Part shown: positions 1-53,280 of the stretch, one piece after another
Layout: every line of letters starts with the position of its first letter
How positions within the stretch are numbered: position 1 is the first letter of the stretch
From: a virus
IMG/VR virus record: IMGVR_UViG_3300021961_000137
Coordinates: 1 to 53,280 of that record
Reading direction: 5' to 3' (one strand)
DNA length: 53,280 nt
Notes under the pieces: generated by a model
Told to the model about the DNA's origin: nothing
The model's database searches: none
The model's input: the letters and a program-made list of their open reading frames with translations, nothing else
Position numbers and translations under genes: made by a program

Positions 1-29
1 TCCGTTTACCTTTAGTTATAAACTATATT

Positions 30-37
30 TATTTATA
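30..37 (-). promoter_or_regulatory. T4-type late promoter upstream of the next gene (expected gp22)
   Basis: The minus strand reads TATAAATA here, the core of T4-like late promoters. It lies just after the gp21 gene and is followed by TAAAGG, a plausible ribosome binding site for a gene starting beyond base 1. By T4 order that gene would be the gp22 prohead scaffold. Confidence 0.6.
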
Positions 38-47
38 ATTAAATAAA

Positions 48-698
48 TTACAATGAGTTTAAAAACTCATTAAATAAACTCAACTTATACTCTTCAAGTA
101 GTTTTTCATCTACAAGAGTATTGATTCTTTTCTGAGTTTGCTCTGCAAATCTTTCGCGGAGCATACCACCATCCCATACCCACTCTTTACCTTCCATAAT
201 TCCCTGAACAAAAGCATCGGGTGCAGAAGGATCAGCAACGATATCGGCAGCTGTTGCAAGCATAAAGTCTTCACCAACTTCAGTGTAACCTTCATTGTTT
301 GGTTTTACTGAACCAATACCACGAGAAGAAACGCCGAGAGTTACTCCCTCTTTGAGAAGTGACTCTGCAATCTTTCCCATTGGTGTGGATAGAATCTGTG
401 CTTTACCAATGAAATTGTTTCCTTTCTGCTCAAGTGAAACAATCTTATGAGAAACTCTATCAAGGTTTACAGTTGGGCCATCTGGATGTCCAAGTTCTCC
501 AAGAGCACGACCTTTACGGACATAGTTTTCAGTGTAACGCTTTACCTCTCTTTCCATAACAGGTAAGCGATACATTCTACCATTACGGTTTACAACTTCA
601 GTCTGAAGGAAAGGTCCTTGAATATAAAGAGTCTTCTTACCGTTGACCGTTTCGGTAAGAACTTCTACTGATTCGATTTCTTCTGTAATGAGTTTCAT
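48..698 (-). CDS. 21: Prohead core protease gp21
   Basis: This 216-residue protein resembles T4 gp21, the serine protease that sits in the prohead core and cleaves scaffold, internal proteins and capsid N-termini after I/L-x-E motifs. Visible protease signatures are ELGHP with His71 and GVSSRG with Ser124/Ser125, followed by a DIVADPSAP segment typical of the family. Length fits the family. Its ATG overlaps the stop of the gene before it (TAATG), which indicates translational coupling. Position after gp20 and the core proteins matches T4. Its likely substrates include the product of 2581-2901, which carries a cleavable-looking targeting peptide. Identification is firm; the exact catalytic residues are inferred from family pattern. 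Confidence 0.93.
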   Translation of the reverse strand: MKLITEEIESVEVLTETVNGKKTLYIQGPFLQTEVVNRNGRMYRLPVMEREVKRYTENYVRKGRALGELGHPDGPTVNLDRVSHKIVSLEQKGNNFIGKAQILSTPMGKIAESLLKEGVTLGVSSRGIGSVKPNNEGYTEVGEDFMLATAADIVADPSAPDAFVQGIMEGKEWVWDGGMLRERFAEQTQKRINTLVDEKLLEEYKLSLFNEFLNSL

Positions 699-1249
699 TA
701 TGCTTGTCCTGTGATTTGTACTTGTTGGAAATAGAGTGTTCCTGAACCGACTCCGTAAGCAGAGATCTTATTTGAAACAACAACTGATGCGTCTGCTGCA
801 GAGAATGCTGTTACAATTCCACTTGAATTGTAATTTACAGTCATTCTTGTTTGGAAATACCCATCAACACCTGCAGTATTATCAATTGATAAAACTTGTT
901 GATGAGTAAAGTTGTAGTATGATTGACCAGTAGCAGTTAGAGTTACATAATCACCAACTGCAAATGGAACTTGAGTTCCTTCTGGAACAGTAACGATGGT
1001 AGTAGTTCCAGTTGTTACTCCAACAACTCTATTTGATGCTTTAGTTAATCCTAAGGTTACAGTGTCTCCTGAAGCAACGTAATAATCAGTATTAGTTGCT
1101 GTGGGATTACCACCAATTGCAACGTGAGCGGCACCACCAACAGCAACCACTCTCAAAACACTAGATTGTACTGAAAAAGCAGATGATGTTGTCGCAGCAC
1201 CTGCAGTAAATGTAAATGAGGAACCTGCCCCAACTGGTCTATGAGCCAT
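698..1249 (-). CDS. Virion structural protein, probable head-associated
   Basis: This 183-residue protein has no recognised enzyme motif. It is rich in Ala, Gly, Val, Thr and Ser, begins with MAHRPVGAGSSF, and looks all-beta, as expected of a decoration or fibre subunit. It lies between the portal/core genes and the prohead protease, so a head role is inferred from position only. A late-promoter core is found 24 bases upstream of its start, and its stop overlaps the gp21 start. Similar proteins are, as I recall, annotated as structural or hypothetical in marine T4-like phages. It could be an outer capsid protein or a short head fibre. Confidence 0.6.
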   Translation of the reverse strand: MAHRPVGAGSSFTFTAGAATTSSAFSVQSSVLRVVAVGGAAHVAIGGNPTATNTDYYVASGDTVTLGLTKASNRVVGVTTGTTTIVTVPEGTQVPFAVGDYVTLTATGQSYYNFTHQQVLSIDNTAGVDGYFQTRMTVNYNSSGIVTAFSAADASVVVSNKISAYGVGSGTLYFQQVQITGQA

Positions 1250-1272
1250 TATTTTTATAGTACACTTTTAGT

Positions 1273-1280
1273 TATTTATT
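1273..1280 (-). promoter_or_regulatory. Late promoter core before the 183-residue virion gene
   Basis: The minus strand reads AATAAATA, 24 bases ahead of the ATG at 1249, in the short gap after the 424-residue gene. It matches the NATAAATA late consensus. Confidence 0.5.
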
Positions 1281-1302
1281 ATTTAATCAAATTAAGATAA
1301 AA

Positions 1303-2577
1303 TTACCTTTGTTCCAACCAGTTCATAATCGCAAGTGCTGCTTTGTTAGCGTTAGGTGAGGCACATACAAGAGTGTAAATATCACTAATTGTTCCAATAC
1401 CACTTCTACCAACTTGTAGTTGTGCTTTATCGTCAATGACTACCTGACTTCCACCACCACCAACAACAAATCCACTTAAAAGAACTCTTCCACCAGTGAA
1501 AGAAGTTGCAGTTGTATCATATTGAGTAATTGCATCTGGGTTTGCGTGATCAGTAAATGCTGCACCGACTAGAGTTGGGTTCTCAACTAGTCTCCAGAAG
1601 ATGTTAGTATTATCATTAGTAGATACTTGAAGTGACCTTGGAATTACAACACCACTCAACATATTTGATTTAAGACGAATACTAAGAACTGGATAATAAG
1701 TATTCGCAACAGTCATTGTAGTTCCACTAAGGGCATTACCCTGACTGACGAGAGTTCCAAGTTTTTCTGGTTCTCCTTCCTGAATGAGAGAATTAGAACC
1801 TTGATATAAGTAATGAGTTCCTGCAACACCAGTTACATTTTCTATTTCTACTCTAATCGGTAAGAATGGAGTGGAACACCAAACGTTATTATTTGTATTT
1901 GCGTTATCAAAAGTATGACTATGAATTGTTTCATTCTTCATCAACCAATTGAACTGAACAATTCCAGCACCATACCATTCATAGTTAATTGAAATCATTT
2001 GTTGTTTTGTTGGGTCTGCAACAACTCCTGTATATCCATCACCACCAAACTTTTCACCATTCCAATTATCTCTGGTTACTCTAGTTTCTGTAGTAATTCC
2101 AGATGTGCTACTGCGAATTACATATGAATATGTTCCCCCATCATCCTCAAAGTATGCACCATTATATTCATCAAACAATCCAAATCTTCTCCGAACACCT
2201 ACTTTTGGTGCTTCTAAACGAATAGCAAATGCAAGAGTTGCACCTCTACCAGGAATGTATCTCATTACAGTCCTAGTTTGACGGATAACTTTACTTCCTG
2301 CAGTAGAACCAACTTGTAATACAACATTACTGAATGATGCGTTATGAGTTGCAGTCCCAACTCCAACTATTCTCTCATCCCATACATCACTCTCTTTTCC
2401 GTACTGAAAAGTATTGAAGAAAACTGTTTGGAATGGAGCAACTTTAAGTCTATTGTTATTAGAAAACTGAGGTCTCCAGTCCGTCTGGTTTCCCCAGTGA
2501 TCTGCAATATTAAAAACCTCAAAGAGACTTCTCTCTTGATTAAGGAAATCTTGTGTAGTTTTATTCCACTGAGCCAT
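1303..2577 (-). CDS. Virion structural protein in the head gene cluster
   Basis: This 424-residue protein starts MAQWNKTTQDFLNQE and is rich in Asn, Thr, Gly and aromatic residues, consistent with a beta-structured virion protein. No catalytic motif is visible. It sits between the gp68-position gene (3 bases upstream) and the 183-residue gene, inside the portal-core-protease block, so an external head or fibre role is a reasonable guess. T4 has no equivalent here, where gp68 is followed directly by gp21, so this is an insertion relative to T4. The ORF is complete, without frameshift. Function is not assigned. Confidence 0.6.
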   Translation of the reverse strand: MAQWNKTTQDFLNQERSLFEVFNIADHWGNQTDWRPQFSNNNRLKVAPFQTVFFNTFQYGKESDVWDERIVGVGTATHNASFSNVVLQVGSTAGSKVIRQTRTVMRYIPGRGATLAFAIRLEAPKVGVRRRFGLFDEYNGAYFEDDGGTYSYVIRSSTSGITTETRVTRDNWNGEKFGGDGYTGVVADPTKQQMISINYEWYGAGIVQFNWLMKNETIHSHTFDNANTNNNVWCSTPFLPIRVEIENVTGVAGTHYLYQGSNSLIQEGEPEKLGTLVSQGNALSGTTMTVANTYYPVLSIRLKSNMLSGVVIPRSLQVSTNDNTNIFWRLVENPTLVGAAFTDHANPDAITQYDTTATSFTGGRVLLSGFVVGGGGSQVVIDDKAQLQVGRSGIGTISDIYTLVCASPNANKAALAIMNWLEQR

Positions 2578-2580
2578 TTA

Positions 2581-2901
2581 TCAATCAATCCATTCTAATT
2601 TTGATGGGTGATATCGTCTTGCGTTTTTAATGTTTAAATTTTTTTCTTCTGTCGGATAGATTTGTTGAACTACTGCCCCTGGATAATTACTTTGCAGTTG
2701 CTCTCCCAAATCTCTTTTGGATGGAATTCCAGTTCTAGTGGTTAATTCCATTCTATAGAGACTTCCGTTCCACAGTACATCCGCAACATATTCTTCCCCG
2801 ACCTGCTGTTGCTCTGGTTGAGAAGAATTAATATAAAGATTTCCGTTAAAATCTCCAGAAATATTTACAGACTCTGAGATGAACTGTTTGAAGGATTTCA
2901 T
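2581..2901 (-). CDS. Small prohead core / internal head protein with capsid-targeting-like N-terminus (gp68 position)
   Basis: This 106-residue protein begins MKSFKQFISES, which resembles the T4 capsid-targeting peptide MKTYQEFIAEA of the internal proteins, including an I-x-E site that gp21 could cut (after ISE). It occupies the gp68 place, after gp67 and before gp21. Residues from about 37 to 85 (pattern W-x-G...PS...LQ..YPG..V) match a segment near residue 460-500 of the 621-residue protein at 9608-11473, so the two share a small domain. Its ATG overlaps the gp67 stop (ATGA). Packaging inside the head is inferred. It could instead be only a scaffold component. Confidence 0.65.
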   Translation of the reverse strand: MKSFKQFISESVNISGDFNGNLYINSSQPEQQQVGEEYVADVLWNGSLYRMELTTRTGIPSKRDLGEQLQSNYPGAVVQQIYPTEEKNLNIKNARRYHPSKLEWID

Positions 2902-3059
2902 TCTTCCTCTTCTGTTTCGCTATTGAACATTGCGTTTGCTACAGCAGGTCTAAAATCATCAACTTTTTCTGCTGCTTTTGCAAATAAAAGGTCTTTGATT
3001 TTATCACTAATCTGTGAAGGTGATTCGTCAGTAGCAATCATATCCAGTAAATCATCCAT
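2898..3059 (-). CDS. 67: Prohead core protein gp67-like
   Basis: This 53-residue, strongly acidic protein begins MDDLLDMIATDE and ends FNSETEEEE. It lies directly downstream of the portal gene, where T4 encodes the 80-residue core protein gp67, and its size and charge fit that family in marine T4-like phages. In T4, gp67 is an abundant scaffold-core component cleaved by gp21. The gene has its own late promoter core at 3088-3095, inside the end of the portal gene, and its stop overlaps the next ATG. The assignment rests on position, size and composition more than on motifs. Confidence 0.7.
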   Translation of the reverse strand: MDDLLDMIATDESPSQISDKIKDLLFAKAAEKVDDFRPAVANAMFNSETEEEE

Positions 3060-3087
3060 TGTTAAAATTCCAATTAATAATCGTTTT

Positions 3088-3095
3088 TATTTATA
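3088..3095 (-). promoter_or_regulatory. Late promoter core before gp67
   Basis: TATAAATA on the minus strand, about 29 bases ahead of the gp67 ATG and overlapping the last codons of the portal gene. A perfect match to the T4 late -10 motif. Confidence 0.65.
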
Positions 3096-4779
3096 TCTCA
3101 CCACCCTTGGGCATTTCTGCTGCTTTTGCATTGACTTCAGTTGTTTTTTCTTGAGATCTTAAATCTGGTTCCATGACTGGTTGCCCAAGATCCATTTGTG
3201 AAGTTTGATCTAATGGAAGTCCTGTTTGTGGATCAACTGGTTGATTTGGATCTGGAATTAAACCTTCTTCAATTTCTTTTTTGATAAGAGCATCCTGCTC
3301 TAAAATTTCAACATCAGTTTGACGAAGAACCTTTCTTCTTATATAATCTTGTGAGAAATACTTTCCAACATAAGGTTCTGCAACTTGAACCATGTTTAAT
3401 CTTTCATTAAGCAACTCAGCATCCTTAAGTTCTGCAAAGTGATTATCGTATAGGAAGTCATATTGAATGTGCTCATCCATTTTACTCCAATCCTCTGGAG
3501 TAATAATATTTTTAAGAATAAGTTGAGTTCTCAGCATGTCACTGAACATATAAGAGAATCTCTTTCTCAAACGAGCAACAAACTTGCTAAACTTAACTTC
3601 ATCACGAAGAATCTCTGATGAACGACCAAGATTAAATCCACCTTCACCATCCATTCTTGATGGTGGAACATTTAGTGAACGATAAAGTTTCTTCTTGAAA
3701 TATTCAATATCTGTAATTTCTCCAAGATTCTGACCACCGGGAAGTGTAGAGATTTCAGTTCCTCTACCACCTTCTCTTCTAGGAAGCCAGAAGTCTTCAA
3801 GCATCGCCATAAATTTCTTATCATCACGAATTTCCCCAGTGCTTGCATCATAAACTTGCTTATTGCGATATCTCATCATCACATCTCTGAGATATTGTTC
3901 TGCTTTAACCTTAGGAAGATTGCCTACATCAATGTAGAAAATTCTTCTTTCAGGAGCACGAGAAAGACGATAGATAACCAAAGAGTCCTCAATCATACGA
4001 AGTTGATTGAGTGATTTGATTGCTTTGTGGAGATATGAAAGAGTTGATCCCTTATTTCTGTCTACAAGACCGGATGTACAATAAGTAATCGAATCTTTAG
4101 TCATTCTTACACCAGAATTTGACCCACCTAATGTTCCAGGAGCTGGAGTTCCTGTTGGATAAGTCATTTTTGGTTCATATATGAAATATTCATCTATTTT
4201 TGGAAAATCATAATCCATTGGATTATCAATATTCCTATTTGAAATTCTATATTTATTATCTTCCTTTTTAATTGCTTGTCTAACATAACGCATTTTCATT
4301 GCGTCAATGTATCTCAATTCTTGTATACCTGCTTCTGGATTCTTAAGGTCTACAACTTTGTGATAGTAAAGTCTTCCATCAATATACCAATTTCTATAGA
4401 TTTCATGAGATTTTTTATCAAAATCTAAAAGTTCTAAAATATATTTAAATTCTTGTCTAATTTTCTTTTTAATACCATCACTTGCGTTTAGATTATCTAG
4501 ATCAATTTGAACAGGACTATCATTAGTATCTGATACAATTGCTTCATTTACAATGTCTTCAATAGCACTATCACATTCTGGATGAAGCGCCATTTCACGA
4601 TATCTTTTAATAAGATCAAATTCTGTCCTATATACGCCTTCAATATCTACATATGAACCAAAAAAACCACTACTCAGGTAATGATCAACCCCGTCCTCCT
4701 TATTTGGAGGAACGGGGGAAACAACACCGGGAGATAATGGTTCGTTATCTTCAATCGAAAAACCAAAAAGTTTCGCCAT
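3091..4779 (-). CDS. 20: Portal vertex protein gp20
   Basis: This 562-residue protein is the dodecameric portal through which DNA is packaged and to which the neck attaches. It begins MAKLFGFSIEDNEPLSPGVV and carries typical gp20 stretches, including AIEDIVNEAIV, EIRDDKKFMAMLEDFWLPRREGG, GRGTEIS.LPGGQNLGEI and RSLNVPPSRM. Length matches cyanophage gp20. The C-terminal 50 residues are Pro/Gln rich and probably disordered. It follows the tube gene gp19 as in T4. No frameshift is seen. This gene is a classic marker for T4-like marine phages, so it is well suited for phylogenetic placement. Confidence 0.97.
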   Translation of the reverse strand: MAKLFGFSIEDNEPLSPGVVSPVPPNKEDGVDHYLSSGFFGSYVDIEGVYRTEFDLIKRYREMALHPECDSAIEDIVNEAIVSDTNDSPVQIDLDNLNASDGIKKKIRQEFKYILELLDFDKKSHEIYRNWYIDGRLYYHKVVDLKNPEAGIQELRYIDAMKMRYVRQAIKKEDNKYRISNRNIDNPMDYDFPKIDEYFIYEPKMTYPTGTPAPGTLGGSNSGVRMTKDSITYCTSGLVDRNKGSTLSYLHKAIKSLNQLRMIEDSLVIYRLSRAPERRIFYIDVGNLPKVKAEQYLRDVMMRYRNKQVYDASTGEIRDDKKFMAMLEDFWLPRREGGRGTEISTLPGGQNLGEITDIEYFKKKLYRSLNVPPSRMDGEGGFNLGRSSEILRDEVKFSKFVARLRKRFSYMFSDMLRTQLILKNIITPEDWSKMDEHIQYDFLYDNHFAELKDAELLNERLNMVQVAEPYVGKYFSQDYIRRKVLRQTDVEILEQDALIKKEIEEGLIPDPNQPVDPQTGLPLDQTSQMDLGQPVMEPDLRSQEKTTEVNAKAAEMPKGGEI

Positions 4780-4809
4780 AATTTATTTTTTTAACTTCGT
4801 TCTTTTGTC

Positions 4810-4817
4810 TATTTATT
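4810..4817 (-). promoter_or_regulatory. Late promoter core before gp20
   Basis: AATAAATA on the minus strand, overlapping the stop of gp19 and 31 bases ahead of the portal ATG. Confidence 0.5.
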
Positions 4818-5382
4818 ATGCTTCTTCGGTTGAAGGTGTCCAGTATTGAACTTGGAATTCAACGGTAAACTCTTCAATAGCATCTGAACTATCATAAGAT
4901 AGATCGATTGCAGAAATATTAGTTGGGAAGATATCATAAAACTTATAAGTTGCTGCAACTTGCAAACCAGAACCGAATGGGGTATTTTTGCCTACATTAC
5001 TCTTTGATCTCTTAAATTGCTTCACAAAAGCATTGACCATATAGTTTGCTGGGTTTGAAAAACCACTAGCATCACCATACTGTCCAATGGATTGCATCCA
5101 TCTTTCCATTGCTTCACGAATTTCAAACTTTTCATCGTTGATGATAGTTACAGTCCATGTATCAAAGGTGCGGTCGCCCGCAACTTTGAAAATTCTTCCT
5201 CTAAAAGGAACATCGATAGAACCAATGTTTGATGCAGGCAGTGCAGCTGCTTTGCACAGAATTGGAAAATTATTAGTTAAATTTACTCCAGAAGGTGGAG
5301 TTGGGATGGTTACCTCAAATAGATTGGGGCGTGCGCCGCCTCCAATAAGTGCTGATTTGAAGTCCTGAATAGAGTTTGCCAT
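4816..5382 (-). CDS. 19: Tail tube protein gp19
   Basis: This 188-residue protein forms the inner tail tube through which DNA passes. It begins MANSIQDFKSALIGGGARPNLFEVTIPTPP, typical of gp19, and its size fits. It contains the usual VPFRGRIFKVAGDRTFDTW and NDEKFEIREAMERWM segments. It lies directly after the sheath gene gp18 and before the portal gene, as in T4. AAGGAGGA ahead of the ATG is a strong ribosome binding site, in keeping with a protein needed in many copies. Identification is secure. Confidence 0.96.
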   Translation of the reverse strand: MANSIQDFKSALIGGGARPNLFEVTIPTPPSGVNLTNNFPILCKAAALPASNIGSIDVPFRGRIFKVAGDRTFDTWTVTIINDEKFEIREAMERWMQSIGQYGDASGFSNPANYMVNAFVKQFKRSKSNVGKNTPFGSGLQVAATYKFYDIFPTNISAIDLSYDSSDAIEEFTVEFQVQYWTPSTEEA

Positions 5383-5417
5383 TTTTTAGTTCCTCCTTGT
5401 TTTTGTTTTAATTAAAA

Positions 5418-7616
5418 TCAAACAGTACCAGCAACTTCTTCAAAACTTACTCCAGTTCTAGTAGCAACGAAAGTAAGGGTTACATAGTTAATTGATTTAG
5501 CAGGTTTCAGATAAATGTCAGCTCTAAATTCATTATTATCAATAACGTCTGGAGTGTTATTTGATGCGTCACAAACAACTAAGAATCCATAAAGACCGCG
5601 TTTTGCTTGAACATCACGGAGGTATGGTTCAACGATGTTTCTGAAGTTTGCTCTTGTGATTTCGTCATTGAGTTCAAAGAGTTGTGCCTGAGCAGATCTT
5701 TGAAGTGCTTGCTCAACCGTTAGGAACAGGCGACGAACATTGATTCTATCAAATGCAGATGCATAACCTAGTGCAGTTTTATCTCCAAAGAGTAGAATTC
5801 CAATTCCAGGTTGACTGATAATTGAATTAACTCTTTGTGGATAAAGTTGATCTCTTTGCGCTTTATTTGGATTGTATGCAAGTTTAATTGCATTATTGAT
5901 AATTCCACGCTGTTGTCCGGCGGGAGAGAACCATGGATATGCAAGAATACTTGTTCTGACCATCAGACCAGCAACATCAGGGTTGCATGGAATGTAGCGG
6001 AACTTATTATTAAATCTGTCATAAGTGTACTTATAACCAGAATCAAATACTGCGTATGATGAAGAAGAAAGTGGTGAGAAGAACTCTAAAACATTATCTG
6101 TTTGAGTGTCTGAATTTGTAATATCAACAACATCTGCGCGATGTGGAGAGATTACAGCAACGCAATCTTTTCTAGTGTTTGCAATAGAAATTAAGTGATT
6201 TGCTTTTGCCTGAGATTCAAACTTGTTAGGCATTCCTGGACCCATAATTAAATAATCTACTTCAACTTCATCTTTGTTTAAGAATAAGTTGTATCCAGTG
6301 AACAGATCACCTAAAGTTGCAGACATTCCATTGGCATCCGAATAGTCTGTACCACCACTTAAATTATAAGTTACGTTACCAAGTGCGCTAAAGGTCTTGT
6401 CTTGCACATCTCTGTTCCATAGACCCTCTGAGTTATTGTACTCAACAAATGCTGTTGAGAACCCTGTCGCAACTATTGGTTCATTTACATTCAATTCGTC
6501 GGAAGGATTATCGCCAACATAAACATAATTTGAATATACTGCTAGATAATTTTTCCACCAAATCTTTTGAGGAGAATTAATTGCAGAAACTGCATCAGTT
6601 GCTTTTGAAAGACCTAAATGCTTTTCAAGAAGATTGCCCTGAATTCCAGTAACAGTTCCAGTATCATCAACGATTACAACATGAATTTCATCACTCTTTC
6701 CATTTCTGTTTATTGCATACTGAGAAGTGCCTGGTTTTGGTGCAATTGAATTCCAGTAAATTGCAGTGTTGGAAAGTGATAGAGTTTGCTGATCATACCA
6801 ATCTAATACTGGATTTGTTCCCGTATTGATTGTTGCTGATGTTGTAGCAATTCCTGCGCTAGTTACTAAATCTACAGTTAGATTACCACCACCAGTTGCT
6901 GCTCTAAATGATCTTAACTGGGATTTTGGTGCATATGTTACTTTTGTTTCTACACCAGCAGAAGAAACAACAGAAGTAACTTTTACTTCGACGGAACTTG
7001 AACCAACACCAGTAATAATACCCTTTAGATAACCGTTGAATAGTGAGGTTGTGCCCACTCCTGCTGAAGGAACATTAGTTAGTGTTGTTGTTACTGCCAT
7101 ACCAACACTTGCTTGGTTGGCAAAAGTAGTTCCTACTCTTAAAATTTGATCTGCTTTATCGTCAATTACACAAACTTTTAAATTGTTTGCCCAAGATCCT
7201 GGGTTCTTTGCTACGAAAATGTAATTAGCAATGTCATCGGCATAGTTTGCTTCATAATCATCAAAGTTTTTGATTTTTAGTGTTGGTTCACCTGCAGTAG
7301 AAACACCTGCAGAGTTACGAATTGCATTGGCGTTTACCAAACCGGCACCATCTACTCTTGCAACCTTTAAAACACCACCATATGATAGGAAAGAGGAACA
7401 ACTCATCCAATACTCATATTGAGCATCTGTTGAAAGTGGTTTTCCAAAAACTTTAATTAGTTCATTTTCTGTGGTAATATCAATTGCTTCTTCAACTGGA
7501 CCAAGTGCAAAAGGACCTGCAATTGCTCCAATGTTATCTAATACATTATCAGCTCTCCCTACAGTTAAATCAACCTCTCTGACTAGTACACCAGGAGATA
7601 ATTGAGGAGTCGCCAT
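5418..7616 (-). CDS. 18: Contractile tail sheath protein gp18
   Basis: This 732-residue protein forms the contractile sheath around the gp19 tube. The N-terminus PGVLVREVDLT and the C-terminal block ADIYLKPAKSINYVTLTFV followed by ATRTGV are the conserved sheath signatures that form the inner core contacting the tube. The middle third (about residues 120-330) is Gly/Thr/Val rich and less conserved, as expected of the outward-facing domains. A late-promoter core lies at 7648-7655 and CGGAGAAAA precedes the ATG. Gene order gp17-gp18-gp19 matches T4, apart from the small zinc-ribbon gene between gp17 and gp18. Confidence 0.97.
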   Translation of the reverse strand: MATPQLSPGVLVREVDLTVGRADNVLDNIGAIAGPFALGPVEEAIDITTENELIKVFGKPLSTDAQYEYWMSCSSFLSYGGVLKVARVDGAGLVNANAIRNSAGVSTAGEPTLKIKNFDDYEANYADDIANYIFVAKNPGSWANNLKVCVIDDKADQILRVGTTFANQASVGMAVTTTLTNVPSAGVGTTSLFNGYLKGIITGVGSSSVEVKVTSVVSSAGVETKVTYAPKSQLRSFRAATGGGNLTVDLVTSAGIATTSATINTGTNPVLDWYDQQTLSLSNTAIYWNSIAPKPGTSQYAINRNGKSDEIHVVIVDDTGTVTGIQGNLLEKHLGLSKATDAVSAINSPQKIWWKNYLAVYSNYVYVGDNPSDELNVNEPIVATGFSTAFVEYNNSEGLWNRDVQDKTFSALGNVTYNLSGGTDYSDANGMSATLGDLFTGYNLFLNKDEVEVDYLIMGPGMPNKFESQAKANHLISIANTRKDCVAVISPHRADVVDITNSDTQTDNVLEFFSPLSSSSYAVFDSGYKYTYDRFNNKFRYIPCNPDVAGLMVRTSILAYPWFSPAGQQRGIINNAIKLAYNPNKAQRDQLYPQRVNSIISQPGIGILLFGDKTALGYASAFDRINVRRLFLTVEQALQRSAQAQLFELNDEITRANFRNIVEPYLRDVQAKRGLYGFLVVCDASNNTPDVIDNNEFRADIYLKPAKSINYVTLTFVATRTGVSFEEVAGTV

Positions 7617-7647
7617 GTTTTTCTCCGTAATCTCAGTTAACTAAAAA

Positions 7648-7655
7648 TATTTATT
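7648..7655 (-). promoter_or_regulatory. Late promoter core before gp18
   Basis: AATAAATA on the minus strand, 32 bases ahead of the sheath ATG, in the gap after the zinc-ribbon gene. Confidence 0.55.
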
Positions 7656-7693
7656 AAAAACTTACTTTACGTTGAAGGAAACATGACGTGAAC

Positions 7694-7927
7694 TTACCAA
7701 TCCGGATAATGTGGATCCGAATCAGATTTCTTTGTATTTTTTTTACTTTCAATAATTCTCTTTATAGTACAATCTTTACACTCATATGAATATGAAGATG
7801 CAACTGGACCTCTATCTTTTCGTGTTCTATAAAACTCTCCCACTAAGTTTTTCATTTCTCCACACGTTCTACACTTTCTATCTGCTAATAATAAATGACC
7901 TAGTTTTATCTGTTTGTCTAATTCCAT
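7694..7927 (-). CDS. Small zinc-ribbon-like protein downstream of gp17
   Basis: This 77-residue protein starts at MELDKQIKLGHLLL. I chose that ATG because it overlaps the gp17 stop as TAATG; an upstream in-frame extension would run into gp17. Two Cys pairs, CRTC and CKDC about 30 residues apart, separated by a basic FYRTRKDRG segment, suggest a single zinc-binding ribbon. The tail is Lys/Asp/Ser rich. No known T4 gene matches at this position. Similar Cys-pair proteins occur in marine T4-like phages as conserved unknowns. Nucleic-acid binding linked to packaging is possible but unproven. Confidence 0.65.
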   Translation of the reverse strand: MELDKQIKLGHLLLADRKCRTCGEMKNLVGEFYRTRKDRGPVASSYSYECKDCTIKRIIESKKNTKKSDSDPHYPDW

Positions 7928-9576
7928 TAGGATAAGTATTCCCACATATATGCACGATCTCCATATTCGTCAGTAAACCAACGATCACCCTCATTATCTA
8001 CAAAACTTGCATCATCTAAACCATCAGCAATAAATCCAAAGGGAGACATATCTTGTTCGATTTGATTTTTTTGTTCTTCATATAAACGTTTTCTAACGTC
8101 TTGATCCGTAAGTTCCTTAAAATAGTCTTGAGCAACTAACCAAGCATAAATTACAAGACACATTGCTAAGTCATCATTACAACCTTCTTCTGCCTCAAAA
8201 GAATTATGCTTTTGAATAAAAGTTGTTAACTCACTCATTATTTCATAATCTTTAAAGAGAAGTTTACTCTCTTCAATCATTGTTTTTAAGTTAAGACATC
8301 CTATCTTTTTAACAGTCTTAGACATCTTAACCCCAAGTTGAGTTTTCTTTCCAGAAAATCCTTGCCCAACTATTTGTCCCGCTCTTCCTCTCATAGAACA
8401 CATAAGAAGATTATTATATTCTAAATCATAATGAATGATTGATGCTACCTGATCACCAACATCATTGACTTCGCATAAAATATATGCATTATTATAATTT
8501 TTTGCTACATCTACAACAATGCTTGGAAACAGCATTGGTTTAATTTCATTGTTTCTATATTTTGCAACTACTTGGTGTGGAAATGTTGTGATATCAATTA
8601 CAGTGAATGCTGAATAATCGTTTCCTACGCCCCTAGCAACGTCTACAGTCATCAAGTAATCGTGATTGTCAATAGAGTCCTCATGAACGTCTAGACCACC
8701 GCTGCTGGTCTTTGGATGGTCATATACGAGAGATCTAAGTTTACTTGGTGCAATCAGAGTGTCTACAGATCCAAGAAATTCGCACTCAAACTCAACTTTG
8801 AACTGTTGCTCTGATGTGTTTGCAATCGTTTGCTTTTTCCATTCCTCATCTCTACCAGGAACTTCACTCCAATGAACATCAGTAAATACATATTCGTTCT
8901 TACCTTTCTCGGCATCATGCCACATTCGGTAGAAATGATTCATACCATGTGGAGTAGAAACTATAATAACCTTGGTCTGTTTACCAGAGGTAATCGTAGG
9001 ATAAACAGACGCAAAGAATGAATCTGCAATGTGATTTGGAACGAATGCAAATTCGTCCAAGAATAGAATATTGAATGACATTCCTCGGACAGCAGATGCG
9101 GAGGTGGATGCTGCTAAAATCTTAGAACCATTCTCAAGTTCTAGAGAACCTTTGTTCCAAGAGATAATACCTTGTTGCATCCACTTCGGAAGATTCTCAT
9201 AAGCAGTCTGAAGGCGGTCTAAGAGTTCTCTTGCCGTTGCTGCTTTGTTTGCAAGAATGCCAATATTTACATTATCGTTAAAAACTGCATAGTGTAGGAG
9301 AAAAGATACAACAGTGGTTGATTTGCCAGTTTGTCGTGGCATCTTGCAGATGTTAAATCTGTTATTATGAAAGTTATTGATTAACTTTTCTTGAAAATGA
9401 TATGGTTTAAATGTTTGAAGACCATGATCCAGAGTTACAATCTTTACATAATTATTTGCAAAGTAAACTGGATCATCTTTACACTTAACAAATTCGAGAA
9501 TTTGTTCTTGTGTAAATTCAATTGGAGTATTTGCTTTTTTGAGCAAAGGGTTGCCCAAATAAACATCATTTGACAT
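7927..9576 (-). CDS. 17: Terminase large subunit gp17
   Basis: This 549-residue protein is the DNA-packaging motor with ATPase and nuclease domains. Visible motifs are Walker A PRQTGKST (about residues 80-87), Walker B ILFLDE (170-175), the coupling motif STPHG (207-211), and the start of the RNase H-like nuclease domain at MTVDVARG with Asp312, followed by further acidic residues, for example in GCNDDLAM. Length is close to other marine phage gp17 proteins and shorter than T4 (610). It docks on the gp20 portal encoded downstream and works with gp16 encoded upstream. The gap to gp16 contains three extra genes compared with T4. Confidence 0.97.
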   Translation of the reverse strand: MSNDVYLGNPLLKKANTPIEFTQEQILEFVKCKDDPVYFANNYVKIVTLDHGLQTFKPYHFQEKLINNFHNNRFNICKMPRQTGKSTTVVSFLLHYAVFNDNVNIGILANKAATARELLDRLQTAYENLPKWMQQGIISWNKGSLELENGSKILAASTSASAVRGMSFNILFLDEFAFVPNHIADSFFASVYPTITSGKQTKVIIVSTPHGMNHFYRMWHDAEKGKNEYVFTDVHWSEVPGRDEEWKKQTIANTSEQQFKVEFECEFLGSVDTLIAPSKLRSLVYDHPKTSSGGLDVHEDSIDNHDYLMTVDVARGVGNDYSAFTVIDITTFPHQVVAKYRNNEIKPMLFPSIVVDVAKNYNNAYILCEVNDVGDQVASIIHYDLEYNNLLMCSMRGRAGQIVGQGFSGKKTQLGVKMSKTVKKIGCLNLKTMIEESKLLFKDYEIMSELTTFIQKHNSFEAEEGCNDDLAMCLVIYAWLVAQDYFKELTDQDVRKRLYEEQKNQIEQDMSPFGFIADGLDDASFVDNEGDRWFTDEYGDRAYMWEYLS

Positions 9577-9607
9577 AATGAATTAACCTCTACTTTTTAA
9601 GTATAAA

Positions 9608-11473
9608 TTAGCACTTCCAACGTCTCCTCGCTGCTAATCCTCTTTCTCCTTTCCAACTTCTACTACGAGAGCAAAATGCTCTACGACGCTTTGCTGCTGC
9701 ACTTCCTGGTTCTACATCTCCAGTTACTGGTGCTTGCAAATTTGATCCCGTAGCACGATTATATTTTTTTCTTCCTTTTTCAGTAAGACCTCCACCTCTA
9801 CTTACAGGAAGTTTTTCTCCTCTACCTACAGACAGAGATGGTCCTTCTTCTTCCAACTCAACATCTTCTCCCATTGTTTTTACATAATTTTTACTAGGAC
9901 CTGGTTTTGCAGAACTTCCTCCCTGAGGTCCACAAGCTTGAATGAGTGGTTCTCCAGATGTAAATTCTGATACTGAATGATAAACTACCTTTGATCCTGG
10001 ATAAACCTTTTGAAGTTCATCATTAATCTCTTGACGAGAAGGAGTTTTAATTTGAGGGAAGAACATTCTTAAAGAATAATATTTTCCTCTCCACATTAAT
10101 GTAACTGCAATTACATTTCCAGTTTGTGCTTGTAGTCTTGTTGCTTCATTTACTTGCGACTTGAATCCTTTGATTGGATCTGGTTGAATTAAATCAACTA
10201 CTTCGGCAAAAGTATTTCCCTCAGCGTCTTCGATAGTTACATCTTCTGCTTTTACACAACGATTATATTTTTTACCAAAAAGTTTTTGAGTTCCTTTCTT
10301 TTTATATCCAGGCCAACACTTCATTTCATCCATAATTTTATCAACAAGTTTCTGTTCTTCCATTTCTCCACTTGTAACATAGTCTGCTGCAGTATCAATA
10401 TAGTCTGCTGCTTTAGTGATTTTTGACTGAACCCATGCCTCTAAATTACCTTCACCTTTTCCAACTTTTGCTCGCAATCTTTTTACGGCATTTTCGATAG
10501 TTTGAAGTTCTCCGCGAACCATTGAATATTCTTCATCTTTTGATTCGGGTATAGTAGGCATAGTTATATTATAGTCTTTTTTTCCCGAAACCACTTCTGA
10601 AGGTAATGAAAACATATCCCAGTATTTTTGTCCATATTTACACTCATCTCTAGACTCAACTTTTTCGCATTTAGGACAATATCTTCCCGGATTTTCTCTA
10701 ATTGGGCCATCCCATTCATAATTTAAAGTGGCATCTATGTTTTCTGATTTAGTTCCCCAGTTGTCAGCACCTACTTTGCGACATTTGACAAGTGCTCCTG
10801 ATGCATATGCACTTGGCCAAACAGAATATCTTGACTTTACCTTGTGATAACAAGCATCTTTTTTACCACTACCTTTACCTGGTTTATCTTTTGCTTCCTG
10901 AACATCCATTTCTTCTTTCATTTTCTTTTTAGGCGAATCTGTGGAAACATAAGTTGGTTTTGCAGATCCCGTTTTCTGTTGCTGTCCAGGATCTGCTTCT
11001 TTTTTTCTTCTTGCTGCTGAACGTCTTTCTGTAGGAGTCATGCTTGCTCTTTTTGCAGAAGAAACACACTTAGGAACTCCTTCTCCTGGTTCGTCACTTG
11101 CACATGTACCACCAGTTACAACATTAACCCAACCAGATTTTCCATCCTTTGATTTTGATTTTCCAAACCAATCACGAAGACCTTCTTCTTTTACAATTTC
11201 TTCGTATGCAATTCTTTTTCTACTATGTTGTATTTCTCCCTTTTGTTTAGACATTAATTTTTTAGACCAAGCACCAACATTAATATCCTTTGGATTTTCG
11301 TCTGGTATTCTCTTTTTCGGATTATCATAAACATCAACATCTCCATCGGCGTCACGATCTACATATTGAACAGTAGCATGATGCACCAACTGTTTAAGAT
11401 CGAGATTGGGATCCAACTGGTGTTGTTTTCCCTTTAAATGTGGTGTTTTGTGGGAGAATTTTGGATTCTTCAT
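9608..11473 (-). CDS. Long basic mosaic protein between gp16 and gp17, probable virion component
   Basis: This 621-residue protein is built of several short, Cys-bearing basic modules: CASDEPGEGVPKC (124-136) followed by a Lys/Arg-rich stretch, CYHKVKSRY...VKC (208-231), CPKCEKVESRDEC (266-278), CWPGYKKKG...NRC (386-406), a domain with WRGKYY...TPSRQ...LQKVYPG (461-493) shared with the protein at 2581-2901, and a C-terminal SGG-like/GLTEKGRKKYNR...AFCSRSRSWKGERG tail (562-621) that I recognise as DUF6321-like. The modules recur in marine myovirus proteins. T4 has nothing here. High basicity and the shared domain suggest a DNA-associated head protein, but that is inference. Its ATG overlaps the preceding stop (ATGA). 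Confidence 0.6.
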   Translation of the reverse strand: MKNPKFSHKTPHLKGKQHQLDPNLDLKQLVHHATVQYVDRDADGDVDVYDNPKKRIPDENPKDINVGAWSKKLMSKQKGEIQHSRKRIAYEEIVKEEGLRDWFGKSKSKDGKSGWVNVVTGGTCASDEPGEGVPKCVSSAKRASMTPTERRSAARRKKEADPGQQQKTGSAKPTYVSTDSPKKKMKEEMDVQEAKDKPGKGSGKKDACYHKVKSRYSVWPSAYASGALVKCRKVGADNWGTKSENIDATLNYEWDGPIRENPGRYCPKCEKVESRDECKYGQKYWDMFSLPSEVVSGKKDYNITMPTIPESKDEEYSMVRGELQTIENAVKRLRAKVGKGEGNLEAWVQSKITKAADYIDTAADYVTSGEMEEQKLVDKIMDEMKCWPGYKKKGTQKLFGKKYNRCVKAEDVTIEDAEGNTFAEVVDLIQPDPIKGFKSQVNEATRLQAQTGNVIAVTLMWRGKYYSLRMFFPQIKTPSRQEINDELQKVYPGSKVVYHSVSEFTSGEPLIQACGPQGGSSAKPGPSKNYVKTMGEDVELEEEGPSLSVGRGEKLPVSRGGGLTEKGRKKYNRATGSNLQAPVTGDVEPGSAAAKRRRAFCSRSRSWKGERGLAARRRWKC

Positions 11474-11625
11474 TCAACTGGTTTTGATTTAGTTTCTTCA
11501 CCTTTTGCTCTTTTTTTCCTTCCCGCACAATGAGCGCGTTGAGAAAATCCTTTTGGATTTGAGCAGTCAATACTCTTTTTATATTTATTAGTCCAGTCTT
11601 CTTGAAACTGTTTAAACGTTTTCAT
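11470..11625 (-). CDS. Small basic protein with MKTFKQFQE N-terminus
   Basis: This 51-residue protein begins MKTFKQFQEDW and contains SIDCSNPKGFSQRAHCAGRK, a Cys/His-bearing basic motif that I recall in small proteins of marine T4-like phages. The rest is Lys rich. The N-terminus resembles T4 capsid-targeting peptides, though no clear I/L-x-E cut site follows. Its first 26 bases are identical to those of the gene just upstream (11622-11780). The ATG overlaps that gene's stop (ATGA) and its own stop overlaps the 621-residue gene. Probably a packaged or head-assembly protein; not proven. Confidence 0.65.
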   Translation of the reverse strand: MKTFKQFQEDWTNKYKKSIDCSNPKGFSQRAHCAGRKKRAKGEETKSKPVE

Positions 11626-11780
11626 GCAATTGTACCTTTTTTGAAAAAATTCTTTTTTCTAATTTCTAAAGGAGTTGGCATCGTATCAAGGATGATAGGC
11701 ATCTTATCTTTTGTTCCGGGAACTGGAAAAGATTTAATTTTTCTTACTATTTGCTCTTGAAACTGTTTAAACGTTTTCAT
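11622..11780 (-). CDS. Small basic protein with MKTFKQFQE N-terminus, paralogous start
   Basis: This 52-residue protein begins MKTFKQFQEQIVRKIKSF and is basic, with a PGTKDKMPIILDTMPTPLE centre that may be a linear motif. It shares its first nine residues with the next gene and otherwise differs, which looks like reuse of one N-terminal module on different bodies. It starts inside the last codons of gp16 (14-base overlap) and ends on the next gene's ATG. No known family recognised. A role as an internal head or scaffold-associated protein is suggested by the N-terminus only. Confidence 0.6.
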   Translation of the reverse strand: MKTFKQFQEQIVRKIKSFPVPGTKDKMPIILDTMPTPLEIRKKNFFKKGTIA

Positions 11781-12201
11781 TTTCAGTTTGTTGTTTTAGA
11801 AGTTTTGCTAATTCTGCAGTAGATCCAACAAAAAGTGCATTATTAACTGTTGTGGGTCCTTTTTGTTTTTCTTCTTCAATATCCTTAAGTTTCTTTTGAA
11901 GATCCATTAATTTATCGGTTGCATCAGCGACATTTTTAATTAATTGACCTGCAACTTCATAAGCACGAGGCATCTCGCTTTCCTGAGCAAGTTCAAGAAT
12001 TCCATTAATTGCTTCTTGACCTTTTTCAATGAGTGAATATAAATTACCTCTAGTATAATCATAATCTTTTTTTATATCATCAACAATTGTTGACATCTTT
12101 TCAATTTTATCAATAGCGGTTTCAGTATTATCTGTGGAAATAATTTCACCACTTACATTAAATGTTTCATTGAGTTTATCAAACTTTTTTGTCATTTTCA
12201 T
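11767..12201 (-). CDS. 16: Terminase small subunit gp16
   Basis: This 144-residue protein fits gp16, the ring-forming subunit that recognises phage DNA and stimulates gp17. It is mostly helical, with a long central coiled-coil-like region (about residues 85-115) and the PRAYEV segment typical of cyanophage gp16. It follows gp15 by a few bases, as in T4. ATG codons at 12201 and 12195 are both possible; I keep the first. The 3' end overlaps the next gene by 14 bases. Confidence 0.88.
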   Translation of the reverse strand: MKMTKKFDKLNETFNVSGEIISTDNTETAIDKIEKMSTIVDDIKKDYDYTRGNLYSLIEKGQEAINGILELAQESEMPRAYEVAGQLIKNVADATDKLMDLQKKLKDIEEEKQKGPTTVNNALFVGSTAELAKLLKQQTENENV

Positions 12202-12206
12202 ATCTA

Positions 12207-13208
12207 TCAGAAAGTATTTCCACTAAATCCAAAATCATCACCCTCTTCAATTAATAAATCATCTGCAGCAGTAATTGACTTTACTTGAGATCCTGCTAAG
12301 TGTGGAGTTGTTGCTGTACCATCTTTACCTCTCTCAACGGTAAGAACGTTACCGGATTTTGATTGTACATAAACTTCTTCACCTTCAAAATCTAGATATG
12401 TGTTAATTGAAATAGAACTTGCATCATTTACAGTAATCAATGTATCATCTGCAGTTATGTCTTTTGATAAGTTAGTTAGAATAGTTCCTGTATAATTTTT
12501 AATTGCCCTTGGTTCGACTGAGTAAACAACTTCTCTAACTGGTGTTGAAGAAACATCTCCAGCAATATATCCAATAGAAGCTTTTTTGATAATATCTTTT
12601 GTTGCAGAGGAAACAGGTCCAAATATATAAGTTTTAGCACTAAATCTTAGAGTATATATTAGAACTCTTCTTGTATTGAAATCTCCTTCATAGTCATCTT
12701 GCATAGTAATATTCTCAAGAATTACAGGAATATCTCTCTTTTCATTGATAGTATCTACCAAATCAACTGTCATCGTATAAGCTGGTTGAAAAAATGGTAA
12801 AATTTGTTCTACAATTTGTAAAGCATCGTCATTTAACTTAGCCATTATACTAAGTTCAAATTGCATATTATAAGGAACTGGTAAATATACTTTTTTCGTT
12901 TCAGTACCGTCAGTAGCAGATTTTTTTATAAAAGTTTGCGTTGTTGTTGATTTTCTAGTTGAGTCATATGTCAAACCCGTAAATTCAAATGACATCCTTG
13001 GAAGTGTCATCTGAACGGGTTTATTTAAATTGGGTGATTGATTTATTCTTGCAAGAAACTTTTGAGTTGGACCATATGCAAGAGGTACTTTAATAACACT
13101 GACAGTTTCATTGTCATTATTGGTGTGTTTAATACTAATATTATTAAAAAGAGAACCAAATGAAATTACAGTTCTTCTTAAAATTTCGTGATAAAAATAT
13201 TCAAACAT
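12207..13208 (-). CDS. 15: Tail completion / sheath stabiliser gp15
   Basis: This 333-residue protein caps the completed tail and joins it to the neck. The N-terminus MFEYFYHEILRRTVISFGSL, followed by VPLAYGPTQKFLAR and LPRMSFE, is characteristic of gp15. The last third (about 230-330) carries an ENVLTVERG-like beta segment common in phage proteins, which makes it longer than T4 gp15 (272). It lies between gp14 and gp16, as in T4, with a late promoter core at 13252-13259. Confidence 0.94.
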   Translation of the reverse strand: MFEYFYHEILRRTVISFGSLFNNISIKHTNNDNETVSVIKVPLAYGPTQKFLARINQSPNLNKPVQMTLPRMSFEFTGLTYDSTRKSTTTQTFIKKSATDGTETKKVYLPVPYNMQFELSIMAKLNDDALQIVEQILPFFQPAYTMTVDLVDTINEKRDIPVILENITMQDDYEGDFNTRRVLIYTLRFSAKTYIFGPVSSATKDIIKKASIGYIAGDVSSTPVREVVYSVEPRAIKNYTGTILTNLSKDITADDTLITVNDASSISINTYLDFEGEEVYVQSKSGNVLTVERGKDGTATTPHLAGSQVKSITAADDLLIEEGDDFGFSGNTF

Positions 13209-13251
13209 GTCGATAACTTATATTATTACTATTTAACAGAATTATAGAAAG

Positions 13252-13259
13252 TATTTATA
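13252..13259 (-). promoter_or_regulatory. Late promoter core before gp15
   Basis: TATAAATA on the minus strand, 44 bases ahead of the gp15 ATG and just after the gp14 stop. Confidence 0.6.
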
Positions 13260-13266
13260 AAAAAAA

Positions 13267-14676
13267 TTATGGCATCCCAAATGGATTTGTCTCACTAAAA
13301 TCTATTATATTATCTGCCTCTTGTTCTATTTCGTCGTTCGAAGAATATTTGCCTTCAACTGGAGGTATGCTTATGGATTTTAAATAATGCACTGCACTTG
13401 ACGCGGATCCTACAACACTTTCCCCAAGTATAAATTCTCCATCAATTTTTGATACTTGCAATACATTTGTATTAGAATTCCAAGATCTAACTCTAGCAGT
13501 TACTCCACTTTGAGAACCTGTAACTATTTCATTGAAAACAAAATTTCCCGACGAATTTAGATTCGGGTTTCCTATAGTAATAGTTGGTGCTTGAGTATAT
13601 CCTAAACCACTATTAGTTAAATAAATTGCAGTAATTGATCCTCCTGCAGATACCACTGCTGTTGCTGCAGCTGACACTGTGGATATTCCTGTAAATGTTA
13701 TCGTAGGTGGGAGTATGTAACCAGATCCGGAATTAGTTATAGATACAATACCAACAACTCCATTACCTATTGATGAGATTCCTGTGGCACCGCTTCCTCC
13801 ACCACCAATAAATCTTACCTGAGGTGCTGTTGTATAACCGTATCCTGAATTGATAATATCTACACTTTGAACAGATTTTGATTGCCCTGCTAGGTTTTGG
13901 TTGCAAACAACAATTCCTCCTATCAATTCTGCTATTGCAGATGCAGTTTTTCCTCCGGACGGTGCGGAGGAGATGCCTACAGTTGGAGTGCTTGTATAAC
14001 CACCACCACGATTTGTGATCGTAATATATCTAACTCCACCACCAACTACCGTCGCAGTTGCAGTTGCTGTTATAGCAATACCTGCCATAATTAGGTTTGT
14101 AATATTACCAACAGGCGCTTCTTCAGTATTAGATTCTTCTCCTGAAATGAGATTATCTATTTCATTAATACTTGTATCAATAACTTCATCTTCATATCTG
14201 AACAATTCACATTTCAATTGGTAAGTATATAAACCTTGCAATTGATAAAAGGGTTTTTCGTGTTCAACAAATTTAATTTCAAATAATCTATTACCTAAAG
14301 GAAAATAAATTAAATCACCCTCCTTTGGTCTTGATGATAATTTAATATTTATTTGGTTTTTGATAAGAGGTGAAATATAATTTTTAAATCTTTCTCTAGA
14401 TATAATCAAATTAATTTCGTTTAGAGACTGAATTCCAAACTTTGAAAGAATAGTTGTATTATCACCATATCCCTCATAGTTGTCTATGTAAGCTTCTATT
14501 GGATATGCATTATTAAATTCAGATTCTATAACTTCTCTAATGACAGTTTTTTCAGTAATAAAACTTCTTGGAATATAGTGAACGTCAATTCCATACATTC
14601 TAAGTTGTTCATTAATCAAATCTTGTATAAGACCTTGCTCTGACTTAGATCCTTGAAGAAAAAATGGGTTTAACAT
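13267..14676 (-). CDS. 14: Neck protein gp14 with internal GxGY repeat insertion
   Basis: Residues 1-180 match neck protein gp14, which joins head and tail: MLNPFFLQGSKSEQGLIQDL, MYGIDVHYIPR and RFKNYISPL are typical. At 469 residues it is far longer than T4 gp14 (256). The excess, about residues 190-420, is a string of repeats of the form ITNxGxGYxxxPTVxI separated by Gly/Ser/Ala-rich linkers. The end returns to an NPFGMP tail seen at the end of gp14 proteins, so the repeats look like an insertion before the C-terminus. The same repeat type occurs in other virion proteins in this window. It is 3 bases downstream of gp13. Confidence 0.92.
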   Translation of the reverse strand: MLNPFFLQGSKSEQGLIQDLINEQLRMYGIDVHYIPRSFITEKTVIREVIESEFNNAYPIEAYIDNYEGYGDNTTILSKFGIQSLNEINLIISRERFKNYISPLIKNQINIKLSSRPKEGDLIYFPLGNRLFEIKFVEHEKPFYQLQGLYTYQLKCELFRYEDEVIDTSINEIDNLISGEESNTEEAPVGNITNLIMAGIAITATATATVVGGGVRYITITNRGGGYTSTPTVGISSAPSGGKTASAIAELIGGIVVCNQNLAGQSKSVQSVDIINSGYGYTTAPQVRFIGGGGSGATGISSIGNGVVGIVSITNSGSGYILPPTITFTGISTVSAAATAVVSAGGSITAIYLTNSGLGYTQAPTITIGNPNLNSSGNFVFNEIVTGSQSGVTARVRSWNSNTNVLQVSKIDGEFILGESVVGSASSAVHYLKSISIPPVEGKYSSNDEIEQEADNIIDFSETNPFGMP

Positions 14677-14679
14677 ATT

Positions 14680-15534
14680 TTATCCTATCATATCTAATGG
14701 TGGGAGTTCATATGTATTAGACATTTTTTCCATTAAAATATCAATTTCTCTTTGGGCATCATCATACATTTGTCTTCCATTCAACTCGACTCCACCTGGG
14801 AGTTTGACTCCAGTAAATTTCATCATATTTTGACCCCACTGCCTCTTAATTAATGAGGTTAGGTATGGTTTTAAAAATGAATCATTCCAAACTCTTGAAT
14901 AATCATTGGGATCAAGAGTTGAATAACAATCAATAATAAAAAATTGATCTTCTCTTACGGAACTCCAATCTATATCCAAATATAATCTATCTTGCCTTTT
15001 ATTGAATCTTATTTGTTTTTGTGTATTGAGGAGAAAATCTAGATCTTCTAGATATGTTTTAACCATTGCATAACTTAAAAGTTCAGTTGTGCCCCAATAG
15101 TAAATATCGTTTAAAAATAGTTGATACTTTACGCTAAACATATTGTGCGTAATAGTATTTGCTCCATCAAATGTAAAAATTTTATTTACTCCAATAATAT
15201 TTGGTGGCATTTGCAGATAGTTACTATTTTCATAGAAACTAAAAGTAGTTGCTGTTCCTACTATATTTGCTGTTGCTGAGGTACTTGCGATACCGACTGA
15301 ACTAGATGCATTGCTTGCAGTTCCTGCTCTTCCTCTATCAATGTCTGCCTTCGTTACTTTATACTTATAAAAAGTCGAATATACACCATCAAAGTGTCTT
15401 TCTTGGAAAAACTGAACGGCATCATCTACTAAATCTTCAATTTGTTCATCAGCAACATTAATTTCTAGAACTGGTGCTCCCAGTTTTCTTTTGCAATAAT
15501 CAATTAATTCTTGCCTAGTAGATGGTTGTGCCAT
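14680..15534 (-). CDS. 13: Neck protein gp13
   Basis: This 284-residue protein is the head-completion neck protein that binds the portal and gp14. Typical sequence includes TRQELIDYCKRKLGAPVLEIN, DAVQFFQERHFDG and the C-terminal KRQWGQNMMKF and LPGGVELNG blocks. A short Ala/Ser/Thr-rich stretch near residues 75-95 may be a variable loop. It precedes gp14 closely, as in T4. The intergenic region ahead holds only a weak late-promoter-like TTTAAATA. Confidence 0.95.
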   Translation of the reverse strand: MAQPSTRQELIDYCKRKLGAPVLEINVADEQIEDLVDDAVQFFQERHFDGVYSTFYKYKVTKADIDRGRAGTASNASSSVGIASTSATANIVGTATTFSFYENSNYLQMPPNIIGVNKIFTFDGANTITHNMFSVKYQLFLNDIYYWGTTELLSYAMVKTYLEDLDFLLNTQKQIRFNKRQDRLYLDIDWSSVREDQFFIIDCYSTLDPNDYSRVWNDSFLKPYLTSLIKRQWGQNMMKFTGVKLPGGVELNGRQMYDDAQREIDILMEKMSNTYELPPLDMIG

Positions 15535-15582
15535 TTATGTACTTAACCCCTTAAGGTATTTAGGAAATAGTATTTAAACACA

Positions 15583-15747
15583 TTAAAGTTTGGATACAAC
15601 TTCCTGTTGCTTCAAATATAATTTAATATAAGATTTTGCATAGTTCTTTAAAATTTGAACATCATCGATACTATCAATATCTCTGGCAATTTTCTCATAT
15701 TCAAACATTTTATTAATATTTTCTAAAATAATTTTATTCGGGTCCAT
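15583..15747 (-). CDS. Small conserved phage protein of unknown function
   Basis: This 54-residue protein begins MDPNKIILENINKMFEYEK and is predicted helical, with YAKSYIKLYLKQQE near the end. I recognise the pattern from short proteins encoded near gp13 in marine T4-like phages; no function is known to me. The ATG lies inside the 3' end of the preceding gene (14-base overlap). Confidence 0.65.
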   Translation of the reverse strand: MDPNKIILENINKMFEYEKIARDIDSIDDVQILKNYAKSYIKLYLKQQEVVSKL

Positions 15748-15961
15748 TAACTAAACTCCGTAGTAAATTTTTAATTTCATCCAAATCATTTTTCATTCCA
15801 CTAACGTCACTTTCTAATTGTTTTACCCTATTGATTTCTTTTTCTTTTATTTTTTTTAGTCTTTGATAATTATTATATTCGTCCATATCTAAATTCAAAA
15901 TAGCTTTGGTTTTATTATCTCTAATTAAATTAGAGTGTCCTTCAACTTTAAGATAATCCAT
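15734..15961 (-). CDS. Small coiled-coil protein upstream of gp13
   Basis: This 75-residue protein starts MDYLKVEGHSNLIRD. I chose this ATG because the only in-frame extension uses TTG and runs into the preceding gene. Residues 30-72 form heptad-like Leu/Ile/Val spacing (KEINRVKQLESDVSGMKNDL), a probable coiled coil. The N-terminal part resembles a family in marine T4-like phages. A chaperone or oligomer-forming role in tail assembly is possible but not shown. It follows the 833-residue tail protein by one base. Confidence 0.65.
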   Translation of the reverse strand: MDYLKVEGHSNLIRDNKTKAILNLDMDEYNNYQRLKKIKEKEINRVKQLESDVSGMKNDLDEIKNLLRSLVNGPE

Positions 15962-15962
15962 A

Positions 15963-18464
15963 TCATGCAAGAGAAATAACTCTCAGATCTTTCAATCTTG
16001 GTGGGAATGCCTGATTAGTGCCGGCACCAATTAGTTTTATACTAAAATATCTAAACTCTGGTAAATTTGCTATTGTAAATTCATAATCCCTGAAATCTAA
16101 TTCAGAACTCTCAAATTTCATAATATCACTTTTTGGAGTTTTTTCATCTGGTGTTCCATCACCACCAGCAAAGAATTCGTCGGGATCCGTAGCTTGATTG
16201 GAATATCCGGGGAAAGGATAATAAATTGATTGATCATTTGGATCTTTTTTAATTGAATATAGGCATCTTAAATCACTATATTGGTTGACGTATGCTGCAA
16301 CCATTACTTTTAATGACGTTGCAGGTATTTCTAATTGAATAGTATTTGTTGCGTATACAAATGATGATGGGTCTTTATCAAGTGTTGCAACCCTTTCATC
16401 TTTATCATAATCTACAATAGGATTGTTAATTCTATTTGTAACAAAAATCATAGATGCTCTATCCAAATCTACCACAGGAGATAGGTATGGATCTGTAGTT
16501 TCTAAGAATAAATTCACTGTTAATGATTTTTTTCCGGGAAGATCTGCTAGTCTTTCGTCTTCATTAACCTTTGAGCACACTATTCTTGGAGAATCAAAAT
16601 AATTATTTCTATCCAACTCCATATTATCAAATCCTTGATCTTCAAATGAATATTCAAATCCATCAATACTGGTTCCTGCAATAGTTCTTACTCTTGCAGT
16701 GATATCAGTACCATTTAAAATCATAGTTTGAATATTTGGTTTTGCCATTTCAAATTGTATATTTTGAGTGGCGTTAACAAACATACCTCCGGTTGATTTA
16801 GTTTCATTTATACGTAGAAGTGGGAAAGATGTTCCTACACTTCTATCAACTTGTCCATATGGTAATAATAAAGTTTTTCCTGCTGAACTCATGTTAACTT
16901 TTATAGTATAATAATCAAAATCGCTTGCATCTTTTACCAATGCATCTTGCAAAGTATGAGTAGTATTAATTCTTCTGAGAGATATTCCATTTAATTCATA
17001 CTTATAAACTTGAGTTCCTTGAGAATATGAGAATGCGAGAGTTTGATCAATACCTCTTGTTACACCAGTTAAAGTATTTTCAGTAACTCCTTGATACGCA
17101 AGAATTTCGTTACCAATCAAAACATATCCCGGATTTGTGCTACTAACTCCAACATTCTCAAAAGTTGAGAAGTTTGTAGTCCCTGTTACTAATAAATCTC
17201 CAGTAGAATTTTGATCATAGTCTGATGTTAATTTTATTGGTTTAATATCAGGCAATACATTTGATATTTTTACCACGTTTTCTTCATCATGCATTCCATG
17301 ATTTCTATGATTTACTCTGATATGCAAACCATCAGTTCTTGTTTCTATTGCGCCATCACTTATCAAAACTCCTCCACCAATATTTGAATTGATGTCAGTT
17401 CTTACACCTGCACTAGTAATGTATTGCATAGTTTTTCCAGCGCCAGACACAAATTGTCCCTGAACATTGTCCAAAACTAATTCATTTACTCCAGATAAAT
17501 TAGACACAGATAAGAGTAAATTAGTTCCTGTATTTTCAACTCCAAGTTCAGAAACTGTTAATACTTCTCCTATGGTAAAACCAGTTCCTCCATTAGATAT
17601 TGTCGCAGCAACTGCGACTCCATTTTCAATGGTAATATTTGCTGTTGCATTCTTTCCAGAACCATTAATACTCGTTACGGCAACTCCAGTATATGTTAAT
17701 CCTCCCGCAGATGGAGTATATCCAATTCCGGAATTAATAATTGTCAAATTTCCTGAAGCAGATCCTGCGGAGAAAACGTAATTGCCACTAGCGTTACTAC
17801 CTTGCTGTACAATTGTATTGCCAAGTTTTAAATTTGAATCTTGTATCGTTGTTCCTAAACCAACTCTAATTATATTTGACTCAAAATCAAGAGGATTTGG
17901 AACTAATGTTGCTACTTGTTTATTACCCAAACTTAGTTCTGGGTTGTAAAAATTAAAATCACCTGCCTGTGAAGTAAAATCTGCTCTATACAAAGTAAAC
18001 TTCAAATCTTCATATGGACTTTCATTCCATGTAGAAGCATTTTGTGATTTAAATAATCCACCACTCAATGGTTGTTTTGTAACTAATATTTGTTTTGATT
18101 CTGGTCCAGAAAGAGTTGTTACATCAACCTCTCCTAGTCTTGAGACCCAAACATTATAAGTTGGGATATTCGACATCAATACTAAAGCATGAAATTTTCT
18201 TCCAACCAGGTATACTGGAGATGGGAATGTTATTCTTGTTGGAATTGACGCATCTTCAGAAATGTTAATATCTTTAGGATCTACAACAATCTCACTAAAT
18301 GGATACACTCTTGGTGTAGGAAGTCCCATTTCCATTGGTCTAAGTTGAACCGTTATCGGTAAGACCGCATCCTTTGATAAGAAATATAAATCTACAGACG
18401 TAATAAAAGCACCAGTTTCATTTTCAATATAAAATGATTGTGCTAATGGATCTATAACCTTCAT
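15963..18464 (-). CDS. Tail/baseplate structural protein, C-terminal part of DUF4815-type architecture
   Basis: This 833-residue protein begins MKVIDPLAQSFYIENETGAF, then TSVDLYFLSKD and VQLRPMEMGLPTP. In related phages I recall this DPLAQ...SVDLYF block as an internal part of one long DUF4815-containing virion protein, not as an N-terminus. Around residues 215-320 there are GxGYT-type repeats. The end, PEFRYFSIKLIGAGTNQAFPP then RLKDLRVIS, is typical of these proteins. The gene has its own late promoter core at 18486-18493. It is therefore probably a tail or baseplate-periphery protein that became a separate polypeptide. Confidence 0.65.
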   Translation of the reverse strand: MKVIDPLAQSFYIENETGAFITSVDLYFLSKDAVLPITVQLRPMEMGLPTPRVYPFSEIVVDPKDINISEDASIPTRITFPSPVYLVGRKFHALVLMSNIPTYNVWVSRLGEVDVTTLSGPESKQILVTKQPLSGGLFKSQNASTWNESPYEDLKFTLYRADFTSQAGDFNFYNPELSLGNKQVATLVPNPLDFESNIIRVGLGTTIQDSNLKLGNTIVQQGSNASGNYVFSAGSASGNLTIINSGIGYTPSAGGLTYTGVAVTSINGSGKNATANITIENGVAVAATISNGGTGFTIGEVLTVSELGVENTGTNLLLSVSNLSGVNELVLDNVQGQFVSGAGKTMQYITSAGVRTDINSNIGGGVLISDGAIETRTDGLHIRVNHRNHGMHDEENVVKISNVLPDIKPIKLTSDYDQNSTGDLLVTGTTNFSTFENVGVSSTNPGYVLIGNEILAYQGVTENTLTGVTRGIDQTLAFSYSQGTQVYKYELNGISLRRINTTHTLQDALVKDASDFDYYTIKVNMSSAGKTLLLPYGQVDRSVGTSFPLLRINETKSTGGMFVNATQNIQFEMAKPNIQTMILNGTDITARVRTIAGTSIDGFEYSFEDQGFDNMELDRNNYFDSPRIVCSKVNEDERLADLPGKKSLTVNLFLETTDPYLSPVVDLDRASMIFVTNRINNPIVDYDKDERVATLDKDPSSFVYATNTIQLEIPATSLKVMVAAYVNQYSDLRCLYSIKKDPNDQSIYYPFPGYSNQATDPDEFFAGGDGTPDEKTPKSDIMKFESSELDFRDYEFTIANLPEFRYFSIKLIGAGTNQAFPPRLKDLRVISLA

Positions 18465-18484
18465 TTGATTGGTCTCTTTTTATT

Positions 18485-18739
18485 TTATTTATTTTGTTTG
18501 AGTGTATCTATTTCTTGCTTAAGTTCTTTCACAGCCTCTATTAAAATTGGTATCAATTGAATATAATCAACTGTCAAATATCCATCATTTCCCATTTTTA
18601 CTATCTCAGGAAATTCTTTTTGAACCTCCTGAGCAATTACTCCATATTCGTATCCACTTTGACCAGTTAATTCTGTCATTTTTTCATTCCATTCATAGTA
18701 TTTTCCATTTATATTAGATAATCTAGACAAATAACTCAT
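18485..18739 (-). CDS. Separate C-terminal part of an S74-type fibre chaperone domain
   Basis: This 84-residue ORF contains INGKYYEWNEKM, YEYGVIAQEVQKEFPEIV, GYLTVDYIQLIPILIEAVKELK, the body of the intramolecular chaperone (peptidase S74) domain found at the end of many phage tail spikes and fibres. Its usual first part, SD.RLKKNI, is instead the C-terminus of the preceding ORF. The start ATG lies one base after that ORF's TAA (TAATATG), so re-initiation is likely. A single-base error would not simply fuse them, because an in-frame TGA lies just upstream in this frame and the LS(Q/R)L segment occurs on both sides. It may act in trans on fibre proteins. Confidence 0.65.
   Translation of the reverse strand: MSYLSRLSNINGKYYEWNEKMTELTGQSGYEYGVIAQEVQKEFPEIVKMGNDGYLTVDYIQLIPILIEAVKELKQEIDTLKQNK
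18486..18493 (-). promoter_or_regulatory. Late promoter core before the 833-residue tail protein
   Basis: AATAAATA on the minus strand, 22 bases ahead of the ATG at 18464, overlapping the end of the 84-residue ORF. Confidence 0.45.
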
Positions 18740-18740
18740 A

Positions 18741-20417
<1,677 letters not shown>

Positions 20418-20422
20418 AAACT

Positions 20423-23400
20423 TTAATTATTAAAATTAATATTAATTAATCTATCTAATGCACTATTTATAAGTACAATATTCTGTTTTAGTTGAACATC
20501 ACTTCTCTTACCAATACTTCCTCCCATTGATGCAGGAGTTGGTTTTGGTGTTGTACTCATTGTTCCTTGGTTTCCAGAACTCTTACTTGTTGGTTTTGGT
20601 AGAATGTTTGGCGTATTCTTGGTCGCTGGTTTACCGTTAACAACGTGCCCAACAGGGACAGTTATACCATTTTTGGATATTTTTTGATCAATTTGATACG
20701 AACCGTGTGCAATAAAGTCTGCCGGTAACTGACTTGGTTTGTACCAACCTGCTGCAGGTTTCCAACTATTTGGTATTTTGGATCCGTTTCCACCACCATA
20801 AACCATAGGGACACCTTTATTTCCATCTCCTGCACCACTATGAACTCTAATCAAATAATCTGGAGATGTTGGTTTTTTAGGTACAACTTTATCTTTACCT
20901 TTCTTAGGACCAGTTCCTTTTCCTTTTTCAGGTCTTGGTTTTGATGGTGGCGGAGTTGTTTTAGTTGGTGGAACTTTATCAACTTTTATGGGATTATTTG
21001 ACGGTTGTTGAGACCCCATTGGAGTTTTTACTGGTTTTTCAGGTCTTGGTTTTGTTGTTTGGGTAGTGGGAGGAACCCAAGAATTTTCATGCTGATTCCA
21101 AGTTACTGGTGCAAATCCTGTTTGTGGATCAGACTTAGTTACCTTTGTTTGTTCATCAGTTTCTACATAAGCTTGTTCGATGTCAATTGTATTTGCTCTT
21201 AATCTAACCTGATCTACCCAAATATCAGATGATGGGAATAGTTGGATGGTTCCAGTATAAAAATCTTCCGAATATGGATTTACGTTGACAGCTCTTGTTG
21301 AATATGGTTGGTTAACATAACTAACTTCCTGATAGTTTAGAGTAACTAACTGACCTGTTCTTCTAACATTAGAACCAATTAATGAGGTATCTGTTCTAGC
21401 ATCAGATCTAGTATTTACAGAAGCTCCAATTCCTATTAAAGAATTTGTTCCAAGTAGCAAATCAAGAGATGTTGTATAGTGAGTTGGTCTTAATTCAGAA
21501 TTTTGAATATCGATACAATTTTTTACAGTTGTAGATTTATCTTGAGAAATTGTTGTTGAAAAATTATCTACAAAAATACCAGATTTAAATCTACTTATTC
21601 CATTTTCATCAACAATTGACATGCTTTCCGCATCAGCTTCAAGCATTGAAAGAGATGTGTAATACTCTAATTTTTCTATCCTATCTTCAAGTTCACCAAT
21701 GTCTGCCATTGTATATCTTCTATGCTCTTTGAGTTCTACCTCAGCATCATTAACATTATACAGGTAAGGTGGTAAGTAAACAGTTGCAACTTCTAGAGCA
21801 TCTTCATTTATAATTGGTGGTTGTGGACTTTCTGCAGCAATTCCAAGTTTTAACTGGAATGTTCCATTTTTGTTTAATAAAATTTTATCAATTCTGGGAA
21901 GGTAGAATGAATACGTAAGAACAAGAGATTCATCTGAGGCTAAAATATTTGGAGATGAATTTCCTTGCCTATCAAAAGTTCTTGCCAAAAATTCAAAAGG
22001 AGATCTGATATTCTCTGCAGGAGAAATTGGAGAAACTCTTGGTCTTATATCAATAATATCAGTTAATCTTGTTAAACCATCGACAGTATCAATATCTGCA
22101 TAATCAAATTGATTATATGAACTTGCTGTAGTTAAATCTCCAGTATCTGATGTAGAAAATTCCGCAGATTCGAATACAATTTTTAATTTTTTAGTTGGTT
22201 CTTTTGTTTTAACATCTCTTACTATTTTTGAATAATCGTAAATTGTTGAATTTTGATTTGGATCTAACCTAAATTGCGAACTAATATTTCTATCTCCTAC
22301 ATCTAATATAGAGATTGATGCCGTAATTTTAGAATCTACAAACCGTATCTTTTCTCCTTCTTCAAAAGTACTTGAATTGACATAAGCAAATCCAATCTTT
22401 AAGTCATTCAGTTTTTCTACATAAATTCCAATTGCTTTACTTTTCTCGCCAATAAATTCTTCTCCAATTAGAAGATCTCCAACTTTATTTGTTGGACCAT
22501 TTAAGTCTGTTAAAATGATACTTGGCAAATCTGGATTGTTTGTGTCATTAGATTCTATAATTGCATGAACCTTTGTTACATCTGGTTGAAGTAAACAGAT
22601 TTCTTCATCTTGAACTCTAGTTCCATATGGATAATTTCCATAAATAAGTCCATCATTTAGAGTTGTTCCTCCAATTCCAGAAGAAGCAAATTTTGACTTA
22701 TCGATTATAATTACTTTTGCTTTATTTCTATTTTTAATTTTCGATTTTATATTGAGTTTTCTTAAAGTTGCGATTAACTTGGCATTGCCACTTCCGGATA
22801 ATCCTTTTATTGATATTGATCTAGAACCATTAGTAAATGTAAATTTTTCATCTGATAAGACCTCAGTACCCCCATCTTGCCTTATTAATGCATATCTTTC
22901 TTCATCGTATGGTAAAAATGTTTCGTCTGCATTTGCCACAATTTCTGAAATTTGATTTCCAGAAATTACAACATCAAATTGTTTTCTTATAGACAGATTT
23001 GATTCGGATAAATTTACTTCTTTTACATTTGATTTTGGTAAAGGAGTATATAATGTATTGTCCCTAGATGGACGTAAGAGTGTTTTTAAAATAGTAAAAT
23101 TAGTTGGAGATAATGTAGTTGCTGGAAGAGCACCGTCACAAATACCCGGAACTGTAGTTATGCCACTTATTGTTAGGGTTTTTTCGGATACTGTTTCAAT
23201 TTTTGCAAAGGTGTTAATTGTTAATCCTGGTCTTGAAAAAGAAACTAAATTTCCTACTGTTGCTATTCCTACAAAAAATTCCTCAGTAGAAGTAACAGAG
23301 CATATACCAGATGTAGATACACCACTAATAGTAATTTGCGATAATAGAGTTGCCGGTTTCTGAATAGTATCTCCGGAAAAAATGTACGAAGATCCAACAG

Positions 23401-25084
23401 ATCCATACAGAGATTTTACATCATCTGTTGAATAAATACGAAGTTTTTTTACAGTTCTTGTATTTTCTATGCCGTCAAAAATTAATTTTTCACCTAAAGA
23501 AAATCTTCCTTTTACATTGTAAATAGTCAGTTCTTTACTGTCAGTTACTGCATACCTAAGAAATCCAGTTGCTCCACTAGCTTTTCCTCTTACATGAGTT
23601 GGGATAGTTAGTGTAACATTTTCATTTAAAGTAATTATTGTATATGTTTGTATATCATATAATGAAATATCCCATTGATTTTCATTTTGGTTGGATAATG
23701 CATATGAACCAGATTCTAAAGCAAAATCATAAACTCTTGCCAATCCAATTTCATTGCCGGGTGCTACCGTTGAAGATGCACCAACTCTCGAATCTCTCAA
23801 ACTAACATAATAACTTGTATTAATTCCAATAATTGGAGATCCATAAACTCTGTTAAGAGTGAATGACGGTCCAGTGTAATAATTTACACTTTGATCTTCT
23901 AGAGTTTTTGTTGCTCTTGGTTTTTGAAAATCAAAAAATGTTGGACCTATTGTTTCAATTTCAAATCCTCTAACATATGCTTTAAGTGGAGAAATATTAT
24001 ATGTTCCTAATTCTTCAATTGGTTGATTGTTATCGTATGTTAGTTGATTTTCAGTAAAAATTCCATCATTACCTTTTAAATCATTTAAAGTTTCTTGCGG
24101 GATTACTATCGGAGCATTTACGTAGTAGTCCCCAGATTCATCATATGTTCTTCTAGCAAGTTCTTGTGCAAGAATATTATATTGTGGTTTATTTGTAATA
24201 TTACTAAGTTTTCCTTCTTTAACTTCTAGTAAAGATATAAAATTATCTAAATCAGTTGAATCTAAAGGAAGTTTTTCTAGTTTTGTAAATACACTAAATC
24301 TATCTGCTCCAGGAGCGGCATAGTTTGAAAATCCCTGTGCATTGTCATTTAGAGTTTCATCATCGTAGGAATCAATAATATCTTCAAATATTCTCAAACC
24401 AACTTTATAACTTGGTTTGTTTGAATATGGTTCTAGATATAAGATACTAGTTGGTACTTGTACAAAAAATCCTCTAATAAAATAAATACCTTCTTCAAGA
24501 TAAACTGCAGAACCTATGGATGTGCAATTTTGAGATGCTGTTGTTGCAAAACCCTGTCCTTTTTTAATTTCGATTTCTCTGGGATCATCATCATCGATTG
24601 TTTTCGGATCAGTTACCAGTAAATCTTCATCAAATAATAAATTTTCGCTATTTAAAAATCTAGTTTCTGAATTGTCTCTAGTATCTGGACTTAGATATTT
24701 AACAAATAATGTAGTGTTTTCTACCCCATTACCTGCTACTAAAAACTCTTCAAGAATTGCAGTTACGCCACTTACTTGTCCCTTTATTTTTAGTCCACGC
24801 AAATTTGACAAATAATATGAAGATGGGAGACCTTGATAATTATTCTCTAAAATTACCGAATTTAAATCATTTTTATAAATTAAATTTCCCGGGATAACTA
24901 CAGAACCCTCTTTGAAAGTATGACTTCCAAATTGCTCAATCTGATTTTGCAGAATTGATTGTAAAGTTGTAAGTTCTCTTGCTTGAACTGGATATCCGGG
25001 TTTGAATAATACTTTGAAATAATTTTTATCTATATCAAAGTCATCAAAATACGGAGATACGTTAAGATTAGTTTCCTGTGGCAT
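20423..25084 (-). CDS. DUF4815-type virion tail protein ending in a partial S74 chaperone motif
   Basis: This 1553-residue protein begins MPQETNLNVSPYFDDFDIDK followed by NYFKVLFKPGYPVQARELTT, the signature of the DUF4815 virion proteins of marine T4-like phages. It continues through conserved blocks such as ELEDRIEKLEYYTSLSMLE (about residue 1130) and YSEDFYTGTIQLFPSSDIW. After about residue 1330 comes a Pro/Lys/Thr-rich linker, and the last 25 residues (SDVQLKQNIVLINSALDRL...) match only the opening of an S74 chaperone domain. In other phages, as I recall, the polypeptide continues into the modules encoded here by the next ORFs. Tail-fibre or baseplate location is inferred. Confidence 0.75.
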   Translation of the reverse strand: MPQETNLNVSPYFDDFDIDKNYFKVLFKPGYPVQARELTTLQSILQNQIEQFGSHTFKEGSVVIPGNLIYKNDLNSVILENNYQGLPSSYYLSNLRGLKIKGQVSGVTAILEEFLVAGNGVENTTLFVKYLSPDTRDNSETRFLNSENLLFDEDLLVTDPKTIDDDDPREIEIKKGQGFATTASQNCTSIGSAVYLEEGIYFIRGFFVQVPTSILYLEPYSNKPSYKVGLRIFEDIIDSYDDETLNDNAQGFSNYAAPGADRFSVFTKLEKLPLDSTDLDNFISLLEVKEGKLSNITNKPQYNILAQELARRTYDESGDYYVNAPIVIPQETLNDLKGNDGIFTENQLTYDNNQPIEELGTYNISPLKAYVRGFEIETIGPTFFDFQKPRATKTLEDQSVNYYTGPSFTLNRVYGSPIIGINTSYYVSLRDSRVGASSTVAPGNEIGLARVYDFALESGSYALSNQNENQWDISLYDIQTYTIITLNENVTLTIPTHVRGKASGATGFLRYAVTDSKELTIYNVKGRFSLGEKLIFDGIENTRTVKKLRIYSTDDVKSLYGSVGSSYIFSGDTIQKPATLLSQITISGVSTSGICSVTSTEEFFVGIATVGNLVSFSRPGLTINTFAKIETVSEKTLTISGITTVPGICDGALPATTLSPTNFTILKTLLRPSRDNTLYTPLPKSNVKEVNLSESNLSIRKQFDVVISGNQISEIVANADETFLPYDEERYALIRQDGGTEVLSDEKFTFTNGSRSISIKGLSGSGNAKLIATLRKLNIKSKIKNRNKAKVIIIDKSKFASSGIGGTTLNDGLIYGNYPYGTRVQDEEICLLQPDVTKVHAIIESNDTNNPDLPSIILTDLNGPTNKVGDLLIGEEFIGEKSKAIGIYVEKLNDLKIGFAYVNSSTFEEGEKIRFVDSKITASISILDVGDRNISSQFRLDPNQNSTIYDYSKIVRDVKTKEPTKKLKIVFESAEFSTSDTGDLTTASSYNQFDYADIDTVDGLTRLTDIIDIRPRVSPISPAENIRSPFEFLARTFDRQGNSSPNILASDESLVLTYSFYLPRIDKILLNKNGTFQLKLGIAAESPQPPIINEDALEVATVYLPPYLYNVNDAEVELKEHRRYTMADIGELEDRIEKLEYYTSLSMLEADAESMSIVDENGISRFKSGIFVDNFSTTISQDKSTTVKNCIDIQNSELRPTHYTTSLDLLLGTNSLIGIGASVNTRSDARTDTSLIGSNVRRTGQLVTLNYQEVSYVNQPYSTRAVNVNPYSEDFYTGTIQLFPSSDIWVDQVRLRANTIDIEQAYVETDEQTKVTKSDPQTGFAPVTWNQHENSWVPPTTQTTKPRPEKPVKTPMGSQQPSNNPIKVDKVPPTKTTPPPSKPRPEKGKGTGPKKGKDKVVPKKPTSPDYLIRVHSGAGDGNKGVPMVYGGGNGSKIPNSWKPAAGWYKPSQLPADFIAHGSYQIDQKISKNGITVPVGHVVNGKPATKNTPNILPKPTSKSSGNQGTMSTTPKPTPASMGGSIGKRSDVQLKQNIVLINSALDRLININFNN

Positions 25085-25090
25085 AATTTT

Positions 25091-26644
25091 TTAAAACTGC
25101 AAAATAACTTTAATATCTTCCCTTTGATTAATAGACCTGGTTATCGGTGGTCTATTATCAACATATATTATGTTTCCTGAATATTTTTTTACCTCTGGAT
25201 TAGATACGCCATTTGTAAAAGTTTGACCAAGATAGTATGTCCTATTATTTATTGAGGTAGAAATCCCATTAAATGTTGTTTCAATACCAAGAGTGGCGCT
25301 TCCTCCAGTTATAATTAGAGAACCACCTGTTTTTGGTGATGAAGTAAATCTATTTAAATTAAATCCATAAATTGGTGATGTATTTTGAGATCCATCTGTA
25401 TTAAATCCAACTAAAGATTTGTCTTGCCAATATTTTAAAACTCCTGTTGTTGCATCATAAGAAACAACTCTACCAACTGCGGTAGATCCAATCCCAATTG
25501 TTTGTGTAATGGTAGAATCTGCTACAAAAGATGTTGTACTGTAACCAATACCTGTCAGTTTAAGTGCATAGACTGCACTTGCTTTTTCCAACTCTAGTAC
25601 TGCTTCCGATTCAAAAGATTGTGGATTTTCTACAATACCAATTCTTGCAATTTGATTTCCTGTGATAAAATCTGCATTTTGAACGTCATTTTCAATTCTA
25701 GAATACATTAGCACATTATATGCACCAAGTTCTCTATAAATATCAGACCCGTGGCCACCTTGCGGTGGGATTATGACATCAAAAATTGGTCTTGTTGTTC
25801 CTGTAGGAACTCCACCTGATAATAAATCAACACTACCATAAGTATAATTAGATCCTCCATTTGATATAGTTATACTTTCAACTTTAGAATCTCCGTCAAT
25901 TACAATAGTGGCTTTAGCACCATATCCATCTCCATGAATGGGAACATTTGAGTATGTTCTATTCGCAGTTCCTAAACCAACGCCTCTGTTTTTGATCGTT
26001 ATGATTTTAAGTTGACCACTAGTTTTAGCATTATCTCTAACCGCAGAGTTTTCAGAACCTGTTTCCCAGTCTTTAGGAACTGGCATAAAATTAGTAGAGT
26101 CGAATTTGACAATATCATTAGGTTTGATTGTATAAAGATATTTCCATATATACCCATCTCCACTATCTCCAGCAATTCTTGGTTCTAAATCAGTGAATGA
26201 TGGTTGATCTAGTGATGGTTTTCCCACTGGATTTTCGGGATCAGTACCATTATATAAACAAATATAAACTCTATAATCTTCATTTATTATATAAAAATTT
26301 GCATTATATAAATGTGTTGCTTCTGAAGGTTTTGATGGGTTTGATCTACTAATATCATGTCGATACATATCATAAGTAGTTCCTGAGGTCCAAAGATTTT
26401 TCTTTACGACCTGTCGAATATCACCTGCATTGAATTTTTTCAATGCAATCATAGTGTCCCAATAATCATTTTCTTGATCAAAACTATCTTTTGGTGCCGG
26501 TGGTGATACATTCCAATTTGCATCATAATCAGATGAGTTAGGTAGTCCGACAAAAGCGTAATATGAATTTATATCTGAAGTTGCTGCAGATACAAAATTC
26601 TTTGCATTTAAAATTCTAAGTTGGTCCGTTATGATTGCAGCCAT
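25091..26644 (-). CDS. 8: Baseplate wedge protein gp8-like
   Basis: This 517-residue protein matches T4 gp8 at both diagnostic ends: GDGYIWKYLYTIKP (T4 GDGYVWEYLFEIPP) near residue 160 and the C-terminus VDNRPPITRSINQREDIKV (T4 MENRPPIIMAMDQTEEINI). gp8 is a dimer in each baseplate wedge. The protein is longer than T4 gp8 (334), with extra beta segments between about 220 and 480 including SNGGSNYTYG, a GxGY-type repeat. It lies after the tail-fibre gene, in the same neighbourhood as T4 genes 7 to 10 but in a changed order. A late promoter core lies upstream. Confidence 0.88.
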   Translation of the reverse strand: MAAIITDQLRILNAKNFVSAATSDINSYYAFVGLPNSSDYDANWNVSPPAPKDSFDQENDYWDTMIALKKFNAGDIRQVVKKNLWTSGTTYDMYRHDISRSNPSKPSEATHLYNANFYIINEDYRVYICLYNGTDPENPVGKPSLDQPSFTDLEPRIAGDSGDGYIWKYLYTIKPNDIVKFDSTNFMPVPKDWETGSENSAVRDNAKTSGQLKIITIKNRGVGLGTANRTYSNVPIHGDGYGAKATIVIDGDSKVESITISNGGSNYTYGSVDLLSGGVPTGTTRPIFDVIIPPQGGHGSDIYRELGAYNVLMYSRIENDVQNADFITGNQIARIGIVENPQSFESEAVLELEKASAVYALKLTGIGYSTTSFVADSTITQTIGIGSTAVGRVVSYDATTGVLKYWQDKSLVGFNTDGSQNTSPIYGFNLNRFTSSPKTGGSLIITGGSATLGIETTFNGISTSINNRTYYLGQTFTNGVSNPEVKKYSGNIIYVDNRPPITRSINQREDIKVILQF

Positions 26645-26659
26645 TTTATCTTTTTTGTG

Positions 26660-26667
26660 TATTTATC
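26660..26667 (-). promoter_or_regulatory. Late promoter core before gp8
   Basis: GATAAATA on the minus strand, 16 bases ahead of the gp8 ATG and overlapping the end of the tail-fibre gene. Confidence 0.5.
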
Positions 26668-28228
26668 AGAGGAATGCGTTAGGAAAGATTACAATTGTGC
26701 TTCCCATAGCAGTATTAACATTTGACTGATAGAATAGTGTATTTGGTGCATTAAACGGAACATTAAAAGTAATAATTGAATTTGTAGATCCATTCCCAAT
26801 TACACCATTATCATATTGAGTGCTGGAAAATCCAGTTCTAATATAAAATCCTTCTCCAGTTCCGCAATTGTTTATAAATTGATAGGATTGACCTCTTAAC
26901 AAATAAAGTATAGGATCGGGAGATGCTTCAGTAAGTCCAATACCAGATAAAATAAAATTATGAGGCGATCCAGTTCCAGTGACAACCCACCTTCCACTTA
27001 TTGCATTTGAAATATCTCCATAATAAGTTACAATACCACTAGAGGAGGTTACTACTCCACTATTTACTACAATGTTAGAAACTCCAGATACTGTAAACCC
27101 ATTTTGTATGGTTACATTTCCAGATAATGTAGAAACACCAGAAACTGAAAGTTGTTTTGCAAATAAAGTTTCTCCAGTTACGGTTGTTATACCTGCAAAA
27201 GTAGAAACTCCTACAACTAAAGTGTCTCCAATAACATGAAGTTTAGACGTTGGTAACGTAGTTCCTAATCCCACACTAGAATTGGAAGTGACTACAAATA
27301 CTTTACTATCATCTTTAACGCCAAAGGCAAATGATGCTCCACTTTGAACGCTAGTATTTAAAGTAGTTCTTCCGAGACCAATTGTTCCGGAAACATAACC
27401 AAAAGTAAATCCTACTCCTGTTTGAATATCAACATTTAAAGTTGTTGTTCCAATACCAACAGTATCAACTCCAATAGAAATAACTGTAGTGCCAACAGAA
27501 ACGATAGTTGACAATCCAATTACCTCATAACCAACAACAATACCTGAAGTGTTAATACCCGTTATGATGTTTGTGGAAACACCAACTGTACCTGCAGTTG
27601 AAACAACGGAAACAAATGCTGTTCCAATAGAAACAACAGTAGTGCCAGTAGCTACAATAGTAGATAAACCAGTTACCTCATGTCCAATGACAATGCCAGT
27701 AGTATTAATACCCGTTATGATGTTTGTGGAAACACCGACTGTACCGCCAGATGAAACGGTGGTTATAAAATCTCTAGGTCCTACTTGCAATCTTTGAATT
27801 GGATTTTCTGTAGAAATACCAACAGAACCTAAAGTTTGAATAATATTATTGTTATAAGTTGATACTCCAGAAACATTAAGTTGCTTTGAAAATAAAGTTT
27901 CTCCAGTTACGGTTGTTATACCTGCAAAAGTGGAAACACCAGATACTGATAAGTTATTTAATGTGGAAATTCCTGAAGCAAGAAAATTTGCAGTAGATGT
28001 TAATTCAGAAACATTAATATTAGTTGAATTAATAGTGGATAATGTTAATGTTGTTCCTATACCAACATTGGACATATCAGCCCTAGCTAATTCAAAACCT
28101 CCTGCGGTAGATCCATCATGAACCCTAATAGTTTTTGATTCACTATTGATAGATATTTCACCATCAGCGCCAGTAAATCCTGCGTTCTGGTCTTTTGTTC
28201 CTCTTCTAAATTGTACTTGTGTAGGCAT
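26666..28228 (-). CDS. Tail fibre / receptor-binding-type protein with internal repeats
   Basis: This 520-residue protein begins MPTQVQFRRGTKDQNAGFTG, then DGEISINSESKTIRVHDGST, a common N-terminal module of phage fibres (Mtd_N-like) used for attachment to the virion. The middle holds GVSTFAGITTVTGETLF repeats and a 51-residue unit repeated twice (about residues 160-260), both typical of trimeric fibre shafts. The C-terminal 120 residues form a distinct domain with YLLRGQSYQFIN, possibly the host-contacting tip. It lies between the gp10-like gene and gp8. Receptor binding is inferred from fold type and position. Confidence 0.75.
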   Translation of the reverse strand: MPTQVQFRRGTKDQNAGFTGADGEISINSESKTIRVHDGSTAGGFELARADMSNVGIGTTLTLSTINSTNINVSELTSTANFLASGISTLNNLSVSGVSTFAGITTVTGETLFSKQLNVSGVSTYNNNIIQTLGSVGISTENPIQRLQVGPRDFITTVSSGGTVGVSTNIITGINTTGIVIGHEVTGLSTIVATGTTVVSIGTAFVSVVSTAGTVGVSTNIITGINTSGIVVGYEVIGLSTIVSVGTTVISIGVDTVGIGTTTLNVDIQTGVGFTFGYVSGTIGLGRTTLNTSVQSGASFAFGVKDDSKVFVVTSNSSVGLGTTLPTSKLHVIGDTLVVGVSTFAGITTVTGETLFAKQLSVSGVSTLSGNVTIQNGFTVSGVSNIVVNSGVVTSSSGIVTYYGDISNAISGRWVVTGTGSPHNFILSGIGLTEASPDPILYLLRGQSYQFINNCGTGEGFYIRTGFSSTQYDNGVIGNGSTNSIITFNVPFNAPNTLFYQSNVNTAMGSTIVIFPNAFL

Positions 28229-28247
28229 CTTTCTTAATCTTTTTTAC

Positions 28248-28255
28248 TATTTATG
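28248..28255 (-). promoter_or_regulatory. Late promoter core before the tail fibre gene
   Basis: CATAAATA on the minus strand, 20 bases ahead of the ATG at 28228, overlapping the end of the gp10-like gene. Confidence 0.5.
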
Positions 28256-29363
28256 ATAAAGTACCGTAGTCTACTGGATAAATTTGTCCAGCAGGTTCGT
28301 ATAAACAATCAAATATCATATCGGTAGGAATTCCAAAAGCATCAATTGTTGGAGAGAGTCCTCCATAATTGCCAGTTGGAATAGTAATAGTATGTATTCC
28401 AATTACTTTGTCTGCTCTTAAGGCTCCTGAGATTTTAGTACTAATTGATTTTGTATATGCAGAACCTACCTGCAAACTATAATGAGCGCGTGAAGTTTTA
28501 ATGCCAACAGATCCACCTGCTCCAACGACAAAAGGTGTTATTCCTGGATTTGTATTATCGTCAACTACAAAGGCATTTCCATTTCCAGCGACAGATATTG
28601 TTGAAATTCCCGAAGAATAAAATCCTTGTAAAATGGAACTTCCAGAAACTGTTAATGATCCTATTGATGCTATATTGGATGTTACTATACCAGAATTTAC
28701 TTGTCCAAAAAATGTAGTAGCAGTTACTATGCCAAGAATATTTAAATTCTTTTGGATTTCTAAATTTTCTGTTAAAGTTACATTATTTAAAAATCTTGAA
28801 ATATTTTCTACTAATAACGATCCATTTACAATCAAAGAAGTCGAACCTTTTCCTACAATAACTCCACCTGTTGGAGCGGAAAATCCTAAAGACGTTATTC
28901 CAGAAACATTTAATGTATCAAAATCGTTAGGATCTGATTTTATTGCATTTTCAATTGTAGATAATGTAATATTATCTAACGATAAAATATTTTTAAGTTC
29001 TCTTCCAGAACTGATTACCTGGTCAGTTCCGATGTAATACGCAGATGAAGTAACAATTCCTGCAGAATAAACATTACCTTCAAGATTTGATAATAGTTTG
29101 AATGCGGTTATTATACCACTAACATAAACATTTCCATCAATATCTAATCTTTCTCTAGGAATTGTAGACCCAATACCAACTTTATATGAACTGGAATCGA
29201 TGGAAATTACTGTCTTTCCAAAACCTACTAATATATTAGAACCATCTCCTAAAGAATTGTAAATTTCATCAAAATTGGAATTAATTTTGATGGCACCAAC
29301 TCTTAAAGTATCGCCAGTGCCATCATTAGCAACAGACCCTGTATTAATACCCAATTTAGACAT
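28251..29363 (-). CDS. 10: Baseplate protein with gp10-like N-terminal domain
   Basis: The N-terminus of this 370-residue protein, INTGSVANDGTGDTLRVGAI then KINSNFDEIYNSLGDG, corresponds to the T4 gp10 start (INIGNVVDDGTGDYLRKGGI...KINENFDELYYELGDG). In T4 gp10 is the baseplate pin that joins gp7 and gp8 to the wedge and holds short tail fibres. Residues 60-290 are fibre-like (VSGI, TSSAYYIG, LNVSGITSLG). It is shorter than T4 gp10 (602), so it may be a hybrid of the gp10 attachment domain with a fibre shaft. The gp7-like gene is immediately upstream. Confidence 0.72.
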   Translation of the reverse strand: MSKLGINTGSVANDGTGDTLRVGAIKINSNFDEIYNSLGDGSNILVGFGKTVISIDSSSYKVGIGSTIPRERLDIDGNVYVSGIITAFKLLSNLEGNVYSAGIVTSSAYYIGTDQVISSGRELKNILSLDNITLSTIENAIKSDPNDFDTLNVSGITSLGFSAPTGGVIVGKGSTSLIVNGSLLVENISRFLNNVTLTENLEIQKNLNILGIVTATTFFGQVNSGIVTSNIASIGSLTVSGSSILQGFYSSGISTISVAGNGNAFVVDDNTNPGITPFVVGAGGSVGIKTSRAHYSLQVGSAYTKSISTKISGALRADKVIGIHTITIPTGNYGGLSPTIDAFGIPTDMIFDCLYEPAGQIYPVDYGTLS

Positions 29364-29391
29364 TTTCTGCTAAGTATTCATTTACAATGAG

Positions 29392-29399
29392 TATTTATG
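29392..29399 (-). promoter_or_regulatory. Late promoter core before the gp10-like gene
   Basis: CATAAATA on the minus strand, 29 bases ahead of the ATG at 29363, overlapping the stop of the 4035-residue gene. Confidence 0.5.
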
Positions 29400-32300
29400 A
29401 GGCATAATTTTTATATCTGAGTGGATTTTTTCTAATCACTATTGCTGATGTTGATAACCCACTTACTCCACCTAAAGTATATGAATTAAATGAAGTTGAA
29501 TTTTGTATTCTACTACCAATAATTTTGCCCCAACTATATGTTCCATAATTAATTGGAGTTGATACTGGAGAAAATGTAGTTACACTATCAAAAGTAAAAT
29601 CTGTGGTATCAAATGTGGTTGCTTCAGAATCAAAAGTACCTGTTATATTTTCATCCATGAAGTGCTGATTATAATCATAACCATTTAAATTAGATACGTT
29701 TGTTGTAATTCTAGTTACATAGGTGAGACCTATGCCAGTTATAATTCTTCGTATCACACTTGAAGATGAAACTTCAAAAATGTTATCAATACATTCTGTT
29801 CCCACTCCAATGATACTATTATCAGAATATAGTGTAGTTATCCCAAAACCAATGTTTGAATTCTTAACAACAAAATAATCGCCAATTTGGATACTTGGGA
29901 CAGTGATTGCAGATCCCACAATAGATGGTTGTCTTAAATATGAATCTGCTGGGATAAAGAGATCTAGAGTAATTCCCGTAGATCCAACTCCAACATTTGT
30001 TTTACCTGAACCAACAATATAACCAAAATCTCCAGTGTAAGTTGCATTAACAAATGGTTCTTTTTTAAATGTTGGTGGTTCTATTAAAACACTAGGAGAA
30101 ACACTATATCCTATTCCAGAAGAAATGACTGCAATTGAAGAAATAGTACCTCCCGCAGATACTGTAGCACTTGCAGTAACAACTGTTGCAGTACCAAACC
30201 CAACTGGATTTGAAATAGAAACAGTTGGAGAAGTTGTGTACCCAACACCACCATCAGTAACTAAGATTGATGCTATTCCACCACTAGGAGCAAGAATTGC
30301 AGTTGCTGATGCAGATACGACCGAATCTTGTGATAAAATTTCAATATTGGATACATATAAATTTGAAGTATTTTCTGTTTGATTGTCAAAGAAAGTTTTT
30401 ACACTTTCTACATATATGACAGTTGATCCAACACCAACACTTTTGATTATATTTGATGATGGATAAATGAGAGGTTCATTTATTGTTCTATCTTTAGTTA
30501 CTGATTTTCCATCAATAATTACGTCTTCAGTCTGTTTACACCAGTTTATAGGTCTCTTTAGATTTTCATTTAGAGTTATTCCTGGACCAGAGTAATTGTT
30601 AGTATTGAGAGTATCAGTTGATAATATGTTTGTTATTATTCTTTCATCCTCTCTCAGTTCAATTTTGTCATCATGAAGGTCAAAATAATCACCGATTTTT
30701 ACAGATTCTAGAATATCAACATCCAATACATCAACATCACCTGTTCCTTTATAGAATAAAATTTTACAAGTGTCTCCCTCTTTTGGTGCTTCCGTAAAGG
30801 TTAAGTTACTACCTCCTTTAAATACGTAACCTTGTCCAGGAACCTGTAATATGTCATTTAAGAAAACTAATAAAGTAGCTTCCACATCAATTAAAGAACC
30901 CGCTCTTGCTTTTATGGATTTTTGTTGTCCATTTGCAGTGATTGGGAAAGAAACTCTATTTCCATCGAATAAACTTTGAATTTCATCTAAAACTTGTAAA
31001 TCACCAATAACCCAACTAGAAAATCTGTCAGACTGTGTTTTTTCTATTATTATTTTAAATTCTTCAAATTGTAAAGATGAATTTGTTGGAATTCCTACTG
31101 TTCCGCCGATACTGACTGTTAATATTTCTCCTTGACCATAACCATAACCAATATTTTTTATTTCAAAATCAATTACACTAGAACCTTGACCAACAACAAT
31201 ATCAATTGTTGCTTGTGTTCCAACACCTACACCTAAAGGAGAAGAATTACTATAAACTAAAGGTATATTTGAATAAGAAAGTGGTGCATCAAAAAATACA
31301 AGAGGTGGATTTGTAAAAGTATAACCAGTTCCTGGATTTGTAATAGCTACGCTTACAACATTGCCACCACTTACAGATGCAATTCCGATAAATTCTATAT
31401 TTGAAATATTATTATTGGATGTTAAAATTCCAACGTTGACAATTTTTTGAATTCCTGATCTATATCCAGATCCACTATTTCCAATACTAATTGACTGTAT
31501 TGTACCGGATATTGATACTATAGCAGTCCCTGCGGCAGAAACGAGAGGTTGATATCCAAACCCTTTAGAAGATGCTACAGATACTATTGATCCACCAACA
31601 GGAACATTTGAAGTATTGTGATCATTTGGAGTGGTTATTGAGTTTCCGATAAATTGTATAGTGGTTATACCTACATTTTCTTTTAGAAGATAATTTCCAG
31701 TAACTGATACTGGGAAAGTATTTCTACGTGGTCCTTGTAAAACTTGGTTTATCAATACAATAGAATTACCTTCAGAAAAACCAAATACATCATTTTTATT
31801 TGATTTTAATCTAAATTCCGTTTTTATTCCAGAGAAAGATTCGGAAATATCATCAAAAATATAATTTTTTGAATAAGGTTCTGATGAACTGTTTTTTACA
31901 CCAGATCTCACAAAAACTCTTCCACTAAAAGAAGAATTTGTCGTAATTCCTATCCAATCTTTTTCATCGGGCCTACTTGAAGTAGTTCCTATTGGAACAG
32001 GTCCGTATGGTGGAGATACAAAATTAATACTATTATTTACTATATTGTAATCACCAAAAACTTTAGTTATTACTGAGTGTTGGGCATGAGAAGCAATTCC
32101 TGTACCCATCCAACCTCTATCAACTAGAAGAACGCTAGTGCTTCCAAAACCAACAGTTTTAACTCGGACAATTTCATTGTCAATCTTTAAAAGATCTCCG
32201 CCAAAAATAGAGGTAATTCCTGATAGATTAATAGTATCTTGGGTAATTAAGACCTCACTATTAGAACTTGATGTGATAGCAGTGGAGACTATTGGAGATT

Positions 32301-35300
32301 GAATTACATTATCAATAGAAATAAGAACTCTTGAATTTTGATTTTTTGAAGTAAATTTGTGTATAGATCCTATTCCAACTGAAGTAATGTCTAATTCTAT
32401 TGGGAAAGTTTTTAGTGCGTTCTCTGCACTTGATGCTAATTTTAATTCAAGTTCGTTAACTTTAATAGCATATACTGAAGATGGAAGTTTATTAGTTACT
32501 CCAATACCCGAGAAAGAAGTTGATGCTATTCCAATGGGTCCAGAAGTTAAACTATAACTATAAGAAAGTTCTTCTCCTGTCACAAAAAAGTGATTTGGAA
32601 TTCTGATAGTATTTTTGTTAATATCTACGATATTTGGATTATTTCCTTCAAAATTTCTTTCAAAAATTGGTAATTTTTTATTTTTTAAATCAAATGTTCT
32701 CTTAATTTCAGAGAAAGCTGAATAATAACTTGATAATTTTGAACTTATTGATGAACTATTCAAATCAACGGGATTTGTTGGATAAACATCAGTCAAACCA
32801 AGTATGTTCTCAAATACTCTAACTTCAATGTTGGTATTTTCAATTGGAGTAAAGTAAAGTTGAACATTATTACCAGAAATATTGGCACTTATGCTTCCTA
32901 AATCATCTCCAGTAGAAATCTTACCAAATTCTGTGATGTAAACATTACCGGAGTCATTAATAACAATCACTTCAGAAAGTTGTGATCTATTGTTTGTAGT
33001 ATCATTTACAGAAACAATATAATATGCAGAATTAAAGATAAACTTTTCATATTCACATATCACATTTTGAGATGGTGATGAAGTTGATGCAATAGAAGTA
33101 TATGAAGACTTTAATCTATTTGTTGATATGCTACTTATTCCTGTGGTTGTTGTTGAAGTATTTCCAATAGAAATACTTAATGTATTAATGACATAAGAAA
33201 CACCTACACCAACATGTGGAGTGAAGTTTAGATTTAAATTAGAACCAGAAAAACTAGTTTCGTAGTTACCTAATCCTTGTGTTGACGTAGAATCTAAATT
33301 TCCATTTGTCAATTGACCATATTCTAAAATAGAAACATTAGTTCCATCATGTACAATTGATACTTCATCGAACTCGCAGTAGCTTTCGTCTAAAGCAGAT
33401 ATTGTAACTAAAATTTTGGAGGAGGTATAGTTTGAAGATATTCCAACAATTGTAGTTTCTCCACTTGTTCCTGAAGGAATTATGACACTAGATGACTTAA
33501 TATCTACAACATTTCCTAGTGTAAAAGTGCTAACTCCGGCAATAGAATCTTCTAAATCATATGAGATATAACTTATATCATAATCATTTATTTGATAATT
33601 TATAGGATAGAACAACAAATTACCTTCATCTCCAAAGTAAGATACATCAAAGGTTCCTAAGTTTTGAACCGTTTCTAGAGATGCATACTGTGAAATAAAG
33701 GAATAATCTGGAGAATTTAAAATACTTACAATAGAAGATTGCCTTTCGGCAGTGTACCTCATGTCTCTAATATAAATTATATATTTTTTAACCTTATTTG
33801 GAGATAGTCTAAATGTATCAATTGTTCCATAGTTTGATGATCTTGGATTGCTGTTAAATTGTGGACTAATATCATCAATTACTAATACTCTATTCCCAAC
33901 AGATTCTAAGTAATCTTGAACAATTGCAGAATTAAGTACAATTTCTTTCGAGATAGTATTAGAGTCTATATTTAATGTTTTTTCTGATGCAAGATCAAAA
34001 TCTGATACGCAATTAAGTCCATTAACGCTAATGAGATCAGTTATTCCGATAAAATCTCCCAGATTTTGATCTGTGGAAATTCCTGATGAAGTTTCGTCTA
34101 CAGACTCTACTAGTAAATCTGCAAACTTTTTAAATCCTATAGTATGATTTTGATTACTGACTACATCATTCCACTTATCGTATTGAACTTTAGATTTTAT
34201 TGAGTATGAAAAATATTGATAGTAATCACTATCATGTATTCTTTGATTACTATTGTTAAAGAATCCAGTTTCTCGCTTCCAACCTTTTTTAACGATTGAA
34301 TTTGCTCCAGTATCATACGTTGCATTATTTTCTTCTACAAAAGAAATAATTGCCTGAGAACCTGAAGAAGAACCAATTACTCTCTCTCCTTGTTTAAATG
34401 GTCTATCACTAAAAACTTTTAAAATTTGATTTAAATCATCCCACCCATCAACAATTCCATTTGCACTCTTACTTAAAAGAGTTTCATTTTTGAAAAATTT
34501 ATTTTTTTTCAAAGTTACATTAAAAATTGGAGTATACTTTTCTAGTACTACTTTTCCAGAAGAATAAGTTTGATTAAAAATTCCAGGATCTTCATTTGAA
34601 CGAAGGTAATTTGTTAAATTATATGTTATAGTTCCACCAGATCCTCCAATATTTGGATCTATTGAAGTTAAAGTAAAATATTCATAGTTATATGATGATG
34701 AGTTGTATCCTCTCAAAGTGGTTCCTATACCAACACTAGTACCTTCAATAAAAACTTTATCTCCTACTTGGAAAGGATAATCTGACGCATCACTATAAGT
34801 AGTTGCTAAAGAAACCACAACATTCTTAGTTTCTTTGTTGAACGATATTGAATTAATACTAATACCATTCGAATTGTTAACTGGAACAATCCTTGGTACA
34901 CGATCATCAATTGATTTTGTATTTTTTAATATCTTTACTTCTTTGTCTGTTAATTTAAAACTAAGATTTACATCATCTATTATTGTATTAGTTAAAAAGT
35001 CTAAAACAACTAAGTCGGGTGGTGTAGTATAATTCTTACCAATTGATGTTATCCCAATTCTATCAAAAGTTAACAGATTATTTACTTTAATTATTTGCGC
35101 AAGTTTTGCTGTTGGTCTTAATGTTTTGTCTGCAGAATACTCAAATCCAATATCTTCTATTTCTGTGGAAAGAACATTTCCAATACTTTTTGATGATGGA
35201 GTTAGAGCAGCATAATCTCCTGTAGATGTAGCTATAGAAACTACAGTTGGAATACGTTTGTAAAAACTTCCAGGAGAGACTGTTTTAAATTTATCAATTT

Positions 35301-38300
35301 CACCAGAAGCAAATCTAGAAGTTGTAGTATACTCTAATTTACTTTCTGAAGGTAAATATGATGATTTTTCTGGAATTGTTCTAATATTGTAAGAAAAACT
35401 ATTTTCAGTTACTTTGGAAATTTTGTGATTACCAGAATATGCACTGTTGGAAATAATAATCGCATTATTATTAACAATATTTTCAGTATCTTTTATTATT
35501 GATAATTTATTTTGATCATTCTCATCCAAATTTATTGGAGTTAAACTATAGTATAATACTTTAGGTAAATTATCGGTTATATCTATAGTAATTTTTGCAT
35601 TTGTAGTAACTCCAACTATCCCCTCTCTAGAAATTTCAAACGCTTTATTTCTAGTGGAAGTTTCAAAAATATTTTTAAAATTTTCATCAGTATATAAATT
35701 AAATTTAAATGCGGGATATCTTTGGGAATTTTTTACATAAGATAAAGATTGGTCAGTCAGATCAAATATAATAGGTTGATTTCTTAATGCAATAATGTGT
35801 GGATTAATTGGCGAAATTGTACCAAAACTAGAAGATGTTATGTTAACAACCACAGGTCTCTTTATACTTGCATTATAAAAAGTTTCCGAAAGTTTAAATT
35901 TATTTTCATCAACAACGACAATATAATATATTTTTTGATTTTTTAATCCATCACAAGGTGATGTTGAAGTATGAATAATTTTTTGTGCGTTTCTATAACC
36001 ATGAGATAAAATTGTAATTGTATCATTTAGTAAATCAACATCCGATGAAGAAAAATCTTTTGGATTTATTACTAATCTCTTATTTGGATTATTATACTTT
36101 ACGATGTATGTCGTCGATAATCCAGGATTACAAGTTACATTAATTTCATCAAAAACTTGTAGTCCATGGGAAGATGCTGTAGATACTGTTACAAGATTTT
36201 TGGTAGCTTTACCACTAATAACATTTTCATAGTTTGTTTTAAAACTATGAATTACACCATTACCAAAATCAGTAAAATATAACGTATCCGTGAAAATACT
36301 GCTATTAATGCCTACAAAATTCCCAGTAGATCCTACTCCAACTCTATTTGTCGCAATACCTATTAAATTATCAGTAATTCTAGCAACAAACAATGTTTGA
36401 TTATCTGATAATTGATATGAATATGTTCCATTTGTAGATATTGATATTGGAGATCCACCATTACTTGAATAGATTAAACTATCTCCAGTATTTAAATTAT
36501 GATTTGGTAAATATATTGATTTGGTTGGAATAAACAAAGAACTTATTCCTATTCCAGGATTTGAAAATGTTAGAGTGTACCCAATACCTACACCAGATAC
36601 TGTACCTAATCCAATGGATTCTTTTGGATCAAAATAAATTTCTTTATTGTATTTGTATTGATATAATACTGTAGATATTCCTGCCTTAAATGCAAATTTT
36701 CTTGATCTTTCATACAAAGAGGTTGATAATGTATGAGATGTTCCAACAGTGCCGTCATATTCTCTGTATACTCTTATTCTACTTAATTTTGGATCTATAT
36801 TTAAAACTTTTATTTTTTCTGTTCCTATACCAAGAATATCATTTTCTCTTATATTTGGATAATATAATGTACCGTATACATTAAAGTAAGTAACAATACC
36901 TGTAGATGATGCAGGCAATACATCTGAACCTAATACAAAAACTTCAGATCTAACTCCAATTGCACGAGATCCTTCTAATAATGTTCCAAAAGTGGATATT
37001 CCTGATATATTTGCGAAATCAAAATTAGAAAGTGTGTGTGGACTTGTGGAAAATCCAACAAAAACTCCAGGGTCCGCATTGATTAAAGGTACAAATTCTA
37101 CGTTAGTTATTGATGTGGTGCTAACTGATATTTGTCCAATTGGTTTCCCTTTAACACTAGAAACTTCAAATGATGCACCTTGTCCCTCAGTATCTGTGTT
37201 ATTGAAAACAAGTCTATTAGTTACTTTATAATTTGATCCTGCAGAGTTTATTCCAATAAAATCGACAGATCCTTTATTGACTTTAGTAACTACTGAAGTT
37301 TGTTTTTTTATTTTATTTGGGTTAATAATAAAATCATATTTACTAAATTCATTATTTAAATTGTAAGGTTTTGTATTTCTTAAAAACTTTGTTTTATTTA
37401 AATCAATATTGTCTTGATTGGATAAAAGACTAAAATTATAATCTATTGGTTTTGATTTATATTCATTTCCAATAAAATATGGAAAGACGGGTCTTCTATA
37501 ATTTCTAAATGGTCCAGAAGTTTCTACATCAATTGTATTGATAGTAGAAAAATATGCATATGTTCCATTTGGATACTCTGGAGTTACGCAAAATCTTCCG
37601 TTAAACTTATCCAAGTCACCTGATTGATTATACTTGTAATCTTCTACAAAAAATCCTTCAGGATATAACGTAGTTGATGGTCTTCCTGGAACTAAAGAAA
37701 TTTTGTAACCAGATTCTAAAAGTTTTATTGAACCTCCATCTAAATTCGAATACCCATATGGTCCATAAATCGGGTTTCCATCATATGCCCATCCTATTAT
37801 TGGAGAATGTAACTTTGATAAAACTTCTTTTCCATTTTCAAGTTGAAGATCTGGAGAAAATGTTAAATTTCCTCCAATGAGAGATTTCGAAGATACTGTT
37901 CTACGTAAATATCTTGGTGGATATGAATGAGTATATTGAAGACCATAATCAGAATCTAATCCGGCAACAATCGATCCATCATCATTATAAATTTCTTCAC
38001 TTATGATAGATCTTTCTACTAAATTAACTGTCCATACTTTAGGTACTGCTTCAAATTTTGCACCAGATCCAGAAGGAATTACATTAAGAGTTGTTGTTGA
38101 AGTTGTAAATCCTCGACCATTATAAAGAACTTTGACTTCTGAAATAGATCCATTCTTTACGACTGGTGATAATTTTGCACCAACTCCAGTTCCAACTATT
38201 TGCAGTGAAGGAGTTGAATTATACCCAGAACCTGGATTAATTACCAAAATTTCAGTTATTTTTCCTGCAGAAACAATCGGAGATAGTTCAGCACCACTGC

Positions 38301-41300
38301 CAGAATTCAGTGTAAATGATGGTTGTCTATTAAAATTTATTATATCATCTGTACCATAATTAGAACCACCAGATTCTAAGAAAACTGATTTAATTTCTCC
38401 ACGAAATATTGGATCTAATACCGCATCAAAATTTTGGTTTGTGCGAGTAGATACTCCAATTACACCAGACACTTTTACTGATATTGGTTCGTAATTAAAG
38501 TAGTGAATACCAGATCCAGTAGAATTAAATCCTACAAATTGTTTTGTAGAAAAATAAAAATCTTTGTTTGTAGAAATTCCAACAATAGCAGAACCAATAC
38601 CTATCGTTGAAGCAGATCCAACAACAGATAATTTAAAAGAATTATTATCAACCGCAGTTACATAATAAGAATTTCCAGATACTAATCCACCAATTTCATT
38701 TCCAGTCGCAGTGTAAACAATTATTTCTCCGGTTTTATAATTATGTTCTTGCGCAAAAATAGTATTCGTATTTGTATTAATACCAGTCGGAGATACTGAA
38801 ATTTTTCTATTTTTATATCCTGACCCAGGATCAACAACTTTAATTGAAGTAATTTTTTTCTTAACATCTGTCGATACAAATCTTTGAATTCCATTTCCAA
38901 AAGATGTCAAGTCTATCGTATTAATACCAACCAAAGCATCTTGATAAGTATTATGAACTTTAACAGTAAAAGAATCTTGAACAGACACATGATAAACAGC
39001 ATCTGTAGTTATTCCTCCAATTGCAGTCTGTTTCTCAGTTTTATAAATTATTTTTTCAGCGTCTCTAAATTTATGTTGGGTAGAAAAACTTATAGTATTG
39101 TTGGTTAAATTTACTAAACCTGCTCCATCAGAAGAATTAAATGTAACTGAGTGCTCGAATGAAAATAACTCAGGAATTGCTCTTGCTCCAGATCCAGAAC
39201 CTCCTGTTATTGTTATAGTTGGTTGACCAATATAATCAAATCCACCATCAATAACTTCTATATCCTCTAATTTTCCATGAACTTCGCAATAACCTGTCGC
39301 GCCAGTTCCTACAGTATCGTTAATTGAAAGAATTGGTGGATTAATTACATCATAATCTGCTCCAGGAGAAAGAATATTTATTTTTTCTAAAGGACCATAA
39401 AAAATCTTATCTCTGGATTTATAATTTAATATTTCAACACCATTTGCAAGTATTCCAATTGTTCCAAATTTCGTCTCATAATTATCTGTTACATTTTGAG
39501 GAGTTTGAATAGATCTAACTAATTTTTGAGAAGATAAAGTTTTATTTGAAAGACCAACAAATGATATTTTATTGTCAATTACCGTAGCGGAAAATGTAAT
39601 GTAGATATTCTTGTATAAATTTTCTCTACTCCTTGCCAACTTTATTGTGTTTGCATCAACTTTTCTTACAAAATATGTCCCTTGCGTTATTCCTAAAGAA
39701 TTTGTAGAAGAGACTGGTTCGTAAACTACAGAATCTCCTGTATAAAATCCATGTTTACCTATATTTAAATCTTCACCTTCAAAAGTCCCAGAAAAAGTTA
39801 AAGATCTATCCTTAGTGCTTAATTCTTCATTAAAATATGAAGGCAAAGAAGAAGAAGTGACATAATATGATCCCTCTTTGTCATAATAAGTATTTTGAAC
39901 ATTTGTTGAGTAAATACTTGCTTTTGGGAAATTAGAAAATTTAGCTTTTGATAATTGTTTTTGTATTTTTATTTTTTTAGATCTATCAATCTGTCCCTGT
40001 CCACTTATACTAAAAGTTTTTTTGTTAGAAACTGAAGTAACATTAGAATTTACTTTTGTACCATCACTAAAAAATAATACTATAGTGTCTCCTACATATA
40101 ACTCAGTATCATCATATGTTTTTATTTGGTAAGAAAAATTTATATTATCAATTAAATTTACTGTTTCAACATCATAGGATGTTGCTAGGTTAAAAATCCA
40201 AGTATTACCTTCAATACTTTCGTCATTTTTGCCTAAAGATTCTATTTGTATTTTATTTCCTGTACTGTAATATCTTGTATTTTGACCAACTTCAAGATCT
40301 GATAAAACTCCAGTAATTCTAAGTTTTACTACATTACTTGTTCCTAGACCAGAATACGAATATGCATATGTATTGATTCTGATATTTTGACCGGAATTTA
40401 TATCTTGAGTTATTCCAGAACACTCATAAAATTGGGTATAAGATTTAGACTTATACGAAATTACCACAGAACTTCCATTTTCTAGGTCAGCAATAATTTC
40501 TCCGGAGTTGGGAAATCCTACCGTGGAATCTACATCTAAAACGGTTGAACTTATTTTAGCATCTGTAATAACTGTGGTCTGTGGATGTACAGAAAATTCA
40601 TCTAAATCAGATTCTGGTGCGTTTGAATTATAGTCCAAACTAATGACATAATATTCTTTTTCTCCTCTAAAAATTTTCTCGACGTTGTTTATTGCACCAG
40701 AGGACTTTGGTATAGTACCATAATTATCTTGATATAATGTTCTGTTTACAATATCGTTAGGATTTCCTTCAATAACTTCAACTACTAAATCTCTTGTTAA
40801 TCTATATTGAGCATCTGATGGAATAAAAAGATAATCCCTTGGTTTAATAACTTGAACATCTTCTCCATATAAAGCTCTGAAAAGAATTTCAAAAGATTGA
40901 TCTGTACCTTTAGATGAATAAAAATCTTTAGATTGCTTTATGAATAAATTTTCATTTAATTCTGAATAAAGTTCTCTATTTTCAAATCCAGGTACAAACT
41001 GCTTTTTAATTTTTTTGAAAAATTCTTTTAGAAAAAGAATACTTAAATTCGATACTGTAGATCCAGATTGATGTTCATCTATCTCACTAGAAGAAAATAC
41101 TAAATGATCTACTTTACTTGGATCTTGATATGAAGTAACTCCACTAAATCCTCTTACACACCCTAAAAAAGAATTATTTGTTTTTGATGTATATGTTATT
41201 ATTTCTGAATTAATTTTTAGTAAACCGTAAGAATCTGAAAATCCCTCTGTTGATGTTACAAATATAGTATCATCCGAAAATCCAACAAAGGAAGTTGTTG

Positions 41301-41502
41301 TTGTAGAATCTATTAAATTTGTAACTTCATCCAATTTAACATACTTATCGATATTTTGGAGAATATCTAATGTTGCACCTTTATGCTCTAAAGATTCGTA
41401 ATATTGGGACAAAAATTTTGCAACTAAAGGAAAATCTTCCTTTACAAAAGTTGGAAGTTGATTTTCTACAATTGAACTAATTTTGATTCTTGCGTTTACC
41501 AT
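29395..41502 (-). CDS. 7: Giant gp7-like baseplate wedge protein (4035 residues)
   Basis: Residues 20-220 match the C-terminal wedge module of T4 gp7: FPLVAKFLSQYYESLEHKG and DFYSSKG (193-199) then SFEILFRALYGEDVQV (203-218); T4 has DFYSTKG and SYKFLFKVLYNEEVEIE. The remaining 3800 residues are beta-rich with many repeats ending in GxGY...P.V.I. Near residue 1235 is GWAYDGNPIYGPYGY, the YHYH-domain signature. The gene follows gp6 by four bases, as gp7 follows gp6 in T4, but is nearly four times longer than T4 gp7 (1032). The reading frame is open over 12.1 kb. The extra mass probably forms baseplate-peripheral structures. Confidence 0.8.
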   Translation of the reverse strand: MVNARIKISSIVENQLPTFVKEDFPLVAKFLSQYYESLEHKGATLDILQNIDKYVKLDEVTNLIDSTTTTSFVGFSDDTIFVTSTEGFSDSYGLLKINSEIITYTSKTNNSFLGCVRGFSGVTSYQDPSKVDHLVFSSSEIDEHQSGSTVSNLSILFLKEFFKKIKKQFVPGFENRELYSELNENLFIKQSKDFYSSKGTDQSFEILFRALYGEDVQVIKPRDYLFIPSDAQYRLTRDLVVEVIEGNPNDIVNRTLYQDNYGTIPKSSGAINNVEKIFRGEKEYYVISLDYNSNAPESDLDEFSVHPQTTVITDAKISSTVLDVDSTVGFPNSGEIIADLENGSSVVISYKSKSYTQFYECSGITQDINSGQNIRINTYAYSYSGLGTSNVVKLRITGVLSDLEVGQNTRYYSTGNKIQIESLGKNDESIEGNTWIFNLATSYDVETVNLIDNINFSYQIKTYDDTELYVGDTIVLFFSDGTKVNSNVTSVSNKKTFSISGQGQIDRSKKIKIQKQLSKAKFSNFPKASIYSTNVQNTYYDKEGSYYVTSSSLPSYFNEELSTKDRSLTFSGTFEGEDLNIGKHGFYTGDSVVYEPVSSTNSLGITQGTYFVRKVDANTIKLARSRENLYKNIYITFSATVIDNKISFVGLSNKTLSSQKLVRSIQTPQNVTDNYETKFGTIGILANGVEILNYKSRDKIFYGPLEKINILSPGADYDVINPPILSINDTVGTGATGYCEVHGKLEDIEVIDGGFDYIGQPTITITGGSGSGARAIPELFSFEHSVTFNSSDGAGLVNLTNNTISFSTQHKFRDAEKIIYKTEKQTAIGGITTDAVYHVSVQDSFTVKVHNTYQDALVGINTIDLTSFGNGIQRFVSTDVKKKITSIKVVDPGSGYKNRKISVSPTGINTNTNTIFAQEHNYKTGEIIVYTATGNEIGGLVSGNSYYVTAVDNNSFKLSVVGSASTIGIGSAIVGISTNKDFYFSTKQFVGFNSTGSGIHYFNYEPISVKVSGVIGVSTRTNQNFDAVLDPIFRGEIKSVFLESGGSNYGTDDIINFNRQPSFTLNSGSGAELSPIVSAGKITEILVINPGSGYNSTPSLQIVGTGVGAKLSPVVKNGSISEVKVLYNGRGFTTSTTTLNVIPSGSGAKFEAVPKVWTVNLVERSIISEEIYNDDGSIVAGLDSDYGLQYTHSYPPRYLRRTVSSKSLIGGNLTFSPDLQLENGKEVLSKLHSPIIGWAYDGNPIYGPYGYSNLDGGSIKLLESGYKISLVPGRPSTTLYPEGFFVEDYKYNQSGDLDKFNGRFCVTPEYPNGTYAYFSTINTIDVETSGPFRNYRRPVFPYFIGNEYKSKPIDYNFSLLSNQDNIDLNKTKFLRNTKPYNLNNEFSKYDFIINPNKIKKQTSVVTKVNKGSVDFIGINSAGSNYKVTNRLVFNNTDTEGQGASFEVSSVKGKPIGQISVSTTSITNVEFVPLINADPGVFVGFSTSPHTLSNFDFANISGISTFGTLLEGSRAIGVRSEVFVLGSDVLPASSTGIVTYFNVYGTLYYPNIRENDILGIGTEKIKVLNIDPKLSRIRVYREYDGTVGTSHTLSTSLYERSRKFAFKAGISTVLYQYKYNKEIYFDPKESIGLGTVSGVGIGYTLTFSNPGIGISSLFIPTKSIYLPNHNLNTGDSLIYSSNGGSPISISTNGTYSYQLSDNQTLFVARITDNLIGIATNRVGVGSTGNFVGINSSIFTDTLYFTDFGNGVIHSFKTNYENVISGKATKNLVTVSTASSHGLQVFDEINVTCNPGLSTTYIVKYNNPNKRLVINPKDFSSSDVDLLNDTITILSHGYRNAQKIIHTSTSPCDGLKNQKIYYIVVVDENKFKLSETFYNASIKRPVVVNITSSSFGTISPINPHIIALRNQPIIFDLTDQSLSYVKNSQRYPAFKFNLYTDENFKNIFETSTRNKAFEISREGIVGVTTNAKITIDITDNLPKVLYYSLTPINLDENDQNKLSIIKDTENIVNNNAIIISNSAYSGNHKISKVTENSFSYNIRTIPEKSSYLPSESKLEYTTTSRFASGEIDKFKTVSPGSFYKRIPTVVSIATSTGDYAALTPSSKSIGNVLSTEIEDIGFEYSADKTLRPTAKLAQIIKVNNLLTFDRIGITSIGKNYTTPPDLVVLDFLTNTIIDDVNLSFKLTDKEVKILKNTKSIDDRVPRIVPVNNSNGISINSISFNKETKNVVVSLATTYSDASDYPFQVGDKVFIEGTSVGIGTTLRGYNSSSYNYEYFTLTSIDPNIGGSGGTITYNLTNYLRSNEDPGIFNQTYSSGKVVLEKYTPIFNVTLKKNKFFKNETLLSKSANGIVDGWDDLNQILKVFSDRPFKQGERVIGSSSGSQAIISFVEENNATYDTGANSIVKKGWKRETGFFNNSNQRIHDSDYYQYFSYSIKSKVQYDKWNDVVSNQNHTIGFKKFADLLVESVDETSSGISTDQNLGDFIGITDLISVNGLNCVSDFDLASEKTLNIDSNTISKEIVLNSAIVQDYLESVGNRVLVIDDISPQFNSNPRSSNYGTIDTFRLSPNKVKKYIIYIRDMRYTAERQSSIVSILNSPDYSFISQYASLETVQNLGTFDVSYFGDEGNLLFYPINYQINDYDISYISYDLEDSIAGVSTFTLGNVVDIKSSSVIIPSGTSGETTIVGISSNYTSSKILVTISALDESYCEFDEVSIVHDGTNVSILEYGQLTNGNLDSTSTQGLGNYETSFSGSNLNLNFTPHVGVGVSYVINTLSISIGNTSTTTTGISSISTNRLKSSYTSIASTSSPSQNVICEYEKFIFNSAYYIVSVNDTTNNRSQLSEVIVINDSGNVYITEFGKISTGDDLGSISANISGNNVQLYFTPIENTNIEVRVFENILGLTDVYPTNPVDLNSSSISSKLSSYYSAFSEIKRTFDLKNKKLPIFERNFEGNNPNIVDINKNTIRIPNHFFVTGEELSYSYSLTSGPIGIASTSFSGIGVTNKLPSSVYAIKVNELELKLASSAENALKTFPIELDITSVGIGSIHKFTSKNQNSRVLISIDNVIQSPIVSTAITSSSNSEVLITQDTINLSGITSIFGGDLLKIDNEIVRVKTVGFGSTSVLLVDRGWMGTGIASHAQHSVITKVFGDYNIVNNSINFVSPPYGPVPIGTTSSRPDEKDWIGITTNSSFSGRVFVRSGVKNSSSEPYSKNYIFDDISESFSGIKTEFRLKSNKNDVFGFSEGNSIVLINQVLQGPRRNTFPVSVTGNYLLKENVGITTIQFIGNSITTPNDHNTSNVPVGGSIVSVASSKGFGYQPLVSAAGTAIVSISGTIQSISIGNSGSGYRSGIQKIVNVGILTSNNNISNIEFIGIASVSGGNVVSVAITNPGTGYTFTNPPLVFFDAPLSYSNIPLVYSNSSPLGVGVGTQATIDIVVGQGSSVIDFEIKNIGYGYGQGEILTVSIGGTVGIPTNSSLQFEEFKIIIEKTQSDRFSSWVIGDLQVLDEIQSLFDGNRVSFPITANGQQKSIKARAGSLIDVEATLLVFLNDILQVPGQGYVFKGGSNLTFTEAPKEGDTCKILFYKGTGDVDVLDVDILESVKIGDYFDLHDDKIELREDERIITNILSTDTLNTNNYSGPGITLNENLKRPINWCKQTEDVIIDGKSVTKDRTINEPLIYPSSNIIKSVGVGSTVIYVESVKTFFDNQTENTSNLYVSNIEILSQDSVVSASATAILAPSGGIASILVTDGGVGYTTSPTVSISNPVGFGTATVVTASATVSAGGTISSIAVISSGIGYSVSPSVLIEPPTFKKEPFVNATYTGDFGYIVGSGKTNVGVGSTGITLDLFIPADSYLRQPSIVGSAITVPSIQIGDYFVVKNSNIGFGITTLYSDNSIIGVGTECIDNIFEVSSSSVIRRIITGIGLTYVTRITTNVSNLNGYDYNQHFMDENITGTFDSEATTFDTTDFTFDSVTTFSPVSTPINYGTYSWGKIIGSRIQNSTSFNSYTLGGVSGLSTSAIVIRKNPLRYKNYAS

Positions 41503-41506
41503 TTTT

Positions 41507-43414
41507 TTATTTTCTTATTAGACTTCCATTTGTGTAACTTGTTGTTGGTTCATATAGTGAACCAGAAATATCTGATCCAGTAGAAATTTCATCCACCTTC
41601 ATATTTAATATACTCTTAGTAATATCTAGTTGCAAATAAAGATCCTGTTTTCCAATTACATCATTTGATAATGGTATAGCGGAAATTTCTATTATAGGAC
41701 TATTGTTTATTTTTTTGGATGTCGATTTTATGTTAATTGGATTTAAAAGTATTTCGCCTTTTATATAATCTATAGTTCCTACAGATTTTCTTCTTACCTG
41801 AGGTTCTGTCGTATTTTGTGTAGTAAACAAGAAGAGTGATCCCGTTCTTCTATCTGTATTTGGCAAATCTCCTAAGTATACTGTTTCATTAATACCATCA
41901 ACAACAAAACCAGAAGACTTTATATTATATCCAGTATTATTTTTCACATGAAAACTGTTTCCATAACAAATTTCATATTCTGCAACTTGATTTAATAATG
42001 CATTTAAATCTCTTCTTATTCTAACGGTTGTTATATTAGAAGTAACAGACTCATGACTATCATCAATTACTTTTTGAAACTTACTATATTTAAATTTAGC
42101 GCCAAATTTATTCACTTCTGCTGAATTTGCATAAGAATTAAGATTATTAAAAATAATAGATCTAACAAATTCTGAATCTGGTGCAAGATTTGAATTATAA
42201 TATGCGGTTATATCAACCTCCACAAAGACATACTTTAGATCAATAAAATCTACTATTATACCAGCAACACTATAGTCTCTTAACTTACTTTTTAAATTAT
42301 CTTTAATTGTCTTCGGAACAAATCTACCGTTGACAGGTTTTATACTAATGAAGACTTTTCCATATTCTGGTGGATTTAGAGATTCGCCACCAAATACGGA
42401 GATTGATTGTGCTTCAGGATAAATTCTAGGAACAATCACTTCATAATCTGCCGCAGTAACGGCTCTGTTCTGGGTAGAGTATAATCTAGGTGCATATTTC
42501 TTTATAGAATCGATAGATTCAATTTCTTTTCCGCCATTAGACGCGACATTTGTTGTTATTAAAGATATTCCTGATGTAACAGAAATACCATTATTGTCTA
42601 GTATTCTACCACTAAAAACAAATGAGGACAGACCGTTTCCAGATTCTCCATTTGTTGTGATGTATGATGCTTCAATATAATTTAAATTTGATAATTTTTC
42701 ACCAAATATTCCGTCACCAAAAATTAATTCATATCTTTGATCTTCTATTTCTTGTATGAAGAAAACTCTTGACCTATTTGTAATTGAAAATAAATTATCT
42801 GATAGAACAAATTTTCTTGAAGTTGTACTTGACTGAGTGTCTCTTACACTAACTTTAATGGTAGAAGTGTCTATGTGTGGATTATTGAGAATAAACTTCT
42901 GAGAAGAATTTAATGATTCTACTGAAAAATTATCAACCAAATATGTTCCCTCATAAATTAGTATGTCTTCAAAAGAGGCGACTCCATTAATAACAGGAAC
43001 AGTAATATCACTTGGAATGGCAAAAGTATAACTTTGATCTGCAAAAGATTGTGTTGTTGCAACAATACCTCTTTTGAGGGTCAATGTAAGTGGATTTGTA
43101 AGAAAACCTGTAGTATCAACGAAAAAAGAAATATTCGCACGAGATGCAGTTCTTGACTTTGGAACATATCCAATGTTTCTTGCTAAAGAAACTACATTTT
43201 CTCTTAACGTCGCACTATCAATGAATACCTCATTGCTAATCATATTAGCATTATATGAGGAAATATACGTATTATATGCGAGAGTATCTATTAATACTGA
43301 TAGATTAGATCCTTCAAAATCATAATCAGTAAAATTTGAGTTCGATCTAAGATAATCTTTGATCGAAGTTTTTATTTGATCGAAATCTAGATTTGTAAAG
43401 TTAACTAATGGCAT
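41507..43414 (-). CDS. 6: Baseplate wedge protein gp6
   Basis: This 635-residue protein matches gp6, whose dimers form the inner baseplate ring with gp25 and gp53. The N-terminus MPLVNFTNLDFDQIKTSIKD, followed by NFTDYDFEGSNLSVLIDTLA and YNANMISNEVFIDSATLREN, is highly typical; AADYEVIVPRIYPEAQSISV in the middle is the conserved J-like core. Size is close to T4 gp6 (660). Its start overlaps the gp25 stop, reflecting the gp25-gp6 pairing seen in marine T4-like phages, whereas T4 keeps gene 25 elsewhere. Confidence 0.96.
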   Translation of the reverse strand: MPLVNFTNLDFDQIKTSIKDYLRSNSNFTDYDFEGSNLSVLIDTLAYNTYISSYNANMISNEVFIDSATLRENVVSLARNIGYVPKSRTASRANISFFVDTTGFLTNPLTLTLKRGIVATTQSFADQSYTFAIPSDITVPVINGVASFEDILIYEGTYLVDNFSVESLNSSQKFILNNPHIDTSTIKVSVRDTQSSTTSRKFVLSDNLFSITNRSRVFFIQEIEDQRYELIFGDGIFGEKLSNLNYIEASYITTNGESGNGLSSFVFSGRILDNNGISVTSGISLITTNVASNGGKEIESIDSIKKYAPRLYSTQNRAVTAADYEVIVPRIYPEAQSISVFGGESLNPPEYGKVFISIKPVNGRFVPKTIKDNLKSKLRDYSVAGIIVDFIDLKYVFVEVDITAYYNSNLAPDSEFVRSIIFNNLNSYANSAEVNKFGAKFKYSKFQKVIDDSHESVTSNITTVRIRRDLNALLNQVAEYEICYGNSFHVKNNTGYNIKSSGFVVDGINETVYLGDLPNTDRRTGSLFLFTTQNTTEPQVRRKSVGTIDYIKGEILLNPINIKSTSKKINNSPIIEISAIPLSNDVIGKQDLYLQLDITKSILNMKVDEISTGSDISGSLYEPTTSYTNGSLIRK

Positions 43415-43815
43415 TATCGTGTTGGTTGTAATGCGAATGATAATTCTTGAGGTAGTGCATCAATTCCAACGATGTAATAATTGATGGTTACATTAAATTC
43501 ATTATTATCGTAATTCGGAAAGACTTTAACATCAATCAATTTCACTCTTGGTTCATAGTTATTAATTACATCTTCAATTTCATCTCTTATAACAGATGAT
43601 GAAATTTCATCGACATTTTCAAACAAAATCCTAGAAATTCTAGATCCAAGATTTTGATTAAAAAATCTTTCTCCGGGGAAAGTAGATACCAAATTTCTAA
43701 CAGAACGAGATATGGCAGTCTCGTTCTTGATAGCAATGATGTCATAACTCAGAGGGTTAATCTGGAGAGACATACTAAGATCTTTAAACTCTTTACTTAC
43801 CCGCTCTAGAGGCAT
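43414..43815 (-). CDS. 25: Baseplate wedge protein gp25 (GPW/gp25 family)
   Basis: This 133-residue protein belongs to the gp25 family, a wedge subunit that contacts gp6, gp53 and the sheath at the baseplate. Typical segments are IAIKNETAISRSVRNLVSTF, PGERFFNQNLGSRI and FENVDEISS..I..EI..V...YEPR, and the EPR motif is the family hallmark. Length matches T4 gp25 (132). A late promoter core lies at 43836-43843. Confidence 0.96.
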   Translation of the reverse strand: MPLERVSKEFKDLSMSLQINPLSYDIIAIKNETAISRSVRNLVSTFPGERFFNQNLGSRISRILFENVDEISSSVIRDEIEDVINNYEPRVKLIDVKVFPNYDNNEFNVTINYYIVGIDALPQELSFALQPTR

Positions 43816-43835
43816 GAATATTATTAAATCTATCT

Positions 43836-43843
43836 TATTTATT
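43836..43843 (-). promoter_or_regulatory. Late promoter core before gp25
   Basis: AATAAATA on the minus strand, 21 bases ahead of the gp25 ATG, probably serving gp25, gp6 and the gp7-like gene. Confidence 0.5.
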
Positions 43844-44096
43844 ATGGTTTTTTGACTTCAAAAATTGGTTCAGTACCATATCCCCAGTCATCATAGTCTT
43901 CATCATTCCTTATTTTTTCATGAATTTCGTTTTGATGATAAAAATCATGTTTTTTTGGAGTTTGGTCATCATTCGCAATTTCACGAAGCATTCTTTGCTT
44001 ATGGATTTGTGTTTCCCAACCATATTCACTTGACAAATATTGAGTTCCCCACTCAGATTTCATAAAATTTTCATCTTTATCGACTTGTTTGGTCAT
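43842..44096 (-). CDS. Small acidic/charged protein of unknown function
   Basis: This 84-residue protein (MTKQVDKDENFMKSEWGTQY...) is rich in Asp, Glu, Lys, Tyr and Trp with no recognised motif. It overlaps the end of the preceding gene by 20 bases and precedes gp25. In T4-like cyanophages I expect gp53/gp5-type genes near here, but this sequence does not resemble them. It is probably co-transcribed with its upstream neighbour. Function unknown. Confidence 0.55.
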   Translation of the reverse strand: MTKQVDKDENFMKSEWGTQYLSSEYGWETQIHKQRMLREIANDDQTPKKHDFYHQNEIHEKIRNDEDYDDWGYGTEPIFEVKKP

Positions 44097-44772
44097 TTTG
44101 CGCTCCTGATTCGTTAAAATCAGAACTTTTTACGGGGTTGCTATCCCGAATCTTTGTAATTTCGTACATAAAATCGTCAGATGTCTCAATTTTACGACGA
44201 TTTTCGACTGAATATTCGGTTAAATCAATCTCATATCCTGGATTTTTAGTAATTCTGTTCTTTGTCCATGCATCATCATACCATAATATCTTATTATTAG
44301 GGTATGCATAGAAATTACCACTGTCCATCTTGAAAAAATGGGCACATTTATGCTCCGGAGTTTCACTAAAGTTTGTATTCAGTGTAGATTTTGACTCCCA
44401 TGACCAATCAAGAGTGAACATGTAAGTTCCTTCGTTCTTTTCTCCACGATAATTGATTAATTCGGCACGTAAATTAGCAAGTCTTGACCGAACTTGAACA
44501 TCAATGTAAGGAGAAAAGCAATCCCACCACATACACTCTTCTAATTGTGGAACTGGCGCATCTGGTTTCCAACAAAATGCATGAATTGGTCTACGTGTCC
44601 AGTTTACACCATTCTCTAAAAACGCCTCAAAGAGCGGTACGTGCTTCTCTAAGGACGCCACAGAGTGTACATCGCATAAAGTTACCTCACCATGACCTTT
44701 TTTATGATTATAAAGAAATTCATTACGTATATAACAAGTAATTGTTGGAAGATTATGATTTAGATATGCCAT
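44077..44772 (-). CDS. Conserved phage protein of unknown function
   Basis: This 231-residue protein begins MAYLNHNLPTITCYIRNEFL and is rich in Trp, His, Cys and Tyr (CMWWDCFSPY, WTRRPIHAFCW, HKCAHFFKMD). The composition suggests a folded soluble protein, and several conserved-looking His/Cys/Asp residues could bind a metal. I recall similar sequences in marine T4-like phages near the baseplate block but no function. It starts just after an intrinsic terminator (44790-44807), so it probably begins a new transcript. The T-rich tract around the start hides any clear promoter. Confidence 0.65.
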   Translation of the reverse strand: MAYLNHNLPTITCYIRNEFLYNHKKGHGEVTLCDVHSVASLEKHVPLFEAFLENGVNWTRRPIHAFCWKPDAPVPQLEECMWWDCFSPYIDVQVRSRLANLRAELINYRGEKNEGTYMFTLDWSWESKSTLNTNFSETPEHKCAHFFKMDSGNFYAYPNNKILWYDDAWTKNRITKNPGYEIDLTEYSVENRRKIETSDDFMYEITKIRDSNPVKSSDFNESGAQNDQTSR

Positions 44773-44789
44773 AAATTTATAATAAAAAA

Positions 44790-44807
44790 GCAGGGATTTC
44801 TCCCTGC
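44790..44807 (-). terminator. Intrinsic terminator after the 46-residue gene
   Basis: On the minus strand GCAGGGA pairs with TCCCTGC across a four-base loop and is followed by TTTTTTATT. A canonical terminator, 10 bases past the stop of 44818-44958. Confidence 0.9.
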
Positions 44808-44817
44808 TCTATCTATA

Positions 44818-44958
44818 TTATTTTCCTTGACCTCTATATTTTTTCTTACGTCCATTACGAGAAGTTGCTGAAAGTAGAGTTCGAGCAGACCGCCCTTGGC
44901 GAGTTTTCTTAGGTGCTCCGGGTTCAAACAATACTTTACTTGATCCGCCTTTAGCCAT
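44818..44958 (-). CDS. Small basic conserved phage protein
   Basis: This 46-residue protein, MAKGGSSKVLFEPGAPKKTR then QGRSARTLLSATSRNGRKKK and YRGQGK, is very basic and looks RNA- or DNA-binding. I recognise near-identical short proteins in marine T4-like phages, always without known function. It overlaps the preceding gene by eight bases and is followed by a strong terminator, so it closes the transcript that begins near 46.4 kb. Confidence 0.75.
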   Translation of the reverse strand: MAKGGSSKVLFEPGAPKKTRQGRSARTLLSATSRNGRKKKYRGQGK

Positions 44959-45109
44959 AAATTTCCTCCAATTCAATTTCGTTAGGATCTATGTTTTCTC
45001 CCGAATAAAAAAGTTGGGAGAAGTCTTCTAAAATCTCAGCACAATCTTCTGCACTGAGATTTGTATAAATTTTACGACCTTTATATAAAAGATTGTAAGT
45101 TTTTTCCAT
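44951..45109 (-). CDS. Small acidic protein of unknown function
   Basis: This 52-residue protein (MEKTYNLLYKGRKIYTNLSA...) is acidic, with alternating hydrophobic residues in the first 15 and a helical Glu-rich C-terminus. Its ATG overlaps the stop of the glycosyltransferase-like gene (TAATG), and its stop is overlapped by the next gene. The opening pattern (K-T-Y-x-L-L-Y-K-G) resembles short proteins of other marine T4-like phages. Function unknown. Confidence 0.65.
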   Translation of the reverse strand: MEKTYNLLYKGRKIYTNLSAEDCAEILEDFSQLFYSGENIDPNEIELEEIYG

Positions 45110-45876
45110 TAGATTACGCGAGTTTTTTCATGACCCACTCTAATACGAGGATCGCACCAGATTTTATAACCCTGATCGATTGCATCAAGACAGAATGATA
45201 CATCCTCTCCACACATATCTTGAACTGCACCAGATTCAAAGACTTGCATCTTTGGAGCAAACCAAGGGTATTCGAGATTCTCAAAGACTCCCTTCTTAAT
45301 CAATACCCAACCAAATCCAGTATAATCAACAGTGAACGGTTTACGACGCTTTGAGATGGATTCGACGGTTTCGTGGTTCATCACACCACCGTTCTTGCGG
45401 AAATCATCCTCTTCCAACCAGTGTGCGACAGAAGTTGTGTGTCCATCTTCAGTAGCATACCAACCTGCGACAATTTCACGCTCATCTCCTTCTGCAGGGA
45501 AAGCAACATCACAGAGTTGCCAGAACTTTTCAGAAGTAAAGACAATATCGCTATCAATCCATAACTGATAATCATATTGCAGTTTTCCGTCCCAAGGAAT
45601 TTGCTTCGGACCTCGGAGAACATTTGCTCCAAGAACTTTGCAACGAGCAAAGTTAACCATTGAAGAGTAATCTTGAGAAATCTGAATACTCATATTGTTT
45701 TGTACAAGATCAAAACAAAGTTGTACAAATGCTTTTAGAAAGATAAACGAACATCCTCTACCGGGAAGACAGAAGACAATTGATTTGCCCTTCATGCGTT
45801 CTTTAATAGCATCATAATCCCACTCCGGTTCTTTGGGTTGTGGTGATGCAGCTTTTACAGTAAATCCTTTTGCCAT
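45109..45876 (-). CDS. Glycosyltransferase-like protein (GT-A fold)
   Basis: This 255-residue protein has features of a GT-A glycosyltransferase. LWIDSDIVF contains a DxD-type motif (Asp108-Ser-Asp110) expected to bind the metal and nucleotide sugar, YTGFGWVLIKKGVF gives the usual acceptor-side segment, and CGEDVSFC with GHEKTRV near the C-terminus supplies acidic and His residues common in the family. Substrate and acceptor are unknown; modification of phage DNA bases, virion proteins or host surface glycans are all possible. It is co-transcribed with small genes downstream. The family call is moderately sure, the role is not. Confidence 0.65.
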   Translation of the reverse strand: MAKGFTVKAASPQPKEPEWDYDAIKERMKGKSIVFCLPGRGCSFIFLKAFVQLCFDLVQNNMSIQISQDYSSMVNFARCKVLGANVLRGPKQIPWDGKLQYDYQLWIDSDIVFTSEKFWQLCDVAFPAEGDEREIVAGWYATEDGHTTSVAHWLEEDDFRKNGGVMNHETVESISKRRKPFTVDYTGFGWVLIKKGVFENLEYPWFAPKMQVFESGAVQDMCGEDVSFCLDAIDQGYKIWCDPRIRVGHEKTRVI

Positions 45877-45945
45877 AAAGTGAAAGTAACCTTCAGATCA
45901 ATTTTATCGTCCTATTTAGCATTTGTCAATGCTAATGAATTTGCG

Positions 45946-46140
45946 TCAATGAGAAGAATTCAATAATAATTCCTTACTCACATAAAGTTCTTCGTAACTT
46001 AAATCATCCCTTGTAATATCTAAATCAAGAAGTTCAACCATTCGGTGAATCATTTCCCAGGTCTCAGAAAATTTACCCTCTGATAAACTGTGATAAATGC
46101 ACCGATCCTTTGCATATATGTGATAAACCTTTTCAGTCAT
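45946..46140 (-). CDS. Small conserved phage protein of unknown function
   Basis: This 64-residue protein (MTEKVYHIYAKDRCIYHSLS, ending KELLLNSSH) resembles short conserved proteins of T4-like cyanophages. It has a small beta-hairpin-like start, a central helix and a conserved DDLSYEEL segment. No motif tells its function. It lies between the membrane protein at 46173-46319 and the glycosyltransferase-like gene. Confidence 0.65.
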   Translation of the reverse strand: MTEKVYHIYAKDRCIYHSLSEGKFSETWEMIHRMVELLDLDITRDDLSYEELYVSKELLLNSSH

Positions 46141-46172
46141 AAAAATATTTTCCGGAATTTTTTCAGTTCTTT

Positions 46173-46319
46173 TTAGTTTGTAACCGTATTATATATCAGA
46201 ACAAATAAAAATCCAACAGTAACTCCGAAAATCGTAAAGCATTGTCGTGGATATCTTATTAACCATCCCGCAAAGACAACCTTCCAGAAATTCCAATAGG
46301 GTCTACTTCTTCTTACCAC
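46173..46319 (-). CDS. Small membrane protein, GTG start
   Basis: This 48-residue ORF (MVRRSRPYWNFWKVVFAGWL, then IRYPRQC, then FTIFGVTVGFLFVLIYN) starts with GTG after an AAGAAAGG ribosome binding site. It has a basic N-terminus, a short hydrophobic segment (14-21) and one clear transmembrane helix (28-43), so positive-inside topology is likely. It overlaps the 26-residue gene before it by 17 bases. Its function is unknown; small phage membrane proteins can act in superinfection exclusion or lysis control. Confidence 0.55.
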   Translation of the reverse strand: MVRRSRPYWNFWKVVFAGWLIRYPRQCFTIFGVTVGFLFVLIYNTVTN

Positions 46320-46383
46320 CTTTCTTCACCGTCCTTTTGTCTGGGTGAGAATGTCCACCTTTATGAATCCATTTGACTCCCAT
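46303..46383 (-). CDS. Very short basic ORF
   Basis: This 26-residue ORF (MGVKWIHKGGHSHPDKRTVK then KGGKKK) has a good ribosome binding site (AAAGGAGAAT) seven to ten bases ahead of the ATG, which is the main evidence that it is translated. It is basic and His rich. It overlaps the membrane-protein ORF and may couple its translation. Confidence 0.5.
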   Translation of the reverse strand: MGVKWIHKGGHSHPDKRTVKKGGKKK

Positions 46384-46696
46384 CCAATTCTCCTTTGTTT
46401 TAACTGAGTTTATTATAAGTCCTTATTTGGATCTATATGATTTATGTGTGGCACTTTTTGAACTGTCTTTTTACCTCCGGAAAATTTTTATGAGATTGAT
46501 ATATCGTTCGCGTTTTGTCACCTCTGTAGGTTAGGGTAGTTTGGGTTTTTATAAACGGGCAACGCAAAATATAAACAATAACAAACAACATAAAATAACT
46601 GCCTATTCACGACACTGACAAATCACGATTATCACTATAAAGAATTAAAGAGGGCACAGTATAAAGAATTAAACAGTGCCCTCACAGTTAGTTACA
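46384..46696 (-). promoter_or_regulatory. Gene-free spacer between accessory and virion-side genes, with promoters
   Basis: This 313-base stretch has no convincing gene. On the minus strand I see TTGTCA-17-TTATTT (46593-46621), a possible sigma70 promoter, and a TATAAT at 46412-46417 close to the 26-residue gene without a clear -35. A GGAGGT at about 46480 has no start codon at proper distance. The terminator of the DUF6011 gene lies at 46650-46683. Confidence 0.4.
46650..46683 (-). terminator. Terminator after the DUF6011-type gene
   Basis: GAGGGCAC pairs with GTGCCCTC around an 18-base loop, followed on the minus strand by TTTAATTCTTTATAG. The loop and the flank each contain TATAAAGAATTAAA (plus strand), a word that recurs in other spacers of this region. 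Confidence 0.7.
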
Positions 46697-47413
46697 TCAC
46701 CACCCAAACTTATCAGCGCAGATAGGACCAATGCCACGCTCAATCGACTGCGGATCGGTTAGTTCACGACCGCAACATGAGCACTCTCCAGATACCTTAC
46801 CGTAGCGGATTGCAGCGGTGAGAGGATCACTGGAGGCACTCAGAATCACCTCCTTAACATCATCAGAGAGACGCGAATCAAGTGCAGAACGTGTTACTTT
46901 ACCCAGGTATTTGGGTTGCAAACCATAGTTACCTTCCTCCTTTTCAGTCTGAGAGGTAACCCACAGTGCGGTAAGATCACGGTTTGGTTTAACATTAACA
47001 CCCTCGAATCGCAGGGTCAAACGCTTTGCACCCTTACGCTTTGCTGCCTCGAAAGCATTAAACAACGCTTCAAATTGACTGGGTTGAGTATTATCAACCT
47101 TTTGCGGTTGAGTATTATCAACTGCCAACTTGTGCGCCCAAGCGTATTGCTTTTCACTCAAACGATTAAACTTAGCAGCAAGATCTTGAGCGAAACTAGA
47201 ACGCATCCCACGCAGAGTTTGCAACACTTGAGAATCAGAAAGTGTAGAGGTAAAAGTAACAACCTCGCCCTTTACAGTTACAGTAAAGGTTTGGGTGATA
47301 GTTTCCTGCGCTAAATCATACTCAAGCGCAGCAGCAGCGGCAGGGTTCACAGCGTGGAGATCACCCAGCACGCGGGCGAGGAGGGCGTCGGTGCGGTCAG
47401 CAGTGGCAGGCAT
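46697..47413 (-). CDS. DUF6011-type zinc-motif protein
   Basis: The last 35 residues of this 238-residue protein, GECSCCGRELTDPQSIERG then IGPICADKFGW, form a four-Cys motif (CSCC...C) that I recognise as DUF6011, common in phages and of unknown function, perhaps nucleic-acid binding. The middle has DNTQPQKVDNTQP, a duplicated DNTQP linker, then KRLTLRFEGVNVKPNRD, a beta-rich domain. The first 45 residues are Ala rich and their DNA is much more GC-rich than the neighbours. A stable hairpin just ahead of the ATG (47420-47440) covers the region where the ribosome must bind. Confidence 0.7.
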   Translation of the reverse strand: MPATADRTDALLARVLGDLHAVNPAAAAALEYDLAQETITQTFTVTVKGEVVTFTSTLSDSQVLQTLRGMRSSFAQDLAAKFNRLSEKQYAWAHKLAVDNTQPQKVDNTQPSQFEALFNAFEAAKRKGAKRLTLRFEGVNVKPNRDLTALWVTSQTEKEEGNYGLQPKYLGKVTRSALDSRLSDDVKEVILSASSDPLTAAIRYGKVSGECSCCGRELTDPQSIERGIGPICADKFGW

Positions 47414-47419
47414 GAGTCC

Positions 47420-47440
47420 GATGGCGGATGCTCCGCCATC
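47420..47440 (-). promoter_or_regulatory. Hairpin in the 5' leader of the DUF6011-type gene
   Basis: GATGGCGGA pairs with TCCGCCATC across three bases, ending six bases before the ATG. The only Shine-Dalgarno-like bases, GGAG, lie within the stem and loop, so it could limit translation. Confidence 0.6.
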
Positions 47441-47512
47441 CTACAGCAGAATCAGCGGAATCTATGGGATCGACTGATCAGGAATGCTGATCATAAGTTT
47501 TGCGACAAACGC

Positions 47513-47568
47513 TTGACCGGGTACCCGGATGCTGTAGAATACGCACAAGGGCACCCTGCGCGGAAATA
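47513..47568 (+). promoter_or_regulatory. Plus-strand promoter/leader element, copy 1
   Basis: TTGACC (47513-47518), 16-base spacer holding CCGGGTACCCGG, TAGAAT (47535-47540), then ACCCTGCGCGGAAATA at 47553-47568. The conserved block starts 18 bases after the first base of the -10. There is no plus-strand gene downstream; a transcript would be antisense to the 3' end of 47641-47973. Confidence 0.65.
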
Positions 47569-47572
47569 CTGG

Positions 47573-47635
47573 TATAAAGAATTGGCAAAAAGATGGGTCC
47601 CTAAGTGTTACTTAAGGACCCTACAGTTCTTTATA
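47573..47635 (-). terminator. Nested stem-loop terminator after 47641-47973
   Basis: The inner stem (47595-47606 with 47610-47621, 11 of 12 pairs) is followed on the minus strand by ATCTTTTTG, a terminator. An outer pair, TATAAAGAATTG (47573-47584) with CAGTTCTTTATA (47624-47635), encloses it with one G-T pair. Confidence 0.75.
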
Positions 47636-47640
47636 CTATA

Positions 47641-47973
47641 TCAGACAAGTTTGGCACTACCAGTGAACTTAACATCGCCATCGGTTGTTGATAGAAACCA
47701 CTGGTGATTCTTCTGATAGATTCTTTCATACTTGCCATCCTTATCTTTACCTCTACCATGCTTTTCAAGAATAGCATTCAGTCTGCTTTTTGTGGTGTTT
47801 GTTTGATACCCAGCATCGAACAGTTCCAACCACGTATCAGCAACCATTGCAATCAAATTATCATACAAATAGACGAAAGATACGCCTTCAATGTTGATAA
47901 CTTGTGTGTTATCTTTCTTCCAATCATACTCACCTTGAATCGCAGCATTCATTGCAACTTCGATCTTACGCAT
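47641..47973 (-). CDS. Phage protein of unknown function
   Basis: This 110-residue protein (MRKIEVAMNAAIQGEYDWKK...) has a QTNTTKSRLNAILEKHG segment that I recall in small proteins of many phages, where a YLYDNLIA strand and a QKNHQWFLS strand flank it. It looks like a compact alpha/beta fold, possibly involved in nucleic-acid binding, but no function is known. It has its own promoter (47999-48027) and a terminator straight after its stop. Confidence 0.7.
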   Translation of the reverse strand: MRKIEVAMNAAIQGEYDWKKDNTQVINIEGVSFVYLYDNLIAMVADTWLELFDAGYQTNTTKSRLNAILEKHGRGKDKDGKYERIYQKNHQWFLSTTDGDVKFTGSAKLV

Positions 47974-47993
47974 TGGTGTGATTGAATTCGACT

Positions 47994-48027
47994 TTTATAG
48001 AATCCCACAGAATCGCGGAAAGGTCAA
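47994..48027 (-). promoter_or_regulatory. Sigma70-like promoter of 47641-47973
   Basis: TTGACC (48022-48027) with GATTCT at 17 bases, followed by TATAAAAG. A TATAAA lies 22 bases from the -35, so the true -10 is unclear; the same double pattern occurs before 48219-48506. Confidence 0.5.
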
Positions 48028-48095
48028 CCCTTTTTTGATTAGTTTCTTTTATGAGACCGATAAGCGATGCAAATGTTTCATTTCACGAAAACCGG

Positions 48096-48151
48096 TTGAC
48101 CGGGTACCCGGATGCTGTAGAATACCCGTAGGGACACCCTGCGCGGAAATA
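48096..48151 (+). promoter_or_regulatory. Plus-strand promoter/leader element, copy 2
   Basis: TTGACC (48096-48101), 16-base spacer with CCGGGTACCCGG, TAGAAT (48118-48123), and ACCCTGCGCGGAAATA at 48136-48151, again 18 bases from the -10 start. Nearly identical to copy 1 from -35 to the block. Confidence 0.65.
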
Positions 48152-48156
48152 CTGGT

Positions 48157-48216
48157 ATAACAAACTGGTGAAAAAAGGGTCCCTAAGTGTTACTTAAGGA
48201 CCCAACAGTTTGTGTT
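48157..48216 (-). terminator. Nested stem-loop terminator after 48219-48506
   Basis: The inner stem (48177-48188 with 48192-48203) is nearly the same as that at 47595-47621 and is followed on the minus strand by TTTTTTC, a canonical terminator. The outer arms here are AACAAACTG and CAGTTTGT, different bases from copy 1 but again complementary. Confidence 0.85.
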
Positions 48217-48218
48217 AC

Positions 48219-48506
48219 TTAGCGAAAGGCACCAAGTTTCAAAAACTCAGCGGTAATTTGCTTCTCTGCGATACGCTTACCGTTGATCTGGAAAGTATAA
48301 CGCAACTGCCCTTTTACAGTTTTTGAGACTTTACAGGTGAGCGTAATTTCACCATCACGTTCACCAGTAGGATCATACTTTGCGAAATAATGATGACAAA
48401 CTCCAGGAAGACGATAATCAACAACGTCGTTCAGTTTGTTATAGTGTTCCAGAGCAAGTTGCTCAGAAAGTTTAATAGAATCGAAGAGGTCGTTGATGTT
48501 GTTCAT
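48219..48506 (-). CDS. Small protein of unknown function
   Basis: This 95-residue protein (MNNINDLFDSIKLSEQLALE...) has a helical N-terminus and a beta-rich second half with HHYFAKYDPTGERDGEITLT and VKGQLRYTFQINGKRI. The conserved YRLPGVCHHYF segment suggests a small folded domain. No family recognised. The leader carries the shared TATAAGGGTCGAAAGGGATT motif ahead of the ATG. Its stop codon lies exactly at the edge of the repeated spacer. Confidence 0.65.
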   Translation of the reverse strand: MNNINDLFDSIKLSEQLALEHYNKLNDVVDYRLPGVCHHYFAKYDPTGERDGEITLTCKVSKTVKGQLRYTFQINGKRIAEKQITAEFLKLGAFR

Positions 48507-48531
48507 GGGTGGAATCCCTTTCGACCCTTAT

Positions 48532-48560
48532 AGATTCTCACAGATCCCAGATCCTGTCAA
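48532..48560 (-). promoter_or_regulatory. Sigma70-like promoter of 48219-48506
   Basis: A perfect TTGACA (48555-48560) with GAATCT at 17 bases and TATAAG further on. Leads into the shared leader GGGTCGAAAGGGATT. Confidence 0.5.
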
Positions 48561-48606
48561 GGGTTTTTTGATCAGAGATGCTTATGTAAAGTCTTGCAAC
48601 AATCCC

Positions 48607-48662
48607 TTTACAGGGTCGCGAGATGCTGTAGAATACCAACAGGCGCACCCTGCGCGGAAATA
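48607..48662 (+). promoter_or_regulatory. Plus-strand promoter/leader element, copy 3
   Basis: TTTACA (48607-48612), 16-base spacer, TAGAAT (48629-48634), ACCCTGCGCGGAAATA at 48647-48662 (18 bases from the -10). The spacer palindrome of copies 1 and 2 is replaced by GGGTCGCGAG. Confidence 0.6.
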
Positions 48663-48731
48663 ATACTATAAAGAATTAAACAAGAATCACTAATTGATTC
48701 TTTATACTTAGTTAAATGTAAAGAATTAAAT

Positions 48732-48766
48732 AAGGACTTCGTGAGATTTATAATCACGAAGTCCTT
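48732..48766. terminator. Strong two-way terminator-like hairpin
   Basis: A 13-base perfect stem (48732-48744 with 48754-48766, arms AAGGACTTCGTGA and its complement) with a 9-base loop. It has TTTT on the plus-strand side and ATTTAATTCTTT on the minus side, so it may end transcripts both ways. It lies just past the stop of 48784-48957. Confidence 0.7.
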
Positions 48767-48783
48767 TTACGAGTTTGTGTTAC

Positions 48784-48957
48784 TTAGTCGCAGAACCTTT
48801 TTTCATAAGCACGGCGAATCTTATGGAGAACTTTAGAAGATTCTGCAAATTCTTCTTCAGTATAGTTCTCGGGAAACAATGCACTCAATGCTTCATCCAA
48901 CCAATACAATTCGTTCTGGTTGAATGTAATGCTGGTGGTCTTAGTTCGGGTTGCCAT
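48784..48957 (-). CDS. Small protein of unknown function
   Basis: This 57-residue protein, MATRTKTTSITFNQNELYWL followed by an acidic helical part (DEALSALFPENYTEEEFAE) and a basic end, is shorter than usual ORF cut-offs. It is supported by a promoter with good spacing, the shared leader TTTAAGGAGTCGAAAGGG and a terminator after the stop. Its helical acid-base layout could suit a small regulator or inhibitor, but there is no recognised family. Confidence 0.65.
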   Translation of the reverse strand: MATRTKTTSITFNQNELYWLDEALSALFPENYTEEEFAESSKVLHKIRRAYEKRFCD

Positions 48958-48983
48958 TAGGTTGATTCCCTTTCGACTCCTTA

Positions 48984-49012
48984 AAGTTACAGCAGATTCC
49001 AGCGCCAGTCAA
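48984..49012 (-). promoter_or_regulatory. Sigma70-like promoter of 48784-48957
   Basis: TTGACT (49007-49012), 17-base spacer, TAACTT (48984-48989), then the shared leader TTTAAGGAGTCGAAAGGG. Confidence 0.6.
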
Positions 49013-49070
49013 CCACCTTGTGCCACTAATCAAACTGTCCACTGAATCAACCACTGCCCTTCAAAACCGC

Positions 49071-49104
49071 TATAATTGTCTTGTACCCACCCTGCTCTGA
49101 AATA
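49071..49104 (+). promoter_or_regulatory. Plus-strand element, copy 4 (diverged)
   Basis: TATAAT (49071-49076) with only a weak -35 and ACCCTGCTCTGAAATA at 49089-49104, keeping the 18-base distance. It lies in the 314-base gap 48958-49271, which otherwise holds only the promoter at 48984, two ATTCACGA words and the terminator at 49229. Confidence 0.5.
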
Positions 49105-49228
49105 ACAGTATAACAAACTAAAAAAACGAGTTCTTTATACTTTCTCTTTTTGTTGAAATTTTATTCTCCTGCAGGTATTAGGACTCATTCACGATTCCAT
49201 TCACGAAAAAACAAAAACTATAAAAAAA

Positions 49229-49250
49229 GAGAGAGGAGTTACCCTCTCTC
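49229..49250 (-). terminator. Intrinsic terminator after 49272-49481
   Basis: GAGAGAGG pairs with CCTCTCTC over a six-base loop, followed on the minus strand by TTTTTTTATAG. Confidence 0.9.
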
Positions 49251-49271
49251 AGTATCACTCAGAATCTACAT

Positions 49272-49481
49272 TCACGCAAGTTGCAGTACATTAGCGCGGA
49301 GTGCTTGATTCACGAAACTACCCACAGATTCACCCTCTTCGATGACATTGTTGAGGTCATTTTCCCAGGCATCAGTATCAGAAACCGTGTAGGTGTAGGG
49401 TTTACCATTGAACTCGATTGTCACTTGATTATTCTCAACGTCGCTGATCTTGGTGATAACGGAACTGGTGAAGTTAGGCAT
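49272..49481 (-). CDS. Small protein of unknown function
   Basis: This 69-residue protein (MPNFTSSVITKISDVENNQV...) looks like a small beta-sheet domain: VTIEFNGKPYTYTVSD is an antiparallel hairpin, followed by an acidic helix DAWENDLNNVIEEGESV. It lies downstream of the GP88-type gene with a hairpin between, and has no clear promoter of its own. No family recognised, although the strand pattern is reminiscent of KTSC-like small domains. Confidence 0.6.
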   Translation of the reverse strand: MPNFTSSVITKISDVENNQVTIEFNGKPYTYTVSDTDAWENDLNNVIEEGESVGSFVNQALRANVLQLA

Positions 49482-49505
49482 GATGTTGAAAAGAATTAAA
49501 GAGAA

Positions 49506-49556
49506 CAGTTTGAGCAGTTTAGAGTCATACTCAGGACTGTTAATTAACTCAAACTG
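49506..49556 (-). terminator. Possible weak terminator or attenuator after the GP88-type gene
   Basis: CAGTTTGAG (49506-49514) pairs with CTCAAACTG (49548-49556) over a 33-base loop, and the minus strand continues TTCTCTTTAATTC. It spans the gp88 stop codon; it could reduce read-through into the 69-residue gene. Confidence 0.5.
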
Positions 49557-50286
49557 CTGCTACAGTTTTCTTAGAATAACCGCTAAACTGTTTGTTAGCA
49601 CGACGCTGGCGGATTGCAGCACCCCATGCACTACCCTTAGGTTGAGTTCCATGCACTAACAACGCAAACGGTTTGTTAATGAAACAGTGCGACTCATCGT
49701 GATCTACTTCAAGACCCGCACGGTTTGCATCATCCTCAGTCATAAAGACCTTAGCATAACGAGTAAAGAATCCCTCATCAATTAGGTAGTCAAACTTACC
49801 ACCATAAGATGCAGTAAGGTAGAAGTTATTGGGCAGAATCTTACCCATAAAGAGATCCAAACTCTTCGAATAGCAGTAGAACTTAAGATCAGGATTCAGA
49901 CGTGCTACTTCTAACCAAGCATCCAGATAGTGGTGATTAAAGAAATCACCAGACTCATGAATCCGCACTTTAGAAACTCTTTTAGTACGGTGTGATTGAA
50001 TGCTTTCGTTGATTAAATTCACAAGAGAATCATCACGCATTGCATTCACGACCAACTGAAAATTACGAGCGCGAGAGTAGAATACAGCATCGTATTGCAC
50101 TTCGGAAGATGCTGCGAAACAACGAAACTCTGTATGCTCGCCGTCTTTAATAGTACGCTTGCCGTTTGCATCAACAACTGCAAAAGACTTACAGTATAAT
50201 GCACCAGGGCAAGTCTTACCTGCAGGAAGACTAAAGATCAGCGTATCCTTAGCGATCTTACCGTTGCCGATGGAGAGTTTCAGCAT
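49549..50286 (-). CDS. GP88-family protein
   Basis: This 245-residue protein has features of the phage GP88 family (named after a mycobacteriophage gene product): FSLPAGKTCPGALYCKS near residue 18-35, with the conserved TCPGA..C pattern, and RIHESGDFFN followed by YLDAWLEVARLNPDLKFYCY. Four Cys and several His/Asp residues are suited for metal or cluster binding, but the activity is unknown. The C-terminus (AAIRQRRANKQFSGYSKKTV) is basic. The gene has TAACTT as a -10 but a poor -35, followed by a variant of the shared leader. Family recognition is fairly sure, function is not. Confidence 0.75.
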   Translation of the reverse strand: MLKLSIGNGKIAKDTLIFSLPAGKTCPGALYCKSFAVVDANGKRTIKDGEHTEFRCFAASSEVQYDAVFYSRARNFQLVVNAMRDDSLVNLINESIQSHRTKRVSKVRIHESGDFFNHHYLDAWLEVARLNPDLKFYCYSKSLDLFMGKILPNNFYLTASYGGKFDYLIDEGFFTRYAKVFMTEDDANRAGLEVDHDESHCFINKPFALLVHGTQPKGSAWGAAIRQRRANKQFSGYSKKTVAAV

Positions 50287-50492
50287 GGGAGGAATCCCTG
50301 ACGACTCCCTTAAGTTACAGCAGATTCCACCACCACACCATCACCTTGTGCCACTTCTCAAACCGTCCACCAGACCGCTCCAGATGCCCTCAGATGCCTT
50401 ACAATACTATCAGTTCAAGGGAAGACACCTATGAGTGTTTAATACACAATCTGCAAAGCGTAGAGAACGCAATGACACAAATCTAGACACTT

Positions 50493-50508
50493 ACCCTGCG
50501 CGGAAATA
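50493..50508 (+). promoter_or_regulatory. Plus-strand element, copy 5 (block only)
   Basis: A perfect ACCCTGCGCGGAAATA block, but the -10 position 18 bases upstream reads ACACAA, so the promoter seems lost. A TACAAT lies farther up, near 50399. Confidence 0.5.
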
Positions 50509-50531
50509 ATATACTATAAACAACAAAAAAA

Positions 50532-50550
50532 GAGTTAGTAATACTAACTC
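50532..50550 (-). terminator. Intrinsic terminator after 50563-50889
   Basis: GAGTTAGT pairs with ACTAACTC around a three-base loop, followed on the minus strand by TTTTTTTG. It sits 12 bases past the stop codon. Confidence 0.9.
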
Positions 50551-50562
50551 CTTAAGTATAAA

Positions 50563-50889
50563 CTATTGCATCTCCGCCCACTTTTGAATCTTTGCTACAA
50601 CATCTTGTGCAGACTTAATCTTACATTTACGATGCTTTCCTACCAGATAATGCTTAGAAATCTGATCAAGTTTCAGATCATTATGTATTGCAAACTGAGA
50701 ATACCTAGAGTTCTGATAGATTCCATTGCTCCAGGATTCTTTATCATCAAGCGACACATTTACGAACACTGAAGGAATACCTCCCAGAGTCATAATAGAC
50801 ACAGAATACTCTTTAATTGCACTCACATTACTGAGCAATTCTTTAATCTCAGAGAGTGAAGATTCTTGAGCGAGAGTAACAATGTCCAT
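50563..50889 (-). CDS. Small protein of unknown function
   Basis: This 108-residue protein starts MDIVTLAQESSLSEIKELLS. A longer frame from a GTG at 50922 exists, but that part overlaps the -10 of a good promoter (50913-50941), so I take the ATG at 50889. The C-terminal region is basic (HYLVGKHRKCKIKSAQDVVA) with a middle beta segment IMTLGGIPSVFVNVSLDD. No family recognised; a nucleic-acid-binding tail is possible. Confidence 0.65.
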   Translation of the reverse strand: MDIVTLAQESSLSEIKELLSNVSAIKEYSVSIMTLGGIPSVFVNVSLDDKESWSNGIYQNSRYSQFAIHNDLKLDQISKHYLVGKHRKCKIKSAQDVVAKIQKWAEMQ

Positions 50890-50912
50890 GAGATTGTCTC
50901 TTTGACCCTTTA

Positions 50913-50941
50913 AGTATTGCACCGATCCAGCACCGTGTCAA
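50913..50941 (-). promoter_or_regulatory. Sigma70-like promoter of 50563-50889
   Basis: TTGACA (50936-50941), 17-base spacer, AATACT (50913-50918). It decides the ATG start of the gene. Its -35 flank is mirrored by the divergent promoter at 50988. Confidence 0.65.
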
Positions 50942-50987
50942 GGGTTTTATGATCAGCAATCCTTATGTAACGATTCACGAAAAACCC

Positions 50988-51044
50988 TTGACGGATGCTC
51001 TGAGATCTGATAGACTACCTTTGTACCTACCCTGCAATGAAATA
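50988..51044 (+). promoter_or_regulatory. Plus-strand promoter/leader element, copy 6
   Basis: TTGACG (50988-50993), 17-base spacer, TAGACT (51011-51016) and ACCCTGCAATGAAATA at 51029-51044, again 18 bases from the -10. It diverges from the promoter at 50913-50941. Confidence 0.55.
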
Positions 51045-51103
51045 ATAAAGTATAAACAACTCAAAACGAATTCACTATACTTTCACTTTTTCATGCAAAA
51101 TTA

Positions 51104-51137
51104 AAGTCCCACAGGTGCTTTGATACCTGCAGGACTT
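51104..51137 (-). terminator. Probable terminator after 51178-51351
   Basis: AAGTCC...AGGT pairs with ACCT...GGACTT with a small internal loop; the minus strand continues TTAATTTTGC. Weaker than the other terminators. Confidence 0.6.
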
Positions 51138-51177
51138 CATTCACGAAAAAACAATTCTTATAAACGAACTGACGAAC

Positions 51178-51351
51178 TTACCAACGGTCGGGTGTACTTA
51201 AGTCCTCAACGTAAGCATCACACTTCTCTGCAGGTTCCAATTTGAATAACTTTTCCCAATCAATTTGGTGTGGGTCGAAGTCTGGAAACGCGGAGATGTC
51301 TAGAGTAATCCTATAACGAACCTTCTGTGCTTGTGAATACGCAACTGACAT
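51178..51351 (-). CDS. Small protein of unknown function
   Basis: This 57-residue protein (MSVAYSQAQKVRYRITLDIS...) starts at an ATG with AAAGGAG seven bases upstream and a near-perfect sigma70 promoter before that; the frame extends farther upstream without a start signal, so I reject the longer version. It seems a small beta-strand plus acidic helix protein (FDPHQIDWEKLFKLEPAEKC), perhaps a transcription or host-enzyme modulator, but nothing specific is recognised. Confidence 0.65.
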   Translation of the reverse strand: MSVAYSQAQKVRYRITLDISAFPDFDPHQIDWEKLFKLEPAEKCDAYVEDLSTPDRW

Positions 51352-51378
51352 AAGTACGCTCCTTTGTGTTATGAGAGT

Positions 51379-51407
51379 ATTGTAAGATGCTTGGGAGAAC
51401 TTGTCAA
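51379..51407 (-). promoter_or_regulatory. Strong sigma70-like promoter of 51178-51351
   Basis: TTGACA (51402-51407), 17-base spacer, TACAAT (51379-51384). The best match to a host-type vegetative promoter in the window. Confidence 0.75.
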
Positions 51408-51557
51408 GTCCTGGTGGATATTTATTCGGGTCTGTGTGATTTTTTGCGGGATCTGTGTGGGTTTTGTAACGGCGGCATTGACATTTTTGCGAAGTGCTGA
51501 TACAATGCACGCTAAGATAACGACTCCCAGAGACATTTAGAAGGTATAAAAAGGTCT

Positions 51558-51612
51558 TTATTCTCAACAATAAACACTATTGATTCTCAATAAAATAACA
51601 CTTATTGAGAAT
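51558..51612. repeat. AT-rich inverted-repeat cluster
   Basis: ATTCTCAATAA (51583-51593) and TTATTGAGAAT (51602-51612) form a perfect 11-base inverted repeat, and TTATTCTCAACAATAA (51558-51573) adds another copy of the same word. No gene is seen here. The sites may bind a regulator or melt easily. Confidence 0.7.
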
Positions 51613-51701
51613 AAGTTAAACAACACAAATACATTTAAAATAACATTTATTTAATAAAAAAACGTTTTTTTACACTATTTTAACCAAAAAACAATAAAAA
51701 A

Positions 51702-51721
51702 GAGAGGAAATAACTCCTCTC
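51702..51721 (-). terminator. Intrinsic terminator of the small-ORF operon
   Basis: GAGAGGA pairs with TCCTCTC over six bases, followed on the minus strand by TTTTTTATTG. It lies 26 bases past the stop of 51747-51890. Confidence 0.9.
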
Positions 51722-51746
51722 TGTGTATTAGGTTTCTATTCACGAA

Positions 51747-51890
51747 TTAAAACCTTTGTCTTTCATAACTTGACTCATTCCAACCATTACGATAGTATTC
51801 ACGACGTTCATAATCTTCTGCATCCATTACATCATCATGCTCTAGATCTTCTTGATCGTATTCACTATTGTAGAAACTTGTTTGATTCAT
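51747..51890 (-). CDS. Small acidic protein of unknown function
   Basis: This 47-residue protein (MNQTSFYNSEYDQEDLEHDD...) is rich in Tyr, Asp, Glu and Arg. Its ATG overlaps the stop of the preceding gene by four bases (ATGA), which, with the terminator after it, supports it as the last gene of a compact operon. No family recognised. Confidence 0.55.
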   Translation of the reverse strand: MNQTSFYNSEYDQEDLEHDDVMDAEDYERREYYRNGWNESSYERQRF

Positions 51891-52015
51891 TGTGATGATT
51901 GGATTGCGAAGGATTCAATACCATTGACTGCACGATTACCTAGATTAGCAATACCTTGGAACCCTACAGTTGAAAGAACAATACCAGTGATGATTCCAAT
52001 GATAAAGTTATTCAT
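51887..52015 (-). CDS. Small hydrophobic, probably membrane-associated protein
   Basis: This 42-residue ORF (MNNFIIGIITGIVLSTVGFQ...) has one hydrophobic segment (residues 4-18), long enough for a short transmembrane helix or a signal-like anchor, and a polar C-terminus. It overlaps both neighbours by four bases. Function unknown. Confidence 0.55.
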   Translation of the reverse strand: MNNFIIGIITGIVLSTVGFQGIANLGNRAVNGIESFAIQSSQ

Positions 52016-52287
52016 TGCTTACTACGAATCCTACGAACTTCATCATCAATAATTTCATTTACCTGTTCATAGATATAATCACATCCACCAAGTTCAATCA
52101 ACACCTCATCAGTATCATCATCGTTGAGGAACTTCTCTACATTTAGGTCAGGAAATCCATCCTCACCATTATCATAATAAATCACATCATTCTTGGTGAA
52201 TACAAATGCTGCAACTGGTGCATCTTCTCCTTGTGTTTCAATCAAGTTGTTGATGCTGTCACGAAGTTGTGAAAGTGTGCGGTACAT
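52012..52287 (-). CDS. Small acidic protein of unknown function
   Basis: This 91-residue protein (MYRTLSQLRDSINNLIETQG...) starts at the ATG at 52287, two bases past the stop of the preceding gene; a TTG six bases earlier is less likely. A helical N-terminus is followed by a strand segment PVAAFVFTKNDVIYY and an acidic middle, ending in a helix with basic residues (DDEVRRIRSKQ). No family recognised. Its stop overlaps the next start. Confidence 0.6.
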   Translation of the reverse strand: MYRTLSQLRDSINNLIETQGEDAPVAAFVFTKNDVIYYDNGEDGFPDLNVEKFLNDDDTDEVLIELGGCDYIYEQVNEIIDDEVRRIRSKQ

Positions 52288-52289
52288 GA

Positions 52290-52466
52290 TCAAAAACGAA
52301 TGATAGGATGATCTAAATTAAGAAAGTCGCAATCCTCATCTGAAAATGTAAGATCTACATTAAGTTGAATAAATTGATCCTCCCAACTGTTGTAGATACA
52401 AACATCTTCATTCAGTTGATCTTCATTGAGTTGTTGTAACTGTTGCAGAAGTTCTTTGTAAGTCAT
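52290..52466 (-). CDS. Small acidic, Gln/Leu-rich protein
   Basis: This 58-residue ORF (MTYKELLQQLQQLNEDQLNE...) has a helical Gln/Leu-rich start resembling a coiled coil, then a DVCIYNSWEDQF segment. It overlaps the preceding stop by one base (TGATG). No family recognised; existence is supported by tight coupling. Confidence 0.55.
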   Translation of the reverse strand: MTYKELLQQLQQLNEDQLNEDVCIYNSWEDQFIQLNVDLTFSDEDCDFLNLDHPIIRF

Positions 52467-52624
52467 CAATCATCTCCAAAGTTGTTGACAAGAAAATCCT
52501 CAAGTTCGCAAAGTTCCACCTCATCCAAGGAGTCAATGTAGTTATGCAAAGTATCTGCTAAGACACCATTATTCTTTTGGCAGGTTTCATACAGAAACTC
52601 AAAAAGTTGCGTTTTGGTAGTCAT
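52466..52624 (-). CDS. Small acidic protein of unknown function
   Basis: This 52-residue ORF (MTTKTQLFEFLYETCQKNNG...) looks all-helical and acidic, with two Cys. It lies two bases downstream of the 55-residue gene and overlaps the next. No family recognised. Confidence 0.55.
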   Translation of the reverse strand: MTTKTQLFEFLYETCQKNNGVLADTLHNYIDSLDEVELCELEDFLVNNFGDD

Positions 52625-52626
52625 AA

Positions 52627-52794
52627 TCAAACAGGAAAAACTTCAACAGAACGAATGAGATTAGTACGATCTGATGCTAGATAATCATCAGCAATCTTAC
52701 CACATGATGAACGCGATTGAATGATCTTTTCCTCATAAAGATTCTCATCTTCATCAGGAACCCAATACTCAATCAGCATACGATAAGTGTTCAT
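52627..52794 (-). CDS. Small protein of unknown function
   Basis: This 55-residue ORF (MNTYRMLIEYWVPDEDENLY...) begins with a strand of alternating hydrophobic residues, followed by an acidic turn and a helix (CGKIADDYLASDR), and ends in VEVFPV. It overlaps the gene before it as ATGA. No family recognised. Confidence 0.55.
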   Translation of the reverse strand: MNTYRMLIEYWVPDEDENLYEEKIIQSRSSCGKIADDYLASDRTNLIRSVEVFPV

Positions 52795-52964
52795 GCAAAC
52801 ACCTCAGTTAGTTTGATAAAGTTCATACCACGAACTTCATAAATGTTGACACGTTCACCAGAAAGTTCAACACTCCAATCAAATGCAACATCATACGCTT
52901 GTTCTAAATCAGTGTACCATTCTGCATCATCTTGTGGCAGAGAAGTAGGAAGAACAGCAAACAT
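52791..52964 (-). CDS. Small acidic protein, first gene of the overlapped group
   Basis: This 57-residue ORF (MFAVLPTSLPQDDAEWYTDL...) has a Trp-bearing acidic helix followed by VELSGERVNIYEVRGMNFIK, a likely beta hairpin. Its leader has TTAAAGAGTCGAAAA, a variant of the shared leader of the accessory genes, 90 bases from the gene before it, so a promoter here probably drives the group down to 51747. Confidence 0.55.
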   Translation of the reverse strand: MFAVLPTSLPQDDAEWYTDLEQAYDVAFDWSVELSGERVNIYEVRGMNFIKLTEVFA

Positions 52965-52990
52965 GTCGGTTGAGTTGTTTTCGACTCTTT

Positions 52991-53019
52991 AAGAATACAT
53001 CATTTTGAGCACTGTGCTC
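52991..53019 (-). promoter_or_regulatory. Operator-like palindrome and possible promoter
   Basis: TGAGCACTGTGCTCA (53005-53019) is a perfect 7+1+7 palindrome. TATTCT (52991-52996, minus strand) lies 17 bases from TGAGCA, the outer half of the palindrome, so a regulator bound there could cover the -35. Confidence 0.5.
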
Positions 53020-53054
53020 ATTTATTGTGACAGTTCTTCAACTGGCACTTAGTT

Positions 53055-53204
53055 TCAATCATTGTCTATTTGTCCTCCTTTAATTTCAACATTATCAAGA
53101 ATAGTTACAACTGAATTGTTTGGTGTAAGATACTCAATTTGTAATACATTTGGCGCAATTTCAGTAGAACCAATGATCGTAGAAGCAATGAGAAGTTCAA
53201 GCAT
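53055..53204 (-). CDS. Short ORF with hydrophobic N-terminus
   Basis: This 49-residue ORF (MLELLIASTIIGSTEIAPNV...) starts at ATG 53204; a TTG at 53237 would add a strongly hydrophobic LLFFVFTFI extension that could form a membrane anchor. No clear ribosome binding site is seen for either start. No family recognised. Confidence 0.45.
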   Translation of the reverse strand: MLELLIASTIIGSTEIAPNVLQIEYLTPNNSVVTILDNVEIKGGQIDND

Positions 53205-53268
53205 GATGAAAGTGAAAACGAAGAACAATAGATGCAAACAAACAGAAATTAAGCATGGATGATGTCAT
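53197..53268 (-). CDS. Possible 23-residue leader ORF
   Basis: A short frame (MTSSMLNFCLFASIVLRFHF then HHA) ends eight bases inside the next ORF, so it could couple translation. It has no clear ribosome binding site, and the window ends just upstream. Doubtful. Confidence 0.25.
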   Translation of the reverse strand: MTSSMLNFCLFASIVLRFHFHHA

Positions 53269-53280
53269 ATTGAAGAGACT

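Follow-up and report, generated by a model that had tools for sequence, protein, structure and literature searches.

The window analysed here is the whole 53,280-nt stretch of IMG/VR virus record IMGVR_UViG_3300021961_000137. One segment contains small minus-strand genes of cyanophage type, including DUF6011, Kyanoviridae Gp96, GP88, and several PHROGs of unknown function, and everything in the window to its left consists of structural genes, also on the minus strand, in one long series. The usual view of lytic T4-like cyanophages is that they are full of short protein-coding genes whose role is unknown. Separately, we note at 18741-20417 a minus-strand reading frame that contains an extended stretch of glycines and repeats units resembling APMGSP.

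The spacers between the small genes contain six exact copies of an ACCCTG(N4)GAAATA block, all on the plus strand (Table 1), while dinucleotide shuffles gave none. The part of the block that is conserved is ACCCTGC-N3-GAAATA. A preliminary description had reported these six blocks, and their positions and orientation against the minus-strand genes were exact. It had also placed a -10-like hexamer exactly 18 bases before the block in five copies and a recognisable -35 in four, and both observations held. Five of the six copies have a TAnnnT hexamer at this distance (TAGAAT in three, TATAAT and TAGACT in one each), where none is expected, and the -35 elements are separated from the -10 by 16 or 17 bases. 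The remaining copy, at 50493, had been left without a promoter, which we revise: it has a TACAAT at 50400 and a structured leader.

Table 1. Block copies in the window, with their promoters, predicted RNAs, and downstream hairpins. Block RNAs are listed from the predicted start to the block end.
Feature	Positions	Strand	Remark
Copy 1 promoter	47513..47540	+	TTGACC, 16 bases, TAGAAT
Copy 1 predicted RNA	47547..47568	+	A at 47547 as putative +1; block 47553-47568
Intrinsic terminator of convergent gene 47641-47973	47595..47621	-	3' of copy 1
Copy 2 promoter	48096..48123	+	TTGACC, 16 bases, TAGAAT
Copy 2 predicted RNA	48130..48151	+	block 48136-48151
Intrinsic terminator of convergent gene 48219-48506	48177..48203	-	3' of copy 2
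Copy 3 promoter	48607..48634	+	TTTACA, 16 bases, TAGAAT
Copy 3 predicted RNA	48641..48662	+	block 48647-48662
Strong hairpin, A-rich left flank, TTTT right flank	48732..48766	.	3' of copy 3
Copy 4 -10	49071..49076	+	TATAAT, no -35 (class 2)
Copy 4 predicted RNA	49083..49104	+	block 49089-49104
Terminator at end of gene 49272-49481	49225..49250	-	3' of copy 4
Copy 5 -10	50400..50405	+	TACAAT, 93 bases 5' of block (class 3); found by eye, beyond the range of the automatic -10 scan
Copy 5 structured RNA	50455..50508	+	stem 50458-50461 with 50467-50470, conserved linker, block 50493-50508; RNA model 54.3 bits, E 7e-19, this copy being among the sequences the model was built from
Terminator of convergent gene 50563-50889	50529..50553	-	3' of copy 5
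Copy 6 promoter	50988..51016	+	TTGACG, 17 bases, TAGACT
Copy 6 predicted RNA	51023..51044	+	start placed by the short-form rule; block 51029-51044
Terminator of convergent gene 51178-51351	51102..51139	-	3' of copy 6

The block recurs in related viruses, which are T4-like cyanophages and viruses of freshwater cyanobacteria. A combined scan of the window and about 30 other virus contigs identified 92 distinct copies; the contig set is partly redundant (L030 and L060, for example, are near copies), and independent phages are fewer than contigs. An exact 16-mer search of IMG/VR returned eight contigs, comprising three true relatives and five with unrelated sequence. A promoter-blind search added a second and larger set, in which the block lacks a -10 at 18 bases and lies behind a conserved leader, and a search with this leader added further copies. 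Individual contigs carry up to 12 copies (class 3). In relatives the sites are flanked by genes also seen in the window segment. In three long contigs (93-133 kb) that contain the T4-like capsid gene gp23, the copies are confined to a single early stretch spanning at most about 10 kb.

Outside this set, the RNA model detected no copy among 11 records of cyanomyoviruses, among them the freshwater phages S-CRM01 and DSL-LC02, under stricter filters that weak matches may escape, and BLAST found none among GenBank phages. Likewise, 81 genomes from a single cyanobacterial family yielded nothing convincing; two weak model hits there lie in or against host protein genes and were read as chance. A host copy or mimic was also considered and rejected, as the single genome-contig match (L070), upstream of an hli-like gene, lacks the second half of the block.

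Copies fall into two forms. In the short form (35 of 92 distinct sites) the -10 lies 18 bases before the block; part of this set was fetched with a pattern demanding that arrangement, but the -10 is also present at 18 bases in five contigs fetched without the requirement (L003, L007, L027, L058, and L061). Class 1 promoters combine TTGAC or TTTAC with TAGACT or TAGAAT at 16-17 bases, and class 2 promoters have TATAAT or TATACT and no -35. The distance from promoter to block is constant while the intervening bases vary. Consistent with the expectation that the spacing would be kept in other phages, the pattern TAGANT-N12-ACCCTGCNNNGAAATA occurred in 11 contigs and TATANT-N12 in eight, while the control spacing N13 occurred with TAGANT in none and N11 in only two, where the surroundings looked like chance. 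The seventh position after the -10 is A or G in all 35 short-form copies and the base before it is C or T in 34. Since a purine preceded by a pyrimidine is what a start site looks like, we take this position as the predicted +1, with the block beginning at about +7. The proposal that the block forms the first 20 or so bases of a short RNA from a plus-strand promoter is therefore well supported for the short form. The short form itself showed no conserved fold.

The long form (class 3, 57 of 92 copies) has no -10 at 18 bases and instead carries a hairpin leader. The earlier claim that a fixed distance ties block and promoter together is therefore limited to the short form. Every one of the 57 copies has the leader hairpin, which was also checked by eye, and none of the 92 copies lacks both features. 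A -10 lies 48-64 nt 5' of the block in 54 of 56 class 3 copies, almost always at 59-64, and is followed by a 4-bp stem with a loop of 4-6 bases, a conserved single-stranded stretch, and the block. The conserved leader comprises the hairpin and GAUGACGA, joined in the larger subgroup by AGUAAGCCACGCUA. The block thus begins about 48-52 bases into the predicted RNA, about 42 further from the -10 than in the short form. Copy 5 of the window is a longer variant of this form, with C then A at the -1 and +1 positions after TACAAT.

Several lines of evidence suggest that the leader hairpin acts as RNA. A search found the stem in every core-matched long-form copy. In a 42-sequence alignment, trimmed around the best hairpin found at sites chosen by their downstream core and not by a hairpin, all 168 stem cells were paired, compared with 28-41% in slid controls. 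Changes on both sides of a pair affected 45 stem cells, against 12.9 in shuffles, and involved all four pairs; the covariation score was 0.83, against 0.29 in shuffles. RNAalifold returned the same stem and no other. Read on the block strand, fourteen stem cells form G-U pairs; on the opposite strand they would be A-C mismatches, which indicates that the block strand is the functional one. A long-form peptide was rejected because no reading frame is conserved: the AUG is replaced by GUG, UUG, ACG, or others, the stop is not kept, and copies differ by one-base deletions. The copies have three properties expected of phage small-RNA genes, namely their own promoter with a plausible start, conservation as RNA on one strand, and no conserved frame. 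We consider it very probable that the block copies are RNA genes.

On the downstream side, the block is followed by 3-5 bases and then by GTATAA, which belongs to the inverted repeat that encloses the convergent gene's terminator. The hairpin 3' of most copies has its T-run on the mRNA side, and some antisense read-through is likely. Nearly all copies run toward the 3' end of a gene on the opposite strand, 55-170 nt away in the window. The earlier suggestion of an RNA antisense to the end of the neighbouring gene thus describes the usual arrangement, but not a universal one: in at least five contigs, copies point in the same direction as a DUF6011-type gene and lie about 105 nt 5' of it. These co-directional copies are long-form (L031:4452, L060:766, L063:4449, L066:2862, and L067:2375), and no obvious terminator precedes the gene.

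The early mRNA promoters lack the block, and a separate minus-strand promoter serves the gene. We also observed a shared 5' leader of early mRNAs, about TTAAGGAGTCGAAAGGGATTCAACCC-ATG, following the -10 on the minus strand at 48508-48542, 48960-48994, 50288-50322, and 52968-53002; within it, the GGG of the ribosome-binding site could base-pair with a CCC that precedes the start codon, and similar leaders occur in L016, L026, L030, and L047. An imperfect dyad, TTGTGCCAC...GTCCAC, occupies 49018-49042 and 50344-50370, with the divergent early promoter on one side and the block promoter (class 2 or 3) on the other. Variants of this dyad are found in relatives, and also beside early mRNA promoters in DSL-LC02 (L023 25407-25430).

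Taken together, we interpret the copies as small non-coding RNA genes, with a shared role in trans as the best guess, and hold this explanation as a whole to be slightly more likely than not. The sequence itself shows the promoters, the strand, the structure, the copy number, and the conservation, whereas production of the RNA, its 3' end, and any function in trans are inferences. Each copy would be read early in infection by host RNA polymerase of the sigma-70 type. The RNAs of both forms would share a 3' module, consisting of ACCCUGC-N3-GAAAUA, 3-5 nt, and the terminator inverted repeat of the convergent gene, and many transcripts would present one single-stranded motif to one common partner. 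This partner might be an RNA of the host or of the phage, or else an RNA-binding protein, and would be titrated or guided. The same RNA stands beside many different genes, and is co-directional with the gene in five contigs, so the block RNA is not specific to the gene opposite it, and a role common to all copies is favoured. For the trans-acting role taken by itself, we judge the chances to be slightly below even. Somewhat more tentative is the specific picture in which about 5-12 promoters act together early in infection to make a multi-copy phage small RNA, titrating or redirecting one host or phage partner through the block. Early mRNA leaders were considered as partners. Duplexes with the short form were no better than those with shuffles (z 0.1) and gave no support for such pairing; duplexes with the long form were weakly better, with z about -0.4 overall and about -1 in two contigs.

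The fixed distance had been taken to tie block and promoter together, as a 5' RNA tag or a protein-binding site, and in the short form this spacing would suit an operator or initial-transcribed-region site at which a phage or host protein acts on the promoter. In more than half of the copies, however, a covarying hairpin precedes the block and displaces it by about 42 bases along the RNA, which argues against a promoter-tied site; the added bases are RNA structure, and the early mRNA promoters have no block. We regard a DNA-binding site as very improbable, and the block is in all likelihood part of the RNA and not of the promoter. It is best read as an RNA element, neither a promoter-bound site nor a strict 5' tag. 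A promoter-proximal pause element or kink-turn was also rejected, as the three variable bases and the absent partner strand would fit neither.

Control in cis could explain why nearly all copies converge on the 3' end of a gene. The RNA would pair with the convergent early mRNA at the latter's 3' end, share its terminator, and alter stability or termination. Convergent type I antitoxin RNAs and the cyanophage RNA CfrI are thought to act in this way on the convergent mRNA. Being inverted repeats, the shared sequences are necessarily complementary, and the terminators point the mRNA way. Yet the conserved block and hairpin precede the overlap and are the same whatever the gene, conservation is not concentrated in the complementary part, and co-directional copies occur in at least five contigs; cis-antisense control seems unlikely. 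We give a similarly low weight to the possibility that the spacers are recombination cassettes like the promoter-early stem-loop (PeSL) cassettes, in which terminator, antisense promoter with block, and divergent early promoter form a unit for swapping early genes and the RNA is a by-product. Copies resemble one another more closely within a contig than between contigs (class 1, p 0.001; class 3, p 0.0005), and whole divergent promoter regions repeat. In contig L016, copies in three spacers are 98-100% identical, compared with only 71-81% between its copy beside the DUF6011 gene and the orthologous spacers of other phages. The highly similar block promoters, in separate spacers (L016:896, 2165, and 3057), are a sign of recent homogenisation. 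Shared ancestry of the copies may add to this likeness, however, and homology for recombination needs no covarying hairpin, strand-specific G-U pairs, or fixed distance between promoter and block. The within-contig likeness suggests recombination among spacers, as in PeSL cassettes, which is compatible with an RNA function.

If the small-RNA reading is correct, almost every spacer of one early segment would be an RNA gene of a single family, one that Rfam has missed and that none of the tested isolates carries. If transcribed, it would rank with the genes repeated most often in the phage and be a strong candidate for a part in host takeover, and it would offer a handle on the movement of early-gene cassettes. 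We know of no interspersed RNA family of this type in lytic phages.

Rfam searches at gathering and permissive thresholds returned no credible family, with Yfr, glnA, manA, wcaG, and abiF included. The literature searched described cyanophage CfrI, manA, wcaG, glnA, and abiF RNAs, halovirus repeats, and PeSL cassettes (Arbiol 2010 and Comeau 2014, both as cited elsewhere), and contained no multi-copy RNA of the block type. Several known systems share features with the block RNA. CfrI, cited in PMC5931967 and PMC12197685 as an antisense RNA of cyanophage S-PM2, is likewise non-coding and lies antisense to a phage gene on that gene's 3' side, but it is a single copy of about 225 nt beside psbA, whereas block copies are many, adjoin unrelated genes, and share a motif. 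Yfr1, Yfr2, and Yfr10 of cyanobacteria (PMC6778093) resemble the block RNA in their short and very conserved motif, and Yfr2 is also a family of several RNAs; these are host RNAs, however, no Yfr family reached the Rfam threshold, and the sole weak match was on the other strand (contig L047). The manA, wcaG, and PhotoRC-II RNAs (PMC2864571) are structured RNAs of T4-like cyanophages that were also found by comparison, but manA and wcaG lie mostly in 5' UTRs, PhotoRC-II is tied to psbA-like genes, and none matches the block RNA. The intergenic repeats of halovirus HF2 are promoter-bearing spacers with transcription from both strands, as predicted for the block copies, but HF2 is an archaeal virus and the abstract describes no conserved structured RNA (PMC8707807).

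A further parallel is offered by the PeSL cassettes of T4-like phages, cited in PMC4503421. Their promoter reportedly drives the next gene, while in nearly all copies the block promoter is oriented opposite to the genes. The spacers described here do have an early promoter of the sigma-70 type and a stem-loop terminator between hypervariable early genes. Both systems combine these elements in repeated spacers with small variable early genes and copies that look homogenised within a genome. The family in the window differs in its additional promoter, which points the other way and would make a predicted conserved RNA.
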